From Cohaesibacter sp. ES.047 (lineage in GTDB: Bacteria; Pseudomonadota; Alphaproteobacteria; Rhizobiales; Cohaesibacteraceae), in assembly GCF_900215505.1 (NCBI RefSeq), contig NZ_LT907844.1, forward strand, positions 4,294,001 through 4,358,000: 64,000 nucleotides of DNA, in the 5' to 3' direction. Position numbers and translations under genes: made by a program. The notes under the pieces are model-generated. The model worked only from the letters and a program-made list of their open reading frames with translations. It was not told where the DNA came from and did no database searches. Shown here piece after piece: positions 1-64,000 of this stretch. How positions within the stretch are numbered: the first letter of the stretch is position 1; each line of letters starts with the position of its first letter.

Positions 1-2338
1 GAATGCTGGCATAGCTTGCCCTTGCCTGGTCTCGCGAGCGCTGGGATGTAACCTGAACCGTATATTGCCCATTGGCCACATTGTTGATCGGCACCTGTGG
101 CGTCGGCGCCTGCAGCGTCGGCGTATTGCCCGGAGACAGCACAAGCGGACCAGAATTGGTCTGAGCGTTCTGATTTGTCTGTGGTGCAACCGTATTCTGA
201 ACAGCCTGCTGCGTGCTTTGAGCGGCCTCTTGCAAGGCAACGAGTTCAGCCGGTTTGGACCGCGGCAACGGAGCCGTCGCGGGCGCGGTTGTCAGATCAG
301 GCTGATTGTTCGCACCATTCACGTCAGAATTGAGGGTTTGCTGCAAAGCAGACTCGGACGGGGTCGCCTGCAGCAGGGGATTAGTCTGTGCAGTCCCGGA
401 CTGGTTGCTCTGCGGCACGATCGTTCCATCAGGACGAACGATGACCGTACGAACTTCCTTGGGAGCGATCGATCCCGGATCGGCTGGGTTATTCGACTTG
501 CCCGAAGACATGTCGATGACCCTTGGAGATTGACCATTGTTATCAATCGCCATCGGCGTTTCCGTCGCCGGCATCATGCTGCTCGGCGCTTCGTCGGTCT
601 CGGTTCCATCGATCCGGTTGTAAACGGTCTTGTTCTGATGCGGCACGACCTTGCCGCCCGGATCCTCAGGGGCTTCCTTGACAGGATCGGTATCCGCAGT
701 GATCACTGGCGTTTCGGTGCTGCCATTGTCACCACCAAAGAAACTCCAAGCAGCGACACCACCGAGAAGAACAACCGCGACCGCAGCCACGATGGGCACC
801 AGCTTCTTGCGGCTTTTCTCGCGTCTCTGGGCAGCGGCAGCAGAAGCCGCAGCGGCGGCTTCGACATCGGCAGCGGAATACTCATCATCATGGACATAGG
901 GAGACCCTTCCATGGCCGCCTGCGCCACCGCCGGGTCCGCATAGGTTCCATGCGCATAATCTGACTGATAGGCCGGATCATAGGCCGCGTAGTTGGGATC
1001 ATGGGCCTGCGGTGAATGGGGATCCGTATAAATCTGCGGGTCATAGTTCTGCTGGTCATAGTAACGCGGATCTTGGGCCGCATAATCGCCACCCTGCCCC
1101 GTCACATCAACACTGGGTGCAGCACCGTAGCCCAGCGCGGGATCATATCCTTGCTCTGGCTGCGCCCCATGCTGATTGAAGGCAGCATAGGGATCGGACG
1201 CCAGATCACTGGCAACAGGAGCCGCCACTTCCGGCACATACTGAGCGGGCGCGGGATCATAGGCCGGCACATAACCGGGCTGTTGGCCATGATCGACATG
1301 ACCCGGATCCGTGTAAGAAGAATAATGGCGATTATCAACCGGTGCAGTATCACGCGCAGATGTCGCCTGCGGGCGATAGTCGCGGGCCGGGTCAGGATAA
1401 CTCGGTGAAGGAGTAGCAACCTCTTCATCCCATGTCGAGGACACAGGCGGCACCGCGGGGGACGCTTCCCGGTGATCATAAGATGGTGCTGTCGATCGAT
1501 CTGGACGATAGGCTCCGAGCCTGTCGTCAGTCTGCTGATCGCGGGTTGACGAGCGTTTCAACTGCCCGTAGCTACCGCTAACCGCGCCTCCAGCATCAAC
1601 ACTCGGAGCTGAAACGCCAGATGTCGCTCCCCCTCGCTCAGATGCAGTCGCAGGATCATCATAACTGGTATCCGGCGTATCATCGGTGAATAGGTTGCTC
1701 CAGTCATCAAGGCTGGGGGCAGCAAAGCTGCTCTTTGCGGCATGATCCGAGCTTGGCATGGCCGCCCGTGGCTGAGAAGGCTGGGGCGTCTGAGGCTGGG
1801 TCGCCAGTCTCTCTTCAGGCCGATGGCCAACAGGTTCGGGCGCATAGCGCGAACCGGGCTGGGATGGTTGTTCAGGCCTCGCGGCAGGATAGTCCGGCGC
1901 ATTGATCGTCGGACCATTGCGAGGTTCAGCAGCAGGCTGACGAGGAGCCGCTGGTGATTGCGCTGCAGACGCACTGGGTGAAAGGGGATGAGGACGGCTC
2001 AGCTGATCGCTATCCTGTGCGCTGGTCTGCGGCCGGGCGGGCGACGCAGGCTGCGAAGCCACCGGATCTGGTCGAGCCGCTGGAGCAGATTGTTGATCAA
2101 CGCCCTGCTTGCCGCGCAACTCGCGGATCAGTTCCTGCTCGAGGAAGCGCAAATCTTCATCTGAAACCACCCCATGCTGCTGTCCACCGGAACCGTAATT
2201 CTGGTTCACGATACGGTCCAACTCCGCCAGAGGATCATCGATTGAATGGCCAGCGGCCGTACCCTGTCGGGCCGGATCGCTGGCACTGGGCCAACCGGGA
2301 CTGGAGGAAGCGGGCTTCTTGTCATTGCTATCAGACAT
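1..2338 (-). CDS. SPOR domain-containing membrane protein (3' end outside window)
   Basis: An open frame of at least 779 codons starts at the ATG at 2338 (MSDSNDKK) and runs off the left edge. Residues 1 to about 505 are low-complexity and rich in Pro, Ser, Gln, Ala and Tyr, with many YDP/YxPxP stretches; this looks like a disordered cytoplasmic tail. A basic patch (RREKSRKK) precedes one membrane span at about 512-535. A Pro/Thr/Asn-rich periplasmic linker then leads to a segment near residue 758 (QYTVQVTSQRSREQA) that matches the start of a SPOR domain, which binds denuded septal peptidoglycan. It lies 76 bp downstream of argS on the same strand. The role in division is inferred from the domain; the rest of the SPOR fold is not visible. 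Confidence 0.8.
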   Translation of the reverse strand, partial: MSDSNDKKPASSSPGWPSASDPARQGTAAGHSIDDPLAELDRIVNQNYGSGGQQHGVVSDEDLRFLEQELIRELRGKQGVDQQSAPAARPDPVASQPASPARPQTSAQDSDQLSRPHPLSPSASAAQSPAAPRQPAAEPRNGPTINAPDYPAARPEQPSQPGSRYAPEPVGHRPEERLATQPQTPQPSQPRAAMPSSDHAAKSSFAAPSLDDWSNLFTDDTPDTSYDDPATASERGGATSGVSAPSVDAGGAVSGSYGQLKRSSTRDQQTDDRLGAYRPDRSTAPSYDHREASPAVPPVSSTWDEEVATPSPSYPDPARDYRPQATSARDTAPVDNRHYSSYTDPGHVDHGQQPGYVPAYDPAPAQYVPEVAAPVASDLASDPYAAFNQHGAQPEQGYDPALGYGAAPSVDVTGQGGDYAAQDPRYYDQQNYDPQIYTDPHSPQAHDPNYAAYDPAYQSDYAHGTYADPAVAQAAMEGSPYVHDDEYSAADVEAAAAASAAAAQRREKSRKKLVPIVAAVAVVLLGGVAAWSFFGGDNGSTETPVITADTDPVKEAPEDPGGKVVPHQNKTVYNRIDGTETDEAPSSMMPATETPMAIDNNGQSPRVIDMSSGKSNNPADPGSIAPKEVRTVIVRPDGTIVPQSNQSGTAQTNPLLQATPSESALQQTLNSDVNGANNQPDLTTAPATAPLPRSKPAELVALQEAAQSTQQAVQNTVAPQTNQNAQTNSGPLVLSPGNTPTLQAPTPQVPINNVANGQYTVQVTSQRSRDQARASYASI

Positions 2339-2414
2339 GACGATTTGCCTTTTCATTCATACTCGTACTCGTATTGCCTGGCAAAAGTTTGTCTGCATTA
2401 TCGCGACAGCGATA

Positions 2415-4175
2415 TTATCGCATTTCTTCTGGTGCCGTCACACCAAGCAGACCCAGCCCCGACGAGATTACGGTGGCCACGGCCTGAACAAGAGCCAAGC
2501 GCGCTTGAGTCAATTCTTCATCTTTAGCGTTAATAAAGCGTAATTGCGGCATTTCCTTGCCTTTGTTCCACACAGAATGGAAATATCCGGCAAGATCATA
2601 TAGGTAAAAAGCCACCCTATGTGGCTCCTGTGTTTCGGCTGCGCCCTCGATAACCCGAGGATATTCTGCCAGCTTGCGAATGAGCGCCAATTCGACTTCG
2701 TCTTTGAGTCGCGACAGATCGGCCTTTGCCAGATCATCGGCTGAGACCGAAGCGCCCGGCAGTTCAGTTGCTGCCTGCCGGAAAATCGACGCCGTCCGAG
2801 CATGGGCATATTGCACATAAAAGACCGGATTGTCTTTTGTCTGCTCGGTCACTTTAGCAAAATCGAAGTCGATGGTCACCTCGGACTTGCGATACATCAT
2901 CATGAAGCGGACCGCATCACGGCCGACTTCCTCGACCACATCGCGCAGCGTGACGAAGTTGCCCGCCCGTTTCGACATCTTGAGCTGCTCGCCGTTGCGC
3001 ATCAGGTTCACGAGCTGGCAGATCTTGACTTCAAGCCCGCCCTTTTCTTCGGTAATCGCAGAAACCGCAGCCTTCAGCCGTTTGACATACCCGCCATGGT
3101 CCGCGCCCAGAACATCGACCTGATGCGCATAACCGCGCTTGAACTTGTCGAAGTGATAGGCAATGTCGTTGGCAAAATAGGTATTGCTGCCATCGGATTT
3201 TTTCAATGGCCGGTCGATGTCGTCGCCAAAGTCCGTCGAGCGGAACAGGGTCTGCTCGCGATCTTCCCAGTCATCAGGCAACTGCCCCTTGGGAGGCGGC
3301 AACGTGCCGACATAGACCTTGTTCCGGTCAGTCAGCCAGTCGATTGCTTCCTTGACCCGGTCCGTCTCACCATAGATGAGGCTGCGCTCGGAGAAGAAGA
3401 CGTCATGCTTGACATTGAGGGCAGCGAGATCTCCCCGGATCATGTTCATCATAGCGTCGACGGTGAATGCCCGCACCAAGGGAAACCATTCTTCCTCACT
3501 CGCCAACTTGAGCTTGCCGCCATGTTCCTTGGCAAGCGCCTCACCGATTGGAACAAGATAATCTCCCGGATAGAAGCCGTCCGGAATGGAACCAATATCC
3601 TCGCCGAGCGCCTCGCGATACCGCAAGTAGGCAGAGCGTGCCAACACATCCACCTGCGCGCCTGCATCGTTGATGTAATACTCACGGCACACATCATAGC
3701 CGGCAAAATCGAGCAGATTGGCAATACAGTCGCCCAGCACCGCGCCCCGCGTATGGCCCACATGCATCGGGCCGGTCGGGTTGGCTGAGACATATTCGAC
3801 GTTGATCTTTGCACCCTGCCCCAGATCACAGCGGCCAAAAGCGCTGCCAGCCTTGATGATCGAAGCGACCAGTCCACGCCAGAAATCATCGGACAGGGTA
3901 AGGTTGATGAACCCGGGTCCGGCGACTTCGGCCTTGGCGACATCCTTATCCTCGAGCAACACGGCAGCAATCGTCTCGGCCACATCGCGAGGCTTTGCAC
4001 CGATCTGTTTTGCCAGCACCATGGCCGCATTTGTGGCCAGGTCCCCGTGAGACGCATCGCGCGGCGGCTCTACGGCAACGCGAGACAGATCCAACTCCCC
4101 TCCATCACGGGCGGAAAGATCACTTTTCGTCACGGCTGACACGACACGATCGGTAAAAAGAGTAAAGACGTTCAT
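2415..4175 (-). CDS. argS: Arginyl-tRNA synthetase
   Basis: Class I aminoacyl-tRNA synthetase that charges tRNA-Arg in the cytoplasm. The HIGH-type signature is in [12 protein letters not shown] and the KMSKS-type signature is in [12 protein letters not shown]. The N-terminal Arg_tRNA_synt_N region and the C-terminal DALR anticodon-binding region (ending [12 protein letters not shown]) are both present, and 586 aa is normal for the family. Two ATGs lie 6 nt apart (4181 and 4175). The AGGA ribosome-binding site directly abuts the first and is 6 nt from the second, so I chose 4175, giving MNVFTLF. It lies between dgt and the SPOR gene on the same strand; the dgt-argS-SPOR order is consistent with rhizobial genomes. 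Confidence 0.97.
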
Positions 4176-4380
4176 CGTCATTCCTGTCTTGTGAAGCGGC
4201 TCAAATCATCGCATTTCCCAACGCTGTTCAAGCATTGGAGAAAACAAACAGACTGGCACGCGCCACCATTTTATTCTGGACAGAGCAAATCGCCATCTCA
4301 CCCGAGACCGCGCGACCGCCCACCACGCCATAAAAGGCACAATTGTGCCCAAAGGACCGTCCGGTTTTGTTGGATACGCT

Positions 4381-5601
4381 CTAGCGCAAATCCGGGGTGA
4401 CGTCAAACAGTCGCCGATGTTCGAGAATGGCAAATCGATCGGTCATTCCAGCAACATAATCGGCCACCCGCCGGGCAAGTACCGTCTCGGCACAGCCATC
4501 CAGATCGGACTGCCACTCAAGCGGCATGCTCTCGGGCTTCTCGAAATAGGCCTCGAACAGATCCTTGAGCACCTGTTCGGCGTTATGCATCACGCGCATC
4601 ACATGCTTTTCGCGATAGACATTGCCGAACAGAAAGGCCTTGAGACCAGCCTCCGCCTTGGCCATCGCATCCGAAAACCGAACGATGGTTTCCCCGGCCG
4701 CACGCACATCGGCGGTGCTCTGCGGCTTGATGCGCGCCAGATTGTCCATAGACGTCTTGATCACATCCTCAACCATGCGGGTGATCAGGCGCCGCACGAT
4801 CTCGTGCACCGTGCGCGTTTCATCCAATTTCGGGTATTTCTCGCTGACTTCGCGATAGGCCTCACCCACCAAGGGAACCTCCCGCAGCTGATCAAGGTGG
4901 ATGAGCCCGGCCCGCAAGCCATCATCGATGTCGTGGCTGTTGTAGGCGATATCATCAGCAATCGCCGCCGCCTGCGCCTCGATGCTGGCATAGGACCAGA
5001 GCATCAGATCCTGCTGCTCGGCATAGGTCCGAATGCCCCAGGGCACGCCGCTCTCCTGATAGCGACCAACCCCGTTGCCTTCCCGGTCTGTCACCGGGCC
5101 ATTGTGCTTGACCAGCCCCTCAAGGGTCTCCCAACTGAGGTTGAGGCCGTCGAATTCCGCGTAGCGTAGCTCCAGACTGGTCACGACGCGCAAGGACTGT
5201 GCATTGTGATCAAACCCGCCATAGGGCTTCATGAGAGAATCAAGCGCCCGTTCACCGGCATGGCCAAACGGCGTGTGCCCGACATCATGGGACAGCGCCA
5301 GCGCTTCGGCCAGATCCTCGTCGGCGGACAGGGCGCGAGCGATAGAGCGGGCGATCTGCGCCACTTCAATGGTATGCGTCAGACGCGTACGAAACAGATC
5401 CCCCTCGTGATAGAGAAAGACCTGTGTCTTGTATTTGAGACGGCGAAAGGCCGACGAGTGAATGATCCGGTCACGGTCGCGCTGGTAGTCCGTCCGGGTC
5501 GGACTGGACGCCTCCGGATAGAGCCGCCCCCTGCTTTCACTGGGCTGCACCGCATACGAAGCGCGTGGCTGGGCACCAAATCCGATGGCAGGATTCATCA
5601 T
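4381..5601 (-). CDS. dgt: Deoxyguanosinetriphosphate triphosphohydrolase-like protein
   Basis: An HD-superfamily dNTP triphosphohydrolase, which hydrolyses dNTP to deoxynucleoside and triphosphate. Seen: the [16 protein letters not shown]-terminal block, the first metal-binding His in [17 protein letters not shown], and the HD pair in [16 protein letters not shown]. The C-terminal helical half is intact, and 406 aa fits the short dGTPase-like group rather than E. coli Dgt (about 505 aa). An upstream TTG at 5610 is possible, but I chose the ATG at 5601, which has GGAAG a few bases upstream. The gene diverges from erpA and precedes argS. Whether dGTP is the true substrate cannot be told from sequence. 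Confidence 0.93.
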
Positions 5602-5885
5602 GACTTCCAATCTTCACTCGAGATTTACCGCAAATGCTGGCACCATGCTTTGGCATAAGGGTTGACTGGGGGCAATTCAGTCTTAACTATCAACAATGAC
5701 AATATTGCCTCACGGCAGTTCGGCAAAGGCATAAACCTTTGATTTCTGGACTGTCAATGGCCGATCCGAACCCATGCCTTCCCTTCAGGCCAATCCCTCT
5801 TGACCAACAAGGCCGAACAGGTGAAAAAGGCACCCCATTCAGTCGGGCAAAAGACATCATGCCCGCAACGACAGGAGCGCACATC

Positions 5886-6215
5886 ATGTCGAATATGATC
5901 ACAGTGACCGACAGCGCCATCCGCCGAATCGCTGCCATCCTCGCAAAAGAGAGCGACGGTTCCATGCTGCGCATTTCAGTGAGCGGCGGCGGTTGCTCCG
6001 GATTCCAGTATAATTATGACCTCGTCACCAAGAGCGAAGACGACGATCTGGTGATCAAACGGGACGGCGCCATCGTGGTGATCGACCCCATGTCGCAGGC
6101 CTACATGGAAGGCTCGGCTGTCGATTTTGTCGACGATATCATGGGCCAGGCCTTCCAGATCAAGAACCCGCAGGCCACGGCTTCGTGTGGTTGCGGCACC
6201 AGTTTCGCGATCTAG
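5886..6215 (+). CDS. erpA: A-type iron-sulfur cluster carrier (ErpA/IscA family)
   Basis: A 109-aa HesB/IscA-type protein. The three ligand cysteines are visible: one in SGGGCSGFQYNY and two in the C-terminal ASCGCGTSF. It delivers Fe-S clusters to apo-targets in the cytoplasm; plausible clients in this window are LipA, CysI and CysH. The start at 5886 (MSNMITVTDSA) has an AGGAG about 8 nt upstream, and the longer upstream frame lacks family homology. The start of xth is 43 nt downstream on the same strand, so the two may be co-transcribed. ErpA is the usual name for the member at this locus in alphaproteobacteria, but IscA or SufA cannot be excluded from sequence alone. Confidence 0.9.
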   Translation: MSNMITVTDSAIRRIAAILAKESDGSMLRISVSGGGCSGFQYNYDLVTKSEDDDLVIKRDGAIVVIDPMSQAYMEGSAVDFVDDIMGQAFQIKNPQATASCGCGTSFAI

Positions 6216-6258
6216 GCCATATCTCTCTATTGAACGCTCAGGCAAAGGCAAGAACACC

Positions 6259-7050
6259 ATGCGCATCGCGACCTGGAACATCAACGGCATCAAGGCCCGC
6301 GGCATCAATCTTGTTCGCTGGCTGGAAGAAGAAAAGCCGGACATCGCCTGCCTGCAGGAAATCAAGTCGGTGGACGAAGCCTTTCCGCGCGCCGACCTTG
6401 AGGCGCTGGGCTACAATGTCGAGACCCATGGCCAGAAGGGCTTCAACGGCGTGGCCCTTCTATCTAAGACACCCTTTGAAGAGGTCAACCGCCGCCTTCC
6501 CGGTAACGAGGAAGACGAACAGGCCCGCTTCATTGAAGGGGTGCTGTCAACTGACAAGGGGCCATTGCGCATCGTCAGCCTTTATCTGCCCAACGGCAAT
6601 CCGGTTGATAGCGACAAATATCCCTACAAGCTGGGCTGGATGCGTCGTCTGATCGACTGGTCGAAACAGCGCCTTGAACTGGAAGAGGCCTTTGTCTTGT
6701 CCGGCGACTACAATGTCATCCCAACGGTCGACGATGTTCATGATCACGATGCATGGTGGGGAGATGCCCTTTACCGGCAGGAAACGCTAGACCTGTTTCG
6801 CGAGCTCAAGATGCTCGGCCTGACCGAGGCCTATCGGGCCTGCGACGACACCGCCCATCTTTATTCGTTCTGGGACTATCAGGCGGGCGCCTGGCAAAAG
6901 AACAAGGGCATCCGGATCGACCACCACCTGCTCTCGCCCGAGGCTGCTGACTGGCTCGCTGCATGCGAAATCCAGAAAGACACGCGAGACTGGGAAAAGC
7001 CTTCAGACCACGTACCCGTGGTGCTGTCGCTAGACTGTCAGGCAGCCTGA
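6259..7050 (+). CDS. xth: Exodeoxyribonuclease III
   Basis: An AP endonuclease/3' exonuclease of the EEP superfamily that acts at abasic sites in base-excision repair. Motifs in order: the N-terminal RIATWNINGIKAR, the catalytic metal-binding Glu in CLQEIKSVDE, SGDYNVIP, the WDYQAGAWQKNKGIRIDHHL block, and the C-terminal SDHVPVVLSL with the catalytic His. At 263 aa it is typical for XthA. The ATG at 6259 gives MRIATWN, the usual family N-terminus. It follows erpA closely and converges on exoR, whose stop codon lies about 80 bp away. Confidence 0.95.
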   Translation: MRIATWNINGIKARGINLVRWLEEEKPDIACLQEIKSVDEAFPRADLEALGYNVETHGQKGFNGVALLSKTPFEEVNRRLPGNEEDEQARFIEGVLSTDKGPLRIVSLYLPNGNPVDSDKYPYKLGWMRRLIDWSKQRLELEEAFVLSGDYNVIPTVDDVHDHDAWWGDALYRQETLDLFRELKMLGLTEAYRACDDTAHLYSFWDYQAGAWQKNKGIRIDHHLLSPEAADWLAACEIQKDTRDWEKPSDHVPVVLSLDCQAA

Positions 7051-7132
7051 CACCTAGAGCCAAAGCGACACCTAAGGGCAAACCGGCCTCAAAAGAGATG
7101 AGACGCTTGTAAGGAAGGCGCACCATCAATCA

Positions 7133-7948
7133 TCATGGATTGATGACGTTGACCCATTCCTCGGCCAGCTCAACCGCTTTCTTGCGGGTCGCTTCATCAG
7201 CGAGCGCAAAGGCCGCTTCCTGCCGATCCATGACGACCGCATTTCCGTTGTCCAGCATGCGGGCAATGGTCAGCCATTTCAGCCCATTGACGGGCTGCCG
7301 CGGCACGGTCTTGCCTTCCAGCAGAAGATCTCCGAGCTGCATCTGGGCCATGACATGCCCCTTCATCGCCGCCTTGTTCAGCCAGCGCGCAGCCTGACGG
7401 GCATCGGACTTGCGATCCGAGTTGCCAAGGAAGGACATGGCCAGATGATATTGCGCATCGGGATCACGGAAATAGGACGCAGCATAATGCAGGAATTCCT
7501 GCGCTTTCTGCGGATTTGGCCTGACTTTATTCTCGATGCCAACCCTGAGAAACTCGCTCAACTTCACAATCGCGTTCGAAACATAGCGCGCTTCAACAGA
7601 TCCGGGCCGCGCATCGCCGTAGCGGGCGGCAATATCGTTGAAAAGATCGAAGGCTCGGGCGCGGTCCTTGGAGACGCCATCACCCTCGGAATACATGATA
7701 CCCAGCTTCCACTTCGATGCCATGTGGCCATTGTGCGCCGCATAGGTCAGCGCATCGACGGCAGCAGTCTTGTCACCGAACTTGTAGGCTTGTGCTCCGA
7801 AGCGGAAAGCATCCGCTGCCTGAGCACCGCCATCTTGCATGGTTCTGGGATCAAAAGCATAACAGTTGCCATATCCTGCAACGGCCAGCAGCCCAGCCAA
7901 GGACAGGCAGCGCATCACTCTTGAAATAGCCATTTGACGCTTCATCAT
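7133..7948 (-). CDS. exoR: ExoR-like periplasmic Sel1-repeat protein
   Basis: A 271-aa exported protein. The N-terminus has a signal peptide (hydrophobic LSLAGLLAVAGYG), and tandem Sel1/TPR-like repeats follow: ALTYAAHNGHMASKWKLGIMY, a YAASYFRDPDAQYHLAMSF block, and KAAMKGHVMAQMQLGDLLL. Repeat order, length and the C-terminal AVELAEEWV segment resemble ExoR of Sinorhizobium and Agrobacterium. ExoR binds the periplasmic part of the ExoS sensor kinase and restrains ExoS-ChvI signalling, which controls exopolysaccharide, motility and acid response. The family assignment is from memory of sequence and gene content (xth and dgt nearby). No exoS/chvI pair is in the window. ATGs at 7948 and 7945 are both possible starts. 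Confidence 0.8.
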   Translation of the reverse strand: MMKRQMAISRVMRCLSLAGLLAVAGYGNCYAFDPRTMQDGGAQAADAFRFGAQAYKFGDKTAAVDALTYAAHNGHMASKWKLGIMYSEGDGVSKDRARAFDLFNDIAARYGDARPGSVEARYVSNAIVKLSEFLRVGIENKVRPNPQKAQEFLHYAASYFRDPDAQYHLAMSFLGNSDRKSDARQAARWLNKAAMKGHVMAQMQLGDLLLEGKTVPRQPVNGLKWLTIARMLDNGNAVVMDRQEAAFALADEATRKKAVELAEEWVNVINP

Positions 7949-8368
7949 TCACCAGTTCATCCACCGAATAGGATCACATCCCATCGGCAGCATTAATTAC
8001 CCTGTTTGTCATAAACCACGACGAGGCATTCTTTGACGATTCGATCGATTCTGTGATGCCTTTTGCAAGACGCCTCTTCTTGTCGCGAACCTGACCTAAG
8101 GTTTGGCATTCAAACGCCCTGCTCAAGAAGTCGGCTTTCGTGGTCAAGACGAATGTGTCAGCATATTGTGGCTGAAGACGGGCAAACTCTATGAAACAGA
8201 ATGGTTAACAAATCACTTTCCACCCATCAGTTGTATTTCTGCAACGTTTTCCCTTTTCACCATAGGTTTCCTAGAGTTTAAGCGTTGCAAACCGGTCATA
8301 TTTGCCTCACCCGCTCTTAACCATTTTGCGTTATGATGAGCCATCAGATGCATCAAAGGACATTCCGG
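7949..8368. other. Divergent intergenic region between exoR and ppk2
   Basis: These 420 bp lie between two divergent genes and contain no convincing gene. Two TTAACCAT octamers occur, one on the minus strand at 8201-8208 and one on the plus strand at 8317-8324. They match the half-site described for the alphaproteobacterial cell-cycle regulator CtrA. With no full TTAA-N7-TTAA site, this is only a weak hint. Confidence 0.35.
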
Positions 8369-9370
8369 ATGACCATAACACCTGATCAGCCCGAACACGA
8401 AGACTTGGAACCCCTGAGCGACGCCGAACAGGATCATTCGGACGCGGCCAACGCGACAGCACCGAAACAAGAAGAGCAGTTCGGGCGGGGCAGCAGCCTG
8501 CACCATCTCGCAGAAATGCGGCATGATCCCACGGAGATCCACCGCGTCTTCGAGAAAGGGGTCTACCCCTACAAGACCAAGATGAAGCGGGCGAATTATG
8601 AAAAGCAGAAAAATCTGCTCCAGGTCGAGCTGCTCAAGGCGCAGAAATGGGTCGAAGAAACAGGCCAGAAAGTGGTTCTACTGTTCGAGGGGCGCGACGC
8701 TGCTGGCAAGGGCGGCACCATCAAGCGCTTCATGGAACATCTCAATCCGCGCATGGCGCGCGTGGTCGCCCTCAACAAGCCCAGCGAGCGCGAAAAGACC
8801 CAATGGTACTATCAACGCTATATCGAGCACCTCCCCTCTGCCGGTGAACTCGTGCTGTTCGACCGCTCATGGTACAACCGCGCCGGCGTCGAGCGTGTCA
8901 TGGGTTTCTGCACACCGAACGAATATCTCGAATTCATGCGCCAGACACCGGAGTTCGAGCGCATGATCTGCCGCTCTGGCGTCCGCATGTTCAAATACTG
9001 GTTCTCGGTCAGCAAGGAGGAGCAGCGCCGTCGCTTTGCCGCACGAGAGACCGATCCACTCAAGCAATGGAAGCTTTCGCCCATCGACAAGGCATCCCTC
9101 GACAAGTGGGATGAATATACCGAGGCCAAAGAGGCGATGTTCTTCTACACCGACACCGCCGATGCCCCCTGGACGATCATCAAGTCAAACGACAAGAAAC
9201 GGGCGCGCCTCAACTGCATGCAGCATTTTCTCTCGTCCCTGCCCTATCCCAACAAGGACACAAGGCTGGTGCATGGCCCCGATCCTCTGATCGTCGGGCA
9301 TTCCGGCTATGTGATCGGCAGCGACAGCCACATTCTGGGCAAGAGCCTGCATCCGGACATGAAAGACTGA
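8369..9370 (+). CDS. ppk2: Polyphosphate kinase 2
   Basis: A single-domain PPK2 family kinase that transfers phosphate between polyphosphate and nucleotides. Visible motifs: Walker A in EGRDAAGKGGTIKRF, Walker B in LFDRSWYNRAGVERVMGF, and the lid helix region RRRFAARETDPLKQWKLSPID. The last 40 residues carry the conserved RARLNCMQHFLSSLPY segment. The first 75 residues are an acidic, probably disordered extension. I chose the ATG at 8369 because an AAGGA lies 8 nt upstream; earlier ATGs lack one. The translated length is 333 aa. A strong bidirectional terminator follows. Class I is most likely for a single-domain enzyme with this length and lid, but nucleotide preference is not readable here. 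Confidence 0.94.
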   Translation: MTITPDQPEHEDLEPLSDAEQDHSDAANATAPKQEEQFGRGSSLHHLAEMRHDPTEIHRVFEKGVYPYKTKMKRANYEKQKNLLQVELLKAQKWVEETGQKVVLLFEGRDAAGKGGTIKRFMEHLNPRMARVVALNKPSEREKTQWYYQRYIEHLPSAGELVLFDRSWYNRAGVERVMGFCTPNEYLEFMRQTPEFERMICRSGVRMFKYWFSVSKEEQRRRFAARETDPLKQWKLSPIDKASLDKWDEYTEAKEAMFFYTDTADAPWTIIKSNDKKRARLNCMQHFLSSLPYPNKDTRLVHGPDPLIVGHSGYVIGSDSHILGKSLHPDMKD

Positions 9371-9399
9371 GACTGAACCCCGCCTCCTTGGATAAAAAG

Positions 9400-9422
9400 A
9401 AAGGCCGCACGTAGCGGCCTTT
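9400..9422. terminator. Bidirectional intrinsic terminator between ppk2 and the COQ10-like gene
   Basis: Perfect 9-bp stem AAAGGCCGC/GCGGCCTTT with a 5-nt loop. T-rich tracts flank it on both strands (TTTTGTGATTT on plus; TCTTTTTATC on minus), so it can end both convergent transcripts. Confidence 0.85.
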
Positions 9423-9456
9423 TGTGATTTTCGCATTTGATATCTGATGACGGCCC

Positions 9457-9909
9457 CTAGCCGTAGATCAGATCAGCCCGTCGCTCGAAGGCCGTGGTGA
9501 ATTTGGCGAAGGCCTTATCGAACATCGCCCCCATCAGCCCGGCAAGGATGCGGCTCTTGAACTCATAATCGATATAAAAAACGATAATGCTCTTGTCCGT
9601 CTCCCCTTCGATTGGCTCGAAGGTCCAGCGATTTTCCAAATGTTTGAACGGTCCATCAAGATATTCCGCAACAATCTGGTTGTTCTGCGGTGTCAGCGTC
9701 ACCTTGGAGGTGAAGCTCTCCCGGATCATCTTGTAGGCCACCGTCATGTCGGCCACCAAGATTTCCCCATTTGGAGCGGTATGCCGCCCCCGCACCGACA
9801 GGTGTTGGCACAGCGGGACGAATTCAGGGTAGCGCTCAATGTCCGCGACCAGAGCATACATCTGCTGCGCGGAGTGATTGACCTTGTGGCGCGTCTGGAA
9901 TTTTGGCAT
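9457..9909 (-). CDS. COQ10/RatA-type START-domain protein
   Basis: A 150-aa polyketide cyclase/START-like protein. Family marks are the N-terminal KVNHSAQQMYALVADIERYPEF segment, the LVADMTVAYKMIRESFTSKV strand region and the C-terminal KFTTAFERRADLIYG. In eukaryotes and alphaproteobacteria this family binds ubiquinone and is needed for its efficient use in respiration; annotation pipelines often call it RatA toxin by homology. I chose the ATG at 9909 (MPKFQTRH) over longer starts, since it begins at the family N-terminus. It lies 16 nt downstream of lipA, so co-transcription is likely. There is no antitoxin partner, which favours the COQ10 reading. Confidence 0.85.
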   Translation of the reverse strand: MPKFQTRHKVNHSAQQMYALVADIERYPEFVPLCQHLSVRGRHTAPNGEILVADMTVAYKMIRESFTSKVTLTPQNNQIVAEYLDGPFKHLENRWTFEPIEGETDKSIIVFYIDYEFKSRILAGLMGAMFDKAFAKFTTAFERRADLIYG

Positions 9910-9925
9910 CGGCGATGTCGGCCTC

Positions 9926-10906
9926 TTAGTGACCGATTTTGGCAATACGAGCAGCCTTGAGCTTGGCGAAGTCCTCACCGGCATGGTGCGACGACCGCGT
10001 CAACGGGCTGGAAGAAACAAGAAGGAAGCCCTTGGTATAGGCGATCGTTTCATACCCCTTGAATTCATCAGGCGTGACGAAATTCATCACCGGATGGTGC
10101 TTCTTGGTTGGCTGCAGATACTGACCGATGGTCAGGAAATCGACATCGGCCACCCGAAGGTCATCCATCAGCTGCAGAACTTCATTGCGCTCTTCGCCAA
10201 GGCCAACCATGATACCCGACTTGGTGAACATGGTGGGATCCAGCTCCTTGACCCGCTGCAAAAGGCGGATCGAGTGGAAATAACGAGCACCCGGACGCAC
10301 CTTGAGATAATTCGACGGAACAGTCTCAAGGTTGTGGTTGAAAACGTCCGGCTTGGCGGCCACCACGGTTTCCAAAGCCCCATCCTTGCGCAGGAAGTCC
10401 GGCGTCAGCACCTCGATGGTTGTCTCAGGAGAGGCTTCGCGGATCGCATGGATCACCTCAGCAAAATGCTGCGCTCCACCATCGTCCAGATCATCCCGGT
10501 CAACCGAGGTGATCACAACGTGCTTCAGCCCCATCTGAGCCACCGCGCGGCCAGTGTTTTCCGGCTCGTGCGGATCGAGCGCATTGGGCATGCCCGTCGA
10601 GACGTTACAGAAAGCGCATGCCCGCGTGCAAATCTCGCCCATGATCATGAAGCTCGCGTGCCGATGCGACCAGCATTCGCCCATGTTGGGACATCCTGCC
10701 TCTTCGCACACGGTGACGAGCTTGTTGCTGCGCACGATATCGAGCGTTTCTTGATAGGTCCCGGATCCGGGTGCCTTGACACGGATCCAGTCTGGCTTGC
10801 GCTGCACCGGACTGTCAGGACGATGCGCTTTTTCTGGATGGCGGGGACGCGCAGGAGCTGCTTCGCCTGCTGCCTTGTTCGAAACGGTATCGATGATAGT
10901 AACCAT
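9926..10906 (-). CDS. lipA: Lipoyl synthase
   Basis: A radical SAM enzyme that inserts two sulfurs into octanoyl chains on lipoyl domains. Both Fe-S motifs are present: the auxiliary-cluster motif [12 protein letters not shown] and the radical [13 protein letters not shown]. The following [20 protein letters not shown] block and C-terminal EEVRSSYHA-type region (here [13 protein letters not shown]) complete the fold. 326 aa is normal. AAGGA lies 8 nt before the ATG at 10906. Its likely clients, the lipoyl domains of PdhB and PdhC, are encoded a few kilobases away on the same strand, with lpd between. Confidence 0.97.
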
Positions 10907-10983
10907 TCGCTTTATCCTTCGCCATCCTTGACGTTTATACGGCCGAACCAGCCTAGCCGACCATCAATCGTCAGCCATGTCGA

Positions 10984-11226
10984 TCAGCTTCTGACTTTCT
11001 GGTAAATGAACAGAACCAGAATTGCGCCGAGGGTGGCAATGATCGTTGTATCGACGAGCGCATTATTCACGAACGAAATGCCGAACCTATCGGCAATGAA
11101 ACCGCCAACAAATGCGCCGATCAAACCGACGATCAGGTTTGTAATCAGTCCATGATCGGACTTGGTAACTTTCTCTGCAATGAAACCGGCAACGATGCCG
11201 ACGATGATCCAACCGATAAAGCCCAT
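10984..11226 (-). CDS. GlsB/YeaQ/YmgE family small membrane protein
   Basis: An 80-aa protein of the transglycosylase-associated (YeaQ/YmgE) family. It has about three hydrophobic segments: GFIGWIIVGIVAGFIAE at the N-terminus, LITNLIVGLIGAFVGGFIAD in the middle, and TTIIATLGAILVLFIYQKV at the end, rich in small residues. These proteins sit in the inner membrane and are often stress-induced, but their function is unknown. The ATG at 11226 gives the family N-terminus MGFIGW; an in-frame upstream ATG at 11259 would add an unlikely charged 11-residue leader. It lies between lpd and lipA on the same strand. Confidence 0.85.
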   Translation of the reverse strand: MGFIGWIIVGIVAGFIAEKVTKSDHGLITNLIVGLIGAFVGGFIADRFGISFVNNALVDTTIIATLGAILVLFIYQKVRS

Positions 11227-11322
11227 AATCTCTAGCCTCTCACTCTTGTAAATAAGCACCCGGACCCCAAAAGCCCCGACTCTTACATAACATTTCGTTA
11301 AGGATCTTCAAGCGAAAGCTTA

Positions 11323-11346
11323 ACGAACGGGAGAGATCCCGTTCGT
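11323..11346. terminator. Probable terminator downstream of lpd
   Basis: Perfect 10-bp inverted repeat ACGAACGGGA/TCCCGTTCGT with a 4-nt loop, 41 bp past the lpd stop. The trailing U-tract on the minus strand is weak (TTAAGCTTTC), so this may be a processing or partial termination hairpin. Confidence 0.55.
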
Positions 11347-11387
11347 CCGGTTGTTTGGCCCCATTGCGAAGGCCTGCATTCGGCCCG

Positions 11388-12782
11388 TCAGGCCTGGATC
11401 ATCATGTCATAGGCTTCGCGTACCGATTCCGGCATCATTTCCGACAGCGTCGGATGCGGGAAGATCGTGTGCATCAGCTCTTCTTCGGTGGTTTCAAGAC
11501 CCATCGCGACACAGAAGCCCTGAATGAGCTCGGTCACTTCAGCGCCGATCATGTGCGCGCCCAGAAGCTGCCCGGTCTTCTTGTCAAAGATCGTCTTGAT
11601 CATGCCTTCCGGCTCACCAAGCGCAATCGCCTTGCCGTTGGCAATGAAGGGGAAGCGCCCGATACGAACATCAAGGCCTTTTTCCTTGCACGCCTGTTCC
11701 GTCAAGCCGACAGAAGAAACCTGCGGGTTGCAATAGGTGCAGCCCGGGATCTTGTTCTTGTCCATCGGATGAGGATGCTTGCCAGCGATTTTCTCAACGC
11801 AGACCACGCCTTCATGCTCGGCCTTATGGGCAAGCATCGGAGGACCGGCAACGTCACCAATGGCATAGACGCCTTCAACGTTGGTGCGGCCGTAATCATC
11901 GATCACGACGCAGCCACGATCCGTTTTGACGCCCAGCTTTTCAAGGCCGATTTTCTCGATGTTGCCCTGAACGCCAACAGCCGAAATCAGACGGTCCGCC
12001 TTGATGGTTTCGGTCTTGCCGCCCTTCTTCTCGACGGTGGCTTCAAGAGTCTCGCCGCTCTTGTTAACTTTTGTCACCTTGGCTTCGGTCAGGAACTTGA
12101 TGCCCTGCTTTTCAAGCGCCTTGCGTGCCATGGCAGAGATTTCATCATCTTCCACGGGCAGGATCTTCGGCATCATCTCGACCACGGTCACATCAGCGCC
12201 CATGGTATTGAAGAAGCTGGCAAACTCGATGCCGATGGCACCGGAGCCAACCACGACCAGAGACTTGGGCATGATGTCCGGCTTCAAGGCATTGAAATAG
12301 GTCCAGATCAGCTTGCCATCAGGCTCGAGGCCGGGCAGAACGCGCGGACGGGCACCGGTCGACAGAATGATGTGCGGCGCCTTGTAGGTGCCTTCATTCT
12401 CGCCCGTAACCTTGATCGTTCCCTTGCCTTCGAGAACAGCGGTGCCCCTGATCACGGTCACCTTGTTCTTTTTCATCAAGAAGCCGACGCCGTTGTTCAG
12501 CTGTTTCGATACACCGCGGGACCGCTCGACGACCTTTTGCAGATCAAAGTCTATACCCTCTGCGGAAAGGCCGTAATCCTTGGCATTCTGCATGTAGTGA
12601 TAGATCTCGGCAGAGCGAAGCAGAGCCTTCGTCGGGATACACCCCCAGTTCAGACAGATGCCGCCAAGGTCTTTTTTCTCGACGATCGCGGTCTTCATGC
12701 CAAGCTGTGACGCACGGATTGCGGCAACATAGCCACCCGGGCCCGAGCCAACGATGATCACGTCAAATTCATTTTGAGCCAT
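11388..12782 (-). CDS. lpd: Dihydrolipoyl dehydrogenase (E3)
   Basis: An FAD-dependent disulfide oxidoreductase that reoxidises dihydrolipoamide in the pyruvate dehydrogenase complex. Seen: the FAD-binding GSGPGGYVAAIRASQLG, the redox-active disulfide in GGICLNWGCIPTKALL, the NAD-binding GSGAIGIEFASFF, the second FAD motif ending AIGDVAGPPMLAHKAEHEG, and the dimer-interface His-Glu pair in HTIFPHPTLSEMM. 464 aa is typical. AAGGA lies about 9 nt before the ATG at 12782. It follows pdhC but is separated from it by the decayed transporter at 12922-13422, which lies on the opposite strand. Confidence 0.97.
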   Translation of the reverse strand: MAQNEFDVIIVGSGPGGYVAAIRASQLGMKTAIVEKKDLGGICLNWGCIPTKALLRSAEIYHYMQNAKDYGLSAEGIDFDLQKVVERSRGVSKQLNNGVGFLMKKNKVTVIRGTAVLEGKGTIKVTGENEGTYKAPHIILSTGARPRVLPGLEPDGKLIWTYFNALKPDIMPKSLVVVGSGAIGIEFASFFNTMGADVTVVEMMPKILPVEDDEISAMARKALEKQGIKFLTEAKVTKVNKSGETLEATVEKKGGKTETIKADRLISAVGVQGNIEKIGLEKLGVKTDRGCVVIDDYGRTNVEGVYAIGDVAGPPMLAHKAEHEGVVCVEKIAGKHPHPMDKNKIPGCTYCNPQVSSVGLTEQACKEKGLDVRIGRFPFIANGKAIALGEPEGMIKTIFDKKTGQLLGAHMIGAEVTELIQGFCVAMGLETTEEELMHTIFPHPTLSEMMPESVREAYDMMIQA

Positions 12783-12921
12783 ATCACAGGTTCCTTTACA
12801 TAGCCTGTTCCGAAGGATTAAAGGGCCAGCCCTTTTCTCGATTCATTGTCTTTGCAACACTGTGGCGCTAGGCCGCCGTGTTGGTGCGATAGTGAGTCAC
12901 GAAGTGGATTGCCGAACAGCC

Positions 12922-13422
12922 ATGACCATTGTTTTGATCAAAACCCGCTCTCTGGGGCTGCTTTGCATCAGCCAGATCGCGGTGCTGTCTCTTTGGTTCT
13001 CCGCTTCTGCGGTTGCGCCAACACTGGCGCGCAAATTCTCTTTGACCGGCGAGGTCATCGCGGGCGTCTATCCCGTCGGCATGAAGATCGCCACGAGCTG
13101 AGCCAAAGGCGGCCCGGTTGTTATTGTTTGTCTTCTCGCCATCCTCTGGGGCGCAACCGTATCTCCGGACAGCGCTCAATGCTCGACCGCTGTGGGCGAA
13201 TTGGCCAAGCCGGAAAATCGCGGCACGATGCTGACGATGCAGATCGCTGTCGGCTTTTTCCTTGCGCTTGTCTCTGTTCAACTCATGCCCCATTGGATCG
13301 ACCTGGTTGGATGGCACTGGGCCTTCACGCCGTTGGTGGCGGGCCCTCTGTTCGGGATCGTCTCCATGCTTTCGCTAGGGCGTCTCCCGCAATCCCGGCA
13401 ATTGGCGAATGGACGCCGCTAG
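12922..13422 (+). pseudogene. Decayed MFS transporter remnant
   Basis: Two open stretches in the same frame, 12922-13101 and 13102-13422, are separated by one TGA at 13099. Read through, they give fragments of one MFS protein: a first helix (LGLLCISQIAVLSLWFSASA), then AGVYPVGMKIATS followed by the stop and AKGG, then a C-terminal half (PDSAQCSTAVGELA, RGTMLTMQIAVGFFLAL, GWHWAFTPLVAGPLFGI). A normal homologue is near 400 aa; about 165 codons remain. At least two internal deletions are implied, one after FSLTG and one after AKGG, and the stop probably replaced the TGG of an SWAKG-type sequence. It lies on the strand opposite the flanking pdh and lpd genes. The family call comes from recalled sequence patterns. 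Confidence 0.75.
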
Positions 13423-13535
13423 CGTCCCCCCGCCCCGTCGGGCCGGAGTGAGGTCGCGCACCGTGGCGCGACCTGACTGTCTTTCAGATTGAATGTCCGG
13501 CTTTCCTGATCAGACCGGACAGCATTGATGCGGCT

Positions 13536-14891
13536 CTAGACGAGCATTGCCATCGGCTTTTCAAGATAAGCCTTGAAAGCAGCCAGCAGCTCGGCACCCA
13601 GCGCACCATCAACAACGCGGTGATCGCAAGAAAGCGTCACGGACATCACGGTTGCGACAGAGACTTCACCATCCTTGATCACGGGCCGCTTTTCACCAGC
13701 ACCAATCGCAATGATCGTGCCGTGCGGCGGATTGATGACGGCAGAGAAATTCTTGATGCCGAACATGCCAAGGTTGGACACAGCGGTCGTGCCGCCCTGA
13801 TATTCCTCAGGAGAAAGTTTCTTGTCGCGAGCGCGTCCAGCCAGATCTTTCATTTCATTTGAAATGGTAGAAAGAGCTTTCTGCTCGGCTTTGCGAATGA
13901 CCGGTGTAAACAGTCCATCCGGCACGGAAACCGCAACACCCACATCAGAATTCTTGTGAATGAGCCGCGAGCCTTCCGTCCATGTGGCATTCGCCATTGG
14001 GACCTTCTGCAACGCCAGCGCCATACCCTTGATGATGAAGTCATTGACGCTGAGTTTGTAGAGCGGCTTGCCATCATCATTGACAGGAGCCTGACCATTG
14101 ACCTGCTTGCGCAGCGCCATCAGATCATCAAGCATGATGTCGGCTTCAAGATAGAAGTGCGGCACGGTCTGCTTGGATTCCTGCAGGCGCTTGGCGATGA
14201 CCTTGCGCATACCGGAATGCGGCACTTCTTCGTAAGAGCCTTCCTCGTACAGAGCCTTGATCGCATCGTCGCTTGGTGCGGATGGAGCCGCAGCTGCACC
14301 ACCACCGGCACTCGGCGCTTTCTCGGCACTTGCCTCAGCCGGAGCCGAAGCACTGGCCGTACCCGCTTCAAGAGCAGCATCGACATCGCGCTTGACGATA
14401 CGGCCACGCGGGCCGGACCCTTCGATCTTGCTGAGATCAAGATCGTTCATCTTGGCAAGTCGGCGAGCCAGCGGCGAGGAGAAGAGGCGATTACCATCGC
14501 CATCGGACACACCAGCACCGGCAGCCACCTCGGGTTGAGGCGCAGCGGCCTCTTTCTGCTCAGGCTCGGAAGGCGCCTCTTTCGCGTCGTCTTCGGCCTT
14601 TGGCGCCGGAGCCGCAGCAGGGGCCTCGTCAAGAGCGGATTCATCCTCGCCCTCTTCGAGCAGCATGGCAATCGGCTGATTGACCGGGACTTCGGTCGCA
14701 CCAGCTTCAACGAGAATCTTGCCAACCTTACCCTCGTCGACAGCTTCCACTTCCATGGTGGCCTTGTCGGTTTCGATTTCGGCAATGATGTCGCCGATGG
14801 CCACATCATCCCCTTCTTTCACCAGCCATTTGGCCAGTGTGCCGCTTTCCATGGTGGGAGAAAGCGCAGGCATCGTAATGGTTACGGGCAT
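13536..14891 (-). CDS. pdhC: Pyruvate dehydrogenase E2, dihydrolipoamide acetyltransferase
   Basis: The core acyltransferase of pyruvate dehydrogenase, moving acetyl from lipoyl to CoA. Domains in order: one lipoyl domain (residues 1-80, lipoyl Lys in [14 protein letters not shown]), an Ala/Pro/Glu-rich linker, a peripheral-subunit-binding domain near 135-170 ([22 protein letters not shown]), a second Ala-rich linker, and the catalytic domain (about 215-451) with the active-site motif [13 protein letters not shown]. 451 aa is normal for alphaproteobacteria. It follows pdhB by 12 nt, with AAGGAG before the ATG, so pdhA-pdhB-pdhC is clearly one operon. Confidence 0.97.
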
Positions 14892-14903
14892 TGATCTTTC
14901 TCC

Positions 14904-16328
14904 TTACGCGTAGGTGACGGCTTTGACGGCCTGAATAACCTCGGCAATGCTCGGCAGTGCGAGCTTTTCGAGATTTGCAGCATATGGCATCGGCACATCC
15001 TTGCCTGTCACCCGGGCGACCGGAGCGTCGAGATAATCGAAAGCCTTTTCCATGATCTGGAAACCAAGCTCCGAAGACATTGAACATTGCGGCCAGCCTT
15101 CTTCGACCGTCACGCAGCGTCCGGTCTTGATGACAGAGCGAAGCACCGTATCGATATCGAGCGGACGCAGGGTCCTGAGGTCGATCACTTCAGCATCGAC
15201 ACCCTCTTTGGCCAGCTCTTCCGCTGCGCCAAGCGCATAGGTCATGCCAATACCGAAAGAGACGATGGTCACGTCGGTCCCCTTGCGGGCGACGCGCGCT
15301 TTGCCGAGCGGCACAATATGATCTTCGATATCGGGAACATCAAAATTGTGGCCGTAAAGGATCTCGTTCTCAAGGAAGACAACCGGGTTATTCGTCCGGA
15401 TCGCCGATTTCATCAGGCCCTTGTAATCGGCCGCAGTATAGGGGTTCACCACGATCAGGCCGGGCACCGAGGAGTACCATGCCGAATAGTCCTGGCTGTG
15501 CTGCGCGGCAACGCGGGCAGCAGCGCCGTTCGGACCACGGAAGACGATCGGGTTGGTGATCTGCCCACCGGACATATAGAGCGTCTTGGCAGAGGAGTTG
15601 ATGATCTGGTCCATCGCCTGCATGGCGAAGTTGAAGGTCATGAACTCGACGATTGGTCTGAGACCAGCCATGGCTGCACCGGCGGCAAGGCCGGTAAAGC
15701 CGTGCTCGGTGATCGGCGTATCGATGACACGCTTCGGACCGAACTCGTCCAGCATGCCCTGCGTGATTTTGTAGGCACCCTGATATTCGGCAACTTCCTC
15801 ACCCATCAGGAAGACGCGATCATCCTTGCGCATTTCCTCGACCATACCGTCGCGCAAAGCTTCGCGGACGGACTGGGTTTTCATCGGTGTGCCTTCAGGA
15901 ATTTCAGGCGCTTCTTCCTCGACCGGCTTGACGAGCGGAGCCTGTGGCGCAGCTGCAGCAGGAATGGTCTTGGGTGCGTCAGTGCCCTTTGCATCAGAAG
16001 ATGAATCGGAGGATTCTTCTTTCGGAGCACTTTCGGAGGCTGCAGGCGCATCGTCAGAGACATTGTCCAGAGCAGATGCATCTTCACCCTCTTCGAGGAT
16101 GAGCGCGATCAGGCTGTTGACCTTGACCCCTTGCGCGCCTTCTTCGACGACGATCTTGCCCAGCGTGCCTTCTTCGACGGCTTCCACTTCCATCGTGGCC
16201 TTGTCGGTCTCGATCTCTGCGATCACGTCACCGATGGCGATCTCGTCGCCTTCCTTCTTGACCCACTTGGCAAGGTTGCCCTCTTCCATGGTGGGGGAAA
16301 GGGCCGGCATCAGAACTTTAATTGGCAT
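14904..16328 (-). CDS. pdhB: Pyruvate dehydrogenase E1 beta subunit with N-terminal lipoyl domain
   Basis: The beta subunit of the thiamine-diphosphate-dependent E1. Residues 1-80 form a lipoyl domain ([17 protein letters not shown]), residues about 85-145 an acidic Ser/Ala/Glu linker, and residues about 150-474 the transketolase-like E1 beta fold ([18 protein letters not shown], the [19 protein letters not shown] block and [17 protein letters not shown]). A lipoyl domain fused to E1 beta is a known trait of alphaproteobacterial complexes and explains the 474-aa length against about 330 aa elsewhere. Spacing to pdhA is 18 nt and to pdhC 12 nt. Confidence 0.97.
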
Positions 16329-16346
16329 GATTTATTTCCCTTTTCC

Positions 16347-17387
16347 TCACACGGTCACATCGGTCCAGAGCTCGGCTTCATCCGGCTCGGGATCGTTCTG
16401 CGCAAATTCTGCCGCTTCGGAAACGACGGCACGAATTTCCTTGTCGATGCTTTTGAGTTCGTCCTCGGTTGCCATGCCCGCCTCGATCATGCGCAGGCGG
16501 ACCTGCTCGATCGGGTCATGTTCATTGCGCATTTTCTGCACTTCTTCCTTGGAACGATACTTCGCAGGGTCCGACATGGAGTGACCGCGATAGCGATAGG
16601 TAATCATTTCGAGAATGTACGGCCCCTTGCCTTCGCGAGCCCATTCGATGGCGCGCTCGGCGGCGGCAAGAACGGCGCGAACATCCATACCGTCGACCTG
16701 CTCGCCGGGAATGCCGAACGACGCACCGCGCTGAGACAGATCACTGTTGGACGAGGACCGCTCGACCGAGGTGCCCATGCCGTATTTGTTGTTCTCGATA
16801 ATGTAGACTGCAGGCAAGTTCCAGAGCTTGGCCATATTGAAGCTCTCGTAGACCTGACCCTGGTTGGACGCGCCATCGCCGAAATAGATCAGCGAGACAT
16901 TGCCATTTTCATTATAGTGGTTGGAGAAGGCAAGACCTGTGCCGATCGACACCTGAGCGCCGACGATGCCGTGGCCGCCAAAGAAGTTCTTGTCGCGGCT
17001 GAACATGTGCATCGAGCCGCCCTTGCCTTTGGAATAGCCGCCCTTGCGACCGGTCAACTCGGCCATGACACCCTTGGGATCCATGCCGGTTGCGAGCATA
17101 TGCCCGTGGTCACGATAGGATGTGACAACCTGATCACCATCCTTCGTTGCCATCTGCATCCCAATAACAACAGCTTCCTGTCCAATATATAGGTGACAGA
17201 AACCGCCGATGAGGCCCATGCCATACATCTGGCCGGCCTTCTCTTCAAAGCGGCGAACAAGCAGCATTTCACGATAAGAGTGAAACTCCTGTTCCTTATC
17301 AAATTCTACAATTTTTCGATTGATCTGGGTGCGTCTCGACCCTTTGGCCACCGTCTTCTTGGTGGTGCCTGTCGCGGATGCGGCCAT
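16347..17387 (-). CDS. pdhA: Pyruvate dehydrogenase E1 alpha subunit
   Basis: The alpha subunit of E1, which decarboxylates pyruvate with thiamine diphosphate. The ThDP motif runs from YFGDGASNQGQVYESFNMA to IENNKYGMGT. The loop containing RYRGHSMSDPAKYRSKEEV corresponds to the phosphorylation-loop region of the mitochondrial enzyme. 346 aa is normal. An AAGGGAG lies 10 nt before the ATG at 17387. It is the first gene of the pdhA-pdhB-pdhC operon and follows ftsB on the same strand with a 175-bp gap that should hold the promoter. Confidence 0.97.
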   Translation of the reverse strand: MAASATGTTKKTVAKGSRRTQINRKIVEFDKEQEFHSYREMLLVRRFEEKAGQMYGMGLIGGFCHLYIGQEAVVIGMQMATKDGDQVVTSYRDHGHMLATGMDPKGVMAELTGRKGGYSKGKGGSMHMFSRDKNFFGGHGIVGAQVSIGTGLAFSNHYNENGNVSLIYFGDGASNQGQVYESFNMAKLWNLPAVYIIENNKYGMGTSVERSSSNSDLSQRGASFGIPGEQVDGMDVRAVLAAAERAIEWAREGKGPYILEMITYRYRGHSMSDPAKYRSKEEVQKMRNEHDPIEQVRLRMIEAGMATEDELKSIDKEIRAVVSEAAEFAQNDPEPDEAELWTDVTV

Positions 17388-17562
17388 GCTGGTGCTCCCT
17401 TAAGCGTTTCCCTTGTCTGCACAATACTTTAGAAACTGAGTCACCGCAATTCAAGAAACGCCAAGCAATAACACTTAGCGCATCGAACTAAAATATTGAA
17501 AAGAAGAGGGAAATTAGATTAACTTGATTTCAGTTAATTGAAAACCGTGAACCGTTTTCAGG

Positions 17563-17874
17563 TTAATTCGTCAAAATAACCAGCTCGTCGGGGTGCGCAA
17601 CATTCATATAGGCCCGCGCCCGCTCGTCCATCATATCAGGATCCAGAGTCTCGCGGCGAAACAGGGCAATACGATGCTCTTCGGTTTCCCGTTCGATCCG
17701 ATAGGCCAAAAGATCGGCCTCAAGCGCGTCAGCCCGTGCCTTCATGTCACCCAGCGCATAGACGCCATAGCCACCATGAAGCGCATGGAACACAAAATAT
17801 CCAAGAATGAGGAGAAAACAAAATGGAAGCGCCAGATGGCGCAGAACAGAATTTCTTCTCTGGCGAGTTGCCAT
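17563..17874 (-). CDS. ftsB: FtsB/DivIC-type septum formation initiator
   Basis: A 103-aa bitopic membrane protein: a short basic cytoplasmic N-terminus (MATRQRRNSVLRH), one hydrophobic span (LALPFCFLLILGYFVFHAL) and a periplasmic coiled-coil-like region with a heptad pattern (LGDMKARADALEADLLAYRIERE). This layout fits FtsB, which links FtsQ and FtsL in the divisome. I chose the ATG at 17874 with a GGG-type site upstream over the GTG at 17883. Its place between eno and pdhA is common in rhizobia, although ubiD-ubiX here separate it from eno. Confidence 0.85.
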   Translation of the reverse strand: MATRQRRNSVLRHLALPFCFLLILGYFVFHALHGGYGVYALGDMKARADALEADLLAYRIERETEEHRIALFRRETLDPDMMDERARAYMNVAHPDELVILTN

Positions 17875-18263
17875 GCCGTACACCCTACTAAACCGGCGTT
17901 CGAGCAGTACGCAAAACCTTTTCTGCTCGACACATGCTTATTAAGCCCCACTAGCGTTAACAAACGCTTTCAAAAACACATCTTCTCAAGAAATTTCGCA
18001 AATTTTTTGGTATATGAAATATTAATTAATTCAGCCACTTAACAAACGGTTTACAATTTTGACTCAAAGCGGAACAGACCAAGTTACCAACGAGGAAACC
18101 ACCCGCCATACCAGCTCCATAGACGGTTTGATCCTTGTCATGGGAAATGCCGCGTGAAGGCGCGACAGTCCCCGGCACCAATGTGTGCACAAACACAGAG
18201 CATGGGTACTCAAGCCGGCCCGCGACACTCAAAGCACACCCCAGCAGAAGAAGGCAAAGACCG
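17875..18263. other. Divergent intergenic region between ftsB and ubiD
   Basis: 389 bp, AT-rich around 17940-18050, with no convincing gene. It must contain both promoters, but I could not fix -35/-10 elements. Confidence 0.4.
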
Positions 18264-19760
18264 ATGTATCACCGCAGCCAGCCACCCTTTGCCGATCTGC
18301 GCAGCTTCCTGCAATTCTGTGAAAAGCAAGGGTGCCTCAAAAGAATCCGTCAACCGGTTCACATGAAGCTCGAAGCCACGGAGCTGCAACGACAGGTCAT
18401 GCTGAAAAAAGGCCCGGCCCTGCTGCTTGAGGAACCAATTCTCCATGACGGCACCCGCAGCAGCATTCCTGTTCTGCTCAATCTCTTCGGCACCATCGAG
18501 CGCGTCGCCTGGGGCCTTGGCTGTGCGCCGGACCAATTGCTTGAGCTCGGCACCTTTCTGGCCTATTTGCGCCAACCTCAACCACCGGAGAAATCTGAAA
18601 TCCTTTCGGCCATCGGCCCGCTCCTCAAAGCAGCTACAAGCCTCAGGGGCAAAGTCCAATCCTCCGCCCCTTGCCAAGAGGTCGTCACCCTTGGCACCGA
18701 CATCGATCTGAACACCTTGCCAATTCAGGGCTGCTGGCCTGATGAGCCCGCCCCTCTTGTCACATGGCCGATTGTCATCACCCGGCCTGAGAATAACGAG
18801 CAGATCCGCAGCTACAACTGGGGCGTCTATCGCATGCAGCAGGCAGGACGCAACCAACTGATCGTTCGTTGGCTCGAAAGCCGCGGCGGTGCAGCACATT
18901 TCCGCTCCTGGAAAACGTGCGGCAAAGACATGCCCGTGGCCATCGCCATCGGTAGCGATCCGGCAACGATTCTGGGAGCCGTGATCCCCATCCCCGAAAC
19001 GCTGAGCGAAGCCCAGTTCTCAGGCCTGTTTCGCGGCAAGCCGACCCAGCTTGTTCAAGCCAAAACCCAACCACTCCTCGTGCCGGCCAACGCCGAAATC
19101 GTCATAGAAGGCATCGTCTCCGCTTCCGACACCCGGCCCGAGGGCCCGTATGGCGATCACACCGGCTATTATAACAGCGTAGAACCCTTTCCCGTGATGA
19201 CCGTCACCGCCATCACCCACCGGCGCGACCCCATTTATATCTCGACCTTCACCGGCCGTGCACCGGACGAGCCCTCTGTGATTGCTGAGGCCCTCAACGA
19301 TGTCTTTCTGCCGCTCGTGCGCCAAAGCTTCCCCGAGGTTGTCGACTGCTGGCTGCCACCCGAAGCCGCATCCTATCGCATCGCCGTTCTGTCGATCGAC
19401 AAGCGCTACGCCGGTCAAGCACGCCGGGTGATGATGGGCATGTGGTCCATGCTGCCGCAATTCAACATGACCAAGCTGATCATCACGGTCGACAAACACG
19501 TAAATGCACGCAATTGGGCCGATGTCATGTGGGCCGTCGCCACCAAGACCGATCCGTCCCGCGATCTCCTCACCATCGAAAACACCCCGATGGACTACCT
19601 CGATTTTGCGTCAGTCAAGGAAGGGCTGTGCGGCAAGCTCGGCATCGACGCAACAGACAAAATAGGATCAGAAACCGACCGCGACTGGGGGAGAGAGCTC
19701 AAAATGGAACCACAGACCATTGCCAGCGTTGAGAAACTAATGAAGGATCTCAATCTCTGA
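18264..19760 (+). CDS. ubiD: UbiD family decarboxylase
   Basis: A prenylated-FMN-dependent decarboxylase; E. coli UbiD removes the carboxyl group of 3-octaprenyl-4-hydroxybenzoate in ubiquinone synthesis. Family marks: the N-terminal FADLRSFLQFCEKQGCLKRI, the GCWPDEPAP segment, SYNWGVYRMQ, the catalytic-region ASDTRPEGPYGDHTGYYN with the conserved Glu-x-Pro-x-Gly, and the C-terminal NTPMDYLDFASVKEGLCG. 498 aa is close to E. coli UbiD (497). The ATG at 18264 begins the family homology, with AAGG 9 nt upstream. ubiX follows 20 nt later, matching the cofactor dependence. A non-ubiquinone substrate cannot be ruled out. Confidence 0.93.
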   Translation: MYHRSQPPFADLRSFLQFCEKQGCLKRIRQPVHMKLEATELQRQVMLKKGPALLLEEPILHDGTRSSIPVLLNLFGTIERVAWGLGCAPDQLLELGTFLAYLRQPQPPEKSEILSAIGPLLKAATSLRGKVQSSAPCQEVVTLGTDIDLNTLPIQGCWPDEPAPLVTWPIVITRPENNEQIRSYNWGVYRMQQAGRNQLIVRWLESRGGAAHFRSWKTCGKDMPVAIAIGSDPATILGAVIPIPETLSEAQFSGLFRGKPTQLVQAKTQPLLVPANAEIVIEGIVSASDTRPEGPYGDHTGYYNSVEPFPVMTVTAITHRRDPIYISTFTGRAPDEPSVIAEALNDVFLPLVRQSFPEVVDCWLPPEAASYRIAVLSIDKRYAGQARRVMMGMWSMLPQFNMTKLIITVDKHVNARNWADVMWAVATKTDPSRDLLTIENTPMDYLDFASVKEGLCGKLGIDATDKIGSETDRDWGRELKMEPQTIASVEKLMKDLNL

Positions 19761-19780
19761 ACGGGCAAAAGGAAGCGTCG

Positions 19781-20374
19781 ATGACACGCGAGAAACCAAC
19801 CAGCATCGGAATAGTGGTAACGGGCGCTTCGGGCGGCCTGCTTGCGCTTGAAACCCTGCATCTCATCCAGCGACTAAAAGAAGACAACCCCGCGCTGGAA
19901 AGCCATGCGATCTTCACCAAAGGCGGCAAGCGCACCTGCGCCCTTGAATTGAGCGACGTTCAGCGAGGGGCACTTTATTCATTGCCCGACAAGAGTTACG
20001 ACGACACCAATCTGGCCGCTCCCATCGCAAGCGGGTCCAACACCCTTGATGCTCTGTTGTTTGTCCCCTGCTCAATCCGCAGCCTCAGCGCCATTGCCTA
20101 CAGTCAGACTGACCGGCTTTCCATTCGCGCCGCCGATGTGATGTTGAAAGAACGCAGGCGCCTCGTTCTCGCAGTCCGCGAAAGCCCGCTTCACGCCGGG
20201 CACCTGCAATCGATGCTCACCGTAAGCCAAATGGGCGGTATCATCGCGCCGCCGGTTCCCGCCTTCTACCTGCAACCCGAAAGCGTCGAAGACATGGCCA
20301 AACAGACAGCGGCCCGCCTCCTTATGCTCCTCGGGCTTGATCTTGGCGAACACATGAAACGCTGGGAAGGATGA
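19781..20374 (+). CDS. ubiX: UbiX flavin prenyltransferase
   Basis: Makes prenylated FMN, the cofactor of UbiD, from FMN and a dimethylallyl donor. The flavin-binding N-terminus IGIVVTGASGGLLALETL is present, as are the LFVPCSIRSLSAIAYSQTD segment and the VLAVRESPLHAGHLQSML block conserved in UbiX/Pad1. 197 aa is typical. It sits 20 nt after ubiD and is almost certainly co-transcribed with it. Confidence 0.94.
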   Translation: MTREKPTSIGIVVTGASGGLLALETLHLIQRLKEDNPALESHAIFTKGGKRTCALELSDVQRGALYSLPDKSYDDTNLAAPIASGSNTLDALLFVPCSIRSLSAIAYSQTDRLSIRAADVMLKERRRLVLAVRESPLHAGHLQSMLTVSQMGGIIAPPVPAFYLQPESVEDMAKQTAARLLMLLGLDLGEHMKRWEG

Positions 20375-20470
20375 ATGACCAAATAGAGGCCACGCCAGAC
20401 CAAAAACACCTGACATGCGGGTTTCAATCGCGTAAGCTTCTCACGCGATGAGACAATTTGAGGAATGACC

Positions 20471-20782
20471 ATGCTGCTTATGAGAGCTTTCAGTTCCACG
20501 TTGGCCGGCTTTTGGCGCCTGACCATCGGCATCATTCTGGGAACCATGCTCTATATCTACTGCTTTCTCTATCAGGAGCAGATCTATACTCAAGTCCACA
20601 TGGTCACGCGCGTCACCCTCGACTGGCTTGAGCTTCAGCCCGTCATCATGGACTACGCCAAATGGTATGAGCTCCTCAAAATCGACGACAAACTGGCCTT
20701 TGCGCTCTACGTCCTGTTTGCCCGCCTCGTCTGGATGTTTTTCGAGACCCTAATCACCTTCCTTTATCGCAAGGCACGCTAA
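20471..20782 (+). CDS. Small membrane protein of unknown function
   Basis: A 103-aa protein I do not recognise. It has two hydrophobic segments, one at about residues 10-33 (LTIGIILGTMLYIYCFLY) and one near the C-terminus (FALYVLFARLVWMFFETLI), separated by an amphipathic stretch with LDWLELQPVIMDYAKWYELL. Two ATGs lie 6 nt apart (20465, 20471); AGGA abuts the first and is 6 nt from the second, so the second is preferred. It lies about 100 bp after ubiX and could be the last gene of that transcript. An integral membrane role is the only supportable inference. Confidence 0.65.
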   Translation: MLLMRAFSSTLAGFWRLTIGIILGTMLYIYCFLYQEQIYTQVHMVTRVTLDWLELQPVIMDYAKWYELLKIDDKLAFALYVLFARLVWMFFETLITFLYRKAR

Positions 20783-21136
20783 CCTCGATCCCGCTCAAGC
20801 CGGTCGACGCGACTGGCCGCTGCACCAGCCCCTCCCCCAGCAGACGACTTTACCATTCATCCGGAGCCATTTTAGCTGCGGGGCTACAACGGCGCTTATC
20901 TTTCAAAATTACATTTCATATGCAATGAAACACCTCATTTCAAAAACAATGTAACAAAACTCCGAACATCGCTGCTTTCATGGAAGTGCCAAACCCACCA
21001 AACGGCAGATCGGATTGCCCCTTTTTATCAGGCAACGGAGTTCATGGCCTGAAAAACGCCACAAAAAAACCGGCGTGTGAGACACACGCCGGTTGAATTC
21101 TTTTGATCAGGCCCGAAGGCCCAAGCTTACCTCAGC
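20783..21136. other. Convergent intergenic region before eno
   Basis: 354 bp without a gene. The stretch 20895-20960 is AT-rich and carries distant inverted arms TTACATT (20909-20915) and AATGTAA (20948-20954). The eno terminator lies at its right end. Confidence 0.4.
21068..21094 (-). terminator. Intrinsic terminator of eno
   Basis: Perfect 12-bp stem AACCGGCGTGTG/CACACGCCGGTT with a 3-nt loop. On the minus strand it is followed by a run of seven T, 43 bp past the eno stop. Confidence 0.9.
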
Positions 21137-22913
<1,777 letters not shown>

Positions 22914-23897
22914 ATGGCGACCCTGATCATCACCAACGGCACATCTGCCGCAGACTTGCTGCGAGAAGCTCAAATCGGCGATGCGATTCTGCCATGGGAA
23001 GATGTGCTGCACGAGGGGCCGGTGCCAGATGCCGACGACACCCTGTTCGCTGCCATTCGCTCCAAGGCCCTCGCTGACGGATATGTTCACACCGAAGCCT
23101 CGGTGATGGAAACATTCAAGAACCGCTTCGACATTCTCCGGGCCCATCAGGACTTTGATCGCATTGATCTGTGGTTCGAGCACGACCTCTATGATCAATT
23201 GCAGATCCTGCAGGTGCTGGACATGCTGTCGCGTTTTGGCCGGACCAACAACGTCTTTATAACGCAGGCTCCAACCTATCTTGGCATGCAGAAGCCAGAC
23301 ACAATCAGCCGGTTTGAAGAATTGACACTACCGGTGCTCGACCGCATGTTCGCCTTCGCCTCAAAAGCCTGGCATGCCTACACATCCGGCGGGCCGGAGG
23401 CGGTCAACGCCCTGCGCAAGGAACCGATCCCCGGGTTTCCCTTCATGGGTCATGCCCTGCTGCGCGCTCTTCAGGAATTGCCGGGGTCTGATGGCCTGTC
23501 TCGCACAGAGCGGCAGATTCTATATAGTCTTGATCGAGGAGTAACACGTCCGGGCATGCTGTTTGCGCAGGTCCAGAATATGGAAGAAGCCATTTTCCTC
23601 GGTGACCTGACCTTCTTTCAGATCCTGTCCGGATTGCAATATTGCCAGCGCCCTGCCCTGACCGGTTTACCGCAGGACTTCAAGGCCCGCATCCTCTCCA
23701 ATTCAGAGCAGCGCAAGGAGTTCATCACCTCGCCACTCCACATCACGGACTTCGGAAAGAAGGCCCTCTCCGGGCACGCCGACTTCCTGTCGGAAAACGG
23801 TTTGCATCGCTGGTGGGGCGGCACCGAATTGACCACCGCAGACCATTGGCGCTGGGAAGATGATGGTGAGTTGTTGTCCCACCATCGGGCTGCCTGA
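22914..23897 (+). CDS. DUF1835 domain-containing protein
   Basis: A 327-aa soluble protein. Its N-terminus (LIITNGTSAADLLREA, then AILPWEDVLHEGPVP) matches the DUF1835 family, whose function is not established. The middle contains FEHDLYDQLQILQVL, which recurs in the family, and the C-terminal third looks winged-helix-like (SRTERQILYSLDRGVTRPG, then ITDFGKKALSG and WWGGTEL). I chose the ATG at 22914 because AAGGA lies about 6 nt upstream and homology begins there. No catalytic motif is obvious to me. It ends at a shared terminator. Confidence 0.8.
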   Translation: MATLIITNGTSAADLLREAQIGDAILPWEDVLHEGPVPDADDTLFAAIRSKALADGYVHTEASVMETFKNRFDILRAHQDFDRIDLWFEHDLYDQLQILQVLDMLSRFGRTNNVFITQAPTYLGMQKPDTISRFEELTLPVLDRMFAFASKAWHAYTSGGPEAVNALRKEPIPGFPFMGHALLRALQELPGSDGLSRTERQILYSLDRGVTRPGMLFAQVQNMEEAIFLGDLTFFQILSGLQYCQRPALTGLPQDFKARILSNSEQRKEFITSPLHITDFGKKALSGHADFLSENGLHRWWGGTELTTADHWRWEDDGELLSHHRAA

Positions 23898-23939
23898 TCA
23901 TCAGTCAGGCAACGCGCGCCTCAGACGATAGATGCTTAA

Positions 23940-23970
23940 AAAGGGCTTTTCCGAATCGGGAAAGCCCTTT
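23940..23970. terminator. Bidirectional terminator after the DUF1835 gene
   Basis: 10-bp stem AAAGGGCTTT/AAAGCCCTTT extended inward by CCGA/TCGG. A-rich and T-rich flanks allow it to serve the DUF1835 gene on plus and the small gene at 24017-24196 on minus. Confidence 0.75.
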
Positions 23971-24016
23971 CTTGACGCCCCGAAAGGCTCAATGATCGTC
24001 CGAACTCAGCGGAGTA

Positions 24017-24196
24017 TCAGCCGCGCGTTACAAAAATCAGGCTGATCAGCGAGGTCGCCGTAAGTGCCAACGCAGGCACGATGATGGCGCCGTAGCCCCA
24101 CGTCGCAATCGCAAAGCCCCACACAACAAGCAGCACCAACAAGGCTGCAATCAGGGCCCAACTCAGTTTGGTTTCGGATGCCGTTGCTTCAGTCAT
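24017..24196 (-). CDS. 59-aa single or double-span membrane protein
   Basis: A short frame that starts at the ATG at 24196 with an AAGGG about 6 nt upstream and ends at TGA 24017. The product begins MTEATASETKLSWAL and has two hydrophobic stretches, LIAALLVLLVVWGFAIA and IIVPALALTATSLISLIFV, ending in TRG. It ends close to a terminator shared with the DUF1835 gene. I do not recognise a family. The good ribosome-binding site, sensible composition and terminator support a real gene. Confidence 0.6.
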   Translation of the reverse strand: MTEATASETKLSWALIAALLVLLVVWGFAIATWGYGAIIVPALALTATSLISLIFVTRG

Positions 24197-24702
24197 ATTT
24201 CACCCTTCATTCCTTAGCACATCAGGACTTTTCCTGATGTTTAGCGGAAACATAGGGTTTGTACGGACGAATACCAGATCAAAAGCAAACACTGAGCCAT
24301 TGTGTCGCACCCCGCCAACAGGCAACGGCCACACCCTTCACGACCAACATCACTGAACAAGAAGAAAACCGTTGGAGTGCGGGACAATAGGCCCAACGAG
24401 CCCAAAGTCCCACATCCATCCAGAAGGCTGTCCCCACGCCTTCGGATGCTTATATTTCAAAAATATACTTGCGTTGTCCCGTCATTTATAACGCAGCGAC
24501 GGGAAGAGCCCCAAAAGAGGAGTAAAAAACGCTGCACATATCTGTTTTGTAAAGTCACAGACAGTCTATCAACGTTATGAGAAATATGAAGCTTTTTTTG
24601 AACAGACTCAGATAAAATATCATTGAGGAGGTTTCACGGCAGCCGGAATGGAAAGTCTCGCTCCGCCGTGATCCCTTGCTCGTCAAACCTATCCTGAAAC
24701 GA
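24197..24702. other. Intergenic region upstream of the 59-aa gene and downstream of kdsA
   Basis: About 500 bp with no gene I can support. It turns AT-rich around 24450-24620. A weak hairpin, CCCGTC with GACGGG across a 14-nt loop, lies near 24478-24505. Confidence 0.4.
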
Positions 24703-25533
24703 TCAGGCCTTTGCAATCCTGTCGAATTGCTGAAGCTGCGCCAGCATCTGCTCAAGCTCTGACAGCGGCACCATATTGGGACCATCGCACGGAGCATTGT
24801 CCGGATCCTCGTGGGTCTCGATGAACACACCGGCAACGCCAACCGCAACAGCGGCGCGCGCCAGCACGGCAACAAACTCCCGCTGACCGCCGGAGCTTTC
24901 ACCCTGCCCACCCGGCTGCTGTACTGAGTGAGTGGCATCAAAGATCACCGGCGCTCCGGTTTGCGCCATGATCGGCAGGCCGCGCATGTCCGAGACCAGC
25001 GTGTTGTACCCGAAGGACGCGCCGCGTTCGGTCAGCATGACATTCTTGTTGCCGCTCCCCACGATCTTGGCAGCGACACTGCGCATGTCCCAAGGAGCCA
25101 AAAACTGCCCCTTCTTCACATTGATGACCGCGCCGGTTTCAGCCGCAGCGATCAACAAATCGGTCTGGCGACACAGGAACGCCGGGATCTGAAGGATATC
25201 GACTACCTTGGCGACTTCCGCACACTGGTCGGCATCGTGGATATCGGTGACAATGGGCAGCCCGAACGTTTCCTTGATTTCCGCGAAGATCGGCAAGGCC
25301 TTTTCAAGCCCGATCCCGCGTGCCGCGCCAAGACTGGTCCGGTTGGCCTTGTCAAACGAGGATTTGTAGACAATTCCGATGCCCAGCTTGTCCGAAATGT
25401 CCTTGAGTGCCGACGCGGTTTCCAGCGCATGCTCACGACTTTGCATCTGGCAAGGGCCAGCCATGATGGACAGGGGCAGATGGTTACCAAATTGGACGGA
25501 GCCGGCGGAAACGACGCGATTGGGTGCAGTCAT
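24703..25533 (-). CDS. kdsA: KDO-8-phosphate synthase, metal-dependent type
   Basis: Condenses phosphoenolpyruvate with arabinose 5-phosphate to KDO-8-phosphate for the lipopolysaccharide core. Family segments: FKASFDKANRSS-type (here YKSSFDKANRTSLGAARG), TDIHDADQCAEVAKVVDILQ, FLCRQTDLLIAAAETG, NVKKGQFLAPWDM and GGQREFVAVLARAAVAVG. Residue 28 is Cys in MAGPCQMQS, where the E. coli enzyme has Asn. This Cys, with the His in DATHSVQ, Glu in FIETHEDP and Asp in CDGP, matches the ligands of the metal-dependent Aquifex-type enzyme. 276 aa is normal. It lies 27 nt after the VOC gene on the same strand. Confidence 0.96.
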   Translation of the reverse strand: MTAPNRVVSAGSVQFGNHLPLSIMAGPCQMQSREHALETASALKDISDKLGIGIVYKSSFDKANRTSLGAARGIGLEKALPIFAEIKETFGLPIVTDIHDADQCAEVAKVVDILQIPAFLCRQTDLLIAAAETGAVINVKKGQFLAPWDMRSVAAKIVGSGNKNVMLTERGASFGYNTLVSDMRGLPIMAQTGAPVIFDATHSVQQPGGQGESSGGQREFVAVLARAAVAVGVAGVFIETHEDPDNAPCDGPNMVPLSELEQMLAQLQQFDRIAKA

Positions 25534-25560
25534 GATGGATCTCTTCAGATTGGATTCCGT

Positions 25561-26427
25561 TTAATCAGTTTTCAGCAGCAGAGCGCAACCAAATGCATCG
25601 CCCGCTTTGACAACAAGATAGCCATTCAATTGACGATACGCGATACCCGCTTTGACAAGACACTCTTTGGCCTTATCGGCATCGACACGGATCGACAACG
25701 CGGCGATACCGCCTTCATCCGGCATATCGCTGGGCAAGTCAATGCCGTAGAACGCGCTCAGAGCAGCAGGGGTCAGGATCTCAAGTTGCTCATCCACCGT
25801 ATCCATTTCAACCCCGGCACTTGTCGAACGCATGACCCTTTGCCCACAAAAGCCACCCAGAAACTCGTGGTGGTCTGATGGATTAGCAGCAGCGAACAGA
25901 ACGGACGCTAGTCCGGACGCACCATTCTTGTGTGTCTGATAGGCATTGTGCCAAAAGAAAGCCGGATCGTGGCGATGATCGCAAACAAAGAAACCCGTAT
26001 GCGCCATCAGCCGATGTGAAAGATAGCCATTGGAAAAACGCAGCTTGGCCCGGCTTCCGTCTGGCAGCGTTGCCTCACGCTCGAAGTCAAACTGCGGATA
26101 GGTCTGAAGGCCGAGCGCGGCAAAATCATCAAGGTCCGCAGCCACATCGCGCGACCGAAGGACCAGCATCGAGGCCCCTTCGCGCTTTTTTAGAAAATCC
26201 CGGTTGAAGCCGCCAAACGAGAATTTGCCAGCGTCAGGCGCGGGAATTTTGCCTTCATCATCAACCGCAAGCAATTCAAGAAAACTGCCATTGAACTGGA
26301 TGAGCGCGTTCTTCGTTCCGAACGGATGGTAGGCCGTCGGCGTGATAGTGAAACCCAATGATGAATAGAAGTCGCGGGCAGCGTCCAGATCCTGAACAGC
26401 CAACACGATATGATCAACCCCACGCAT
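25561..26427 (-). CDS. VOC family (glyoxalase-like) protein
   Basis: A 288-aa vicinal-oxygen-chelate protein. The first module starts MRGVDHIVLAVQDLDAARDFY, with the usual metal-type His and the LGFTITPTAYHPFGTKNALIQF strand pattern; a second, weaker module follows (RLMAHTGFFVCDHRHDPAFFW). The overall shape fits the glyoxalase-like group in which two modules span 270-290 aa. Substrate is unknown. The ATG at 26427 has GAGGA 5 nt upstream; the upstream in-frame extension lacks family features. It lies between pyrG and kdsA on one strand. Confidence 0.85.
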   Translation of the reverse strand: MRGVDHIVLAVQDLDAARDFYSSLGFTITPTAYHPFGTKNALIQFNGSFLELLAVDDEGKIPAPDAGKFSFGGFNRDFLKKREGASMLVLRSRDVAADLDDFAALGLQTYPQFDFEREATLPDGSRAKLRFSNGYLSHRLMAHTGFFVCDHRHDPAFFWHNAYQTHKNGASGLASVLFAAANPSDHHEFLGGFCGQRVMRSTSAGVEMDTVDEQLEILTPAALSAFYGIDLPSDMPDEGGIAALSIRVDADKAKECLVKAGIAYRQLNGYLVVKAGDAFGCALLLKTD

Positions 26428-26521
26428 AATGGTCCTCACTCCCAGACACGACCTGCAAAACGCAGTCGCTTGTTGCCTGACCGCTTTTTTAGGCATGCAA
26501 ATATGATTGGCAATCAAAGCA

Positions 26522-26551
26522 AGGCTGCGCAGCCAGAAGACCGCGCAGCCT
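26522..26551 (-). terminator. Probable terminator after pyrG
   Basis: Perfect 9-bp arms AGGCTGCGC/GCGCAGCCT just past the pyrG stop. The U-tract on the minus strand is weak (TTGCTTTG), so termination may be partial. Confidence 0.55.
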
Positions 26552-26567
26552 CAAAAGGAAAGATGGA

Positions 26568-28199
26568 TCAAACCAGTCGGCTCTGCTCAACCGCTGCCCC
26601 GATAAAGGAGGCAAACAGCGGATGCGGAGCAAACGGCCGTGACTTCAGTTCCGGATGGTACTGCACGGCGATGAACCATGGATGATCAGCGATTTCGACG
26701 GTTTCGGGCAAGACGCCATCTGGCGATAGACCCGCAAAGGATAGGCCGCAATCTTCCAGCTTTTCCTTATAGTCGATATTGACCTCGTAGCGATGGCGAT
26801 GCCGCTCTTGGATAATGGTCTCGCCATAGATTTCTGCGATTTTGGAGCCCGGCGTCAGGTGCGCTTCATAGGCACCAAGGCGCATGGTTCCGCCCAGATC
26901 CCCGTCTTCCTTGCGCACTTCCTTGGCATTGCCCTTGCTCCATTCGGTCATCAGGCCGACGACATTGTGTCCGCTGGCACCAAATTCCGAGGAGCTCGCA
27001 TCACCGATACCGGCAAGATTCCGCGCCGCTTCGATAACCGCCATCTGCATCCCGAAGCAGATCCCGAAATAGGGAATCTTGTTCTCACGCGCATATTTCA
27101 CCGCAGCGACCTTGCCCTCGGCTCCACGCTCACCAAAGCCGCCCGGCACCAGAATGCCATGAACGCCCTCAAGCCGCGCGGTCGGATCATTGCCACCCTC
27201 GAACAGATCACTTTCGATCCAGTCGAGATTGACCTTGACCTTGTTGGCGATGCCGCCATGGGTCAGAGCCTCGATCAGCGACTTGTAGGCATCCAGCAAC
27301 GAGGTATATTTCCCAACCACTGCGATCGTGACCTCCCCTTCGGGATTGCTCACGCGATCAAGAATGGTGTGCCAGCGTTCGAAATTGGGTTTGGGAGCCC
27401 CATCGATGCCAAACGCCGCCAAAACCTCGGTATCAAGCCCTTCGGCATGATAGGCCAGCGGCACTTCATAGATATTGCCCACATCAAGCGCCTGAATGAC
27501 GGCCTCTGGCCGCACATTGCAAAACAGCGACAGCTTGCGCCGCTCCGCCTCGGGAATGGGCCGGTCGCAGCGCACCATCAGGATATTGGGCTGAATACCA
27601 ATGGACCGCAGTTCCTTGACGGAGTGCTGTGTCGGCTTGGTCTTGAGCTCGCCTGCACTGGGAATATAGGGAACAAGAGTGAGGTGGATATAGATCGCTT
27701 GTCCGCGAGGCAATTCGTTTCCAAGCTGACGAATGGCCTCGAAGAAAGGCGTTGCCTCAATGTCACCGACGGTACCGCCGATTTCACACAAGACAAAGTC
27801 ATAGTCGTCATTGCCATCAAGAATGAAGGCCTTGATCTCGTCCGTGACATGGGGAATCACCTGCACGGTCCCGCCCAGATAGTCGCCACGTCGTTCCTTG
27901 GTGATAATGTTCTGATAGATCTGACCGGTCGTTATATTGTCCTTCTTGTTCGAAGGACGTCCGGTAAATCGCTCATAATGCCCCAGATCCAAGTCCGTTT
28001 CCGCACCATCATCGGTTACGAAGCATTCCCCATGCTGGTAGGGAGACATCGTGCCGGGATCGACATTGAGATAGGGATCGAGTTTGCGCAGTCTAACTGA
28101 ATAGCCGCGCGCCTGTAGAGCCGCCCCAAGAGCCGCAGACGCAAGCCCTTTGCCAAGCGAAGACACCACACCGCCAGTGATAAAAATATATCGCGCCAT
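26568..28199 (-). CDS. pyrG: CTP synthase
   Basis: Makes CTP from UTP, ATP and glutamine. The synthase domain (residues 1-267) opens with [20 protein letters not shown], the nucleotide-binding start, and carries [20 protein letters not shown]. The glutaminase domain has the catalytic nucleophile in [17 protein letters not shown] and the His-Pro-Glu triad end in [10 protein letters not shown]. 543 aa is normal. It lies between secG and the VOC/kdsA pair on the minus strand, the usual rhizobial neighbourhood. Confidence 0.98.
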
Positions 28200-28557
28200 G
28201 GAATTTTAAATTACTTCCCTTTGCGCCGATTCGCCAAGCAAATCGATCTTAGCCAACAACAAAAGCTGTGAGCGCTGTGAAAACGGCACCCATTGCTCAC
28301 GATTTCTGTTTCGCGCGCCTCCCGCTCGGTGCTGGATCAGGCCATCACCGAAACGCAAAAGTCCCTTCACTGCCATCTCTTGTCGGATTTATTTAAGCAG
28401 GAAGGAAATTGGGTCCGCTCGCCCCTCCAATCACCCCAGATCTTTCGGGGTGGGCCGAGCCACGACCGTACCATAACAAATCGGCCCTTGCACACATCGC
28501 AAGGGCCGGTTTGAAGTGTCTTAGTCAAAGCAGTCTTTATGCCTGCGGTTGCGGATC
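28200..28557. other. Intergenic region between pyrG and secG
   Basis: 358 bp without a gene. It contains two hairpins, CACCCC/GGGGTG at 28432-28452 and the stronger one at 28482-28508 listed separately, and should also hold the pyrG promoter. Confidence 0.4.
28482..28508 (-). terminator. Probable terminator downstream of secG
   Basis: Perfect 10-bp stem CGGCCCTTGC/GCAAGGGCCG with a 7-nt loop, 49 bp after secG. The minus-strand tail is ATTTGTTATGG, a short U-rich tract. Confidence 0.6.
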
Positions 28558-28962
28558 CTACTGAGAGGTCGGCACCTGCGGACCGGTCGGCTCGGTAGCC
28601 GGGGCCTCGGAAGGTGTCGGAGCACTCGGGCTCAACTGCTGCAGTTCATCAAGAATGCCGCCGCTGTTTTCATCCACACCGCTCGGCAGCGTCTGTGCCG
28701 GAACATTGTCAAGCACATCAGAAGGCTTGCTTTTCATGCCGGCCAGAATGGTCAGACCAAGGGATGTCATGAAGAAACCGGCGGCCAGAATTGCAGTCGT
28801 GCGGGTGAGCAGGTTCGCTGCACCACGGCCGGTCAAAAAACCGCCACCGCCGCCACCGCCGCCGCCGATACCGAGACCGCCGCCTTCAGAACGCTGCAGC
28901 AGTACGACGACCACCAGCGCGGCAACAATCAGCAGATGAATGACAATTACAACTGATTCCAT
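28558..28962 (-). CDS. secG: Preprotein translocase subunit SecG
   Basis: A small subunit of the SecYEG translocon. The N-terminal span (VVIVIHLLIVAALVVVVLLQRSE) and the conserved cytosolic loop ending FLTGRGAANLLTRTTAILA are followed by a second span (GFFMTSLGLTILAGM). A run of nine glycines sits in the loop. The C-terminal 60 residues are an acidic Pro/Ser/Thr-rich tail, usual in rhizobial SecG and longer than in E. coli. Length is 134 aa. It lies downstream of tpiA and upstream of pyrG. Confidence 0.94.
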   Translation of the reverse strand: MESVVIVIHLLIVAALVVVVLLQRSEGGGLGIGGGGGGGGGFLTGRGAANLLTRTTAILAAGFFMTSLGLTILAGMKSKPSDVLDNVPAQTLPSGVDENSGGILDELQQLSPSAPTPSEAPATEPTGPQVPTSQ

Positions 28963-29215
28963 TATCCAACCGTCTCACAAACGATGAATCGGGCCAGCAC
29001 GTTCCTGCGGCCCGACGCAAAAGGTTCATATTCTGGCCCGTCTTTACAACAAGACCATGCGCAATTCCAGTGCCAACGGGCATTTTTCCGGGGCTATGGT
29101 CTCATTTGGTCATCACAGCCGCCTCAGACAACCCCGAAAGGTGGATATTCCACCGGTTCGAGGCCTGAATGCAGGGTGTGGAACGCTCAGGGCCAGACCT
29201 GGTCTGGGGTCAGGC

Positions 29216-29962
29216 TTATTTATAAGCCGCCATGATCCCAAGGAAGTCGGACGCCTTCAGGCTTGCACCGCCGACGAGCGCACCATCGACATTGTCGACG
29301 CCCATCAGTTCAACAGCGTTGCCCGGCTTGACAGACCCACCATAAAGAAGACGCATGTTCGCCCCTTCGTCACCAAAGGCCTTGACCAGTTCGGCGCGCA
29401 TGAAGGCGTGCACTTCTGCCACATCATCTGCAGTTGGTGTCAGGCCCGTGCCAATCGCCCAGACCGGCTCGTAGGCAATCACGGTGTTGGCAGCAGTCGC
29501 ACCTTCAGGAATAGAGCCTTCAAGCTGGGTGCCGACAACTTCCAGTGTTTCGCCGGATTTGCGTTCGGCTTCGGTTTCACCCACGCAGATGATCGCAACA
29601 AGACCCTGTGCCCAAATGGCTTTTGCCTTGTCAGCAACCGTGCCGTTGGTCTCGCCATGGTCGGCGCGACGCTCGGAGTGCCCGACGATGATCGCGCTGG
29701 CGCCAGCATCCTTGAACATTTCAGCAGACAGATCACCGGTGTGAGCGCCCGAAACATTCATGTGACAATCCTGAGCGCCAATGGCGACAGCAGTTCCGGC
29801 AGTTTTCTCGGCAAAGGGAACAACCAGTGTAGCGGGCGGGCAGATCATCGTCTCAACCTTGTCCGCAAGATCGAAGCCAGCGACCAGCGCTTCGAGTTCA
29901 GCGACAGAGGCCTTGAGGCCATTCATTTTCCAGTTACCGGCAACGAGAGGTTTGATGCTCAT
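29216..29962 (-). CDS. tpiA: Triosephosphate isomerase
   Basis: Interconverts dihydroxyacetone phosphate and glyceraldehyde 3-phosphate. Seen: GNWKMNG with the catalytic Lys, the catalytic His in IVGHSERR, the catalytic Glu in [14 protein letters not shown] (whose end is the mobile loop), and the C-terminal YGGSVKPGN and [14 protein letters not shown]. 248 aa is normal. AAGGAG lies 9 nt before the ATG at 29962. Diverges from the PpiD-like gene across about 450 bp. Confidence 0.98.
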
Positions 29963-30413
29963 GAATCTGCTCCTTTAAAAGCGCAATCGATAAAAATTGG
30001 TCCAGCCCGACACACGGCGAAACAGACGAGACATTGCAAGCCCGCTCCGCGCCTTGCCGCACATATACGACGAAAGCCGCAACAGGCATAGCCCATCTTG
30101 TCGTTCCTGTGCACAGGATCTGGGTCAAGCCTGCGTCAATTCCTCTCGATTTACACAAGCCATTTTTGCCATAAGCCCCTTCTCGCAGGCACGGCACCCC
30201 CATTGAGCGGAATCTTTTTGCGAATAAACAAGATACCATCCCCATTTGTGCCACCTTTCTCTTCTGTTTGGGTTGCAGCAATGGATCGAGCTTTCTATGA
30301 TCCGGCGAACATGAAAAGAAGGCAGAAGGAACCGCCCGCACCACCAGGTGCGCCCCGAGAACGGGATGTAAAGGCAGGTCTCCTCATTGCGTCAGAAAAG
30401 GACACACCATCCA
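29963..30413. other. Divergent intergenic region between tpiA and the PpiD-like gene
   Basis: 451 bp with no gene, repeat or clear hairpin that I can support. It must contain both promoters. Confidence 0.4.
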
Positions 30414-32294
30414 ATGATGGAAACAATGCGTTCGTTGGCCTCGGGGTTTGTTGCCAAAATCCTGATGGGTCTGTTGGTCTTGAGCTTTGCGGTCTGGGGC
30501 ATTGCCGATATCTTCTCGAACTTCGGTCGCGGTGCCATCGCCACCGTTGGCGATACGGAGATTGACGCCCGAGACTATCAGAGCCAGCTGGTGCTCGAAG
30601 TCAACGCCCTGTCCAATCAGTTGGGCCGCCGCCTCACCCCGGCACAGACATCCGCCTTCGGTCTGCCAACTCAGGTACTGGGCCGCATGATCAGCGAAGC
30701 AACTCTCAACGACATGGCCAAGGACTTCAATATGGGCCTGTCCTCGGAGGAGTTGGCCAAGGTGATCGCAACCGAACCTGCCTTTCAATTCTCCGGCCGT
30801 TTTGATCGCAACCAGATGAACCTGATGCTGCGCAATGCTGGCACGACAGAAGACCGCTATGTCCTCAGCCGCGAAGCGCTTGAGACCCGCAAACAGCTCT
30901 CCGAGTCCCTCACGGGCAAGACGACGGTTCCCAATGCCGCCCTCAAGGTCTTCAACACCTTCACCTACGAGCAGCGCGATATTGACTATATTGCCTTGCA
31001 GGAAGACGACCTTGGCGAAATCGAAGAGCCAACGGACGAGGCGCTGCAGACCTATTTCGATGCCAACAAAATCCAATTCCGCGCGCCGGAATATCGTTCT
31101 TTCGTGGTGTTGAAGCTCGAACCGGGCGACATCATGGATGCCTCGGCGGTGACCGACGAAGATGCAAAGATCTATTATGAGACCGCATCGAGCCGGTTCG
31201 TCCAGCCCGAAAAGCGCCAGATGCAGCAAATCCTGTTCGGCACGCGCGAAGAAGCCGAAGCAGCATCAGAAAAAATCAAGAATGGCGCCAGCTTCGATGA
31301 CATCGTCAACGAGCGCAACCTGTCCATGGAAGATGTCAATTTCGGCCTCCTGACCAAGGAACAGATCACCGACCCCGCAGCTGCAGAAGCCATTTATTCG
31401 CTTGATGAGGGCGCAGTCTCGGATGTTATTGAAGGCCGCTTCGGGTTCCTGATCCTGCGCAACGCCAAGATCGAACCGCAACAGGCCTCTCCGTTCGATG
31501 AGATCAAGGATCAATTGAAGGCTGAAATCGCAGCCGAACGTGCAAGTGGCGAAGTGCTCGGCATTTTCGACAAGGTCGAAGACGAACGGGCGGGTGGCGC
31601 GACGCTGAAGGAAGTGTCCGACAAATTCAATCTGCCCTTGCGCGAAGTGTCCGCCATTTCCAAAACGGGCGAACTCGAAACAGGCGAAAAAATCACCGAT
31701 CTGCCAGAGCAGGAAACGCTTTTGAGCTCGGTTTTCGATAACGAAATCGACTATGAGGCCGACCCCATCGACATCGGCAGCACCGGATTTGCCTGGTTCA
31801 ACGTCACGGATATTATCCCCGATCGTGATCGCACCCTTGATGAGGTCCGTGATGATGTTGTCTCTGCATGGAAGGCCGAGGAGCGCCGCACCCGCAACGC
31901 AGCAAAGGCTGAAGAGATCCTCGCCGAGATCAAAGCAGGCAAAAGCCTTGACGCCGTGGCGTCCGATCGCGACCTGACCAAACAGACTGCGACCGACATC
32001 ACCCGTCGCGGTGGTGCTGACCTGCCGACCCCTGTCGTCGAGAAGGCTTTTGAAGGCCCCCGCGACTCCAAGACCACGGCGGTCAACGGCACCACGCAAT
32101 ATGTCCTGCAGGTGGTCGACGTCACAGAGCCGGACTTCAGCCCGGACGCGCTACAGCTAGAAAACGTGCGCAGCACCCTGAATAGAAACTTCGGCACGGA
32201 TCTTCTGGGCCAGCTCAGTTCGGCCAAACTGCGTGAACTCGAATATACGATCAACGAACCGCTGTTGCAGCAGATCGTGAACGGCTCCAACTAG
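30414..32294 (+). CDS. ppiD: PpiD/SurA-like periplasmic foldase
   Basis: A membrane-anchored periplasmic folding factor of the SurA_N/parvulin type. After a short N-terminus, one span (KILMGLLVLSFAVWGIADIF) anchors the protein. A SurA_N-like helical region follows (residues about 40-190, with RDYQSQLVLEVNALSNQL), and the centre resembles a rotamase domain (KRQMQQILFGTREEAEAASEKI and ISEGRFGFLILR-type strand VIEGRFGFLIL). 626 aa is close to E. coli PpiD. The ATG at 30414 has AAGGA about 11 nt upstream. Its place between tpiA and trpD is usual in rhizobia. Confidence 0.9.
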   Translation: MMETMRSLASGFVAKILMGLLVLSFAVWGIADIFSNFGRGAIATVGDTEIDARDYQSQLVLEVNALSNQLGRRLTPAQTSAFGLPTQVLGRMISEATLNDMAKDFNMGLSSEELAKVIATEPAFQFSGRFDRNQMNLMLRNAGTTEDRYVLSREALETRKQLSESLTGKTTVPNAALKVFNTFTYEQRDIDYIALQEDDLGEIEEPTDEALQTYFDANKIQFRAPEYRSFVVLKLEPGDIMDASAVTDEDAKIYYETASSRFVQPEKRQMQQILFGTREEAEAASEKIKNGASFDDIVNERNLSMEDVNFGLLTKEQITDPAAAEAIYSLDEGAVSDVIEGRFGFLILRNAKIEPQQASPFDEIKDQLKAEIAAERASGEVLGIFDKVEDERAGGATLKEVSDKFNLPLREVSAISKTGELETGEKITDLPEQETLLSSVFDNEIDYEADPIDIGSTGFAWFNVTDIIPDRDRTLDEVRDDVVSAWKAEERRTRNAAKAEEILAEIKAGKSLDAVASDRDLTKQTATDITRRGGADLPTPVVEKAFEGPRDSKTTAVNGTTQYVLQVVDVTEPDFSPDALQLENVRSTLNRNFGTDLLGQLSSAKLRELEYTINEPLLQQIVNGSN

Positions 32295-32344
32295 CCAACG
32301 GTAGTCTCCGTTAGGCTATAGTGTCCGTTCCACAATGATAAATC

Positions 32345-32382
32345 GGTATGCCCGCAATGAGCCCCCCTCTTGTGGGCGTACC
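32345..32382 (+). other. Stem-loop upstream of trpD
   Basis: 12-bp imperfect stem GGTATGCCCGCA/TGTGGGCGTACC with two wobble pairs, about 100 bp before the trpD start. A-rich rather than T-rich sequence follows, so it is not a classical terminator. No tryptophan-rich leader peptide was found. Confidence 0.4.
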
Positions 32383-32488
32383 AAAAGGACAAGACCCTGC
32401 CTCCGACCGAAGCGCAGGTGAGAAGCAGACCAACCCTGCCCGCCCGCTCCGGCCCCAGCAATCACACCTTTTGACAGGAGAATTCCAG

Positions 32489-33508
32489 ATGGATGAGATG
32501 AAGCCATTTCTGGCAAAAGTCGCAGAGGGCCAGTCCCTGACCCAGAATGAAGCCGCTGAGGCGTTCGACATCATTCTGGAGGGCAACGCCACACCGGCTC
32601 AGATGGGCGGGTTCCTCATGGCCTTGCGCCTTCGCGGCGAAACCATTGAGGAAATCACCGGTGCCGTCATCAAGATGCGCGAGAAAATGACGCCGGTCGA
32701 TGCCCCTGCGGGCGTGGTAGACATTGTCGGGACGGGCGGAACGGGAACCAAGAAATACAACATTTCCACCTGCGCCGCGATGATCATGGCAGCAGGCGGT
32801 GTGCTGGTGGCCAAGCATGGCAACAGGGCCGTCTCCTCCCGCTCGGGGGCCAGTGACGTTCTCTCCAGCCTTGGCGTCAATCTCGATCAGACATCAGACG
32901 GCGTCACCCGCTGCATCAATGAAGCCGGTATCGGCTTCATGTTCGCTCCCAATCATCACACTGCCATGCGATTTGTCGGCCCCGCCCGCGTAGAAATGGG
33001 CGTCCGCACCCTGTTCAATCTCGTCGGCCCGCTGTCCAATCCGGCTCATGCAAAGCGTCAATTGCTCGGCGTCTATGATCCCAAATGGCTCGAACCCTTC
33101 GCTCAGACGCTCAAGAAACTCGATTCCGAGATGATCTGGGCCGTCTACGGTGCTGGTGGCCTTGATGAAATCTCCACCCTTGGCGAAACCAAGGTGGTCG
33201 AGCTCAAGAATGGCGAGATCCGAGCCTTTGACCTCAAACCCGAAGACTATGGCCTCAAACGCGTGACCATTGATGATGTGCGTGGCGGAACCGGTGATGA
33301 AAACGCCAAATCCATGATCGCTCTTCTTGAAGGTGAAAAAGGCCCCTATCGAGACATTGTCCTGATGAATGCCGGGGCTGGCCTTCTGATTGGCGACAAG
33401 GTCAAAACCTATGAAGAAGGCATCGAGATGGCAGCAGACCTGATCGACTCGGGCAAGGCTCTGGCGAGCCTTCAGAAACTGATCGAAGTCTCCAACGCTG
33501 AGGCCTGA
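32489..33508 (+). CDS. trpD: Anthranilate phosphoribosyltransferase
   Basis: Second step of tryptophan synthesis: anthranilate plus PRPP to phosphoribosylanthranilate. The PRPP-binding motif is [15 protein letters not shown], followed by [17 protein letters not shown] and the metal-binding GGLDEIS. 339 aa is normal. The ATG at 32489 has AGGAG 8 nt upstream. trpC follows 37 nt downstream, then moaC and moeA on the same strand, a conserved alphaproteobacterial order. trpE is not in the window. Confidence 0.97.
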
Positions 33509-33545
33509 GGTCAAAGTCAACAGTTTGCAAGGAAGGAAACGCCAG

Positions 33546-34346
33546 ATGGCCGACATCCTGACAAAAATCGAAGCCTACAAGCGCCAGGAAATCGCTGCCG
33601 CCAAGGCCGCAATCCCCCTTGCCGACCTCAAGGCTCGTATCAAGGATCAGCCCCCCGCACGCGGCTTTTTCAAGGCCCTCAAGGCAAAGGTCGATCATGG
33701 CCACTATGGCCTCATTGCTGAAGTCAAGAAGGCAAGCCCCTCCAAAGGCCTCATCCGGGCAGACTTCGATCCGCCCAAGTTGGCCAAGGCCTATGAGGAC
33801 GGCGGCGCAGCCTGCCTGTCGGTGCTCACAGACACCCCATCCTTTCAAGGACATCCCGACTTTCTCATCGCTGCCCGCGAGGCAGTTTCCCTGCCTGCGC
33901 TGCGCAAGGACTTTCTCTATGAGACCTATCAGGTCTATGAGGCCCGCGCATGGGGTGCCGATTGCATCCTGATCATCATGGCTGGCGTCACCGACGACGA
34001 AGCCAAGGCTCTGGAAGAAACCGCGATGGAATTGGGCATGGACGTTTTGATTGAGGTTCACAATGCGCCAGAGCTGGAACGAGCGCTGAGCCACCTCACC
34101 TCCCCGCTCATCGGCATCAACAACCGGAACCTCAAGACGTTCGAGACCACACTGGAGACATCCCTGTCGCTCGCGCCGATGGTCCCCGATGACAAACTTC
34201 TTGTCGGCGAAAGCGGTCTGTTTACGCCCGAGGATCTGGCTCTGTTGGCAACCAAAGCAAACATCCATTCCTTCCTCATTGGCGAGAGCCTGATGCGTCA
34301 GGACGACGTGATGGCAGCGACGCTCGATTTGCTGACGCGTCGATAA
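33546..34346 (+). CDS. trpC: Indole-3-glycerol-phosphate synthase
   Basis: TIM-barrel enzyme that closes the indole ring. Visible signature: [21 protein letters not shown] with the catalytic Lys, [36 protein letters not shown] and [11 protein letters not shown]. 266 aa, not fused to TrpF, fits the alphaproteobacterial form. AAGGA precedes the ATG at 33546. moaC follows 47 nt later. Confidence 0.97.
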
Positions 34347-34393
34347 GCCAGCACGACTGAGGCAAGATGCCAACAAAGGATCAAAGAAAAAGA

Positions 34394-34888
34394 ATGAGCG
34401 ACGCAAAACTGACCCATATCGATGAAAGCGGTGCGGCCAATATGGTCGATGTCTCCGGCAAGACACCGACCGTGCGCACGGCAATCGCCACGGGCAAAAT
34501 CACAATGAAGCGCGAGACGCTTGATCTCATCCTGTCAGGCAGTGCGGCCAAGGGTGATGTGCTGGCCACGGCCCGCATCGCAGGCATCATGGCAGCCAAA
34601 CGCACCCACGAGCTGATCCCCCTTTGCCATCCCCTTGCACTGTCCAAGGTCTCCATCGACATTGAGCCGCTGGATACCGAAGCGGGCTCCGAGCCGGGCT
34701 TCAAGGTAACGGCGATGGCCAAACTGACGGGTCAGACCGGCGTCGAGATGGAGGCGCTCACAGCGGCTTCCATCGCGTGTCTGACGATCTATGACATGGC
34801 AAAAGCCGCGGATAAGGGCATGATCATCTCGGATGTCCGCCTGATGGAAAAGACCGGCGGCAAGTCTGGCAACTGGAAAAGTCAATAA
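34394..34888 (+). CDS. moaC: Cyclic pyranopterin monophosphate synthase MoaC
   Basis: Second enzyme of molybdenum cofactor synthesis, forming cyclic pyranopterin monophosphate. It shows the family N-terminus [41 protein letters not shown] and [23 protein letters not shown], ending near GGKSGNWK. I prefer the ATG at 34394 (MSDAKLTH) on homology, giving 164 aa. An ATG at 34367 with GAGG close by would add nine residues. moeA follows 21 nt downstream, so the Moco pair is co-transcribed. Confidence 0.96.
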
Positions 34889-34909
34889 AACGGATTTGAG
34901 GAGAGCAGC

Positions 34910-36112
34910 ATGGCGCTGATGAGTGTAGAAGAAGCCCTTGCGCGACTGTTGGCCGATGGTCCGCTGATGGCAAGTGAAGACGTGCCGATTGACAAGGGCC
35001 TGCGACGCGTTCTGGCCTCGGATCTTGCCGCCAATCGCAACCAGCCGCCTTTTGATGCCTCCGCCATGGATGGCTATGCGGTCAAGGCAGAAAATCTCGT
35101 ACAAGTCCCCATGCGTCTTCAGATTACCGGTGAAGCACCAGCGGGTAAAAGCTTTCCCGATATCGTGCACCGCTGGGAAGCGGTTCGGATTTTCACCGGG
35201 GCGCCAGTGCCTAAAGGCGCTGACACGATCCTCATTCAGGAAAATGCCGAACGCGACGGCGCATTCGTCACAGCACTTGAAAGTGTCGAAGTGGGCAAGC
35301 ATATCCGCAAGGCCGGATCGGACTTCAAGGCAGGCGACGTGCTGTTGACCAAGGGCACAGAACTGAGTCCTTCTGCACTGGCACTCGCAGCCTCAATGAA
35401 CCAGTCGGTCCTCAGCGTCTACAAACGCCCCAAGGTCGCCGTGCTGGCAACAGGTGATGAGCTTGTCCATCCCGGTGACGATCCCACCCCCGACCAGATT
35501 ATCGCATCGAACAGTTACGGCGTTGCCGGGCTTGCTCTGGAAGCGGGCGCCGAGATTATCGATCTGGGCATAGCATCCGATGACAAGGATGCCATTGCGG
35601 CCAAGGTCGAAGAGGCCCGGTCGCAAGGGGTCGACATTCTCGTCACCAGTGGCGGCGTATCTGTCGGTGACCATGATCATGTGCAAGATGTGCTCAAGGA
35701 TGCGGGCATGACACTGAATTTCTGGCGCATCGCCATGCGGCCGGGTAAGCCCCTGATGGCGGGCACATTGGGTGAGACACAGGTTCTCGGTCTTCCGGGC
35801 AATCCGGTTTCGGCCATGACGGCAGCCCTGCTCTTCCTTGTCCCGCTGATCAAGAAACGCATGGGGCTGGAAGGCTCCCACCTGCTGGAACCGGCACTGC
35901 TCGGCGATACTCTCGCAGAGAATGGACCGCGTCAGGCCTATCTCAGGGCGACACTGGAGCGCGACAGTGAGGGACGTCCGGTAGCAACACCGATGACCGC
36001 GCAGGACAGCGCCATGCTCAGCGGCCTTGCCCGCGCGGAGTGCCTCATCGTCCATCCGCCCCATGCAGCGCAAAGTGAGGCAGGCAGCGCCTGCCAGATC
36101 ATCCGCCTCTAG
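34910..36112 (+). CDS. moeA: Molybdopterin molybdenumtransferase MoeA
   Basis: Inserts molybdate into adenylylated molybdopterin. Seen: the N-terminal PPFDASAMDGYAVKA, FTGAPVPKGADTILIQEN, ATGDELVHPGD, the MPT-binding TSGGVSVGDHDHVQDVL and GLPGNPVSAMTAALLFLVPLI. 400 aa is normal. GAGGAG lies 6-7 nt before the ATG. In the rhizobial genomes I know, lexA usually follows moeA closely; here lexA lies some 16 kb further on. Confidence 0.97.
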   Translation: MALMSVEEALARLLADGPLMASEDVPIDKGLRRVLASDLAANRNQPPFDASAMDGYAVKAENLVQVPMRLQITGEAPAGKSFPDIVHRWEAVRIFTGAPVPKGADTILIQENAERDGAFVTALESVEVGKHIRKAGSDFKAGDVLLTKGTELSPSALALAASMNQSVLSVYKRPKVAVLATGDELVHPGDDPTPDQIIASNSYGVAGLALEAGAEIIDLGIASDDKDAIAAKVEEARSQGVDILVTSGGVSVGDHDHVQDVLKDAGMTLNFWRIAMRPGKPLMAGTLGETQVLGLPGNPVSAMTAALLFLVPLIKKRMGLEGSHLLEPALLGDTLAENGPRQAYLRATLERDSEGRPVATPMTAQDSAMLSGLARAECLIVHPPHAAQSEAGSACQIIRL

Positions 36113-36133
36113 GCCCCCAAAAGATCAGAAACA

Positions 36134-36165
36134 AAAAAGGCCAGCCCGAACGGACTGGCCTTTTT
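36134..36165. terminator. Bidirectional terminator between moeA and fpr
   Basis: 11-bp stem AAAAAGGCCAG/CTGGCCTTTTT with a 10-nt loop and T-runs on both strands, placed between two convergent genes. Confidence 0.9.
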
Positions 36166-36185
36166 CACTAGTATCAGCGTTGCAA

Positions 36186-37022
36186 TCAATCCACGAAAGC
36201 ACGCTCGACAACGAAGGTCGAGGGACGGGCATTGGAGCCTTCCACAAGACCGAAATCTTCCAACACCTGCTTGGTGTCGTTGAGCATCGCCATGGAGCCG
36301 CAGATCATGCCGCGGTCGTCTTCGGGATTGATTGGCGGCACACCAAGATCTTCAAACAGCTTGCCCGAGGTCATCAGATCGGTGATGCGGCCCGTGCGCG
36401 GATAGTCCTCACGGGTAACCGAGTTATAAAGCACGAGTTTTTCGGCTGCGAACTCGCCGATCAGCGGATCGGTCTTGCACAGTTCAAACAATTCCTCTCC
36501 ATACTTGAGCTCGGCAACCTCGCGGCAGGTATGGGTCAGAATCACCTCATCGAACTTCTCATAGGTCTCGGGGTCACGCATCAGGGATGCGAAAGGCGCA
36601 ATGCCGGTGCCGGTCGAGAACATATAAAGCCGCTTGCCCGGCAACAGGGCGTCATTGACCAGTGTCCCGGTAGGCTTCTTGCGCATCAGGATGGTGTCAC
36701 CAACCTTGATCTTTTGAAGATGCTCGGTGAGCGGTCCGCCAGGCACCTTGATGGAATAGAATTCCACCTCTTCATCCCACGACGGACTGGCAACCGAATA
36801 GGCGCGAAACACCGGGCGCTCTGCGTTGGGCAACCCGATCATCACGAACTCGCCGGACCGGAAGCGAAAGCTCGCCGGGCGTGTGATCCGGAATTTGAAC
36901 AAGCGATCAGTATAATGCTCGACTTGGGTCACTGTTTCGGCAAACACATTGGCCGGAATCGGAAACACTGATTTGCTGGCCGCGCTGGCTGTGGCGCTAA
37001 TCACCTCACCTTGCTGCGTCAT
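36186..37022 (-). CDS. fpr: Ferredoxin/flavodoxin-NADP reductase
   Basis: An FAD flavoprotein exchanging electrons between NADPH and ferredoxin or flavodoxin. Seen: the FAD-binding RAYSVASPSWDEEVEF, the NADP-binding STGTGIAPFASLMRD, GSMAMLNDTKQ and the C-terminal VVERAFVD, which marks the bacterial FPR subclass. 278 aa. The chosen ATG at 37022 has AAGGAG 6 nt upstream; a longer frame without family homology was rejected. The nearby cysI cluster, with no cysJ in view, suggests it may help reduce the ferredoxin used by sulfite reductase; this is an inference. Confidence 0.93.
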   Translation of the reverse strand: MTQQGEVISATASAASKSVFPIPANVFAETVTQVEHYTDRLFKFRITRPASFRFRSGEFVMIGLPNAERPVFRAYSVASPSWDEEVEFYSIKVPGGPLTEHLQKIKVGDTILMRKKPTGTLVNDALLPGKRLYMFSTGTGIAPFASLMRDPETYEKFDEVILTHTCREVAELKYGEELFELCKTDPLIGEFAAEKLVLYNSVTREDYPRTGRITDLMTSGKLFEDLGVPPINPEDDRGMICGSMAMLNDTKQVLEDFGLVEGSNARPSTFVVERAFVD

Positions 37023-37371
37023 TGCATTCTCCTTCAAAAACCGGACCGCAGAGCGCTTTTGCACAGCGACTCGTGTCCACGATCCTAATCCGCGCCGTCT
37101 TTTGCCAACCGACAAACGGTACAAGTCCGACATTTGCGTGAAACACGCCTTGCCATTCCGCAACGGCACCATTTTCGGCCTGTTTATGCCCTTGCAAAGC
37201 AACAAGCCTTGATTTTTGTCACGCTTCGCTCAACCGCGACAAAAGTTCACACTGCTTGCATATTTTCGCAAATCACAAATCATCGCCAGAGACAATACGT
37301 CGCAACACTCGGTGAAGCGTGATCGTCTGCGGCTTCGTTCCACAGTCTGTTAAAAGCCCGGCAGGAAAAGA
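37023..37371. other. Intergenic region between the DUF934 gene and fpr
   Basis: 349 bp without a gene, AT-rich near 37210-37320. It holds the fpr promoter and the 3' end of the cys transcript. No clear terminator was found. Confidence 0.4.
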
Positions 37372-37932
37372 TCAACCCCTATCAGAGGACTCGCCGGTCC
37401 GGTTCGGGTGGGTGGACTTGCGCCGCAGCCAGGGGCGGCTGGCAATCGCGTCCGCTCCGTCTGCTGCGACCGGTTGATAATAGTGGGTAACTTCCGGCCA
37501 TTCACCGCGCTCAAGACCGGCCCGCACCTTGTCACTGGAAATCATGAACGCATCAACGCCGCACCGCGCAAGAAGCGGCATCTGATCGAGGATATAGTGC
37601 CCCATAGCCCGGATTTCGCCAGTAAAGTTGAGCCTCTCGCGCAACAGGCGCGCAGATGAAAAGCCGCGCCCGTCTGCAAAACCGGGAAAGCTGATCGCAA
37701 CAACACTGACGCTGTCGAGATGGGGCGCCAGGGCCTCCACATCATCATCGGCATCCACCAGCACACCGAAGTGCTCAGGCTTCTCATTGCATTGAGAGAG
37801 GAACATAAGGGCCGCGTCAAACGGTATGAGTATGTGCGACCGTCCAGAAAAATCGGCATCTTCGGCCAACACGGTCCATTCGTCTGACCAAAAGGCTCCA
37901 TCCCGATAAAGGGTCTTGGCTTCCTTGTTCAT
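37372..37932 (-). CDS. DUF934 protein associated with sulfite reductase
   Basis: A 186-aa soluble protein of the DUF934 family, often linked to cysI/cysH in proteobacteria and sometimes called a putative oxidoreductase. The block SVVAISFPGFADGRGFSSARLLRERLNFTGEIRA in the centre is the family core, followed by GHYILDQMPLLARCGVDAF. I see no cofactor motif. The ATG at 37932 begins the homology and lies 17 nt after the cysH stop, so it is in the same operon. A minor accessory or regulatory role in sulfite reduction is the best guess from context. Confidence 0.85.
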   Translation of the reverse strand: MNKEAKTLYRDGAFWSDEWTVLAEDADFSGRSHILIPFDAALMFLSQCNEKPEHFGVLVDADDDVEALAPHLDSVSVVAISFPGFADGRGFSSARLLRERLNFTGEIRAMGHYILDQMPLLARCGVDAFMISSDKVRAGLERGEWPEVTHYYQPVAADGADAIASRPWLRRKSTHPNRTGESSDRG

Positions 37933-37949
37933 GCTCGGCAATCCCTTTC

Positions 37950-38666
37950 TCAGATATGAAGTCCGCATTCCGATTTGTCCGACCCCTTCCAGCGACCGGA
38001 GCGGGCATCCTGCCCCTCTTCGACCGGACTGGTGCAGGGAGCACAACCAATCGACAGATACCCTTTGGGCACCAACGGATGCCCCGGAAGGGACTGTGCC
38101 TTGACATAGTCGGCCACATCCTTTGGCCCCCAGCTTGCCAAAGGATTGACTTTCACCTTGCCATCCTTGAGCTCAAAAGTGGCGAGCTTTGAGCGATCGC
38201 CGGTCTGGTAGCGCTTGCGTCCGGTGATCCAGCCACCATAACCGGCCATCGCCCGGTCGAGCGGCAGGGTCTTGCGCAGATCGCAACAAGCATCCGGATT
38301 AGAGATCCAGAGTGAGCCATACGGATCCTGCTCTTTCAACTGAGCTGCATCCGGCCCGATTGAGGCGAGATTGGTCAAACCAAAATGCTCCCTGAGCTGA
38401 TCGCGATAGGACAAGGTGGCAACAAAATGCTTGCCGGTATCGATAAACAGAACCGGATAGCCCGGATCAATCTGGGAGATCATGTGAAGCAAAACAACGG
38501 AATCAGCACCGAATGATGACACCAGCGGCACGTCACCATTGGCGGTGTTGTGCGCCAACCATTTGAGCACCTCTTGTGGCGCAAGGCCGTCAAACGCTGC
38601 GTTCAGTGTCTCCACATCCTGCAAGGAAAGAGCATCCAGCTCGCTTTTCTTGAGCATAGGCATCAT
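37950..38666 (-). CDS. cysH: Phosphoadenylyl/adenylyl-sulfate reductase
   Basis: Reduces activated sulfate to sulfite with thioredoxin. The PP-loop-like SSFGADSVVLLHMI, FIDTGKHF, the CCDLRKTLPLDRAM pair and the CAPC pair in IGCAPCTSPVEEG are present. The CC plus CxxC set marks the [4Fe-4S] type that usually prefers APS. The catalytic Cys sits in the C-terminal ECGLHI. 238 aa. The start ATG at 38666 lies 1 nt after the cysI stop codon, so translation is tightly coupled; ATGs at 38663 and 38657 are also possible. Confidence 0.95.
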   Translation of the reverse strand: MMPMLKKSELDALSLQDVETLNAAFDGLAPQEVLKWLAHNTANGDVPLVSSFGADSVVLLHMISQIDPGYPVLFIDTGKHFVATLSYRDQLREHFGLTNLASIGPDAAQLKEQDPYGSLWISNPDACCDLRKTLPLDRAMAGYGGWITGRKRYQTGDRSKLATFELKDGKVKVNPLASWGPKDVADYVKAQSLPGHPLVPKGYLSIGCAPCTSPVEEGQDARSGRWKGSDKSECGLHI

Positions 38667-38667
38667 C

Positions 38668-40338
38668 TCAGGCCACCTTCTTGCTGTCTGGATAAAGGGC
38701 TTGCTTGAAAGGAGCCGGCCCAACCCGGCGATAGGCTTCGATGAAGGTCTCCTCTCCGGAAAGCCGCAAACCGATATAAGTGTCGATGACCAGCTCGATG
38801 GCATCGGTCAGATCTTCGGCAGGAAAGCCGCGCCCGAGGATCTCACCGATGGCGCTCTGGTCATCCGCTGATCCGCCAAGCGTGATCTGGTAGAGCTCCT
38901 GCCCCTTCTTATCCACGCCGAGAATACCGATGTGGGCGACATGATGATGCCCGCAAGCGTTGATGCAGCCGGAGATGTTCAGCGTCAGTGGACCGATCTG
39001 GGCCTGACGTTCGGTCGAACCGAGCCGACGGGAAATATCCTGCGCGATCGGAATCGAACGGGCATTGGCCAGCGCGCAATAGTCGAGCCCGGGGCAGACG
39101 ATCATATCGGTGACCAGCCCAACATTGGCTTCGGCAAGCTCCGCTTCCACGAGCTTTTGATAGATCTCGAAAAGGTTGGTCTTGGCAATGTGCGGCAAGA
39201 TCAGGTTCTGTTCATGACTCACCCGCACCTCGTCATAGCCATAGCGTTCAGCGAGATCGGCAACCAGATGCATCTGAGCGTCTGTCGCGTCTCCCGGCAC
39301 GCCACCGATGGGCTTGAGCGAAATGCTGACACTCACATGGTCCGCCTTCTTGTGACCGTGGGTGTTCTGCCCCACCCAGCGCGAGAATCCAGCGTCAGAC
39401 GCGCGCTGGCGCACCAAAGCCTCTGCGCCTTGAGGGTCATCAACAAGAGCGGGCATCGCAAAATAGGCGTTGATCCGGTCAATCTCGCTCTTGGGCACAT
39501 CCAGAAGCGTCGATTTGACGTGAGCATATTCCTCGGCGATATCCGCCTGCAATTGCTCAAGTCCGGTCTCATGCACCAGTATCTTGATCCGCGCCTTGAA
39601 CTTGTTATCCCGACGACCGTAGCGGTTGTAAACACGCAAGACCGCCTCAAGGTAGCTCAGGATGTCGGTCTCGGAGATACCTTCCGCAACCAGCTTGGCA
39701 ATCATCGGCGTACGCCCCTGCCCGCCACCGACATAGACGTCAAAACCGACCGTCCCGTCAGAGAGCGCGACCAACTGCAAACCGATGTCATGCACCCGGA
39801 TCGCTGCTCGGTCCTGTTTGGCCCCATTGATGGCAATCTTGAACTTGCGCGGCAAAAACGAGAATTCGGGATGCAGGCTCGACCATTGCCGGATGATTTC
39901 GGCATAAACACGCGGATCCGCCACCTCGTCGTGGGCCGCCCCGGCAAACTGATCGGTCGTCACGTTCCGAATGCAGTTTCCCGAAGTCTGGATGGCGTGC
40001 ATTTCCACCTCAGCCAACTCATCGAGTATGGCCGGTGTGTCCGCAAGGCGCGGCCAGTTATACTGAATGTTCTGACGCGTCGTGAAATGGCCGTAGCCGC
40101 GATCATACTTGGTCGCGATATCGGCAAGTCGGTGTAACTGTGTGCTGTTCAAAGACCCATAGGGAACAGCCACCCTGAGCATGTAGGCATGGAGCTGCAG
40201 ATAAAGCCCGTTCATCAGACGCAAGGGTTTGAATTCATCCTCGGTCAACTCTCCAGAAACCCGGCGCTCGACCTGACTGCGGAACTGGTCCACGCGCTGG
40301 CGCACAAAACTGGCGTCAAATTCGTCATAGCGATACAT
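38668..40338 (-). CDS. cysI: Sulfite (nitrite/sulfite) reductase hemoprotein
   Basis: A siroheme-[4Fe-4S] enzyme that reduces sulfite to sulfide. The N-terminal substrate-channel part (YGHFTTRQNIQYNWPRL) and the Fe-S/siroheme ligands in CPGLDYCALANARSI and ISGCINACGHHHVAHIG are visible. 556 aa and the NirA-like Cys pattern fit the ferredoxin-type family in rhizobia rather than the CysJ-partnered enzyme. AGAGGA lies before the ATG at 40338. It is followed by cysH and DUF934, and preceded by the small DUF2849 gene, all on the minus strand. Confidence 0.95.
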   Translation of the reverse strand: MYRYDEFDASFVRQRVDQFRSQVERRVSGELTEDEFKPLRLMNGLYLQLHAYMLRVAVPYGSLNSTQLHRLADIATKYDRGYGHFTTRQNIQYNWPRLADTPAILDELAEVEMHAIQTSGNCIRNVTTDQFAGAAHDEVADPRVYAEIIRQWSSLHPEFSFLPRKFKIAINGAKQDRAAIRVHDIGLQLVALSDGTVGFDVYVGGGQGRTPMIAKLVAEGISETDILSYLEAVLRVYNRYGRRDNKFKARIKILVHETGLEQLQADIAEEYAHVKSTLLDVPKSEIDRINAYFAMPALVDDPQGAEALVRQRASDAGFSRWVGQNTHGHKKADHVSVSISLKPIGGVPGDATDAQMHLVADLAERYGYDEVRVSHEQNLILPHIAKTNLFEIYQKLVEAELAEANVGLVTDMIVCPGLDYCALANARSIPIAQDISRRLGSTERQAQIGPLTLNISGCINACGHHHVAHIGILGVDKKGQELYQITLGGSADDQSAIGEILGRGFPAEDLTDAIELVIDTYIGLRLSGEETFIEAYRRVGPAPFKQALYPDSKKVA

Positions 40339-40397
40339 GGCAGGGGTCCTCTTTTGGGGCTTGGTCTGACGTGGCCTTCAGTGCACGACACGCAGGA

Positions 40398-40697
40398 TCA
40401 ATGATCGAGATGCGGAAAGCGGCGGGATAAATCGATTGTCTCGAAGGGATTGATGGTTGGCCCAGCGGCGCGAATGCGTTCTCTCAGGCGCGCCGGACGC
40501 ACACCGTCCGTGACGTCATGCTCGACCGGAATGACATCAAGACTGACAATATCTGCATCTTGAGCATCAATGGCTGCCTGAGCATCGTCCTTCACTTCGT
40601 AAATTCGGGCACTTTGAATGTCTTCCACCCACGAGGCGTCTTTCGCCAGATAGACAACGATGCCATCGAGCAGGCGATTGCCAGTTGCAACAAACAT
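40398..40697 (-). CDS. DUF2849 protein
   Basis: A 99-aa protein whose N-terminus (FVATGNRLLDGIVVYLAKDASWVEDIQSARIY) matches DUF2849, found beside cysG/cysI in alphaproteobacteria. Function is unknown; a role with sulfite reductase is an inference from context. I chose the ATG at 40697 (MFVATG), which has a TGGAGAG site about 6 nt upstream, over a longer frame starting at 40766. Being upstream of cysI, it is the first gene of the cys operon here. The usual upstream cysG is not seen. Confidence 0.82.
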   Translation of the reverse strand: MFVATGNRLLDGIVVYLAKDASWVEDIQSARIYEVKDDAQAAIDAQDADIVSLDVIPVEHDVTDGVRPARLRERIRAAGPTINPFETIDLSRRFPHLDH

Positions 40698-41101
40698 CAC
40701 AGTCTCTCCATCCATACACGCCGCTATAAGGCGGAAAATCGCACCATTCAGATTCACAACGGGCATTGTGAAACGCAGGTCAATGTGAAAAGGGCCTTAC
40801 GCATAGATAGATTTTTTGAGCCGCCTCAACAATTCAGGCAGGCCGCAATCGCAAAAGCGATTTACCCCGCAACCGTTTCTCCGAAAACCAGACCACCGGG
40901 ACGATGCAGGGAAAGATTATTTTCTAACATTCGGGAAAGGACAGAATGTCATGACGTTCCGACCGCAAAAACGCAACCCCGGGGCCTTCTGGACATGCAA
41001 GGAAAGCGCGAAAGGCAGGGGGCGGGACATGCGCCCTGCCCCCTTTGATCTCGCATCAGACAAGAGGATCAGCCGATTGCTGCCGATCACAAAAGGCAAG
41101 C
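40698..41101. other. Intergenic region upstream of the cys operon
   Basis: About 400 bp with no gene I can support. It should contain the cys operon promoter on the minus strand. A hairpin at 41014-41040 is listed separately. Confidence 0.4.
41014..41040 (-). terminator. Possible terminator after the 972-aa gene
   Basis: Imperfect 10-bp GC-rich arms (GGCAGGGGGC and GCGCCCTGCC) 62 bp beyond the stop. The U-tract is weak, so the call is tentative. Confidence 0.4.
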
Positions 41102-44020
41102 CTAGTTGAACGGCACACCAAACCCGCCCCTTGGCCTCAGAACACATCGCGTCGGCGAGACCTGAACCATTTCTGGCATCAGGCAGACACAGCGATTCCC
41201 ACGCCGTATCGTGGTGGTCCGGTCGCATGCCGGAGCCGTCTCGCGCGATCGTTCCCGACGGCTCGATCCATAGAGGGGTTCTGAGGGGATCACACAGCCT
41301 CGGCCCGGGATCAGGGCCGCATCGGGATTGTTGCACGCACAGGCACGCGCCGAAGTCTTGTACATGTAGGGATAGCGACACTCGCACCGACCGCCATAGA
41401 CGAGCGCGGTCTCACGATCACAGCGTGGGGAGCGCGATGGACTGGGCGTGATTGGTGCCTTGTCAATACAGCCCCTGCCATTGACGAGCTTTTGCCCCCT
41501 TGGGCAGCGACAGGCGCGGCTGGAAATGCGTTCCATGCCCGGATACCGGCAGAAGCATGAGCGCCCCTTGCGTTCGGCAGTTGCCGGATCACATTGCGCT
41601 CGCTGATCGGTAAAGACACACCCCTGACCGGCAACAAAGTCGGCACCGCGACGACAGTCACAGCGTCCCGGCGATATCTTGCGCATACCGTCATAGCGAC
41701 ACGCACAACCATTGCCGCGCTGTACAGCAGTTTGCCCATCGCAGGCGGCTTTGGTGTCTGGTTGTGCCGGGATAACAAGCGGCTCATCATCCGGGTCAGA
41801 AGCGCCGGGTGCCTGCCCTCTTGGCGAAAACGGCATTGCGGCAAGCTGCGTTGTCGAACAGGAGGCGGAGTTCGCATCCGCTTGAGGCAGGTTCAGACGG
41901 GTCAACACCCTGTCACCCATATCGCCGGTTGCCTTCATACCCAGTTGAGCCTGAAGCAGGCGAAGGCCCCGTTTGGTTTTCGGCCCAACACGACCATCAA
42001 CGCCGCCTGAGCGGATACCCGCCGCTTCGAGAGAAAGCTGGGCCAAGGCGACCTTTTGCCGAAACACGGACTTGTATCCAAGCAATGCGCAATTGTGAAA
42101 CTGGTCCGCTCTGATTTGGGCAGGAACACGAAGCCGCATCGTCAATGATCTTGATTGCCCCACATCCAGAGTAAAAGCCTCATGCAGGCACATCAGGAAG
42201 TTGGACATCGGTTGCGAACACCGCCAGTCGCGACTGCCAACCAGCGCCATTTCGGTCGCATGAGGTCGCTGGAACTCATCGGTGATAACCATCGGTCCCG
42301 AATATCGTTTATCGCCCTTGTTGGTCAGCGTCAGCCTGAATTCACATCGAAAACTGCGCGAACTGCGATCAGCCCGACAGTCGCCAACCTGCTCCTTGCT
42401 CAATTCCAGTCCCGTCTGAGACAAACGCAGAGGCTTGCCCGGCAACTGGATATAGGACGATGGCTCGGGCTCTGCAGCTTCGGGCTCAACGGGATTTTTG
42501 CGCAGATCGGCCATACCGGCGCACCCATAGATCTCCACATCCCCGATATGGCCAGTTTCAACCGTGCTGGGATATTGGCCATCAAAATCGATGAAATAGG
42601 ATTTCCATGGAGGCCGTGTCTCATCCGAAATCGCAAGCAAGGACTGTGCCTGCGCACCAGAGACCCTCAGCGCGCCGCCCTGCCGCAATTTTTCTGCAAG
42701 ACGCGGGTCATTGCGCAAATTCTCTCCCGTCGTCCAAAGCGTCTCCGAACAGCGATAGCGGACCAGCTTGCCGTGATCATCATACCCGGGGCCAAGCGCA
42801 ACACCGCCCGTGCCATTGCGTTTGCGCGCGGCAAACCCGACGGCATAGGCTGTGGGACTTTCGCGCCAGCTGCCGTCACGCGTCTTTTTGTATCTCAGGA
42901 CCTGCGCCTGCCTCGGGCGCGCAAGTCGGGAAAAATCATAAGCCCCGACCATCATACCGCGCTGCGCAAGGATAATCGATCCATCCGGCCCGAATGCGAT
43001 GTCCGAAATCTCCATCTGGCGGCGGGTATCAGGCAAAACAAGTTCCTGACGGGCATCCAGCTTGAAGTTGCCGTCATCAGCATCGATACCGACCGACCAG
43101 ACAGACGGCCCTTCAGCCACGGAATAGTAAAGCCGTCCCTTATTCACCGCGACAGCCCAGACCCGCCGCCCCTCCTTGGCAAAATGCCAGCTTGACGGGT
43201 CCTCTACGTCAAAGGACGGCACGGTGATGTCGAGACGATTGCGCGTATCAAAGTGGATCGGGCGCATACCAGCCACAGTGCGGCCGATCGATCCGTGATC
43301 GAAACTTTCAAGAATGTGGCCTTCCATATCAAGCCGGAAGATCATGCCCGTGTCGCGATCGGAGACAAACAACTGGCGCGACTTGGAGTCAAAAACGATA
43401 TTCCCCAGCGCCGGGCCGGAGTTGGGCATATTGTCGAGCTTGATGGAGGCAAAGCGACTGATCTGGCCGGTCGCGCCGTCTACTTTCCAAATGCTGCCCG
43501 GTCCATTGTCATTGACCGATCCGAACAGGCCAGCCATGAATGCCGCATCCGACCGTCCTGCATAGAGCTTGTCTGGCACGCCATCTCCGTTCTGATCACG
43601 TCCGACGATGGGCAGACCATAAGCGGAGGTCGCAGCAAGATAGAGATTGGGACGCTCTGCGTCGTCAAAAGCCATGCCGAACACCTGCCCGATATCCTTG
43701 GCCAATAAGGAACGGTAGGGCTGTCGTTTGATTTCCCGGCCATCAAAACCCGCTTCAAAATCATCAATAGCGAAAAAGCGCACCGATGGCCCATTGAGAT
43801 CAATGAACAGGCGCGTCGCCTCGGCTGGATCAGTTGCATTCCCAGAGCCGACCCCAGAGCCGAAGAGCTTGCTGCCGGAAAACCCGCTCATCACCATCGT
43901 TGGCCCATGAAGCACTGCACCGGGATCTCCTCGTCGCTCCGCTTGCGAAAGAGCCGGTCCGGCGCTCAAGCCTATAAAGACGAGCAAAAGGCATACAGCC
44001 TGATAAAGTCGACAAGTCAT
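41102..44020 (-). CDS. Large secreted beta-propeller/peptidoglycan-binding/cysteine-rich protein
   Basis: A 972-aa exported protein I do not recognise as a named family. Residues 1-27 are a signal peptide ending ALSQA. Residues about 40-430 show repeated strand patterns of an NHL- or SMP-30-like propeller (IVFDSKSRQLFVSDRDTGMI, ISDIAFGPDGSIILAQRG), with an Asp-rich DQNGDGVPD loop that resembles calcium-binding repeats. Residues about 535-635 look like a secreted beta-sandwich (FRLTLTNKGDKRYSGPMVI). Residues about 655-712 form a peptidoglycan-binding_1 domain (GIRSGGVDGRVGPKTKRGL). From 760 to the end are four tandem Cys-rich units of about 50 aa (CxCRYxxM, six Cys per full unit). The ATG at 44020 has GGAG 5 nt upstream. 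It diverges from the curli operon. Confidence 0.75.
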   Translation of the reverse strand: MTCRLYQAVCLLLVFIGLSAGPALSQAERRGDPGAVLHGPTMVMSGFSGSKLFGSGVGSGNATDPAEATRLFIDLNGPSVRFFAIDDFEAGFDGREIKRQPYRSLLAKDIGQVFGMAFDDAERPNLYLAATSAYGLPIVGRDQNGDGVPDKLYAGRSDAAFMAGLFGSVNDNGPGSIWKVDGATGQISRFASIKLDNMPNSGPALGNIVFDSKSRQLFVSDRDTGMIFRLDMEGHILESFDHGSIGRTVAGMRPIHFDTRNRLDITVPSFDVEDPSSWHFAKEGRRVWAVAVNKGRLYYSVAEGPSVWSVGIDADDGNFKLDARQELVLPDTRRQMEISDIAFGPDGSIILAQRGMMVGAYDFSRLARPRQAQVLRYKKTRDGSWRESPTAYAVGFAARKRNGTGGVALGPGYDDHGKLVRYRCSETLWTTGENLRNDPRLAEKLRQGGALRVSGAQAQSLLAISDETRPPWKSYFIDFDGQYPSTVETGHIGDVEIYGCAGMADLRKNPVEPEAAEPEPSSYIQLPGKPLRLSQTGLELSKEQVGDCRADRSSRSFRCEFRLTLTNKGDKRYSGPMVITDEFQRPHATEMALVGSRDWRCSQPMSNFLMCLHEAFTLDVGQSRSLTMRLRVPAQIRADQFHNCALLGYKSVFRQKVALAQLSLEAAGIRSGGVDGRVGPKTKRGLRLLQAQLGMKATGDMGDRVLTRLNLPQADANSASCSTTQLAAMPFSPRGQAPGASDPDDEPLVIPAQPDTKAACDGQTAVQRGNGCACRYDGMRKISPGRCDCRRGADFVAGQGCVFTDQRAQCDPATAERKGRSCFCRYPGMERISSRACRCPRGQKLVNGRGCIDKAPITPSPSRSPRCDRETALVYGGRCECRYPYMYKTSARACACNNPDAALIPGRGCVIPSEPLYGSSRRERSRETAPACDRTTTIRRGNRCVCLMPEMVQVSPTRCVLRPRGGFGVPFN

Positions 44021-44344
44021 GTTCGCTCCGCTGATGATCACGTCGCACCGCGCCACCGGATCCCTTGCCAATGAAGAGACTGAATGAACAGGGCCAATAA
44101 TCAGCCCCGCTGAAAAACATCGTAGGAACAAATTTTGTCACAATTGGGCTGCGAGCAAAAGAACAGCCGCAAAATTGGCCAATCCCGGCCAAGATGACCT
44201 TTCCTAGGCCCCCATCACCGACAGGTGCGACCACACGCAAGAGCCCCGCAGGCGTCAAAATAAGGCATTTTCAAGCCCGGCCCAAGAAATTCTGTGGGTA
44301 TGGGATAATTACCAATGGATGTGACAAATAAGCAATACACCACC

Positions 44345-44360
44345 TGGTTTCATTAAACCA
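44345..44360. promoter_or_regulatory. Inverted repeat TGGTTT-N4-AAACCA
   Basis: Perfect 6-bp arms around CATT in the curli upstream region. It shares the half-site TGGTT/AACCA with the repeat at 44703-44716, which suggests one regulator might use both. Confidence 0.4.
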
Positions 44361-44702
44361 AAGTGAATGAATTTCTAAGACCACAACAAAGCACAGGAGA
44401 ATAAGCCGCATAGATTCAAAGTGTTAGACATCCATACCCAAAACCGGACATTCACCCGATTGGCTCTAAGACGTTGATGGTATCGGATCCGACAATTCTG
44501 GACCAGATTGTATCAAAACCCGCTTCCGTTAAGAAAACAGCAGGATGACTTGGCTTGCGGGTGCCAGACAGAAGGTAAGTTACATCAATAATTCAATGGC
44601 TTAGAAATTTACAGCGCAAAATCCAGATTGCCACCGATAAGAATATCAGCGCTTAACCATTCTCCCCGGACTCAATTGACAGGCAAATATCAATACTATA
44701 CT

Positions 44703-44716
44703 AACCATTTTTGGTT
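44703..44716. promoter_or_regulatory. Inverted repeat AACCA-N4-TGGTT
   Basis: Perfect 5-bp arms around TTTT, about 100 bp upstream of the csgF start, in operator-like position. Confidence 0.4.
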
Positions 44717-44818
44717 GTGCTAAATAGCTATACAACCTTATAGAACGGCAATTGCAACCGCTGCAGACGCGTTGATTGCAGGCTGTTGGGGAACAAGCCT
44801 GACGAAGGAGAGTTTGAC

Positions 44819-45262
44819 GTGAGAATATTGCTTGGCTTTATCACCTTGTTGGTGAGCATTCATGTAGCCCAATCATCCGAATTGAACTACACGCCCGTGA
44901 ACCCGTCCTTCGGCGGCAATCCATTGAACTCCACCCATCTGCTCAATCTTGCAAACGCGCAAAAGACGGCGACGGCAACGGATGCGAATAGCAATTCTGG
45001 AAGTGCTTATTCATCATCAACCGACGGCGATACGTCGGCGGAACTGTTTGTACGCCAGCTTGAGGGCCGGTTGCTGTCCGCATTGGCCAGCCAGGTGACC
45101 GAAGCCATCTTCGGTGAAAACCCGCAAGAGAGCGGCACCATCACGTTCGGCGAAACCGAAATCACCTTTGAGCAGGGAACCGGTTCAATAATCCTGACGA
45201 TTACCGACTTCACCGACGGCACCGTCACGAACATCGAAGTTCCGCAGTTGCAAACAAACTAA
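44819..45262 (+). CDS. csgF: Curli assembly protein CsgF
   Basis: A 147-aa exported protein. After the signal peptide (ILLGFITLLVSIHVAQS), the mature N-terminus reads YTPVNPSFGGNPLNSTHLLNLANAQ, the CsgF segment that inserts into the CsgG pore. The C-terminus is a beta-rich region (TITFGETEITFEQGTGSIIL, then TITDFTDGTVTNIEVP). CsgF couples secretion to nucleation on the cell surface in enterobacteria. I chose the GTG at 44819: AAGGAG lies 8 nt upstream and the signal peptide then begins at once (MRILLGF). csgG follows 15 nt after the stop. Confidence 0.92.
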   Translation: MRILLGFITLLVSIHVAQSSELNYTPVNPSFGGNPLNSTHLLNLANAQKTATATDANSNSGSAYSSSTDGDTSAELFVRQLEGRLLSALASQVTEAIFGENPQESGTITFGETEITFEQGTGSIILTITDFTDGTVTNIEVPQLQTN

Positions 45263-45277
45263 GCTCAGGTTGACATC

Positions 45278-46342
45278 ATGTATAACAGCACATCAGATCA
45301 GCCTGCGAGCAGGCGCTTTACGTTGCGAAACTTGGCGATTTCAGTGATCGTTTCATCCGCATTCCTGGCCGGTTGCACCTCGGATCAAATGCTTTACACA
45401 GAAGAACCGATCGTAGCACGTGTCACAAACGCCAATCTCAAGCTGCGTGAATTGCCGCCACCGAAAAAACGTATCCCGGTCGCGGTCTACGATTTTGCCG
45501 ATCAGACCGGCCAATACAGGGAAGCCGCCACCTATCAGCAGCTTTCGCGTGCGGTAACACAAGGCGGTGCGTCCATTCTCATCAAGGCTCTTCAGGATGC
45601 CGGCAATCGCAAGTGGTTCGCCGTCATGGAGCGGAACAAGCTTCCGAACCTTCTTAAGGAACGCCAGATCGTCACCGAAATGCGGCGCGTCTATCGGGGC
45701 GAGAGATCTGTCAATGCACGGGTTCTTCCGCCGCTCAAGCACGCAGCGATCATTATCGAAGGCGGCATCGTCGGCTACAACCAGAATGTTACAACAGGTG
45801 GGATCGGTGCCCGCTACCTTGGCATTGGAGCCGATACCAAATATTCGCGCGATGAAATCACCGTTGCCCTGCGTGCCGTATCCACGAAAACCGGTGAGGT
45901 GCTCGCCTCGGTCACAGCGCGCAAGACGGTCGTATCCGTCGCATTGCAAAGTGGCGCTTTCCGTTTTATCAAGCTGGATGAATTGCTCGAAGCGGAAGCA
46001 GGCATAACCAACAACGAGCCAAGGCAGCTCGCGGTTGAAGCCGCCGTCGAAAAGGCCGTCGAGTCTATGATCATTGAAGGTGCCGAACTCCATGTTTGGG
46101 CGTTTGCGGATCCATCTGCTGGGCGAGAGTATATTCAAGACTACAGACAACAGCAGTTCGATGGTATCGAACAGCAGCAGCGCATGGTCAAGGCGACCCC
46201 AGATACCAAGCAGGCGACCACCTTGGCGGCAACCATTCCGCGGCTCTTCAGAGCAAAGTCAAAATCTACAAGTAAAAATGTAAAATCAACAACAAGAAAA
46301 CTCCCTCCTCCGCCATCACAGACAGAAAAACCGGTCGGATAG
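45278..46342 (+). CDS. csgG: Curli secretion channel CsgG (lipoprotein)
   Basis: The outer-membrane lipoprotein pore for curlin export. The lipobox is AFLAGC with Cys33 as the predicted lipidated residue. Family segments follow: RIPVAVYDFADQTGQYREA, ILIKALQDAGNRKWFAVMERN, IIEGGIVGYNQNVTTGGIGARYLGIG (cut here) and the transmembrane-hairpin region with DEITVALRAVSTKTGEVLAS. 354 aa is about 75 longer than E. coli CsgG (277); the extra is a C-terminal, Gln- then Lys/Pro-rich tail from about 285. The gene follows csgF and is closed by a terminator, so csgFG form their own operon. Confidence 0.94.
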   Translation: MYNSTSDQPASRRFTLRNLAISVIVSSAFLAGCTSDQMLYTEEPIVARVTNANLKLRELPPPKKRIPVAVYDFADQTGQYREAATYQQLSRAVTQGGASILIKALQDAGNRKWFAVMERNKLPNLLKERQIVTEMRRVYRGERSVNARVLPPLKHAAIIIEGGIVGYNQNVTTGGIGARYLGIGADTKYSRDEITVALRAVSTKTGEVLASVTARKTVVSVALQSGAFRFIKLDELLEAEAGITNNEPRQLAVEAAVEKAVESMIIEGAELHVWAFADPSAGREYIQDYRQQQFDGIEQQQRMVKATPDTKQATTLAATIPRLFRAKSKSTSKNVKSTTRKLPPPPSQTEKPVG

Positions 46343-46657
46343 GGAGTAATACTAAAACAATTTTACATAAAAAGGCTCTCTACGAAACGTACGGGAGCCT
46401 TTTTTATATTTCAGATCGCTTCTTAACAATTACTAACATTTACCATTAAATTGTATTTATATGAATTTTGATAAAAGTACGTAGCTTTCTTATTGACTTC
46501 CGAAGTTAACAAAGGGTAAATAGGTTGCATTGTCGTAAATCTCTTTTTAAAGTTGTATTCCTCATGGGCAATTTGGACTGAGAGGAGCAGCAGGAGAAGG
46601 CGACGTAAAGACTTGACCCCTCGACCAATTGATTTTTAAAAACTCGGGAGACGTATA
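46343..46657. promoter_or_regulatory. Terminator plus AT-rich promoter region before the first curlin gene
   Basis: 315 bp. The left end holds the csgG terminator. The rest is strongly AT-rich and must contain the promoter for the curlin genes; no -35/-10 could be fixed with confidence. Confidence 0.5.
46369..46404 (+). terminator. Intrinsic terminator after csgG
   Basis: 10-bp stem AAAAAGGCTC/GAGCCTTTTT with a 16-nt loop that itself can pair further, followed by a T-run, 26 bp past csgG. Confidence 0.88.
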
Positions 46658-47992
46658 ATGAAAAATTTCCGCTTGGCCCTTCTTGCAGCCACCGCTGGTA
46701 TCGCACTTGCCACCGCAGCCATCGCTGCTGAAAACAACGATGCAACCGTCGATCAGACGGGTGCCAACAACTCGGCCTATGTTAATCAGGCTTCAGGCTC
46801 AAATCACCGTGCATATGTCACTCAGACGAATGACAACGACAGCAGCTCGAACACCGTAGAAATCGATCAGAGCAACTACTGGCAGGCCGTTTTCAGCCTG
46901 GATCAGAATTCCGAAGCAGGCTGGGGCACCAACACCGCAATCATCGAACAGGGTGGCGGATCAGCCAACGCCATTCGCAATCTCGACCAGACGGTCCAGA
47001 TGGGTGGCGACAACAACGCAACCATCACCCAGGATGGATATGCCAACGACATCAACAAAATCGAACAGACCAACACGGGCTTGCTGCTTGACAACACCAT
47101 CACAGCAAACATCGTGGGCCAGAGAAACGGTTCGACTTATGTGGGTGGCGTTCGAGAAGTCCTCACCGGCAAGGCAGAGGCCACTGGCGTGACCAATGGT
47201 GAACTGATCCAGAACGGCGCGGGCAACACCATCGACCTGTCTATCAACGGCGCTCAGAATGATTTTGGCGTAACCCAGAACGGCACCAACATCCTCTCTG
47301 CCTTGGATATAACTGGTGATCGCAACCAGCTCGGCATCAAACAGACCTCAGGAACAGCTTCGGTGTTTGGCATTCCTTTCCCGACGCCCAACACTCTGAT
47401 CATCAGCGCGATTGACGGCGATGACAACAACATTGGCGTCAAGCAGGATGGTGGGAACATTGCCAGCATCGGCCTAGTCTCTGACAGCCAGAATAACCGG
47501 ATCGGCCTCACACAGGACGGCAACAACTTGGCAGAGATCGACATCGTGGCTGGCGCCAACAACGATATCACGTCCTACCAGCAAGGCGAAAACATCCTCG
47601 ATGTTTCAGTTGAAGGCAGTGATAACGGCCTCAACACCGAGCAGTTCGGCTCTTTCAACACGATGCTTGTTACCATTGTTGGCGATAACAACGGCACAGG
47701 CCTCTTCACGAGCATCAGCGCCAGCGATGCTTTCACCGTTGCCAGCGCTAAGGGCCTGACGTCCGGTTCTCTGGTTCAGGACGGCAACAACAACTCAGCA
47801 ACGCTGAACATTGGCAACGACCTTTCCGACAACAGCAATCAGTTCGCCATGCTTCAGGATGGTAACAACAACGACGTGGTTGCATCTGTTGACGGTAGCG
47901 ACAACCAGCTCGCGATCGCACAGGTTGGCAATGGAAACTACAGCAGCGTCACTCAGGTTGGCAACGGCAACTCCGTTGGCATCAGCCAGTAA
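46658..47992 (+). CDS. Curlin-repeat amyloid subunit, 444 aa (CsgA/CsgB-like)
   Basis: A secreted functional-amyloid candidate. The signal peptide (FRLALLAATAGIALATAAIA) is followed by the N-terminal ENNDATVDQTGANNSAYVNQ, canonical curlin units. Throughout, hydrophobic strands alternate between Q-centred turns (IGLTQDGNNLAEIDI) and Gly-Asp-Asn turns (ITGDRNQLGI, VGDNNGTG), ending QVGNGNSVGISQ. Asn, Gln and Gly are high; Cys is absent. 444 aa is roughly three times E. coli CsgA (151). CGGGAG precedes the ATG at 46658. Major versus nucleator role cannot be told from sequence. Confidence 0.88.
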   Translation: MKNFRLALLAATAGIALATAAIAAENNDATVDQTGANNSAYVNQASGSNHRAYVTQTNDNDSSSNTVEIDQSNYWQAVFSLDQNSEAGWGTNTAIIEQGGGSANAIRNLDQTVQMGGDNNATITQDGYANDINKIEQTNTGLLLDNTITANIVGQRNGSTYVGGVREVLTGKAEATGVTNGELIQNGAGNTIDLSINGAQNDFGVTQNGTNILSALDITGDRNQLGIKQTSGTASVFGIPFPTPNTLIISAIDGDDNNIGVKQDGGNIASIGLVSDSQNNRIGLTQDGNNLAEIDIVAGANNDITSYQQGENILDVSVEGSDNGLNTEQFGSFNTMLVTIVGDNNGTGLFTSISASDAFTVASAKGLTSGSLVQDGNNNSATLNIGNDLSDNSNQFAMLQDGNNNDVVASVDGSDNQLAIAQVGNGNYSSVTQVGNGNSVGISQ

Positions 47993-48025
47993 TCATCAGA
48001 ACCCACTGATGACGTTGTAACAATC

Positions 48026-48051
48026 GGCCGGGTGGCATATGTCACCCGGCC
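48026..48051 (+). other. Hairpin between the first two curlin genes
   Basis: Perfect 9-bp GC-rich stem GGCCGGGTG/CACCCGGCC with an 8-nt loop and no T-run, 34 bp after the stop. It may stabilise the upstream message or slow transcription into the second gene. Confidence 0.55.
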
Positions 48052-48099
48052 ATCATCCGTACCCGGCCCACTCACACACGTTGCTTGCGCGAGGACACC

Positions 48100-49638
48100 A
48101 TGACCTATATGAGATCCCCCTTTCTTTCGACAGCATTTCTGTCACTCATAGCGACGAGCGCAGCCCGAGCCGACGACAATGAAGTGTATATTGGGCAGAC
48201 TGGTAACACCAACACGGTCATCATTGACCAGCTCGGCAGCGGCAACCTCGTCGGATCCAATGACGACTCGATCTTTGTCTCGCAAGTCGGCAGCTACAAC
48301 ACGCTCTCTGTTGATCAAACAGGATATGACAATGAAGCAGGAGCCGCACCAAGCGCCGGCGCCTTGAACCTATTGGGCATCTATCAGAACGGCGACCGCA
48401 ACGAGGCCACGATTTCCCAGAAAAACGACAACCCTCTGGGAACCAACCTGATCGGCGCGATTTCGCAGAATTCGGCAACCCTTCGTGCCACAACCGCCAA
48501 CACGCTTTCCATCACGCAGACCGACATCTCCGCGGACGGCACGACAGGCACTGGCAATGGTCAGGGCAATCATGTCATTGGAGAAATTCTTCAGGTCAAC
48601 ACCGGCGGCGCATCCAACAGCCTGACCATCTCTCAATTTGACGGCACGACGAGTGGCGGAGAAGGCAACCGCGTCCAGACCGTGATTCAGCAAGGCAGTG
48701 ACAACCTCGCGATCATCAATCAGGAAGAAGAAGGCAACGAAGTTACCGAATTACGCCAACTTGGAGCCAGCAACGAGGCAACAATCTATCAGCAAGACGG
48801 CGTCAACAATCTGGTCAACAGCTTAACACAGGACGGTGACAACAACCGCGCCCGAGCTGCGCTCAATGGCTCCCGCAACCTGATCTTCTCGATCCTGCAA
48901 TCCAATGCCCTCGTGGGTTCCATTGGCAATCTCATGACAGTCACCCTCAGCGGTGACGACAATGGCGGCGACGGCATGGGTGGGCTGGGCCAATTCACGC
49001 GCCCCATTACCCAGGCCTTGCAAGTCGCTCAGGGCGAACTCAATCAGTTTGGCGATGAGAATGTGCTAAACTTCGTCACGTCCGGTACATCCTCGATGAA
49101 CCTGTTCGGCTTTGTGCAAGATGGCGATGGCAACGCACTGAGCGGAACCGTGGACGGCGTCGAGAACGAAGTTGCTGCGCTGGAAATCGGAGATGGCAAC
49201 CGCATCGATTTCACGCAGGATGGCGACCAGAATACGATTGCCATTTCCTATCGCGGAGACAACAACGCGATTTACGCCAAACAGGAGGGTGACGAGAATA
49301 CGCTCGACATCTCGTTTGACGGTGGCATCGCTCCGATCACCCGCAGCAATCAGAACAACGACCCGGCAGTCGGTGGGTTCGGCGACACAGTGGCTGCCTT
49401 TGCAGGCTCGCTTATGCCTGGCGATGCGGTTCAGATTGGCGACCTCAATCTGGCCAAGATCTCCATCACCGCAGGCAACCAGAACAAGATCGCCTTTGCA
49501 CAGGTCGGTCAGAGCAACACCATCACGGGCGCAACGACGGGGCACCAGAATCAGGTTCTGATCACGCAGACCGGCTCACTCAACGAAGCGAGCTACACCC
49601 AGAATGGCAACTTCAATTCCCTTGTCATAATCCAGTAG
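48100..49638 (+). CDS. Curlin-repeat amyloid subunit, 512 aa
   Basis: The largest curlin-like protein of the locus. The signal peptide (LSTAFLSLIATSAARA) precedes EVYIGQTGNTNTVIIDQLGSGN. The repeat pattern x-Q-x-G-x-x-N continues to the end (ITQTGSLNEASYTQNGNFN, then LVIIQ), interrupted by turns such as GTVDGVENEV and SYRGDNNAIYAKQEGDEN. Low Cys and high Asn/Gln/Gly match amyloid curlins. I chose the ATG at 48100, with GAGG 5 nt upstream. It is transcribed in the same direction as the first curlin gene, 107 bp downstream with the hairpin between. Confidence 0.87.
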   Translation: MTYMRSPFLSTAFLSLIATSAARADDNEVYIGQTGNTNTVIIDQLGSGNLVGSNDDSIFVSQVGSYNTLSVDQTGYDNEAGAAPSAGALNLLGIYQNGDRNEATISQKNDNPLGTNLIGAISQNSATLRATTANTLSITQTDISADGTTGTGNGQGNHVIGEILQVNTGGASNSLTISQFDGTTSGGEGNRVQTVIQQGSDNLAIINQEEEGNEVTELRQLGASNEATIYQQDGVNNLVNSLTQDGDNNRARAALNGSRNLIFSILQSNALVGSIGNLMTVTLSGDDNGGDGMGGLGQFTRPITQALQVAQGELNQFGDENVLNFVTSGTSSMNLFGFVQDGDGNALSGTVDGVENEVAALEIGDGNRIDFTQDGDQNTIAISYRGDNNAIYAKQEGDENTLDISFDGGIAPITRSNQNNDPAVGGFGDTVAAFAGSLMPGDAVQIGDLNLAKISITAGNQNKIAFAQVGQSNTITGATTGHQNQVLITQTGSLNEASYTQNGNFNSLVIIQ

Positions 49639-49704
49639 TTTTGGTTGCAATGAGAGGAATTAAATCTTAAAGTTGTTTTGATAAACCTACAAGCCATGAG
49701 CGCA

Positions 49705-49724
49705 ATGAGCGAAAGATCGCTCAT
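49705..49724 (+). other. Hairpin between second and third curlin genes
   Basis: Perfect 8-bp stem ATGAGCGA/TCGCTCAT with a 4-nt loop, in a 270-bp gap that otherwise holds nothing visible. No T-run follows, so not a terminator by the usual rule. Confidence 0.45.
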
Positions 49725-49908
49725 GCGGGGTGGCCATTCCGGTTCTGGTTGATCGAGCCCCTTTAAGCTGCAGAAACCGGGGTACCAACGGAATGGCAAC
49801 AACAACATGACGCCGGTTTGCGAGGATTTGCAGCCACCGCTCGGAAACGGAGGCAGGAACGCCCCCAATCCTGACAGGTGTCCTAGCCATATAGACGGAG
49901 AAGATCCC

Positions 49909-50655
49909 ATGTTTGAAACACGACACATTCGATCCGGCAGCCAAACTCTTCCCCGCCGTGCCGGTATCCTTGGCGCACTCACTCTTTGTGCCTTTATGAC
50001 TTTCCCCGCGTCCGCGGGGGAAAAAAACGTGCTCATTCTCGAACAGCAAGGCACCAGAAACAGTGTGACCGTTGATCAGACGAACGCGTCGCAAAGTCAG
50101 GTTGGCGGCGTTGAGATAATTGAGGGAGCCGCGTTTTCCGACACTGAATTCAATGTGCTCAGTCTCGATCTTCAGCCCAACACAGCTGCGGAAAATCCAA
50201 TCCTCCAACTGGGGGCAGACAACGTTGCCGACATTACCGTTGACGGCGTTGGTGGCGCTGTCTTCCTGCAGCAAGGCGCAAACATCAACGATGGCAACAA
50301 CACCGCAACGATCGACATCAACACAACCGGCGATTCCTTGGCTGCAATCCTTCAGGCTGGCAGCAACAACAACGCCGGGCTCACTGTGATCGGCAACACG
50401 ACAGAAGGTCGCATCCTGCAGCTCGGAGACAACAACGACGCCCAGCTTCAGGTCGGGCTTGATGGCCTACCGGCAAATGGCGCTCAGGCAACCGTGACAC
50501 AGGATGGAAACAACAACACCACCAATGTGCAGGTCGTCGGCATTTCAAATGGCCAATACAGCTACACCGTTCAGGCAAACGGCACCACGACGAGCGTTCC
50601 GGTCACCATCCAGACCAACGGTGCGTCGGTCAGCGTGACGCAAACCCAGTTCTAG
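49909..50655 (+). CDS. Curlin-repeat amyloid subunit, 248 aa
   Basis: The shortest of the three. A basic N-terminus and hydrophobic signal (AGILGALTLCAFMTFPASA) precede VLILEQQGTRNSVTVDQT. Repeats such as LAAILQAGSNNNAGLTVIGN and ILQLGDNNDAQLQVG carry the Q-G-N pattern, and the protein ends QTNGASVSVTQTQF. A GGAG lies about 8 nt before the ATG at 49909. The CsgH-like gene follows 23 nt after the stop, so the two are co-transcribed. It could be a nucleator of CsgB type, but nothing in the sequence decides this. Confidence 0.85.
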   Translation: MFETRHIRSGSQTLPRRAGILGALTLCAFMTFPASAGEKNVLILEQQGTRNSVTVDQTNASQSQVGGVEIIEGAAFSDTEFNVLSLDLQPNTAAENPILQLGADNVADITVDGVGGAVFLQQGANINDGNNTATIDINTTGDSLAAILQAGSNNNAGLTVIGNTTEGRILQLGDNNDAQLQVGLDGLPANGAQATVTQDGNNNTTNVQVVGISNGQYSYTVQANGTTTSVPVTIQTNGASVSVTQTQF

Positions 50656-50678
50656 GGTCAAATTCGGAGTTGGCTTTC

Positions 50679-51110
50679 ATGAAAAATTCTGGTTCCCGGC
50701 TCCGAATGCTCTATGCCCTGATGATCAGCCTGTTTGCCCATGGCACCGCCAACGCCGACGAAGCCACAGGTGAAATCCGCATTGTCAGGCAGGGAGAACA
50801 GCTCATCGTAAAGGATGTTTTCACCGCCAAAGCCGCTGGCATTTACAAAACCAGTCTGCAGGTTTCCAAAAATGGACTGTCCGGTCAAATCTCATCGAGC
50901 CAGAATAGGCAAATGCAAGCAAAGGCCGGGGAAATCTGCGAAGGAAACCGCATCGCCATGAAAGTTCAGACCGGAGATCAGGTGGAGGTGGAACTAATCA
51001 TACAGTTTGAGGGAACAGAGTTCGTTCATACCGAGCGCACCCTGAAAATCCAGACCGATGGACTGAAGCCCTCACTCTACGAGACAAACGACAAATCCAT
51101 TCGATTGTGA
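50679..51110 (+). CDS. csgH: CsgH-like periplasmic curli chaperone/inhibitor
   Basis: A 143-aa exported protein. After the signal peptide (LYALMISLFAHGTANA) the mature part has the immunoglobulin-like strand layout of CsgH: GEQLIVKDVFTAKAAGIYKT, then LQVSKNGLSGQISSSQNRQ and GDQVEVELIIQFEG. CsgH is the alphaproteobacterial functional equivalent of enterobacterial CsgC and prevents early amyloid formation in the periplasm. GGAG lies 9 nt before the ATG at 50679, chosen over a TTG at 50670. It is 23 nt after the third curlin gene. The family call is based on recalled sequence and context. Confidence 0.75.
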   Translation: MKNSGSRLRMLYALMISLFAHGTANADEATGEIRIVRQGEQLIVKDVFTAKAAGIYKTSLQVSKNGLSGQISSSQNRQMQAKAGEICEGNRIAMKVQTGDQVEVELIIQFEGTEFVHTERTLKIQTDGLKPSLYETNDKSIRL

Positions 51111-51135
51111 AACAACACGTAAATTGGTGCAAAAG

Positions 51136-51900
51136 ATGCTTTCTCCTGCCTGGCTGATCACCACGATCTCGCGCTCTATTCCGCGCGTCCGGTTCTTCAT
51201 CCTATCCCTGCTTCTGGGACTGATCCACGCCTCAAGCGCTCAAGCGCAATCAACCAATGCGATTGCACAGGCATTCAAAGGCCAATGGGTGACCTATGAT
51301 CGCTCCTTTGCCGCCGATACCGGCCTCTGCACGTTGACCTTCTCTGCGACACGGAAAGGCGAGATTTACCCCATTTCGCAGAGCAATTGCACAGGTGAGA
51401 TCACCTCGATTGTCGGCTGGTCCATCGTCAAAAACCAGCTTGTCTTTGTAGATCAGGATAACAAGCCGCTGGCCAAAGTCGGCGGCAATCAGGGGCGCCT
51501 GAGCGGCACCATGACACAAAACAACAAACCTGTGATCTTCGAAAATGCAAAAATCGCAAAGAAGATCAACGCTGCGCGTGAAAGCATCTCGTGCGCCTAC
51601 GTCGGCTACAGCCAGATCTGCGCCAAGCCGCAGGAATTTTCACCGCCACCGGTCAGCCCCGGCGCTGAAACCCCAATCAAAATCCTGGTCAATCTCAACG
51701 CCAGAGTGGAGCCACGGAACGACGCAGAGGCTGTCGCGACACTCAAACCGCAATCCTGCGCACAAGCATTGACATGCTCACGGGCATCAGACGGCCTCTG
51801 GTGCAAGATCAAGCATGAGAACAAACAGCTCTGGATCAAGAAGCAGGCTGTTCGGCTGAAAAAGTACCCGATCATAACCTTCCAGAATGGCTGTTCCTGA
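51136..51900 (+). CDS. Secreted Inh-like plus SH3-domain protein of the curli locus
   Basis: A 254-aa exported protein not previously known to me as a curli gene. Residues 1-38 form a signal peptide (FFILSLLLGLIHASSAQA). Residues about 46-138 resemble the AprI/Inh metalloprotease-inhibitor and Omp19-like barrel: GQWVTYDRSF, a Cys pair (GLCTLTFSA and QSNCTGEI), GWSIVKNQLVFVDQDNKPLA, and GRLSGTMTQNNKPVIF. A Cys-containing linker leads to an SH3b-type domain at about 182-240 (VNLNARVEPRNDAEAVATL, then DGLWCKIK). The ATG at 51136 starts 25 nt after csgH. A protective or assembly role at the fibre is inference; the fold is read from spacing only. Confidence 0.6.
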   Translation: MLSPAWLITTISRSIPRVRFFILSLLLGLIHASSAQAQSTNAIAQAFKGQWVTYDRSFAADTGLCTLTFSATRKGEIYPISQSNCTGEITSIVGWSIVKNQLVFVDQDNKPLAKVGGNQGRLSGTMTQNNKPVIFENAKIAKKINAARESISCAYVGYSQICAKPQEFSPPPVSPGAETPIKILVNLNARVEPRNDAEAVATLKPQSCAQALTCSRASDGLWCKIKHENKQLWIKKQAVRLKKYPIITFQNGCS

Positions 51901-52255
51901 GACGTCACACCTACTCAGCAATCCTAATCCATTTACAAGGGCATGGTGCAGCACTCGCACCCTGCCCTTTTTCTATGTCTTCTTCGTATTCCGATAAGAT
52001 TCGCACGATCAAACCAGAAACGCCCCAAAAGCACCCAACCCTCCTCCCAGATCGCACAGAACGGATCAATATACGCAGCTTTAAGCAATTTTGTTACAAA
52101 CATCCAAGGACCCTCGCCGGATGTCAGTCTTTGTTCCCCTTTTCGAGCTTGCGGAACACAGCGAGAACATGTATATTTTGTTCGTGATTTGTGCCACTGA
52201 TGACTCGCTTTGTTGGGCTCTGTGGTGATTTGGACCTTCCAAGGCGGAGCGGGAT
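51901..52255. promoter_or_regulatory. lexA promoter region
   Basis: 355 bp between the curli operon and lexA with no gene seen. The LexA box at 52154-52168 lies about 90 bp upstream of the lexA start codon. No terminator for the curli transcript was evident. Confidence 0.6.
52154..52168 (+). promoter_or_regulatory. LexA (SOS) box
   Basis: GAAC at 52154-52157, 7 nt, then GAAC at 52165-52168. The direct repeat GAAC-N7-GAAC is the complement-type reading of the alphaproteobacterial GTTC-N7-GTTC LexA site. Autoregulation of lexA is therefore likely. Confidence 0.85.
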
Positions 52256-52966
52256 ATGCTGACAAGAAAACAGCACGAACTACTTATGTTCATCAATGAA
52301 CGCATCAAGGAATCCGGTGTTCCGCCTTCCTTTGATGAAATGAAACTGGCGCTCGATCTTCGCTCCAAATCTGGCATTCACCGCCTGATTACGGCTCTTG
52401 AGGAACGAGGCTTCATCCGTCGCCTCCCCAACCGCGCCCGCGCGCTGGAGATCCTCAAGCTGCCGGAAGCCAGTCTGCCCACCCTCAACGTGGCGGGACG
52501 CGGGTTTTCTCCCAGCGTGGTCGAAGGCGGTCTTGGCAAGAAACCACCTCAACCGATCAGTCCAGAACCAAAAGAAGAAAGCACCAGCATGTCGGTGCCC
52601 GTCATGGGGCGCATTGCTGCCGGCGTTCCCATCTCGGCGATCCAGAACCAGTCTCACACGATTTCAGTACCGATCGAGATGCTGCGTGGTGGCGAGCATT
52701 TCGCGCTTGAAGTGCGTGGCGACTCGATGATCGAAGCAGGCATATTGGATGGCGACACGGTCTTGATCAAGAAATCCGATGATGCCGTGTCCGGTGATAT
52801 CGTTGTTGCGCTGGTTGATGATGAGGAAGCAACGCTCAAGCGCCTGCGCAAGAAAGGTGCCTCCGTCGCTCTGGAAGCAGCCAACCCTGCTTACGAAACG
52901 CGCATTTTCGGGCCCGACCGGGTTCGTGTTCAAGGCAAGTTGATTGGGCTTCTGCGCCAATATTAA
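52256..52966 (+). CDS. lexA: SOS repressor LexA
   Basis: Represses SOS genes until RecA promotes its self-cleavage. Residues 1-65 form the winged helix ([39 protein letters not shown]). A long linker leads to the protease part: cleavage site Ala-Gly in RIAAGVPI, the catalytic Ser in [14 protein letters not shown] and the catalytic Lys in EEATLKRLR. 236 aa with a longer linker is usual for alphaproteobacteria. GGAG lies 7-8 nt before the ATG at 52256, and a LexA box lies upstream. Confidence 0.97.
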
Positions 52967-53102
52967 ATCACGGCCAAACTGGACCGCAGTCAGTATGAGA
53001 TCGCGAAAAAGCAGCCTTGCTAACCGGTAACGACGCACAACGCCTGCTTTTTCGTTTACTCGTCTATTTCGCCCAACCATGCCTGGCGATAAAAACTCGC
53101 GA

Positions 53103-55601
53103 TCATGGCTCTCTATGCCATGGCCGCCGTCCCTTGGGCATGGCCGACTGCATGGACAGTGCCCACTCTCGTGAGCGGTTCGCGATATCGCCACTTTGTG
53201 CGCTGTTCGGTGGGCTTTGAGATTTGTGCGCAAAGGTGACCAACACCGAGCCATTGGCTTCAAGCTCTTGGCGTCCCATTGTGAGCTTAGGCGCTATGCA
53301 GGTTGACGGGATTGGCAATTTTGAAATGATGATATCGCGTCTGGCGCACTCTTCATCAAAAGCTCCAGGATGCTTGACCAGTGCCGCAGACAGATTTGTT
53401 TTCGGTCCTGAGGCCGTTCTCAATCCCGCCATCACACAGGCATGTTGATCACACGCCCAAGGTTGGTGAGAGCTTTCCGTCCGCAGCAAGCCCTTGGCTC
53501 CACCACCCGTGCCTTCGTTGAGTGCCGCGCGCACATCCCCGTCAGCGCGGAGCAGCGCCGAGAAATCAAGCACCATCCGGTTGGAGCCGATCAACTGCCA
53601 CCGTTGATCCACGCCCCTGACAGCCATTCGCCGGCCTGTTTCCGAGATCCACATATCTCCAAGGCTTCCCCCCCACCATAACATCAAGGCAGCCGCAGCA
53701 GGAATGAGCGCCAACAAAGCCATTGTCCGGCGATGAATGGCAAACAGCATCAATGCCAAGACTGCGGGCAACAGGAATTGCCCTCCCGCCCGAACGACAA
53801 CCATACTCGGGTCACTGTGGCTGGAGACGAGGCCCGACAGGGCGATCACCTGTTCGAGCCCCCACTGCACGCCTTGAAGAGGAAGAGACTGCAGACCGAG
53901 CGGCGCCAATACAAAGCTGACCAATCCCAATGGCATCACGACAAGACTGATGATTGGCATCACCAGAAGGTTGGCAATCAGACCAAGCGGCGCCATTTGC
54001 TGAAAATGCGCGACAGAGAATGGCAGAACCGCAAAGCTGGCAATGAGAGATGTAAGACCAATGCCGATGATCCACTTGGCAGCACCCTGCGAGACGTGCA
54101 GCAAAGGCCCCAAGGCACTGGTTGCAGCCAAGCCTCCCCGTTTAGCGAGCGCCTCCTCCCGGCCAGCAGAGCTGCGGCGCATTCTTGTGACACGGTCGTA
54201 GGTCGCGATCAACGCCGCCGTTGCGGCAAACGACATCTGCATGCCCGCCTCGATAACCCCGTAAGGCTGCATCAGCACCAGAACCAGAAGCGCCAAAGCA
54301 AGATTGTGCATCGTCAAAGCCGACCGCCCTGCCATGATCGCCAACAGGAAAATCGCAGTCATCAGGAAGGCCCGGATCGTCGCGACAGAAGCACCAGACA
54401 ACACCAGATAGAAAGCCGCCGCCGCCAGAGCGACACCGGCCGCCCACTCCTTGATCGGATAAGTCAGTGCCAGATGAGGAAGTGAAGACAGCACCGAGCG
54501 CATGCCCCAAAATACCGCCATGGCAATCAGCCCCATATGCAGCCCGGAAATCGCCAGAATATGAGCCAAACCGCTCCGCCTGAGATTGGTCTCAACCTCT
54601 TCGGTCAACCGATCCCTCTTGCCAACCGAAAGCGCAATGGCAAGCCCCGCAGCCTCGCCCTCCATCCGAGCGCCGATATAGCCGGCAACCGCCGAACGCA
54701 TCTGCTCAACCAGAACTCCCCCCTGTTGCCACAGGCCGACCAGCCCTTCACGCTCCACAGAAGGCTGGCGTTCGACCCGTCGGCCCATATAGCCTTGCGC
54801 CCCAATGGAACGGGACCACAGATAGCGCCCGTAATCAAATCCCCCTGGATAGGCCGGCCTTTGCAGTGGCACCAAACGCGCATAGATCTGTACCCGCTCG
54901 CCCGCCCGATAGGCTCCACCAACAGACTTGCGCACAAGCAGCAGTTTATGTGGGGTTTGCTGCGCGGCAAGGCGCTCAATGCTCTCAACCGCAAGCGTCC
55001 AACGCTCATCACCGCTTGAGCGACGCTCGACCCGTTCGATCCGCCCGACAATTGACGCAGATCGCGCCTCGGCCAGCACGGGTGTTGTAAAAAACTGGCT
55101 CTGAAAAGCCGCCGCCGTACAGCCAAAGATTCCCATACCGACAACAAGCAAGAGAAACACCCGCCTGCCCCGCAAGGCGCGTTGGAGCGCGACCACCGCA
55201 AGGCCGAGCGTTGCCGTCAGCAAAAACGTCAGGCTGGGTTCATCGGGGAGATTAAAATAGCTCGCCGCGCCAAGCGCCAACGACGCCACGAGCCAAAGGA
55301 AGCGGGCATTCTGCTCCTCCCCGTCTCTTCGCCAATCAGCGGCAAGTCGCTGGAAGATGGCCTCAAGAAAGAAGCTGACCCGCCGCGCCAAACCCGGCTT
55401 TTCCAATAAACCCTCAAGGTCTGCAACACGCACCTGATTTGCATCTGTCGCCAAATCCGGACGGACCAAATCAGCGAAAGTACCTGATTGCCCCGCCATC
55501 TGAGGACGATCAGCGTCTTTTTCACCTTTTTCCTCGCTCCGTTCGACCATCAGGCCTTTTACCCTGTCGTCAAGCTGTGCTAGATCCAGTGCAGCTTTCA
55601 T
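53103..55601 (-). CDS. comEC: ComEC/Rec2 family competence membrane protein
   Basis: A polytopic inner-membrane protein for DNA uptake. After a 100-residue, charged N-terminal part, hydrophobic spans ([31 protein letters not shown]) and a DUF4131-type domain follow. The Competence domain has the signature [20 protein letters not shown] and later long membrane runs. The last 170 residues do not look like the metallo-beta-lactamase domain of Bacillus ComEC. I chose the ATG at 55601, 832 aa; a TTG at 55649 would add 16. It converges on lexA and diverges from gltX. Whether this strain is naturally competent is not shown here. Confidence 0.9.
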
Positions 55602-55703
55602 TGCCGGTCGGCGAAATCCGGTTGCAGCCCAATTGTCTGGGCTGTGCAACCGACTTCAATTTCCGGTACACCCTATCCCGAAATACAGGTTTCCGATAGC
55701 ACA

Positions 55704-57122
55704 ATGTCATCTGAGGTTGTAACTCGCTTTGCCCCGTCCCCCACGGGCTACCTTCATATCGGCGGCGCTCGCACCGCTTTGTTCAACTGGCTCTTTGCCA
55801 AGGCCAACGGCGGCAAGATGCTCCTTCGCATCGAGGACACCGACCGCGAACGCTCGACTGATGCAGCGATCGAGGCGATCATCGCCGGGATGGACTGGAT
55901 GGGGCTGAGCTATGACGGCGAGCCGCTGTCGCAATATTCTCGCGTTGAGCGTCATCGCTCCGTGGTTGAACAGCTTCTGGCAGAGGGCAAGGCCTATCGT
56001 TGCTATTGTACCGCTGAAGAGCTGACCGAAATGCGCGAAAAGGCGCGCGCCGAAAAACGGCCACCCCGTTATGACGGAACATGGCGCGATCGTGATCCAG
56101 CAGAAGCCCCAGAGGGCGTCAAGCCAGCGATCCGCATCAAAGCGCCGCTTGAGGGCAGCACCGTTATTGAGGACAAGGTTCAGGGGACGGTGACCTTCCC
56201 CAACAAGGACCTTGATGACATGATCATCATGCGTTCGGATGGCAACCCGACCTACAATCTGGCCGTCGTTGTCGATGACCACGATATGGGCGTCACCCAT
56301 ATCATTCGCGGCGATGACCACCTGACCAATGCGGCCCGCCAGACCCTTGTCTATCAGGCAATGGGATGGGAAAGCCCAACCATGGCCCACATCCCGCTCA
56401 TTCATGGACCGGATGGTGCAAAGCTGTCCAAGCGCCACGGCGCTCTGGGCGTCGAAGGCTATCGCGACATGGGCTATTTGCCCGAAGCCATGCGCAACTA
56501 TCTGGTTCGTCTGGGCTGGGCCCATGGTGATGACGAGGTCATCTTGACCGATCAGATGATCGAGTGGTTTGGCTTTGACGGCATGAACAAGGCGGCCGCC
56601 CGGTTCGACTTCAAGAAGCTGGAGAATCTCAACGGCGTCTATATGCGAAACGCCGACGATGACTATCTTCTCGAACGCCTGACGGCGCTCCTGCCCTTCA
56701 TTGATGGCGAAGACATGCTGGCGAAAATCGATGACGAGAAAAAACGGCAAATCCTTCTGGCCATGCCCGGCGTCAAGGAACGCGCAAAAACGCTGCTCGA
56801 TCTGAAAGCGGGACTTGAATTCCTGTTCGACACCCGCCCCCTAGCGATGGAAGAAAAGGCAGCCAAGTTGCTGACCGACGACGCACGCGCGATGCTGGCT
56901 GAACTGGTGCCGCAGTTCGATGCGTTGTCGGACTGGACCCTTGAAAGCACGGATCAGTTGGTCCGGGCCTTTGCCGAGAAAAAGGAATTGAAACTGGGCA
57001 AGGTCGCCCAGCCCCTGCGTGCAGCCCTCACCGGTCGGTCCACCTCACCGGGCATTTTTGATGTCCTGGTTGTGCTGGGCAAGGACGAGTCAATCGCACG
57101 CCTCAAAGATCAGGCGTCCTGA
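55704..57122 (+). CDS. gltX: Glutamyl-tRNA synthetase
   Basis: Class I synthetase that charges tRNA-Glu. The HIGH-type signature is in [17 protein letters not shown] and the KMSKS-type is [11 protein letters not shown]. The CxC-type zinc motif region [10 protein letters not shown] is present, and the C-terminal anticodon-binding half is complete. 472 aa is normal. I chose the ATG at 55704, where family homology begins ([11 protein letters not shown]). Divergent from comEC; a strong terminator follows. Confidence 0.97.
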
Positions 57123-57149
57123 CCCCTGCAATCATCGCAGTTTTATGCT

Positions 57150-57179
57150 AAAAAGGCCGGATACAGTTCCGGCCTTTTT
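57150..57179 (+). terminator. Intrinsic terminator after gltX
   Basis: Perfect 11-bp stem AAAAAGGCCGG/CCGGCCTTTTT with an 8-nt loop and a T-rich tail, 28 bp past the gltX stop. Confidence 0.92.
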
Positions 57180-57271
57180 GTTTCAAGGCCATCGGTTTTT
57201 CCCAAATGTCGAATCCTCTCGTCATCATCCTGTCGCAAAGCCAACGGACTGGTAAAAATACATAATTTATA

Positions 57272-57289
57272 GGTCTAATTAATTAGACC
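57272..57289. promoter_or_regulatory. 18-bp perfect palindrome upstream of gltA
   Basis: GGTCTAATTAATTAGACC, its own reverse complement, immediately before an AAGGAGG ribosome-binding site. The form suits an operator for a dimeric repressor of GntR, TetR or MarR type; the regulator is unknown. Confidence 0.65.
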
Positions 57290-57303
57290 AAGAAGGAGGT
57301 AAA

Positions 57304-57336
57304 ATGGAATTTATTAGTCATACTTTTGTAGGATAA
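57304..57336 (+). CDS. Possible 10-codon leader peptide before gltA
   Basis: ATG at 57304, 4 nt after AAGGAGG (57293-57299), encodes MEFISHTFVG then TAA. The perfect Shine-Dalgarno and its position right after the palindrome suggest translation. Too short for homology; chance cannot be excluded. Confidence 0.35.
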   Translation: MEFISHTFVG

Positions 57337-57525
57337 CTCGCTGAAATAACTTGATATTTCATGATTTTATACGCATATCCAACCTCAGAAGAGCTTGCGG
57401 CGCGTATAAAAATCATATACCGAAATTGCAGTTCCTTTGTTGCCTAGGAGGGTTTGCTGCGCCTGAGCGCACCCTTCCGTTCCGACAGCAACAGCAAATT
57501 GTTTTCAAAATTTGGGAGTAGCCGA

Positions 57526-58815
57526 ATGAGTGACAACAAAGCAACATTGACAGTTGGTGACAAGTCTTGGGAGTTTCCGGTTCAAAGCGGATCAATCGGC
57601 CCAGACGTCATCGACATCGGTGCTCTTTACAAAGAGACCGGAATGTTCACCTATGACCCTGGTTTCACCTCCACTGCCTCCTGTCAGTCTGACATTACCT
57701 ATATTGATGGCGACGAAGGCACCCTTCTTTATCGCGGCTATCCGATCGATCAATTGGCCGAAAAGGGTGACTTCCTCGAAACCTGCTACCTTCTTCTTTA
57801 CGGTCACCTCCCGACCAAGGCAGAGAAGCTGGACTTCGACACCCGTGTGACCCGTCACACCATGGTGCATGAGCAGATGAGCAAATTCTACACCGGCTAT
57901 CGCCGTGACTCCCACCCGATGGCGGTCATGGTCGGCATCGTTGGTGCATTGTCTGCCTTCTATCATGACTCCACCGACATCTCCGATCCGCATCAGCGCA
58001 TGGTTGCAACCTTGCGTCTCGTTGCCAAGATGCCCACGATGGCAGCCATGGCCTACAAATATTCCATCGGCCAGCCGTTCGTCTATCCGCGCAACGATCT
58101 TGGATATGCGGGCAACTTCCTGCACATGTGCTTCTCGGTTCCCGCTGAAGAATACAAGGTGAATCCGATCCTCGCCCGTGCGATGGATCGCATCTTCATT
58201 CTCCATGCAGACCACGAGCAGAACGCATCCACTTCGACCGTCCGCTTGGCTGGTTCGTCGGGGGCCAACCCGTTCGGCTGTATTGCCGCCGGTATCGCCT
58301 GCCTCTGGGGCCCTGCTCATGGTGGCGCCAACGAAGCAGCTTTGAACATGCTGCACGAGATCGGCACCGTCGATCGCGTCGAAGAATATGTCGCCAAGGC
58401 AAAGGACAAGGACGATCCGTTCCGTCTGATGGGCTTTGGCCACCGCGTTTACAAAAACTATGACCCGCGCGCGCGCATCATGCAGAAAACCTGTCATGAA
58501 GTGCTCAACGAGCTGGGCATCGAAAACGATCCGACCCTTGAAGTCGCCATGGAACTGGAAAAGATCGCTCTTAACGATCAGTATTTCGTCGAGAAAAAGC
58601 TCTATCCGAACATCGACTTCTATTCCGGTATCACCCTGCGTGCTCTGGGCTTCCCTGCGGACATGTTCACCGTGCTCTTTGCTGTGGCCCGTTCCGTCGG
58701 CTGGATCGCACAGTGGAAGGAAATGGTCGAGGACCCATCCCAGCGCATCGGTCGCCCGCGCCAGCTCTTCACCGGAGCAACCCAGCGCGACTATGTGAAC
58801 ATTTCCGAGCGCTAA
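57526..58815 (+). CDS. gltA: Citrate synthase
   Basis: Condenses acetyl-CoA and oxaloacetate at the entry to the TCA cycle. The hexameric, Gram-negative type is indicated by the N-terminal domain and 429-aa length. Seen: the catalytic-region [20 protein letters not shown] (His), [13 protein letters not shown] (His), and [14 protein letters not shown]. The catalytic Asp is in the C-terminal [20 protein letters not shown] precedes the ATG at 57526. It stands alone between gltX and the convergent lpx operon, with a long AT-rich leader. Confidence 0.98.
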
Positions 58816-58833
58816 GCGTTCACGACAAGACGC

Positions 58834-58863
58834 AAAAAAGGCTCCCTTCCGGGAGCCTTTTTT
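58834..58863 (+). terminator. Intrinsic terminator after gltA
   Basis: 13-bp arms AAAAAAGGCTCCC/GGGAGCCTTTTTT with a 4-nt loop and T-run, 18 bp past the gltA stop. The A-run on the left makes it usable for lpxB on the other strand too. Confidence 0.93.
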
Positions 58864-58962
58864 TGTTTCTGCTCATTCGGCGAACCATGCACCGAACGTC
58901 ACGAGCGCAGCGGTGGCCAAGACAGGTCCCTCACGCAAACGCTATCACACCAGTGCAGCGCT

Positions 58963-60123
58963 TCATTTGGACGTCGGTAGATAATCAAGAATGACCCGCG
59001 CGGCCGCCTCGCTGGGCGTTCCTTGCGGCAACTGCATCTTTTCATCAAGTTCGAGAAGCGCTGCAAGCTGCTGATTGCGCTCCAAGCCCTCTTGAAGCAA
59101 AGGCATAAGTTGAGCAGCCAGAGTATCCGCATTGGCATTATCATCGATGAACTCGGGGATCACATTGTGCCCAAGAACCAGATTGGTCAAAACAATCGAG
59201 TGTGCCTTGAGCAACCATTTGAACTGACGCGTCAACCAGTCGACCTTGTAGGCCACCACCATCGGCACCCCGGAAAGGCCTAGCTCAAGGGTCACGGTTC
59301 CAGACGCAGCCAGCGCAGCGTGGGCCTGACGAAACGCGGCAAACTTGGCCTCCTCGCCCTCGACCACCTCCGGCATCACCGTCCAGTTGGCCAGTCCTTC
59401 GTCAATCAGCCCCCTCAGATGAGGCACGGCGGGCAGAATGACGCGCAAATCCGGGTAACGCGCCTTGGCCATCGTCACGACTTTGCCGAACTCGACCATC
59501 AGCCGCGAGACTTCGCTGCGGCGCGATCCGGGCAACACCAGAAGAACCGGCGTATCGAGCGCTCCGCGCTCTCCCTTACCCGGACGCAGGACGTCGAGAC
59601 GCTCGATCAGCGGATGCCCCACATAGGTGCAGGGAGGGCCAGACAATCGACTGTGTGCATCAACCTCGAACGGCAGGAGGGCAAGCACGTGATCCACGTA
59701 AGCCGCCATCTTTTTAGCGCGGCCCGGACGCCACGCCCAGACACTCGGCGAGACATAGTCGACAATTGGGAGATCGGGCCGCTTCTTACGCACACGCTTG
59801 GCAACGGCGTGGGTGAATTCGGGACTATCGATGATCAACAGCAAGTCCGGTCGCTTGTCGAGAATATCATGCACAACATCCATCCCGCGTTTGTGCAGGG
59901 ACGGATACTGCCGAATGATATTGATGATCCCCATCACCGCGATGTCCGACAGCGGAAACAATGAGCTCAGCCCCTCGCGCTGCATCCGCTCACCCGCCAA
60001 ACCGTCAAAGACGAATTGATCACCAGCCAGTCTGCGCAAAGCCTTGACCACCTGTGCGCCCAGCTGATCGCCGGACTCTTCGCCGATGACAATATAGATC
60101 TTCACCTTCTGAGCCTCGGACAT
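58963..60123 (-). CDS. lpxB: Lipid-A-disaccharide synthase
   Basis: Joins UDP-2,3-diacylglucosamine to lipid X to form the lipid A disaccharide. Seen: N-terminal IYIVIGEESGDQLGAQVV, SPEFTHAVAKRVRKKRPDL, VSPSVWAWRPGRAKKM, FVGHPL-type CTYVGHPLIERL, and LLVLPGSRRSEVSRL. 386 aa is normal. AAGGAGG lies a few nt before the ATG at 60123. Last gene of the lpxD-fabZ-lpxA-lpxI-lpxB run. Confidence 0.97.
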   Translation of the reverse strand: MSEAQKVKIYIVIGEESGDQLGAQVVKALRRLAGDQFVFDGLAGERMQREGLSSLFPLSDIAVMGIINIIRQYPSLHKRGMDVVHDILDKRPDLLLIIDSPEFTHAVAKRVRKKRPDLPIVDYVSPSVWAWRPGRAKKMAAYVDHVLALLPFEVDAHSRLSGPPCTYVGHPLIERLDVLRPGKGERGALDTPVLLVLPGSRRSEVSRLMVEFGKVVTMAKARYPDLRVILPAVPHLRGLIDEGLANWTVMPEVVEGEEAKFAAFRQAHAALAASGTVTLELGLSGVPMVVAYKVDWLTRQFKWLLKAHSIVLTNLVLGHNVIPEFIDDNANADTLAAQLMPLLQEGLERNQQLAALLELDEKMQLPQGTPSEAAARVILDYLPTSK

Positions 60124-60169
60124 GAGGGCCTCCTTGTGGAGATGAGACAGGCTTCATTCCAGAGCATTT

Positions 60170-61039
60170 TCAAACGGCGTTGTCCGACAAGGCATGTGCC
60201 TGCAGGAACAAGCCGTTGCTCCGCGCCAGCTCAATCGTATGCGTGCGGTTGGCACAAAGGACCTCGCCCTCGGCACAGACGATACCGGCAAGGCCGGCTT
60301 CACGCACATTCTCAATGGTTCTGGGGCCGATGGTCGGCATGTCGAAGCGCAGGTCTTGGCCCGGACGGGCCCGTTTGAGCAACACCCCCTCCTTGCCGAA
60401 GTCCCAGCGCGCCCGCTTCTCGTGGCGAATGCGGCTGACCCGCTCAAGCATCTGATCCGTGCCTTCAGGACCTTCCGTCGCAAGGATACGGCCGGCAGCA
60501 ACAACCACACCTTGTCCTGCATCCATTGCCCCGATCGCAAGCGCCGCCCGGGAAGCAAGCGCGATATCGCTTTTGCTCTGTTCAGCAAGATCTGATCCGA
60601 CTGAAAGATCGGGACCGACGACCAATGAAGGCGCAACATCCTTGACGGAAACGAGCGTCAGGCCGCGCTTTTCAAAAAAGCGGGCTACACCTTGCAACAC
60701 GCTTTCATCACCGCCCCCGGCCATGATCCGGACAATATCAGGCAAGGCCCTCATTGCCCCCAGATCAAGCCGGATGGAGCGAAAATCCGGACGATGAGTG
60801 ATGGACCCAATACACAACAACTCCGAAATCCCGCGCTGCTCGATCAGCCGGAAAAGCTGGCCTATCTCGCCCCATTTGAGCCAGACATGAGGGTGAAACT
60901 CAATGCGAACATCGGCTTCTCCGACGAGACCAAACAGGAAATAGTCGCGCCCCGCCGCCTGTAGAGCTTCAACCACTTCAAAAGGAAGATCCTGTCCGCC
61001 GGCGATGATCCCAACCGGTCCCTGTCCGGGCTCCACCAT
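60170..61039 (-). CDS. lpxI: UDP-2,3-diacylglucosamine pyrophosphatase LpxI
   Basis: Cleaves UDP-2,3-diacylglucosamine to lipid X and UMP; the alphaproteobacterial substitute for LpxH. The N-terminal GIIAGGQDLPFEVVEAL and the C-terminal half with GAMDAGQGVVVAAGRILATEG and FDMPTIGPRTIENVREAGL are family blocks. 289 aa. It lies 4 nt after lpxA and 46 nt before lpxB, in the expected pathway position. Confidence 0.94.
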   Translation of the reverse strand: MVEPGQGPVGIIAGGQDLPFEVVEALQAAGRDYFLFGLVGEADVRIEFHPHVWLKWGEIGQLFRLIEQRGISELLCIGSITHRPDFRSIRLDLGAMRALPDIVRIMAGGGDESVLQGVARFFEKRGLTLVSVKDVAPSLVVGPDLSVGSDLAEQSKSDIALASRAALAIGAMDAGQGVVVAAGRILATEGPEGTDQMLERVSRIRHEKRARWDFGKEGVLLKRARPGQDLRFDMPTIGPRTIENVREAGLAGIVCAEGEVLCANRTHTIELARSNGLFLQAHALSDNAV

Positions 61040-61043
61040 GGCG

Positions 61044-61841
61044 TTAGTCTTCGTGCGTGCGCGGTGTGCAGAGCGCCTTTTTGGAATCCGCGCGAATGAA
61101 GGAGACGATCTGCATTACATTTTCATCTTCGGCAAACATCTCCGCAACATCCTCGACCCTTTCGGCGAGCGTGCCTTCTTCGGAAAACAGCATCCGGTAG
61201 GCGCGACGAAGATTGTGAATCTGGTCGCGTGAGAATCCGCGGCGCTTGAGTCCGACAATATTGAGGCCGCCCAGATGCGCCCGGTTGCCAAGCGCAGAAC
61301 CGAATGGAATGAGGTCATTCTCAAGCCCGGACATCCCACCAACAAAGGAATGCGCCCCAACACGAGCGAACTGAATGACCGCGGACAAACCAGCGATGAT
61401 CGCGTGTTCGCCCACTTCAACGTGCCCGGCAAGCGTTGCATGATTGACCAGAATGACGTGGTCTCCCACGATGCAGTCATGGGCAATATGGGCTCCGACC
61501 ATGATATGACAATGATTGCCAACCTTGGTGACACCGATGCCGCCCTTGGTGCCCGGATTGATCGTGACATATTCGCGGATATTGACATGATCGCCAATCT
61601 CGCAGCCGACATCTTCCCCTTCGAACTTCAGATCCTGTGGCTGCAGGCCAACAGAAGCAAACGGGAAAATCTCGACATTGGAGCCGATTGTCGTCTTGCC
61701 ATCGACAACGACATGAGAGTGCAGTTTACCGCCCGGCCCGATCGTTACCCCATCGCCAATCACACAATAGGGACCTACGACCACGTCATCGGCAAGCGAT
61801 GCACCATCAGCGATAATCGCTGTGGGGTGGATATCAGACAT
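61044..61841 (-). CDS. lpxA: UDP-N-acetylglucosamine acyltransferase
   Basis: First lipid A step: adds 3-hydroxyacyl from ACP to UDP-GlcNAc. A left-handed beta-helix of hexapeptide repeats occupies residues 5-190 (IADGASLADDVVVGPYCVIG, INPGTKGGIGVTKVG). The catalytic His is in HIAHDCIVGDHVIL. The C-terminal helical part (NIVGLKRRGFSRDQI) is intact. 265 aa. Start lies 2 nt after the fabZ stop. Confidence 0.97.
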   Translation of the reverse strand: MSDIHPTAIIADGASLADDVVVGPYCVIGDGVTIGPGGKLHSHVVVDGKTTIGSNVEIFPFASVGLQPQDLKFEGEDVGCEIGDHVNIREYVTINPGTKGGIGVTKVGNHCHIMVGAHIAHDCIVGDHVILVNHATLAGHVEVGEHAIIAGLSAVIQFARVGAHSFVGGMSGLENDLIPFGSALGNRAHLGGLNIVGLKRRGFSRDQIHNLRRAYRMLFSEEGTLAERVEDVAEMFAEDENVMQIVSFIRADSKKALCTPRTHED

Positions 61842-61843
61842 AT

Positions 61844-62308
61844 TTAACTTGTCCCCATAAGCAGCATTGCACTGACTTCAGCTTCGGCAACCCGCGTTCC
61901 TTCAACCGTTGCCTCACAAGCAAACCGCCAGATGTTGCCACGGTTCCGCACCTTTTTCACATGGATATGCACCACATCACCGGGCACAACCGGTTTGCGG
62001 AACTTGGCTTTGTCAATGGTCATGAAATATACGACGTTCGGCGGCCCTGACTCTTCGCGGTGATTAACACAGAGTGCACCGGCGGTCTGTGCCATCGCTT
62101 CAATAATCAAGACGCCGGGCATAACCGGCTGCTGGGGAAAGTGCCCCTGAAAGAATGGTTCGTTGATAGACACATTCTTCACACCGATGCAGCTGTCATC
62201 TCCATCCATCTCGATGATCTTGTCAATCATCAAAAACGGGTAGCGATGGGGCAAAAGCTCCATGACGCGCATGATGTCAGCACTGTCAAGGCTTGTCTTT
62301 TCGTTCAT
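61844..62308 (-). CDS. fabZ: 3-hydroxyacyl-ACP dehydratase FabZ
   Basis: Dehydrates 3-hydroxyacyl-ACP in fatty acid elongation; competes with LpxA/LpxD for 3-hydroxyacyl chains. The [14 protein letters not shown] start, the catalytic His/Glu in [20 protein letters not shown] and MAQTAGALC are seen. 154 aa. I chose the ATG at 62308 (MNEKTSLD); the longer frame from 62356 lacks homology. It lies between lpxD and lpxA, the usual coupling. Confidence 0.96.
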
Positions 62309-62433
62309 ATTACCCTTCCCTTCAAAGCTCCGCTCCGCCGCTCCAATTGCCGGCAACGCTCAAATGATGGCACACGGGTGGCAGGCCAATGAGGCTGGCT
62401 TTTAAAATTCTCCGACACCCCGATAGTGTCCGT

Positions 62434-63486
62434 TCAACTACCCTTTTCAGCCAGCCGTTTGAGGGCTGCCATTTCACGGAACCATGTTTTCACCGGTTTG
62501 GCGGGAACACCGCCGTACCGCGCGCCAACTGGCACATCGTCCTTTACAACGCTCACCGCGGCAATCTGTGCACCCATGCCAATTCTGATATGACCAGCTA
62601 CACCAGATTGTCCTCCGATGGCAACAAAATCATCAAGTTTTGACGAACCGGACACACCGACTTGAGACACCAGAACGCAATGGCGTCCAACCTCGACATT
62701 GTGACCGATCTGTACCTGGTTATCGATCTTGGTTCCTTCACCGATGATCGTGTCCCGATTGGCGCCGCGATCAATCGTGCTGTTGGCGCCGATCTCCACG
62801 CGATCCTGAATGATCACGCGCCCGATCTGCGGCACTTTGCGGTGCCCCTGAGGGCCCATAGCAAAACCAAATCCGTCTTGCCCGACACACACACCGGGAT
62901 GGATGATCACATCATCACCGACCAGACTGTGTTGCAGAACCGCGTTTGCCCCCACATGGCAATTGCGACCGACACGGACGCCCTGCCCGATGACAGCATT
63001 CACGCCGATTGTCGAGCCAGCCCCAACCTCTGCTCCGGCACCGATGCTGGCGCCCGGTTCTATGCAGACACCGCTTTCAACCTTTGCGTCGGGATGGATA
63101 TGTGCGCCCTGAGAAATGCCACCTTTCCGTTCGAAATAGGCGAGCGGCACCATCGCTTCGGGATAAAAGGCGCTAGAGACGAGCGAAAAAGCCTCATACG
63201 GGTTGCCAACAACCAAGGCGATGGATCCGGTGGGCACCTTTTCCGCATAGCGCTTGGAGCATAGCACAGCTCCGGCCGAAGTTTTCTCCAGTTCCGAGAC
63301 ATATTTAGGATTGTCAAGGAAGGTGATCTCGCCGTTGCTTGCCGCATCAATCGGAGCAACGTTTTCAATGGCAACGGAGCCGTCTGCCCCTTCAGGCAGA
63401 GGAGCTTTAACGATTTCAGCAATTTCTGAAAGGGTAAGGCTCTCGACTTTGTTGAAAAAGGCAGGGTCTGTCATGATCGCTTTCAT
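62434..63486 (-). CDS. lpxD: UDP-3-O-acylglucosamine N-acyltransferase
   Basis: Third lipid A step: N-acylation of UDP-3-O-acyl-GlcN. An N-terminal uridine-binding domain (about 1-110, with GEITFLDNPKYVSELEKT) is followed by hexapeptide repeats (about 115-310; GASIGAGAEVGAGSTIGVNA and VEIGANSTIDRGANRDTIIG) and the catalytic His region NQVQIGHNVEVG. 350 aa. ATGs at 63486 and 63474 are both possible; neither has a strong ribosome-binding site, and the first abuts a terminator U-tract. Confidence 0.95.
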   Translation of the reverse strand: MKAIMTDPAFFNKVESLTLSEIAEIVKAPLPEGADGSVAIENVAPIDAASNGEITFLDNPKYVSELEKTSAGAVLCSKRYAEKVPTGSIALVVGNPYEAFSLVSSAFYPEAMVPLAYFERKGGISQGAHIHPDAKVESGVCIEPGASIGAGAEVGAGSTIGVNAVIGQGVRVGRNCHVGANAVLQHSLVGDDVIIHPGVCVGQDGFGFAMGPQGHRKVPQIGRVIIQDRVEIGANSTIDRGANRDTIIGEGTKIDNQVQIGHNVEVGRHCVLVSQVGVSGSSKLDDFVAIGGQSGVAGHIRIGMGAQIAAVSVVKDDVPVGARYGGVPAKPVKTWFREMAALKRLAEKGS

Positions 63487-63491
63487 GAAAA

Positions 63492-63519
63492 AAGCCGCCG
63501 CCCGAAAGAGCAGCGGCTT
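63492..63519. terminator. Terminator hairpin between bamA and lpxD
   Basis: 7-bp stem AAGCCGC/GCGGCTT with a 14-nt loop that can pair further (CGCC with GGGCG-type wobble). On the minus strand it is followed directly by a six-T run ending one base before the lpxD ATG at 63486. A T-run also follows on plus. Confidence 0.7.
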
Positions 63520-63542
63520 GTTTTTTAGAAGGTATCGGCAAC

Positions 63543-64000
63543 CTAGAAGTTTGTCGCCGCACCGAAACGGAATTCTTGTTTCTCGTCGTAGGACTCTTTG
63601 GTCAGAGCGTAGCCATAGTCGACACGCAGACGACCGAACGGGCTTGCCCAGACAATACCGGCACCGACGGAAGAACGGATGGAGTTATCGCTATGGAATG
63701 AGCCCTTGGCGGCATCAGAACCAAACAGTGTGCCCGCATCGGCAAACACCGCACCGCTCAGGCCGACGCCATCAAGATAAGGCAGCGGGAACTGCAACTC
63801 GGCTGTGGCATTGAAATAGGTCTTGCCACCCAATGCTTCACCCGATCTTTTGTCTCGCGGACCATAGCCTGCAGTCGCGAAGCCACGAATAGTCTCACCA
63901 CCTTGATAGAAGGCATCCAGAATACGGACATCATCGCCGCCAATGCCCTGAATGTGGCCACCGCCAACTTTCAGCATGCCGACAAGGCCCCAAGTCGGAT
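63543..64000 (-). CDS. bamA: Outer membrane protein assembly factor BamA (3' end only)
   Basis: The C-terminal part of the Omp85 barrel; the 5' end lies beyond the right edge. Reads in-frame to the last base (PTWGLVGMLKVGGGH). The conserved barrel motif GETIRGFATAGYGPRD (the VRGF/Y-type lid lock) is seen, followed by GKTYFNATAELQFPLPYL, FADAGTLF, SSVGAGIVWASPFGRLRVDYGYAL, ending EFRFGAATNF with the C-terminal aromatic recognised by the Bam machine. It precedes lpxD on the same strand, as is usual. Confidence 0.94.
   Translation of the reverse strand, partial: PTWGLVGMLKVGGGHIQGIGGDDVRILDAFYQGGETIRGFATAGYGPRDKRSGEALGGKTYFNATAELQFPLPYLDGVGLSGAVFADAGTLFGSDAAKGSFHSDNSIRSSVGAGIVWASPFGRLRVDYGYALTKESYDEKQEFRFGAATNF

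Follow-up and report, generated by a model that had tools for sequence, protein, structure and literature searches.

The ability of bacteria lacking CsgE to export curlins several-fold larger than Escherichia coli CsgA is treated as a puzzle in the available part of a review (PMC4389571). A locus within a 64,000-nucleotide window of the Cohaesibacter sp. ES.047 genome (contig NZ_LT907844.1, positions 4,294,001 to 4,358,000) raises the same question in a particular form: which of the genes around its csgG belong to the curli system, and might any of them handle large curlins where CsgE is missing? A first-pass annotation listed csgF, csgG, csgH, three curlins, an Inh-like/SH3 protein, and a 972-aa propeller protein, all of which are present where it placed them; its total of nine parts does not agree with its own list, which has eight.

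The curli block and its relatives

The block occupies positions 44786-51900, with all genes on the same (plus) strand. The first, csgF (44786..45262; PF10614, 98.5 bits; match to a solved CsgF, E 1.5e-5), probably starts at a GTG at 44819, which aligns with the start of several relatives. It is followed by csgG (45278..46342), for the outer-membrane curlin export pore (PF03783, 202.7 bits; solved CsgG 3x2r, E 3e-51). Next come three curlins, here called A (46658..47992; 444 aa, nine Q-x-G-x-x-N repeats), B (48085..49638; 517 aa, 17 repeats), and C (49807..50655; a 282-aa ORF with five repeats and a non-repeat C-terminus). A and B are strongly acidic, and the PF07012 curlin repeat is above its cut-off in all three (72.7, 74.5, and 22.1 bits, the last for C). 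The final two genes are a predicted csgH (50670..51110) and one for a protein with Inh and SH3-like parts, hereafter Inh-SH3 (51124..51900). The CsgG family has a single match in the whole genome, and a fourth curlin, with four repeats, is encoded elsewhere in it. Upstream of csgF, a candidate promoter region (44676..44737, plus strand) with TTGACA, TATACT, and a GGTTGT/ACAACC inverted repeat was picked out by eye, with coordinates set by hand, and is a lead only; TTGAC is invariant in all 14 csgF upstream regions compared, and a promoter and terminator scan gave counts about equal to those of shuffled sequences.

By Pfam, the CsgG pore, CsgF, and curlin-repeat subunits of curli (type VIII secretion) systems are all present. 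The locus is a predicted CsgE-less alphaproteobacterial curli operon of seven genes, in the order csgF-csgG-curlin A-B-C-csgH-InhSH3, and the cluster is of a known alphaproteobacterial type. The first-pass view that such curli are unlike the enterobacterial ones holds as to the difference itself (no csgC, csgD, or csgE, but csgH and long curlins), which was already published: these features of Alphaproteobacteria are described in the available part of Dueholm et al. (2012; PMC3521004). The csgH operons described there share curlins and csgH with the window, and some of them also csgG and csgF, likewise without csgC, csgD, or csgE; Inh-SH3, present in the window block, is not mentioned in that part of the paper. 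A curli-like cluster of Pseudovibrio FO-BEG1 and JE062 also has csgF and csgG beside three curlin-repeat genes (PMC3806328), and the sections available, compared by description alone, mention neither csgH nor Inh-SH3.

With E. coli curli (csgBAC/csgDEFG), the locus has in common CsgG, CsgF, curlin repeats, and a CsgC-fold inhibitor; it differs in having no CsgE above the cut-off, an extra Inh-SH3, and curlins of 444, 517, and 282 aa, to which CsgA and CsgB roles are not assigned here, vs. 151 aa for E. coli CsgA. The CsgD family (LuxR-type) is too general for assignment by homology.

CsgE was reported missing in the first-pass annotation, and the absence extends to the whole genome (a single contig, 99.98% complete): the two matches found, at 15 and 12.6 bits, are both below the cut-off of 25, so that no CsgE passes genome-wide. 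For csgH, the window protein taken alone falls just below the NF041112 cut-off (33.3 vs. 35 bits) and well below that of the NCBIfam CsgC model (23.4 vs. 75). NF041112 nevertheless matches 13 of 13 CsgH-like members from the genus at E<=0.01, including in loci L125 and L126, where phmmer had missed csgH, and a profile of the 13 matches solved CsgC (E 4.7e-7) and solved CsgH (E 1.4e-5; structures 2xsk and 2n59). The window protein is therefore CsgC/CsgH-like in sequence, and predicted to be a periplasmic amyloid inhibitor. CsgC and CsgH have been published as basic proteins, but the 13 cores here are about neutral (-5 to +3).

The propeller-like neighbor

The first-pass annotation attached two further proteins to curli by position alone. 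For one of these, the 972-aa protein, the length fits an internal ATG start within a 1009-aa TTG ORF (counted by eye), and Pfam finds PG_binding_1 at residues 692-746 and nothing else. Its AlphaFold model is poor (pLDDT 58.6), and the many propeller proteins among its Foldseek matches are therefore only a hint; the "propeller" label is weakly supported.

For an eight- or nine-part system including this protein, the first-pass annotation itself proposed co-occurrence as the check, which the link does not pass. The gene is the divergent csgF neighbor in five of the 14 csgF genomes of the genus. Among 20 genomes, however, five have both, nine have CsgF only, two have the propeller-like gene only, and four have neither. 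In all seven carriers within the genus the gene adjoins cysI-DUF2849 (in opposite orientation in G353), and genome G349 has the arrangement cysI-DUF2849-PROP-TauE-lexA with no csg genes there. Partial paralogues lie at 27287 and 377832 of the ES.047 genome; none of the 11 mapped curli loci from outside the genus has the gene, a plasmid search gave no Aureimonas match for the protein, and class-wide relatives with mapped surroundings are away from curli genes. A genome-collection scan with this protein as the single query confirmed no more than one relative. Co-occurrence and synteny thus rule against the proposed linkage, and we read the gene, from its sequence context, as a mere neighbor of the block: very probably it is not a curli component, and a larger system including it is hardly to be expected. 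The protein is a false lead removed, and no first choice as a curli part.

Inh-SH3 as a probable operon component

The second of the two proteins fared differently. Of 20 genomes from the family, the 14 with Inh-SH3 are those with CsgF. The gene directly follows csgH in all 14 csgF-bearing loci and is found in none of the six family genomes without CsgF (two of which, G354 and G365, are incomplete at 64 and 87%) or of 288 other genomes sampled from the class. The 14 genomes belong to one genus and are not independent. Since full-length cases are, with one exception, limited to that genus, the gene could be a passenger retained beside csgH by chance, but it is kept despite differing flanking genes (the lexA side in seven loci; in six, a gene on the minus strand coding for 303-324 aa; and cutC in one; three of the flanking genes were identified). 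In a search of 72,556 plasmid records, the sole match, at 34.4% identity (range ~34-36%), was on plasmid pAU20a of Aureimonas sp. AU20 (NZ_CP006368.1), from another family. There it occupies the same position, closing a colinear operon (csgF-csgG-four curlins-csgH-InhSH3) that differs from the window in its additional curlin, in upstream genes for a sigma-70 family protein and an anti-sigma factor, and in having no propeller-like gene found. A literature search for Aureimonas with curli gave no related paper, and among the papers listed by further literature searches none was relevant, judged by title and the opening of the abstract. From these gene neighborhoods, we consider Inh-SH3 very likely to be part of the curli operon in this lineage, and chance retention most improbable.

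Outside the genus, 10 of the 11 mapped curli loci lack Inh-SH3, including that of G365 (same family), which has two ORFs resembling curlins and one resembling CsgG but no CsgF match; seven more CsgG-family loci (L060-L065, L067), without curlin or CsgF, were left out of this count. Inh-SH3 is therefore no general replacement for CsgE, and from its sequence distribution we take it to be an accessory part confined to this lineage.

Possible functions of Inh-SH3

The 254-aa length fits an internal ATG start within a 258-aa TTG ORF (counted by eye). The protein has an apparent signal peptide, an Inh (I38-like) beta-barrel, a proline-rich linker, an SH3-like domain, and eight cysteines kept in 15 of 15 sequences. 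The Inh family match in the window protein is 0.9 bits above its cut-off (PF02974, 25.9 vs. 25) and recurs in 14 of 14 relatives (E<=0.01), while SH3_4 (17.4 vs. 24.1) and SH3_3 (16 vs. 27) are both below theirs. For the AlphaFold model (pLDDT 82.5), the best PDB match by Foldseek is U-Omp19 (E 4.6e-6), the sole one below 0.001 among the matches listed; those below it include a marine MP inhibitor (2.0e-3), Erwinia Inh (1.9e-2), and, at 0.16, a complex of lysostaphin SH3b with peptidoglycan; entries 7mhw, 6iy4, and 1smp are among the matches. The model thus has the Inh beta-barrel and conserved cysteine pair (C69-C89, spacing from the alignment) of I38 inhibitors. It shares with Erwinia Inh, APRin, and U-Omp19 the barrel and a tryptophan close to the N-terminus, with the cysteines 20 residues apart as in U-Omp19; it differs in its added linker and SH3-like domain, and in having curli rather than a protease as operon partner. 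A serralysin partner was considered and rejected: among the 20 genomes, PF08548 occurs in six of the 14 that carry Inh-SH3 and in three of the six that do not, and is absent from the ES.047 genome. In U-Omp19, according to the portion of the source available, the N-terminal disordered domain by itself keeps full inhibitor activity; Inh-SH3 has no such long disordered N-terminus before its barrel, and protease inhibition can therefore not be assumed.

Inh-SH3 is conserved and linked to the operon, appears to be periplasmic, and has an inhibitor-like fold; it is a concrete candidate for the export puzzle and may be an undescribed curli helper. In the sequence of events proposed, curlins would enter the periplasm via Sec, where CsgH would delay amyloid nucleation. 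Inh-SH3, basic and cysteine-rich, would dock to the cell wall by its SH3 part, and its barrel and conserved N-terminal tail would keep hold of the large acidic curlins, or protect them against proteases of the periplasm, until they leave through CsgG with no CsgE involved; CsgF would couple fiber growth to the pore. According to the sections of the review available, curlins that fail to be secreted undergo digestion in the periplasm, and the E. coli cage model does not readily accommodate large curlins where CsgE is missing (PMC4389571). A CsgE-less seven-gene operon with Inh-SH3 as a curlin helper of this kind is the explanation we moderately favor. That it acts specifically as a protease shield or holdase is a tentative suggestion, and that it represents a new helper class, wall-docked and Inh-fold, handling oversized acidic curlins in place of CsgE and doing part of the CsgC/CsgH electrostatic job, is more speculative still; if correct, it would account for the export, by one lineage without CsgE, of curlins that exceed the CsgE-CsgG cage in size.

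In a rival reading, Inh-SH3 would take the functional place of CsgE, as an adaptor docked to the wall that feeds or gates curlins where CsgG opens to the periplasm. The complete genome without a CsgE match above the cut-off favors this, as do the position of Inh-SH3 as the sole block gene without a csg counterpart and its basic charge alongside acidic curlins. However, no CsgE chain appears in its sequence match or among the 50 fold matches listed, CsgE is absent across Alphaproteobacteria broadly while Inh-SH3 is restricted, and CsgG secretes even without CsgE, as stated in the part of the review available (PMC4389571). We consider such a stand-in unlikely.

Inh-SH3 might instead act outside the cell or at its surface, where, by inhibiting proteases or linking to the wall, it would protect or anchor mature fibers. 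The apparent signal peptide and eight conserved cysteines, the Inh fold, and the place of the gene at the close of the block are consistent with this, but no lipobox or outer-membrane anchor was seen by eye in the alignment, and binding of the SH3 part to the wall, if real, would retain the protein in the periplasm; a surface role is likewise improbable. The periplasmic helper preferred here would point to a possible role of the Inh fold beyond its classical protease partners.

The charge pattern can be read in more than one way. Inh-SH3 is basic in 15 of 15 sequences (pI 8.5-9.8), where curlins of the genus are acidic and CsgH is nearly neutral, but its charge could merely reflect wall binding. 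Charges for Inh-SH3 and CsgH are from a refined mature-protein cut (about six residues early for row L115), and those for the window and AU20 curlins from a crude one, by which the AU20 curlins are less acidic, with net charges of -16 to +1.

Composition of the operon and its missing genes

The forward-strand block at 44786-51900 consists, from ORFs and family matches, of csgF, csgG, three genes for curlin-repeat proteins (curlins A, B, and C), a gene for a CsgH-like protein, and one for a protein with Inh-like and SH3-like domains (Inh-SH3, 51124-51900). Pfam and NCBIfam confirm its csg, curlin, and Inh families. The window CsgH-like protein by itself is slightly below the curated cut-off; a profile for the genus matches solved CsgC (2xsk, E = 4.7e-7) and CsgH (2n59, E = 1.4e-5). 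CsgG and CsgF match their solved counterparts at E = 3e-51 and 1.5e-5, respectively. A putative lexA ORF starts downstream at 52256, and a large propeller-like protein (PROP, 41102-44131, minus strand) adjoins DUF2849-like and CysI-like genes; in the window, lexA, cysH, cysI, DUF2849, comEC, and gltX are putative names given from sequence.

The home genome is a single contig, 99.98% complete, and nothing in it exceeded the CsgE cut-off (top score 15 bits, cut-off 25; the E. coli controls exceed it), extending to the whole genome the absence of csgE reported by the first-pass annotation. Passages of Dueholm et al. (2012; PMC3521004) describe csgC, csgD, and csgE as missing in Alphaproteobacteria, and csgH as lying beside csgA/B in many of them; these absences are an already known part of the finding.

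Distribution of Inh-SH3 and PROP

Among 20 family genomes, 18 from one genus, CsgF was found in 14 and Inh-SH3 in exactly the same 14; because members of a single genus are not independent samples, we attach no p-value to the counts in this family. Thirteen further csgF loci and two PROP loci without csgF were mapped. Inh-SH3 immediately follows csgH in all 14 csgF loci of the genus, including L118 (csgH intact) and L125 and L126 (csgH recognized by NF041112), while its downstream neighbor differs: the lexA side in seven, in six a gene of 303-324 aa on the minus strand (LysR type in L117, the single one scanned), and cutC in one. Five of the six CsgF-less genomes have no curlin match. Absences in G354 (64% complete) and G365 (87%) carry less weight.

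G365, which belongs to a different genus, carries at L166:130-2562 a pair of curlin-like ORFs and, on the opposite strand of the same contig, a CsgG-like ORF, with no CsgF match in the genome. The family therefore has a curli arrangement besides the csgF-type one; the accessory-gene claim for Inh-SH3 concerns the csgF-type operon, and is unaltered by it.

A profile built from the 14 Inh-SH3 proteins matched the home genome alone among 289 class genomes (E ≤ 1e-4; up to nine initial candidates scored per genome) and 20 of 397 order genomes (E ≤ 0.001; up to six per genome): the 14 csgF genomes at full length, and six others partially. No curli genes were seen around the two partial matches mapped (G377 and G418). 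The sole match in 72,556 plasmid records (E ≤ 0.001) was on Aureimonas sp. AU20 pAU20a, with 34.4% identity over 95%. The annotation there runs from csgF and csgG through four hypothetical proteins to csgH and an “SH3 domain-containing protein.” By phmmer, the first hypothetical protein matches curlins A (8e-17) and B (1.5e-17) about equally, and the others are closest to curlin B, the 169-aa curlin found in sister species, and curlin C, in that order. Both Inh-SH3 and PROP were absent from ten further curli loci outside the genus: six in genomes of the class, order, and family (L055-L058, L066, and L166, with L066 being a 5.6-kb contig and L166 starting at a contig end, and genes past the ends outside view), and four on plasmids (Bosea, Azospirillum, Sphingomonas, and Limimaricola), from 53 records with CsgG-like matches.

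The proposed link of Inh-SH3 to curli is supported by its co-occurrence with CsgF, its place after csgH, and colinearity on pAU20a. The analysis shows its domain make-up, and a linkage that is conserved in this lineage. This is a known kind of system with a lineage-restricted accessory gene, apparently undescribed so far: no description of Inh-SH3 as a curli accessory was found in open PMC papers, at the level of titles, abstract openings, and term counts, or in the passages of PMC3521004.

PROP, also assigned to the curli system in the first-pass annotation, should be dropped from it, on co-occurrence and synteny. It is present in seven of the 20 family genomes, five with CsgF and two without, is missing from nine CsgF genomes, and in four genomes neither is found. 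It adjoins DUF2849-cysI in all seven, including CsgF-less G353 (in opposite orientation) and G349, where cysI-DUF2849-PROP (PROP as two ORFs), a TauE-family gene, and lexA are kept without any intervening csg gene. The plasmid records hold no Aureimonas match to it. PROP relatives occur in eight of 289 class genomes, home genome included (best two candidates per genome scored). No curli genes were seen around those mapped at L050-L054, or around one relative in a Sulfitobacter MAG (L068); in G117, G222, and G205 the matches are weak and C-terminal. Outside the window, two home-genome proteins match parts of PROP (G000:C1:27287-28375, residues 570-952; G000:C1:377832-379733, residues 141-743); both bear PG_binding_1 matches, one below cut-off.

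Structure and possible role of Inh-SH3

In an AlphaFold model of Inh-SH3 (14-row alignment, pLDDT 82.5), a signal-like helix precedes an Inh-like region of eight strands; a helix and a linker come next, then a region resembling SH3. Its sole Foldseek match below 0.001 is U-Omp19 (7mhw, E = 4.6e-6); others include 6iy4, a protease inhibitor of marine origin (2.0e-3), 1smp, the Inh of Erwinia (1.9e-2), and SH3b domains, one of them in a lysostaphin-peptidoglycan complex (5leo, 0.16). The Cys pair C69-C89 is spaced 20 residues apart, as is Cys85-Cys105 in U-Omp19, and W55, some 13 residues past the assumed cleavage site, is probably the tryptophan called conserved in the U-Omp19-type family (PMC9486555, section 3.3). 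All 15 mature proteins, AU20 included, have eight cysteines.

Protease inhibition is argued against on two counts. U-Omp19 is described as keeping full activity in its disordered N-terminal domain alone, and no counterpart to this domain is seen in Inh-SH3; and Inh-SH3 shows no association with PF08548 peptidases (in six of 14 carriers, three of six non-carriers, and none in the home genome).

Charge suggests that Inh-SH3 could bind curlins. It is basic in 15 of 15 cases (net +3 to +17, pI 8.5-9.8), with CsgH cores about neutral (-5 to +3, n = 13) and curlin ORFs acidic at the 13 mapped genus loci (-4 to -46), those of AU20 less so (-16 to +1). Positive charge is reported, in part of PMC4838910, to be important in inhibition of CsgA amyloid by CsgC/CsgH. 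Wall binding by the basic SH3 part is an equally good reason for the charge. In the proposed mechanism, Inh-SH3 and the curlins would be secreted into the periplasm, where wall-docked Inh-SH3 might hold or shield curlins that then pass through CsgG without CsgE. According to sections of a review (PMC4389571), curlins undergo periplasmic digestion when CsgG is missing, and large ones are difficult to fit to the CsgE-CsgG cage.

Curlin variation and candidate regulators

A fourth curlin (four repeats, 207-aa ORF) lies outside the window, far from the operon (G000:C1:4789777-4790400; L161:9778-10401, minus strand). Curlins of this kind (169-181 aa) are found between curlins B and C in 12 of 14 csgF genomes; in G356 it is likewise displaced. 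There are three to seven curlin ORFs per operon within the one genus (L114-L126), with curlin B and C homologs almost constant in length; two overlapping ORFs in L122 may be one broken curlin. In the plasmid locus of Limimaricola, the gene directly after csgG (L177:8905-9420) encodes an “invasion associated locus B family” protein, possibly another lineage-specific curli helper.

Upstream of csgF (window 44676-44737), TTGAC is invariant in 14 of 14 genomes. A motif chosen by eye, GGTTGT/ACAACC, is present 27 times in 14 × 400 bp, against ~4.5 expected from the loci, an excess that AT-rich background may inflate; it was not found upstream of pAU20a csgF or of the displaced curlins in G000 and G352. 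This upstream region may contain the site of a curli regulator. On pAU20a, genes upstream of csgF (L173:8913-10233) encode a member of the sigma-70 family and an anti-sigma factor, which may fill the regulatory role of CsgD.
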